Assembly (NCBI GenBank): GCA_946481475.1
Contig: CAMLOB010000083.1
Coordinates: forward strand, 1-10,890
DNA length: 10,890 nt
Direction of reading: 5' to 3'
DNA from: an uncultured Chlorobiota bacterium
GTDB taxonomy: Bacteria > Bacteroidota > Kapaibacteriia > OLB7
Part shown: in pieces, positions 1 through 10,890 of the stretch
How positions within the stretch are numbered: the first letter of the stretch is position 1
Layout of the letters: every line of letters begins with the position of its first letter
Made by a program: the position numbers and the translations under genes
Notes under the pieces: model-generated
Databases searched by the model: none
What the model was told of the DNA's origin: nothing
What the model saw: the letters and a program-made list of their open reading frames with translations, nothing else

Positions 1-183
1 GACATCCGCCGTACACATCGCCGGCTTCCCCGGTCGTTGCCGACAGATCGTCAAGCCCTCCTCATCATACAGGATCTTTTCGTTCTTTATCCACTTCACA
101 TCCTTCAACGTGGCGACATCAAGAACGGAGTTAAAGAGAAATCCTGCACCGCGAAGAACAAGATGGATCACCGATTCGATCAT
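1..183 (-). CDS. Partial hypothetical protein (N-terminal 61 residues)
   Basis: An open frame reads on the minus strand from an ATG at 183 to the left edge without a stop, so only the first 61 codons are visible. The visible peptide starts MIESVIHLVLRGAGFLFNS, a mildly hydrophobic stretch, and continues with a charged segment containing KDVKWIKNEK and ICRQRPGKP. I do not recognise a family. The start lies 26 bases after the stop of the upstream minus-strand gene (TAG at 212-210), so the two are probably co-transcribed. A purine-rich stretch (GAGAGGGAGAA) lies about 15 to 25 bases before the ATG, and AGAGG is very close to it, so the ribosome site is unclear. That it is coding is inferred from the open frame, codon composition like its neighbours and the operon-like spacing. 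Confidence 0.55.
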   Translation of the reverse strand, partial: MIESVIHLVLRGAGFLFNSVLDVATLKDVKWIKNEKILYDEEGLTICRQRPGKPAMCTADV

Positions 184-209
184 ACCTCTACAGTATACGT
201 TCTCCCTCT

Positions 210-701
210 CTAATCACCCAGCCCCTGCACAGCACTTAACAATTCTCCGGCCCGCCCGGTTCTGATCCTGATCTCGGTCCCCTCCCGGTCGAAGAGCGCA
301 TAGCCGACCGGACGAAGAACCACCTGTTCTCCCTTTTCATCCGACGTCACCTCGACAGCCTCCCTGTGGAGAACTCCGGTCTTGACCCTCCCCTCCAGCC
401 CGGTCCTCTCCGGTCGCTCCCGATCGGCGAAGTAGAGAATGATGATGATTGTGTGCTTCTTTGAAAGTAGTGGAAGCTGCGAGATCACGATCCGCCTGTC
501 GGTCACCGAGATGCGGGAACGGGGGTAGAGGGTGGTCTCGCCGCGGGAAGGATCTTCGGTCACCGTCACGTTCTCTTCGTCGAAGACCGGCTCCTCCCCC
601 TCTTCGAGAAGAACCTCGTCGAGATTCTTCCCCGGAAAGAACCGGGCGAAGAGAAAGAAGAGAACGAGCAGAACGGCGGCGATAATCAGTACGGTCGACA
701 T
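210..701 (-). CDS. Membrane-anchored protein with possible PH-like domain
   Basis: A 163-residue protein. Residues 2-22 (STVLIIAAVLLVLFFLFARF) form one strong transmembrane helix at the N terminus. An acidic linker follows (about 26-55, rich in E and D), then a soluble part of about 100 residues. The segment RISVTDRRIVIS (about 63-74) resembles the second-strand motif of bacterial PH-like or GRAM-like domains (pattern 'vTdrRlii'), and the rest alternates short hydrophobic strands with charged turns, as a beta-rich domain would. With only a few residues before the helix, the soluble part is probably cytoplasmic, but topology cannot be read with certainty. The start is supported by GGAG seven bases before the ATG. 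The gene probably leads a small operon with the partial gene downstream. The PH-like assignment is by pattern only; function unknown. Confidence 0.72.
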   Translation of the reverse strand: MSTVLIIAAVLLVLFFLFARFFPGKNLDEVLLEEGEEPVFDEENVTVTEDPSRGETTLYPRSRISVTDRRIVISQLPLLSKKHTIIIILYFADRERPERTGLEGRVKTGVLHREAVEVTSDEKGEQVVLRPVGYALFDREGTEIRIRTGRAGELLSAVQGLGD

Positions 702-809
702 AACGATTCTCCGGGACGCTGTAAAGGGATGGACAATACATTGATGGAGATGAACAGAGACTACACGACGGTATAAAGACTGACCCCGCAGGAGAAACGG
801 GAATCGGCA

Positions 810-1313
810 TTATAAAGACTTCGCAGCTTCGGCAGCTTCATCGATCTGTTGCCGATGATGCAGGTGGTGCTCTGCCTGACCGAGGAGGTATTCCGGGAAG
901 ACCACGCGATGTCCGCGTATCGTAAAGGTTATCTCCCCGGTCTCCTTCAGCAGTCGCTCTACAGCCTGCAGCATCTGTCTGCGGGTCTCCACGAACTCTT
1001 CGATCAGTCGTTGTTCGCCGATCCCGGAACGGGCATACGCAGCCGCTTCGGCGTTGAATGTCCCGGCATCCGGTCCTCCCCCCAACTCCGCCCCCTCACA
1101 AACCTTCGATAATCGCTCGGTCAGGACAAAGCGATCCCAGGCGGTCAGGTGGGCCAGGCATTCGCCGATCGACCAGCCGCCGGGACGCATCGGAGCGAAC
1201 CGGCACTCGGTCGGCAGAACGGCAAGTTGTTCCCCCCACGGAATCGAATCCGAGTATACGTCAAGAAATGTCCGGATAGAATCCATATCAACGATCCCGG
1301 TAACGGCACTCAT
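810..1313 (-). CDS. DinB superfamily protein (DinB_2 / ClbS-DfsB-like)
   Basis: A 167-residue protein with the layout of DinB-superfamily four-helix bundles, which are metal-binding proteins and include thiol transferases and hydrolases. Helix 2 carries the hallmark GGWSIGECLAHLTAWDR (about 45-61) with His55. The last helix carries HHLHHRQQI (149-157), so His149 (or His150) and His153 complete the usual three-histidine metal site. The motif FNAEAAAYA (about 86-94) after a glycine/proline-rich loop recalls the 'FNA' segment in the ClbS/DfsB branch, but I cannot settle the subfamily. The ATG at 1313 has only a weak ribosome site. A second ATG at 1286 (residue 10) is a possible alternative and would not affect the domain. 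The gene ends in TAA and is divergent from the HIT gene across a 166-base gap that should hold both promoters; I could not pick convincing -35/-10 boxes. Substrate unknown. Confidence 0.85.
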   Translation of the reverse strand: MSAVTGIVDMDSIRTFLDVYSDSIPWGEQLAVLPTECRFAPMRPGGWSIGECLAHLTAWDRFVLTERLSKVCEGAELGGGPDAGTFNAEAAAYARSGIGEQRLIEEFVETRRQMLQAVERLLKETGEITFTIRGHRVVFPEYLLGQAEHHLHHRQQIDEAAEAAKSL

Positions 1314-1479
1314 ATCGGCTACCGATCAATGTCCAGATCGATACCGGCCTCTCAGTCAGAACGGGAGCAAAATAGCAAAGAGAATCCCTATCTTAACGCC
1401 CGATATATCAGCACGGCGACGGGGACCGGAATAACCATCGGTTCTGCGGAACGCCGGACATCATCAACGGACCGGAGTC

Positions 1480-1824
1480 ATGGCCGACACGATTTTCTCC
1501 AAAATTATCCGGCGGGACATCCCCGCCGACATCGTTTTCGAGGACGAACGGGTCCTCGCCTTTCGCGACATCAACCCGCAGGGGCCGACGCATGTGCTGG
1601 TGATCCCGAAGGAGGAGATCGCCACGGCGAACGACATCACCGAGGAGCATGAAGGACTGGTGGGATACATGGTGCGGGTTGCGACGAAGATCGCAAAGGA
1701 TGAAGGGATCGCCGACGACGGCTACCGTCTGGTGATGAACTGCAACCCCGAAGGGGGACAGGAAGTCTACCATCTCCATCTCCACCTGATCGGCGGGCGG
1801 AAGATGACGTGGCCGCCGGGGTAA
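1480..1824 (+). CDS. HIT family (histidine triad, HINT-like) nucleotide hydrolase
   Basis: A 114-residue protein of the HINT branch of the histidine triad family; these cytoplasmic enzymes hydrolyse purine nucleoside phosphoramidates and related AMP conjugates. The N-terminal signature SKIIRRDIPADIVFEDERVL (7-26) is typical, followed by AFRDINPQGPTHVLVIPK (27-44). The active-site motif HLHLHLIGGR (98-107) gives the triad His98, His100 and His102. By analogy with rabbit HINT1, His100 would be the nucleophile. The upstream MNCNPEGGQ (86-94) supplies the conserved Asn and Gly-Gln residues of the nucleotide pocket. Length is normal for the family. The start is set by GGACCGGAG just ahead of the ATG. 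It is the first gene of a plus-strand run and ends in TAA. The cellular role of bacterial HINT proteins is poorly defined, so no pathway is claimed. Confidence 0.95.
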   Translation: MADTIFSKIIRRDIPADIVFEDERVLAFRDINPQGPTHVLVIPKEEIATANDITEEHEGLVGYMVRVATKIAKDEGIADDGYRLVMNCNPEGGQEVYHLHLHLIGGRKMTWPPG

Positions 1825-1903
1825 TGTCGAACTGCCGTCATCACCACCCTTGTCTTGCCGTCAAAAAGGTGAAAGATTCATTCAATTCCATCCACGACCC
1901 GGC

Positions 1904-2488
1904 ATGAAGGTTTTCCTCTGTATTCTTCTCGGCTTTATGTATTTGAACTGCACACGATTTCCGGAGCAGGAAGGATTCGTGTTCCAGACATTCGGACTTG
2001 AAGTTTTCCACGACTGGGACGAGAAGAATGTACGGAAAGCAATTGCCATGAAGTGGGGAATCAGCTATCGACACGTGGCCGGTTGCGGAGTATCGGAAGA
2101 GCAGACAGCACTCATACGGCAACATAATGATAGTGTCGTTATACGGTTGGAAGCAAGACATGGTCCGGACTGGAGAGAGTGGCTGCAGCGGGAGTTCGAG
2201 GCTGAACAGGAAAGACAGTCACGGGTTCGCCGTCTGATTGACAACCATCCGTATATCGGCAGCTACAAAACTCTGCTTTCCCTTTCTGACAAGCATCCGC
2301 AGGTTCTCCTTGCTCCGAACCTTCCCGACTCCCTACTGTATCGAGCAGTCTTGTTCGGACAGGATGAGCGGAAGAGAGACACGGCGTTTATCACTTACTT
2401 CAAACTGAAGATCGACCTTGCAACAAATCAGATTATTATCGTAAGTGATGCGCCTGAACCGTATACCGGCTTATCAGAAACGGACTGA
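1904..2488 (+). CDS. Putative lipoprotein of unknown function
   Basis: A 194-residue protein that I do not recognise. From the ATG at 1904 it starts MKVFLCILLGFMYLNCTRF: one lysine, a hydrophobic core and Cys16, which looks like a lipoprotein signal. The lipobox (Y-L-N-C) is non-canonical, because Asn at -1 and Tyr at -3 are unusual. A longer version from a TTG at 1850 is possible but would bury the signal behind 18 hydrophilic residues, so I prefer the ATG even though its ribosome site is weak. The middle is highly charged and helical (about 100-130, with WREWLQREFEAEQERQSR). The C-terminal part has beta-like stretches (TYFKLKIDLATNQIIIVS). Base composition is lower in GC than its neighbours: I counted 27/60 at 2101-2160 and 25/60 at 2401-2460, against 38/60 at 3361-3420. 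It sits between the HIT and DUF1569 genes, 27 bases before the latter. Confidence 0.7.
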   Translation: MKVFLCILLGFMYLNCTRFPEQEGFVFQTFGLEVFHDWDEKNVRKAIAMKWGISYRHVAGCGVSEEQTALIRQHNDSVVIRLEARHGPDWREWLQREFEAEQERQSRVRRLIDNHPYIGSYKTLLSLSDKHPQVLLAPNLPDSLLYRAVLFGQDERKRDTAFITYFKLKIDLATNQIIIVSDAPEPYTGLSETD

Positions 2489-2515
2489 ACACACAACAAA
2501 TCAGCAAGGACCACC

Positions 2516-2974
2516 ATGACAAAACCAAGCCTCTACTCTCCCGAGGTCTACCAACAGACGCTCGGCAGAATCGACGGACTGACGAAGGATTCACAACCGG
2601 TCTGGGGAAAGATGAATGTGGGACAGATGCTGGCCCATTGCGCCGAGATTCAGGAAGTAATCAACGGGACAAAGAAGCTGGAGGGGACACCCTTCATTGC
2701 GAAGCTCTTCAAGGGGATGATTCGGAGTGCGGTCGTCGGGGAGAAGCCGTTCAAACATGGACTGCAAACCCATCCGCAATACCGGCAGACGAGCGAACGG
2801 GATTTTCAGACGGAGAAGGAACGCCTTGCCTCCGCACTGAAAACGTTTGTGGAGATGGATGAGGCAAAAGCTGCAAGTCTGGAACACCCGCTGTTCGGAA
2901 AGATGACCCGGGAGGAGAGGGGCTGGAGCAGCTACAAGCATCTGGACCACCATCTTCAGCAGTTCGGGGTGTAG
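2516..2974 (+). CDS. DUF1569 family protein (DinB-like fold)
   Basis: A 152-residue protein matching the DUF1569 pattern from end to end. The first part has the helix-2 motif WGKMNVGQMLAHCAEIQ (30-46) with His41. The middle has GTPFIAKLFKGMIRS (57-71). The end has HPLFGKMTREERGWSSYKHL (124-143) followed by DHHLQQFGV (144-152). His41 with His142 and His146 matches the DinB-type metal-site geometry, so a divalent-metal four-helix bundle is expected. No reaction is established for the family. The start is well supported: AAGGA lies five bases before the ATG. It is 27 bases downstream of the putative lipoprotein and likely co-transcribed with it. It converges with the minus-strand gene ending at 3106, with palindromic repeat A in the gap between them. 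Confidence 0.9.
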   Translation: MTKPSLYSPEVYQQTLGRIDGLTKDSQPVWGKMNVGQMLAHCAEIQEVINGTKKLEGTPFIAKLFKGMIRSAVVGEKPFKHGLQTHPQYRQTSERDFQTEKERLASALKTFVEMDEAKAASLEHPLFGKMTREERGWSSYKHLDHHLQQFGV

Positions 2975-2997
2975 CCCGGTATTGTCAGTCGAGCAAT

Positions 2998-3098
2998 TCC
3001 CTGGTGGCTTTTTTGTGTCTCCGCTGCGGCGGATGTCTTTGTGGTAAGATTCACCATCCGCCGCGGCGGACACGAAGGACACGAAGGGACCACCAAGG
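2998..3098. repeat. Palindromic intergenic repeat, copy A
   Basis: An imperfect inverted repeat of about 100 bases. The left arm begins CTGGTGGCTTTTTTGTGTC at 3001 and the right arm ends ACGAAGGGACCACCAAG at 3097, with the axis near 3048. Compared with copy B, this copy carries an extra GC-rich stem pair: CCGCTGCGGCGGATG at 3021-3035 pairs with CATCCGCCGCGGCGG at 3055-3069 with one mismatch. It lies between two converging genes (ends at 2974 and 3106), so as RNA it could form a hairpin on either transcript and act as a bidirectional terminator or 3'-end stabiliser. That role is inference, as there is no clean U-tract. Copies B and C share the GTGTCCTT-GTG core. Confidence 0.85.
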
Positions 3099-3105
3099 AC
3101 GTGAT

Positions 3106-3474
3106 TCAGTCCTGCGCCGGGCGGCCGATCCGGTTGTGTTGCAGCAGCAGCGCGAGCCTCGTCTCCACGAGCAGTTCCTGCAACTCCGGAAGCCCCTCGG
3201 CACCGAACTCCACGCGCATCCGGGGAGCCGGGATGTCGATGGCGAAGTTCCGGGCGCGGCAGTCCTCGTGGGAACATTCCGCGCAGGGTTCATCGGCGAC
3301 GGCCGCAAGCTGATCGACCATGTCGGCAATCTTCTCAAGCTCCCGCTCACGAATGCGGACGACGACCGGGCCGAACTCAAGGATATACCCCGGATGCTCC
3401 GAACACCGCATCACCCGTCCGTTGGGTGATGCGGCGATCGTTCTCAGGCAACACTCGTCGTTATGCGAATACAT
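3106..3474 (-). CDS. Small Cys-rich protein, possibly DUF6686-like
   Basis: A 122-residue protein from the ATG at 3474. I prefer this start because AAGGAG lies six bases upstream. An adjacent ATG at 3477 is also possible, while the ATG at 3495 would place the ribosome site inside the gene. The early segment GRVMRCSEHPGYILEFGPVV (about 19-38) recalls the Bacteroidota DUF6686 pattern, a C-x2-H cluster followed by 'Y-x-LEFG'. I match this from memory and am not sure. Cys8, Cys9, Cys24, His27 and the cluster C64-x2-C67-x4-C72 (EPCAECSHEDC) could bind a metal. The central helix (RIRERELEKIADMVDQLAAVA) and the C-terminal helix are amphipathic. No signal peptide, so probably cytoplasmic. It follows hemS by 135 bases but is separated from it by repeat B, and repeat A lies just past its stop. 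Function unknown; a link to heme or metal metabolism is inferred from position only. Confidence 0.75.
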   Translation of the reverse strand: MYSHNDECCLRTIAASPNGRVMRCSEHPGYILEFGPVVVRIRERELEKIADMVDQLAAVADEPCAECSHEDCRARNFAIDIPAPRMRVEFGAEGLPELQELLVETRLALLLQHNRIGRPAQD

Positions 3475-3480
3475 CATGCT

Positions 3481-3486
3481 CTCCTT
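3481..3486 (-). promoter_or_regulatory. Shine-Dalgarno AAGGAG deciding the start of the Cys-rich gene
   Basis: Read on the minus strand, AAGGAG is followed by AGC and two tandem ATG codons (3477 and 3474). Spacing is three bases to the first and six to the second, so the second ATG is the best-placed start. The open frame itself begins further upstream, at 3495. Confidence 0.65.
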
Positions 3487-3521
3487 TTCATTCATTGATG
3501 ACAGAGTCCCGGAGGATATTC

Positions 3522-3600
3522 CTTGGTGGCTTTTTTGTGTCCTTCGTGTCTTGGTGGTATTTCACCACTAAGACACGAAGGACACAATGAGACCACCAAG
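3522..3600. repeat. Palindromic intergenic repeat, copy B
   Basis: A nearly complete hairpin of about 79 bases: left arm CTTGGTGGCTTTTTTGTGTC continuing to 3560, right arm 3561-3600 ending GAGACCACCAAG. The run TTGTGTCCTTCGTGTCTT of the left arm is matched exactly by the reverse complement of the right arm. It lies in the 135-base gap between the hemS stop (3610) and the start of the Cys-rich gene (3474), both on the minus strand. It could attenuate or end the heme-operon transcript or protect its 3' end (inference). The left arm is almost identical to that of copy A. Confidence 0.88.
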
Positions 3601-3609
3601 AGTATTAAT

Positions 3610-4671
3610 TCAGTCCTCGACCGGGATGCCTGCGATGATCTCCGTCCAGGCCGGGTTCTCCACGATCGATTCTTTCCGGCTGCCGAAGAAGAGAGCCAGA
3701 TTATTTCCGTCGGCGTCGTAGAGTTCCAGCGACGTGACGAAGCCGTCCGAGGTCGGCTTGCACACGATCCAGGCGGAGTCGACTCCCTCCTCACGCATGT
3801 GAAGGTTGAAACCCGGATCAAGCACGTTGTACCAGCCGTGGACCTCTACGAGCCGACGGACCTTTCCGGTGAAGATCTGCATGCACCCGCCGTTGCCGAC
3901 GAAGATCATGATCGGCGTCTCCGTCCCGGCGGCCTGCTGAAGCACGGCGCGATACGCATCCGGGGCAACCCGACAGGCGAACTCCTTGCCGGCCAGCCGC
4001 AACGCCTGCGTCCGGGTGACGCCGAACGTCCGGAGCATGCCGAAGAATTCGTGCGTGTCGGTCATCCCGCTCCAGTGACTGCGGAGTCCGTCGACGTCGA
4101 TCTCTCCGTCCGGACGCTCCTCCTCTCTCTCCTCCACTCTCTCGACCATCTGCTCCGGACTCTGGTCGTCGCTCTTCCAGCGTTCGACAAGATTCTCGAA
4201 GGTATCAACCCCCTCATCATTTTTGAGATAGACCTTGTGAAGAGCCGTTCCCTGACGGTTGAAGAACTGGATGCTCCGGCGAGTGCCGTTCGACGTCTCT
4301 TCCCGCAGAGCAAATGCGGAGTCCCAGCTCTGCATGAAGAGCCGCAGGTCGATCCCCTCCCCCAGCACCATCCCGACGTGCGGATGTTCGAAGCTGGTAT
4401 TCCGGTAGATACCGGTCGTCTCGTGGACGATATACGGGTTCCGGGTCAGGGCCATCACCTTGCCGAGCGATTCGAACTCGGGAATGAGCTTCCGCCAGTC
4501 CCCCGTCAATCGCGTGACGCCGTCGCCGCACTCCGAGGCGATCAGTTCCGCTTCGGAGACGCCGAGCGCATCGGCCGCGTCCCTTCTCCGGACCTTCGGT
4601 TGTTCCGCCCGGAAGGCATCCCAGCGTTCCCGCAACGTGGCGGATTCGGTCCTTTCCATCAGTTCTTCCAT
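3610..4671 (-). CDS. hemS: HemS/ChuS/PhuS-family cytoplasmic heme-handling protein
   Basis: A 353-residue protein with the two tandem structural repeats of the HemS/HmuS family ('hemin-degrading factor'), which bind heme delivered to the cytoplasm and traffic or degrade it. The N-terminal repeat has GKVMALTRNPYIVHETTGIY (70-89), then HPHVGMVLGEGIDLRLFMQSW (96-116). The linker contains an acidic helix (about 160-190). MTDTHEFFGMLRTFGVTRTQ (203-222) contains His207, which aligns with the proximal heme ligand of ChuS/HemS (His193/His196). The C-terminal repeat has IMIFVGNGGCMQIFTGKVRR (254-273) and WYNVLDPGFNLHMR (280-293). Length is normal (about 340-360). GGAG six bases before the ATG fixes the start. 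It lies 59 bases after hmuV and is probably the last gene of the heme operon. Some family members cleave heme and others only chaperone it; the sequence alone does not decide. Confidence 0.93.
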   Translation of the reverse strand: MEELMERTESATLRERWDAFRAEQPKVRRRDAADALGVSEAELIASECGDGVTRLTGDWRKLIPEFESLGKVMALTRNPYIVHETTGIYRNTSFEHPHVGMVLGEGIDLRLFMQSWDSAFALREETSNGTRRSIQFFNRQGTALHKVYLKNDEGVDTFENLVERWKSDDQSPEQMVERVEEREEERPDGEIDVDGLRSHWSGMTDTHEFFGMLRTFGVTRTQALRLAGKEFACRVAPDAYRAVLQQAAGTETPIMIFVGNGGCMQIFTGKVRRLVEVHGWYNVLDPGFNLHMREEGVDSAWIVCKPTSDGFVTSLELYDADGNNLALFFGSRKESIVENPAWTEIIAGIPVED

Positions 4672-4730
4672 ACTGTACTCCTGTTTTCTTCTCTATGATT
4701 GATGTATTGATCTCTCTGTTGTCGCTGTCA

Positions 4731-5588
4731 TCAATTGAATGCGAGATGATGCTTCATCCCCCGCTCTTCCTCAGATTCATTCACCCGACGCACCATCTCC
4801 GACACCCCGCCGATCAGCACCAGAGGTCCGTTGTGATGGGGGTGAGGCATGACGGTTGCCGGGACGTCGAAGACCGATTCGATATGGTCGGGCGTCAGGA
4901 CCTCGTGCGGGTCCCCCTGAGCGGCGATTGATCCTTTCTTCATCAGGACAATCCGGTCGGCAAACTCGGCGGCGATGTTCAGGTCATGCAGGACGGCCAG
5001 AACGCCGACGCCTTCATCCGCCAGCTCCCGAACGATTTTCAGAATCCCCCGCTCCCGCGCCGGATCAAGACTGGCGGTCGGTTCGTCGAGGAAGAGGTAG
5101 CGGTTCGGGACGTCCGGACTCTTGCGGATCTGAACCAGAGCGCGGGCCAGATCGACCCGTTGCGCCTCTCCTCCGGAGAGGGTCGGATAGATTCTGTCGG
5201 CAAAGGCTCCGGCCTCCACGCGGTCCAGCGCGGCAAGGGCGATCTCCGGACCGTTCACCTTTCTTCCTCCCTTTCGGACGTGAGGGGAATATCCCAGCAT
5301 CACAACGTCACGAACGGCAAAGGGGAAATCAAGTCGCGCTCGTTGCGACATCACCCCGCGACGCCGGGCCTGCTCCTCCCGGGTCTTCTCCTCGACAACA
5401 AGATCATCGATGTGGACTGATCCGGTTGTCGGAGTCAGAAGACCTCCAAGCACTTTCAGAAGCGTCGACTTGCCTGCACCGTTCGGTCCGATCAGTGCGA
5501 CGAACTCACCCGGAGGGATCGAGACCGAGACGTTCTGCAGAAGAGGAATCCCACGGCAGAGGAGCGTGATATCCCGACAGCTTACCAC
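4731..5588 (-). CDS. hmuV: Heme ABC transporter ATP-binding protein HmuV
   Basis: A 285-residue ABC ATPase of the siderophore/heme/B12 importer class. The motifs are complete: Walker A GPNGAGKST (34-42), Q-loop Gln82 in GVMSQRARLDF, signature LSGGEAQR (137-144), Walker B YLFLDEP (164-170), D-loop SLD (173-175) and switch His201 in AVLHDLN. It should power heme import with the HmuU permease at the inner membrane. The start is a GTG at 5588 overlapping the hmuU stop by a few bases and preceded by a near-perfect GGAGGTGA; the coupling suggests matched HmuU and HmuV production. The C-terminal tail after about residue 240 (VMPHPHHNGPLVLIGG, ending EERGMKHHLAFN) is longer than a minimal ATPase domain and His-rich. 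Assignment to heme rather than B12 or a siderophore rests on the surrounding hmuT/hmuY/hemS genes. Confidence 0.94.
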   Translation of the reverse strand: MVSCRDITLLCRGIPLLQNVSVSIPPGEFVALIGPNGAGKSTLLKVLGGLLTPTTGSVHIDDLVVEEKTREEQARRRGVMSQRARLDFPFAVRDVVMLGYSPHVRKGGRKVNGPEIALAALDRVEAGAFADRIYPTLSGGEAQRVDLARALVQIRKSPDVPNRYLFLDEPTASLDPARERGILKIVRELADEGVGVLAVLHDLNIAAEFADRIVLMKKGSIAAQGDPHEVLTPDHIESVFDVPATVMPHPHHNGPLVLIGGVSEMVRRVNESEEERGMKHHLAFN

Positions 5589-6676
5589 AGTTCACCTCCG
5601 ATCTCACGGCGCCTGCGAAGCAGAAGCCACAGGAAGAAAGGGGCGCCGATCCCGGCAGTGACGATGCCGATTGGCAACTCGGCCGGAGCCGCCACCGTCC
5701 GACAGAGAGCATCGGCACCGACCACCACGACGGCACCGAGCAACGCCGATCCCGGCAGGAGGAGGCGGTGGTCCGGACCGAGCGTCAGACGGATCAGGTG
5801 GGGAACGACCAGACCGATAAAACCGATCACGCCGGTCATCGCCACCGATGCGCCGACACCGAGAGCCGAGAGAAGGATGACGCCCAGCTTCAGTCTGCCG
5901 ACGTTCACCCCGAGATACCCGGCCTCAGCCTCGCCGAGAGCCAGAGCGTTCAACTGACGGGCCATGAAGGGAAGCCCGACAATGGCGGCAAGAGCAAAGG
6001 GGAGGAGAACCCCGACATTCGTCCAGGTGCCGTTCCCCAGACTGCCGAGTCCCCAGAACGTGATGCTCCGCAACTGCACGTCGGTGGCGATATACGTAAG
6101 GAATCCGGTACCGGCACCGGCCAGCGCATTGACGGCAACGCCGGCCAGCAACAGCGTGGCGACGGAGAGCTGACCGTTGACCGCACCGACCCGATAGGCA
6201 AAGAGGGCGGCAATGAGCGAGCCGAGAAATGCCGAAAAGGAAATGAAGGAGAGCTGCAACGTCCCCTCCATCGAACCGAAGAGGGCTGTCCCACCGACGA
6301 TGGCGGCCACCGCGGCCAGACCCCCGCCGGCTGAAATGCCGATCAGTCCGGGATCGGCAAGGGGGTTGCGGAAGAGTCCCTGCATCGCCCCGCCGCTGAC
6401 GCCGAGCGTCCCGCCCACAAGCAGACCGAGCAGAACGCGGGGAAGACGAATGGCAAGGAGGACATCGGCCTCACGTCCGGTTGCCACATCTCCGAACGGC
6501 AGACCGAGAGCGTTACCGATGACGGCAAGCGTCTCCACCGGCGAGATGCCGATCCCTCCGACACCGACGGCCAGAAGGAGGGTCATCGCCAGCAGCAGTG
6601 AAAGCCAGAGAAGCGGAGTTCCCACCTTCCCTCCCGTTCTGCGGTTCATCGTAACGACAAGCGTTCCCTCACTCAT
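5582..6676 (-). CDS. hmuU: Heme ABC transporter permease HmuU (FecCD family)
   Basis: A 364-residue, very hydrophobic protein of the FecCD permease family; two copies form the inner-membrane channel for heme with the HmuV ATPase. Hydrophobic segments run through the whole length, starting with LLWLSLLLAMTLLLAVGVG (22-40) and consistent with the usual ten helices. Family hallmarks are RLPRVLLGLLVGGTLGVSG (77-95) followed by AMQGLFRNPLADPGLIGI (97-114). The coupling-loop region GEAEAGYLGVNV (about 246-257) and GLVVPHLIRLTLGPDHR near the C-terminal third are also typical. The ATG at 6676 overlaps the hmuT stop (ATGA), with AAAGGAG only just upstream. An ATG nine codons later is an alternative start without a good ribosome site. 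Its 3' end carries the Shine-Dalgarno of hmuV. Confidence 0.94.
   Translation of the reverse strand: MSEGTLVVTMNRRTGGKVGTPLLWLSLLLAMTLLLAVGVGGIGISPVETLAVIGNALGLPFGDVATGREADVLLAIRLPRVLLGLLVGGTLGVSGGAMQGLFRNPLADPGLIGISAGGGLAAVAAIVGGTALFGSMEGTLQLSFISFSAFLGSLIAALFAYRVGAVNGQLSVATLLLAGVAVNALAGAGTGFLTYIATDVQLRSITFWGLGSLGNGTWTNVGVLLPFALAAIVGLPFMARQLNALALGEAEAGYLGVNVGRLKLGVILLSALGVGASVAMTGVIGFIGLVVPHLIRLTLGPDHRLLLPGSALLGAVVVVGADALCRTVAAPAELPIGIVTAGIGAPFFLWLLLRRRREIGGELW
5592..5599 (-). promoter_or_regulatory. Strong Shine-Dalgarno for hmuV inside hmuU
   Basis: GGAGGTGA on the minus strand, three bases before the GTG start of hmuV (six bases counted from GGAGG). It lies within the last codons of hmuU and is the strongest ribosome site in the locus. 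It supports the GTG start and suggests hmuV is translated independently at a good rate. Confidence 0.8.
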
Positions 6677-7638
6677 TCTCCTTTCTCCATTGCCTGTGCG
6701 ATCTTTTTCCGAAGATCAGCAACTGCGCCGGGAAGGCGGGGGCCGAGTCCGAGCAGGTAGAGGTCATCCATCACAATGACCCGCTTCGCTTTCCCTGCGG
6801 ATGTCTGGTCGATGCCGGTTGTCTTCAGCAGACCGTCAATCCCCCCCGCACTCCCGACGCCGCTTTTCGGAACCAGAAGAATATCGGGATCGGCCGCCAC
6901 CAGACCTTCGGCGGTCAAGGGACGAAAACCTTCGTAGCCGACCGCGGCATTTCTTCCTCCGGCCAGCGAGATCATCCGCTCGGCCGATGTGTTGCTTCCG
7001 GCAGCGTGGAGCGAGCCGCTTCCGCGTGCGTAGACAAAGAGAACCGAAGGCTTTTCTTCTTCCGGCTTCTTCACATCCTCAGGCAGCGCGGCAATCACCG
7101 AGTCGGCCAATCGCTTCCCCCGCTCTTCCTCGCCGAGTCCGCGCGCAACCGCCAGAATTTTCTCCCGCACTCCATCCACCGTCGGCTCCTCCGGAACGAT
7201 CACCACCGGAATTCCCACACTCCTGATCTGCTCCAGCGCCGCCGACGGCTGTGCCTCGGATGATGCAAGGACAAGCGTGGGATTCAACGCAATGATGCTC
7301 TCGGCCGAGAGTGTCCGGAAGTAACCGACCTGTTGCAGTCGTGAGGTCTGTTCCGGCCAGGTGCTGGTGATGTCGACCGCAATCACCTGATCACCGTGAC
7401 CGAGGGCAAAGACCGTTTCGGTGACGCTGCCGCCGAGAGAGATGATCCGTTCGTTCTTTCCCGCTGCTCCGGTCGTGTCATCGGCCCGATCCCCGGGTTG
7501 CTCTCCCTCCCCGCCACAGGCGGAAAGAGAGAAGAGAAGGAGCAGACTTGTCAGGGGGAGCATCATCGAAAGGATGGATCGGTTTCCTCCCGATCGTCGG
7601 TCAATGTTCCCGAAAAGGGTATGTAAAAAGATCGCCAT
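6673..7638 (-). CDS. hmuT: Heme-binding periplasmic lipoprotein HmuT
   Basis: A class III (BtuF/HmuT-type) substrate-binding protein that receives heme in the periplasm and gives it to HmuUV. The signal region has LTSLLLLFSLSAC with a clean lipobox, so it is probably inner-membrane anchored. The mature part begins with an acidic linker, then the family block ERIISLGGSVTETVFALG and QQVGYFRTLSAE. The Tyr in VGY aligns, by my reading, with the heme-ligand Tyr of Yersinia HmuT. Later blocks are SLHAAGSNTSAERMISLAGG and, near the end, VIVMDDLYLLGLGPRLPGAV, both typical of heme-type members. The start is uncertain. The frame is open up to a GTG at 7695 overlapping the hmuY stop; ATGs occur at 7638 and at 7566/7563, none with a good ribosome site. 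I chose 7638 (321 residues) because it includes arginines before the hydrophobic core; the 7566 start gives 297 residues. Confidence 0.9.
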   Translation of the reverse strand: MAIFLHTLFGNIDRRSGGNRSILSMMLPLTSLLLLFSLSACGGEGEQPGDRADDTTGAAGKNERIISLGGSVTETVFALGHGDQVIAVDITSTWPEQTSRLQQVGYFRTLSAESIIALNPTLVLASSEAQPSAALEQIRSVGIPVVIVPEEPTVDGVREKILAVARGLGEEERGKRLADSVIAALPEDVKKPEEEKPSVLFVYARGSGSLHAAGSNTSAERMISLAGGRNAAVGYEGFRPLTAEGLVAADPDILLVPKSGVGSAGGIDGLLKTTGIDQTSAGKAKRVIVMDDLYLLGLGPRLPGAVADLRKKIAQAMEKGE

Positions 7639-7691
7639 GGACAGTTGTTGAAGATTATCGAATACGTTCGTTATGGTTCTTCCGACCCCGA

Positions 7692-8561
7692 TCACAACCG
7701 TTGCAGCCGAAAGGCCGGATAGCCTTTCTCCCCTTCCCCGTTATAGAAATCGGTGAAGACAAGTTTGTAGGTGAAGCCTTCGGCGTCGCGGATCACATAG
7801 ACCGGCGACCGGATGATGTAGCCTTCGGTAAAGTCATAGAACTTCCAGTCGTAGCCGACCCCATCGAGTCGGGAGGAGTAATCGAGCGATGTGACGGTCT
7901 CGACGGTGACCTCATCAAAACTTCGTACCGAATCGACGGCCGCCGTCGTGTTGTAGCGGTTCAGAAGAACGCCTGTCACGCTGTAGGGGGTGAACTCCGG
8001 ATCGTAGAAGAGATGGGTATAGCGGGTGAAGAGAATATCCCACTGATCTTTCGGCGGCTCCACCTCTACCGGCTCTCCCGAGGTGAAGGAGAGACCGACG
8101 AGGTTGCGGGAGGGATCGCGGCGAATCATTACGGTTCGATCCATACTGTTATCCAGCAAGGCGAAGCGGACATACCAGCCGGTTGCGTCTGCTCCCAGCA
8201 GAACGATCTTCACAAATCCGAGCGACGTTCCGGCGGCGTCATATCCCCGGTCGACGACATAGACGTGTCCGCGGGAGTCGACGGATTTTCCTTCCCCCCG
8301 CCACCAGATTCCGATCGCCGTCGAGTCAGAGTTACCGGAAGGATGATCGTACTTCCACTCAAGCCCGGATAGGGAAGTCACCGCCTCGAACTCCTGCAGA
8401 CCGGCATCGGCAGCCGACATGATCTGGGCACCGTTCAGGACGATGCGATACTCTCCTTCATCACACAGAAAGCCGAGATCCCAGTCGGTGATCTTGCCCT
8501 GTTTCACCACAGTTCCGGTTCCGAGATCAAAGTAGAGTCGTGTGTTGTAGTCGCTCCCCAT
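7692..8561 (-). CDS. hmuY: HmuY-family heme-binding protein, cut off from its signal peptide
   Basis: A 289-codon frame from the ATG at 8561. HmuY proteins are outer-membrane lipoprotein hemophores that pass heme to a TonB receptor. Family features seen here are KITDWDLGFLCDEGEYRIVL (23-42), HVYVVDRGYDAAGTSLGF (99-116), PPKDQWDILFTRYTHLFYDP (169-188) and the C-terminal IRDAEGFTYKLVFTDFYNG, then GYPAFRLQ. Coding clearly continues upstream of this ATG: the same frame reads YPIAPFDRGGVSDVVVG from 8612, as expected for the start of the mature domain. Two consecutive in-frame TAA codons (8618-8613) precede that, and just before them lies a lipoprotein signal (separate entry). No GTG or TTG exists between the stops and 8561. 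As written, the protein would be cytoplasmic and N-terminally trimmed. The body has no frameshift, which suggests recent inactivation, an unusual expression route or a sequence error. The gene lies between the receptor and hmuT. Confidence 0.85.
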   Translation of the reverse strand: MGSDYNTRLYFDLGTGTVVKQGKITDWDLGFLCDEGEYRIVLNGAQIMSAADAGLQEFEAVTSLSGLEWKYDHPSGNSDSTAIGIWWRGEGKSVDSRGHVYVVDRGYDAAGTSLGFVKIVLLGADATGWYVRFALLDNSMDRTVMIRRDPSRNLVGLSFTSGEPVEVEPPKDQWDILFTRYTHLFYDPEFTPYSVTGVLLNRYNTTAAVDSVRSFDEVTVETVTSLDYSSRLDGVGYDWKFYDFTEGYIIRSPVYVIRDAEGFTYKLVFTDFYNGEGEKGYPAFRLQRL

Positions 8562-8687
8562 CCCGACAACAACGTCGCTGACGCCGCCGCGATCGAACGG
8601 AGCAATAGGATATTATTACGGAATGCAGCCGATTGCGATCAGTCCAGGCAGCAGAGGAAGGGTGAGCAGCCTTAGAGGTTTTCTTAA

Positions 8688-8720
8688 AAGTCTCGGATTG
8701 CAGAAGTCTCGAATTGCAGA
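8688..8720. repeat. Two-copy 16-bp tandem repeat
   Basis: AAGTCTCGGATTGCAG at 8688-8703 is followed directly by AAGTCTCGAATTGCAG at 8704-8719, with one difference, and then by a further partial copy starting AAGTCTC at 8720. It lies between the left outer inverted repeat and hairpin copy C and looks like part of the same composite element. Confidence 0.8.
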
Positions 8721-8731
8721 AGTCTCTGTTG

Positions 8732-8811
8732 CTTCGTGGCTTCTTTGTGTCCTTTGTGACTTCGTGGTGAGATTTACCACAAAGTCACAAAGGGCACGAA
8801 GAATCACCAAG
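8732..8811. repeat. Palindromic intergenic repeat, copy C
   Basis: An imperfect hairpin of about 80 bases: left arm CTTCGTGGCTTCTTTGTGTC continuing to about 8772, right arm from about 8773 ending GAATCACCAAG. The core CCTTTGTGACTT-GTGGT is shared by the left arm and the reverse complement of the right arm. It belongs to the same family as copies A and B (GTGTCCTT-GTG core, GTGG ends) but is more diverged. Unlike A and B it lies within an operon, between the receptor gene and hmuY, where a hairpin could reduce expression of downstream genes (inference). Confidence 0.85.
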
Positions 8812-8944
8812 TGGTAGAGCATGTCCCGGATGCTTGTCTGTGACTGCTCAGACCACAGAGCACACAGGCTACTTTTAAGAAACCCTCTTAGACTCCGGTT
8901 TGCCGAAGCACTTTTTGTTCCGGTCACCACGACAGAAATTCTTT

Positions 8945-10890
8945 TCATCTCTCCCCTCCATTCCCTTTCATGCGAAGCGTCAGGTCGACAAAGAAGGTTC
9001 GTCCCCAGGCGACCGGCATCGTCTGATTCGGGCCGGTGTGCGCCCCTCCATCCACGCCGGAGGAGACCACATCGGTGACGTCAAACAGATTCTTTCCTCC
9101 GGCCCGGAGCTGCATAACGCCATCGAAGAGCGTATAGCCCGCGCTGAGATCCAGCGTGTGATATCCTTCAACATGCCGTTCCAGCAGATTCCCCTCGTCG
9201 TCCAGACTGTAGGAGGAGAGAGGACCGGTGAACTTGTAGAGGGAGGAGAACTTCAGCGATCCGAAGGGGATATAATCGGCCTCGACGGTCACCTCCGGAG
9301 AGAAACTGAAGGCGGAAAATCCTTCCGCTTCGGAGAGTCCGTTATCCCGCCCGATTGCGGCAATACCGACCCGTCCGGACACCCGCCCGGCTCCGTATTC
9401 TCCGGTCAGCGTTCCTCCTGCGGAACGGAAGTCTCCCACGTTCACGTAGGAGTAGAGATCCCCTTCGACGTTGGCCAGCGTGATCAGATCGGAGACGTCG
9501 TTGTAGAAGAAGTTCAGTCCGATCTCGACGGCATGTGTCTTCTGCGACCGATTCCAGGTAGCGGAAAAGGAAAGGTTGTCGGACGTCTCGGCTCTCAGGT
9601 CTTCATTCCCTTTGATGTTGTGGTTGATATCGACAAAGGAGAAGAAGAGATCGCGCAACGAAGGGGAGCGGAATCCCCGCCCCCACGATCCGCGGAGAAC
9701 GAGGTTCGCCGCCGGACTGAACAGGATATTCAGTGAAGGGATCGGCGGCGCGTCGTAGCGGGTATTATAGAGAAGTCTGAGACCGGGACGGAGGGTCAGT
9801 CGTGCAAAGGGACGTAGAGCGACCGTGCCGAATGCGGCATATTCCCCCACACTTTTTTCTCCGTCGGCAATGCGATCCCCTTCGGCAACTTCTCCCCGGG
9901 CTTCAATGCCCCCCTGCATATCGGAGAGCAACGCATCTTCTTGAAGCGAGGTATGATGATAGACGCCCCGACCGTTCCAGGCGCGAACCGAAGAGATGTC
10001 CTCGTCCGAGGGATTCGATGTCTGCTCCAGCGTCACCAGATTCTTCAGGAAGGTGCTGGTCGTGCGTCGGTAGAATGATGTCGCTCCCGTCAGTTCCACT
10101 CCTCCCCCCCGCCGGTTCAGCGGAAGGGTGGCCGTCAGCGTGTTGGTCAGCCGAAAGGTCGCATAGGAATCATCGAAGGCGGTTTCGCCGTAGGGGGCCC
10201 GGGGCATTCCGCGGTTCAGGATATATTCGTCGAAGACCCGGCTCTCAAGCGCCAGCGAAAGTGAGCCGAGGTACTGCTTCAGTTTCAGCTTGCCGAAGGT
10301 CTGCTCCCGCGGCTTCCACTCCTTCACGCGCCCGGTCTCTCCGTCGGAAAAACCGGCAAAGTAGTGGCGTCCCCCCGAGACTTCCGCGACGGTGGAATTG
10401 ATCCTTCCGGCAACCGAAAGATCGGCGTCCCAGACGCCGACCGACTCGTGATGGAATCCCCCCTCGGCCCTCCATGAGGAACCGACCGGGCGCCCGGTGA
10501 TGAGATTGACGACACCGCCGAGAGCATCCGTTCCGTAGAGGACCGAGAGGGGTCCTTCGATAATCTCCACCCGCTCGACATCGGCCACCGGAAGCTGTGC
10601 CGGATCGATATTCTCGCCGACACGTCCGATGACCGGAACACCGTCAACCAGAATCTTGACATGCTGTCCGGAAAGTCCCCCGACCCTCAGAGCCCCACCG
10701 AGAATATTGTCCTGATCGATTCTGACGTTGAGTTCTCCGGACATCAGGTCGCGAAGATTCTGTGCCGCCCGGTCCTCGATCTCTTCGCGGTCGATCACCC
10801 GGACGTTGTAGACCGAGCGGTCACGGGAGATGGGAACGGCCTGTCCGGTCACAACCACACCGCTACCATATATCTCGTCTTCGGTAAGGA
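8945..10890 (-). CDS. hmuR: TonB-dependent outer-membrane heme receptor (HmuR-like), 5' end missing
   Basis: About 648 codons are visible; the frame is open through the right edge, so the signal peptide and any N-terminal carboxypeptidase-regulatory-like domain lie outside. GVVVTGQAVPISRDRSVYNV begins the plug, followed by LRVGGLSGQHVKILVDGVPV and the plug end VERVEIIEGPLSVLYGTDALGGVVNLIT. The remaining ~520 residues are a 22-strand barrel with aromatic-rich strands, ending in GRTFFVDLTLRM and a short extra KGNGGER. Counting from the GTG codon at 10858, the barrel has GFRSPSLRDLFF (395-406), His413 in FVDINHNIKGNEDL and the GNEDL box (417-421). In known heme receptors (HemR, ShuA, HmuR) a heme-binding His lies between the FRAP and NPNL boxes, so this layout supports heme as substrate. 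Its stop overlaps the ATG of the hmuY 5' frame, so both were probably coupled. Any iron-responsive promoter would be beyond the window. Confidence 0.93.
   Translation of the reverse strand, partial: LTEDEIYGSGVVVTGQAVPISRDRSVYNVRVIDREEIEDRAAQNLRDLMSGELNVRIDQDNILGGALRVGGLSGQHVKILVDGVPVIGRVGENIDPAQLPVADVERVEIIEGPLSVLYGTDALGGVVNLITGRPVGSSWRAEGGFHHESVGVWDADLSVAGRINSTVAEVSGGRHYFAGFSDGETGRVKEWKPREQTFGKLKLKQYLGSLSLALESRVFDEYILNRGMPRAPYGETAFDDSYATFRLTNTLTATLPLNRRGGGVELTGATSFYRRTTSTFLKNLVTLEQTSNPSDEDISSVRAWNGRGVYHHTSLQEDALLSDMQGGIEARGEVAEGDRIADGEKSVGEYAAFGTVALRPFARLTLRPGLRLLYNTRYDAPPIPSLNILFSPAANLVLRGSWGRGFRSPSLRDLFFSFVDINHNIKGNEDLRAETSDNLSFSATWNRSQKTHAVEIGLNFFYNDVSDLITLANVEGDLYSYVNVGDFRSAGGTLTGEYGAGRVSGRVGIAAIGRDNGLSEAEGFSAFSFSPEVTVEADYIPFGSLKFSSLYKFTGPLSSYSLDDEGNLLERHVEGYHTLDLSAGYTLFDGVMQLRAGGKNLFDVTDVVSSGVDGGAHTGPNQTMPVAWGRTFFVDLTLRMKGNGGER

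What the first reader, a model, noticed from the sequence alone, without database searches (positions are those of the whole stretch)
8562..8690. hmuY split by two consecutive in-frame TAA codons just after the lipobox
Seen directly: on the minus strand one frame reads the lipoprotein signal LLTLPLLPGLIAIGC, then I-P, then TAA TAA (8618-8613), then YPIAPFDRGGVSDVVVG and the whole HmuY body, all in the same frame. The signal and the mature domain are thus parts of one gene separated only by tandem ochre codons. TAA ends three other genes here (DinB, HIT, hmuU), so it is not a sense codon. No ATG/GTG/TTG lies between the stops and residue 1 of the downstream frame, so a secreted lipoprotein cannot be made without readthrough or repair. 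All other genes of the heme locus are intact, so this looks like specific, recent loss or switching of the surface hemophore. Two adjacent stops are hard to explain by one sequencing error.
Basis: partly seen in the sequence, partly recalled or inferred. Interest (0 to 1): 0.7.

Follow-up and report, generated by a model that had tools for sequence, protein, structure and literature searches.

The report
Copy-specific stops in heme lipoprotein gene
Two stop codons cut a heme-uptake surface protein gene in this one sequence, but an otherwise identical public copy is open there, so they are probably an error or a very local change, while a small mobile element sitting in frame in the same gene's leader was overlooked.

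Summary
In detail: on the minus strand TAA TAA (8618-8613) stands in frame between a lipobox and a HmuY (PF14064) body. It is one gene: in 116 of 119 listed relatives the lipobox cysteine aligns in the same protein. But public protein P0001 (418 aa) matches the window's frame at 415 of 418 residues and differs only at three adjacent ones, the two stops and the next codon. The nearby HemS protein is 100% identical to a database entry. So the stops mark this copy, not the lineage. Three clustered changes and nothing else look more like a sequence error than gene decay; a real, very recent variant is not excluded. P0001 carries it too, so even the open copy has its lipobox cysteine at residue 108, against a median of 19 in relatives, and may export poorly. 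In-frame fusions of such elements are known (PMC10969869, passages).

The parts
8945..10888 (-). TonB-dependent heme receptor (hmuR-like), 5' end beyond the window; ends in TGA 8947-8945
   Evidence: PF00593 E 1e-27, PF07715 E 1.5e-20; coordinates; stop
8946..8948 (-). probable native hmuY start ATG, overlapping the receptor's TGA (ATGA), purine-rich GGAGGGGAGAG just upstream
   Evidence: the same 4-base overlap in relative L029 (receptor 4176-6428, hmuY 3178-4179)
8887..8891 (-). left 5-bp flank CTAAG (probable target-site duplication)
8676..8886 (-). 211-bp MITE-like palindromic element; inverted ends 8886-8871 and 8691-8676 (15 of 16 alike); with one flank adds 216 bases = 72 codons in frame
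   Evidence: z -7.40, 0 of 200 shuffles as stable; 2 matches to the end motif against 0.04 expected
8671..8675 (-). right 5-bp flank CTAAG
8741..8803 (-). core palindrome inside the element, a dispersed repeat
   Evidence: (28-nt arms, 89% complementary); related stretches in 17 of 395 genomes of the phylum sample
8619..8670 (-). rest of the lipoprotein signal up to the lipobox cysteine (8627-8625) and I-P
8613..8618 (-). TAA TAA in frame, at lipoprotein positions +4 and +5 after the cysteine
8610..8612 (-). third codon (TAT, position +6) that differs from public copy P0001
7692..8609 (-). HmuY mature domain; first in-frame start after the stops is ATG 8561
   Evidence: PF14064 E 2.8e-18; starts
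6673..7695 (-). periplasmic heme-binding protein (hmuT-like); real start probably further in
   Evidence: PF01497 E 4.2e-35
5582..6676 (-). FecCD permease (hmuU-like)
   Evidence: PF01032 E 2.8e-84
4731..5588 (-). ABC ATPase (hmuV-like)
   Evidence: PF00005 E 6.7e-27
3610..4671 (-). HemS/ChuX-type heme protein; 100% identical to database entry P0121
   Evidence: PF05171 E 4.9e-78

Best explanation
hmuY here is one lipoprotein gene, translated from ATG 8948 right behind the heme receptor. A 211-bp MITE-like element jumped into its leader in frame, so the leader became 72 residues longer; that is real and is shared with a public copy. The tandem TAA is a change of this copy alone, one clustered patch of three codons, and is most likely a sequence-level error (base calling, assembly or later handling of this copy) rather than a property of the organism. 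Shown: frame, stops, the identity to P0001 outside three residues, the element's ends, flanks and frame. Inferred: that the patch is an error, and that the element weakens export.
For: P0001 (sources ncbi and ena) equals the window's frame at 415 of 418 residues, the three others being adjacent. If three differences fell at random on 418 codons, three neighbours in a row would come up about 3 times in 100,000 (own arithmetic). HemS next door is 100% identical to P0121; P0121 and P0001 both have a longest contig of 13060 bases. No database entry listed or 21 is a window-encoded truncated form (only HemS came back with the '-' that marks the window's own proteins). No stop was seen inside the matched HmuY stretch in any of the 10, 6 and 9 places listed. 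Element; a partly similar peptide in another context, P0241 (52% over 67% of the 110-aa piece).
Against: Error is not shown: no reads were available, and two adjacent stops plus a third changed codon are unusual for a consensus error. P0001's DNA could not be fetched, so silent differences are unknown. The database is clustered at 90% identity, so a truncated form could be hidden in P0001's cluster (2 member sequences); clustering is visibly imperfect (P0116 and P0117 are 99.7% alike), so neither presence nor absence is firm. P0121 lies on 5 contigs and P0001 on 2, which leaves room for contigs with another hmuY. A gene whose leader already carries an element could well be decaying for real.
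Confidence: 0.6

Rival explanations
1. The stops are real: a very recent inactivation in one strain, made by a single multi-base event, in a gene whose leader had already been hit by the element. HmuY would be a 110-residue peptide plus at best an untargeted body from ATG 8561; the receptor and transporter would work without the surface hemophore.
For: The sequence as given; the leader is already abnormal (cysteine at residue 108 against a median of 19 in 116 relatives), so selection on it may be relaxed; 5 contigs carry HemS but 2 carry P0001.
Against: No other difference in 415 residues and none in HemS; three neighbouring changes at once; no second copy in the window that could have served as template within 3 mismatches over 13 bases; over 9 bases one 1-mismatch match at 2430-2438.
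Confidence: 0.32
2. Programmed switching or readthrough: TAA TAA is bypassed in some cells, so HmuY is made conditionally.
For: The frame stays open on both sides.
Against: TAA ends three neighbouring genes; two stops in a row are a poor readthrough site (general knowledge); relatives have sense codons there; no Rfam match in the window.
Confidence: 0.03
3. The leader belongs to a separate short lipoprotein and HmuY starts elsewhere.
For: The 110-residue ORF 8948-8616 is closed by a stop.
Against: 116 of 119 listed relatives have the lipobox cysteine in the HmuY protein itself; P0001 spans both; the last 110-aa search found 1 protein, not a free-standing lipoprotein of this kind but an element-derived peptide.
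Confidence: 0.02

Closest known systems
HmuY-like hemophore lipoproteins (PF14064) of Bacteroidota
   Same: Domain, lipobox cysteine, acidic residues after the cysteine in relatives, heme receptor and heme ABC genes beside it
   Different: Leader lengthened by an inserted element; this copy has two stops at +4 and +5
MITEs that fuse in frame with host genes, such as Rickettsia palindromic elements (review PMC10969869, passages)
   Same: Short, palindromic, inverted ends, identical short flanks, in-frame insertion that lengthens a host protein
   Different: Sits in the n-region of a lipoprotein signal; no parent transposon or family identified here
Lipoprotein export signal (LES) of Bacteroidota (PMC5080379, abstract and passages)
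   Same: Acidic residues at +4, +5 (and +6) after the cysteine, the very positions of the stops and the third changed codon
   Different: The basic or polar residue at +3 or +2 of the Capnocytophaga motif is P or I in the window's closest relatives

Membership tests
HmuY (PF14064) | HmuY domain above Pfam cut-off | tested here: met
   66.9 bits against 27
HmuY (PF14064) | lipoprotein signal with cysteine joined to the domain | tested here: not met
   In this copy two stops part them; in public copy P0001 they are joined
HmuY (PF14064) | TonB receptor and heme transport genes alongside | tested here: met
   similar order in L029
HmuY (PF14064) | binds heme | not testable with these tools
   no assay
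MITE | terminal inverted repeats | tested here: met
   15 of 16; 2 matches in the window against 0.04 expected
MITE | target-site duplication | tested here: met
   CTAAG on both sides; boundary chosen after inspection, 5 bases only
MITE | short and without transposase | tested here: met
   211 bp; the 110-aa frame through it has no Pfam match
MITE | several copies in the genome | tested here: inconclusive
   No genome held. Core repeated in the window and in 17 of 395 genomes (2 candidates scored per genome), but no match reached the element's ends; P0241 looks like a copy at protein level
MITE | moved by a related transposase with the same ends | not tested
   no parent element sought
Programmed stop-codon readthrough or reassigned TAA | TAA read as sense elsewhere in the genome | tested here: not met
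   TAA ends DinB, HIT and FecCD
LES-bearing surface lipoprotein | acidic pair at +4/+5 after the cysteine | tested here: not met
   stops there in this copy; E or D at +5 in 117 of 119 relatives, 2 gaps

The most novel reading that the evidence does not exclude
The stops are real and arose in one multi-base event that hit exactly the three codons of the surface-export signal in a hemophore whose leader had been remodelled by an in-frame mobile element, so that one strain of a population lives off a heme receptor without its hemophore while its otherwise identical sister keeps it.
Probability: 0.12. Interest if true: 0.5.

Novelty: new member of a known kind. Interest (0 to 1): 0.25.

Why it matters
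It shows that a striking 'split gene' in a single metagenomic sequence can be unique to that copy, and that a protein database is a quick test for it. What remains is a modest but concrete case of a small mobile element inserted in frame in a lipoprotein leader, which makes it testable how long and how odd an n-region the lipoprotein export route tolerates. If the stops proved real, strain-level loss of a shared surface hemophore would bear on cheating in heme uptake.

Tried and rejected
Rejected: reassigned TAA (three genes end in TAA); separate short lipoprotein (P0001); structured RNA or recoding element (no Rfam match at gathering score); promoter or terminator in the element (none found in 8550-9000); a local template for the patch (nothing within 3 mismatches over 13 bases; one 1-mismatch match to the 9-mer at 2430-2438).

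Led nowhere: the window's genome is not held. The only genome-contig scan gave 7 loci at 28-44% identity, no close relative. A 20-base element pattern matched 2 viral contigs, but both are a phage gene sharing 21 bases by chance; a second pattern matched none. In a sample of 395 genomes of the phylum, 6 had HmuY at E 1e-60 or better, best identity 46%; in 123 genomes of one order, 9 at 1e-65 or better, best G422 at 53%; G422's family holds no other genome. The element was absent from 5 relatives and from 122 of 123 genomes of the order, the one match being 32 bases of the core. Literature: searches gave no paper, in the listings that I saw, on an element in a HmuY leader or on tandem stops in HmuY; this is no proof of absence.

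Full report
What is there. On the minus strand a frame runs from ATG 8948 to 7692 and is cut only by TAA TAA at 8618-8613. Before the stops it reads a lipoprotein signal ending in IGC-IP, after them the HmuY domain (PF14064, 66.9 bits against a cut-off of 27). Around it lie a TonB receptor (8945 upwards, cut by the window's edge), a periplasmic binding protein, a FecCD permease, an ABC ATPase and a HemS protein, an ordinary heme-uptake locus. TAA also ends FecCD, DinB and HIT, so it is a stop here. The first start codon behind the stops is ATG 8561, inside the body.

One gene. Of the 120 hits listed (of 305 found), 119 besides P0001 were compared: the lipobox cysteine aligns in 116, with 3 gaps, in the same protein as the HmuY domain. 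Their cysteine is at residue 19 in the median (quartiles 18 and 21; lowest 5; highest 40 but for P0067 at 91). The columns of the stops are acidic in 86 of 119 (first) and 117 of 119 (second, 2 gaps), that of the third changed codon in 38 of 119. These are positions +4 to +6 after the cysteine, where the lipoprotein export signal of Bacteroidota keeps its acidic residues (PMC5080379, passages seen).

The public copy. P0001, a 418-residue protein from ncbi and ena sources, equals the window's frame everywhere but at the two stops and the codon behind them: 415 of 418 residues. It has sense codons there. HemS of the window is 100% identical over its length to P0121. P0001's and P0121's longest contigs are both 13060 bases long, so this is in all likelihood the same locus of the same organism. 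The change is therefore private to the window's copy or to part of its population. Three neighbouring changes with none elsewhere in the protein are not the pattern of a gene drifting after loss. Neither the 289-residue body nor the 110-residue leader peptide of the window came back as an entry of its own, but clustering at 90% could hide them, and P0001's cluster has 2 members. P0121 lies on 5 contigs and P0001 on 2, which leaves room for other versions. I put a sequence-level error first (0.6) and a real, very recent variant second (0.32). Reads would settle it; none were at hand.

The overlooked element. Between ATG 8948 and the lipobox lies a palindromic stretch, 8886-8676, 211 bp. Its ends are inverted copies of each other (15 of 16 bases; 2 matches in the window against 0.04 expected), both are flanked by CTAAG, and the strand folds at z -7.40, better than all 200 shuffles. 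With one flank it adds 216 bases, 72 codons, in frame and without a stop. Its core (8741-8803) is itself a palindrome related to intergenic stretches at 3519-3600 and to dispersed repeats in 17 of 395 genomes of the phylum sample, where only two candidates per genome were scored and no match reached the element's ends. P0241, a 110-residue protein on another contig, is 52% identical over 67% of the leader ORF and resembles the outer parts of the element, so it is probably a second copy. This fits a MITE; in-frame fusions of such elements with host proteins are known, the Rickettsia palindromic elements above all (PMC10969869, passages seen).

Native start and effect. ATG 8948 overlaps the receptor's TGA as ATGA and has GGAGGGGAGAG before it; relative L029 (G422, 53% identity) has the same four-base overlap of receptor and hmuY. 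So 8948 is probably the old start; the leader would have been 36 residues to the cysteine (108 less 72, arithmetic), near the upper end of the range in relatives. In the open copy it is 108. In-frame starts within the element exist (8822, 8810, 8807, 8780), of which the nearest still puts the cysteine at residue 52. Whether such a leader is exported is not known; I infer that export is weakened, which would relax selection on the gene and gives the rival reading (a real second hit) its weight.

Verdict. Observation confirmed; 'loss or switching' not shown; the stops are probably copy-specific error; the in-frame element is the solid finding and is a new case of a known kind.

Noticed in passing
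window 2997-3100 and 3519-3600: Intergenic relatives of the element's core palindrome (D1, I1-I3; 3519-3600 also found by blastn).
   Followed up: partly
P0067 (protein), relative of HmuY: Lipobox cysteine at residue 91 and a leader with NRKPETV repeats: possibly another repeat inserted in a HmuY leader.
   Followed up: no
L029 6437-7720 and L001 505-1956: A second HmuY-like protein with a tail that looks like a type IX secretion sorting domain (recalled, not tested), beside the heme receptor in L029 and before hmuY in L001.
   Followed up: no
HmuY relatives P0002-P0120, position +5 after the cysteine: E or D in 117 of 119 with 2 gaps: a very constant acidic residue, as in the lipoprotein export signal.
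   Followed up: partly
G228:C14:23061-23983: Four neighbouring matches to the element's core, an array of the dispersed repeat.
   Followed up: no
L029 1677-2753: In this relative the HemS-like gene lies between hmuY and the binding protein; in the window HemS lies last, behind the ABC ATPase.
   Followed up: no
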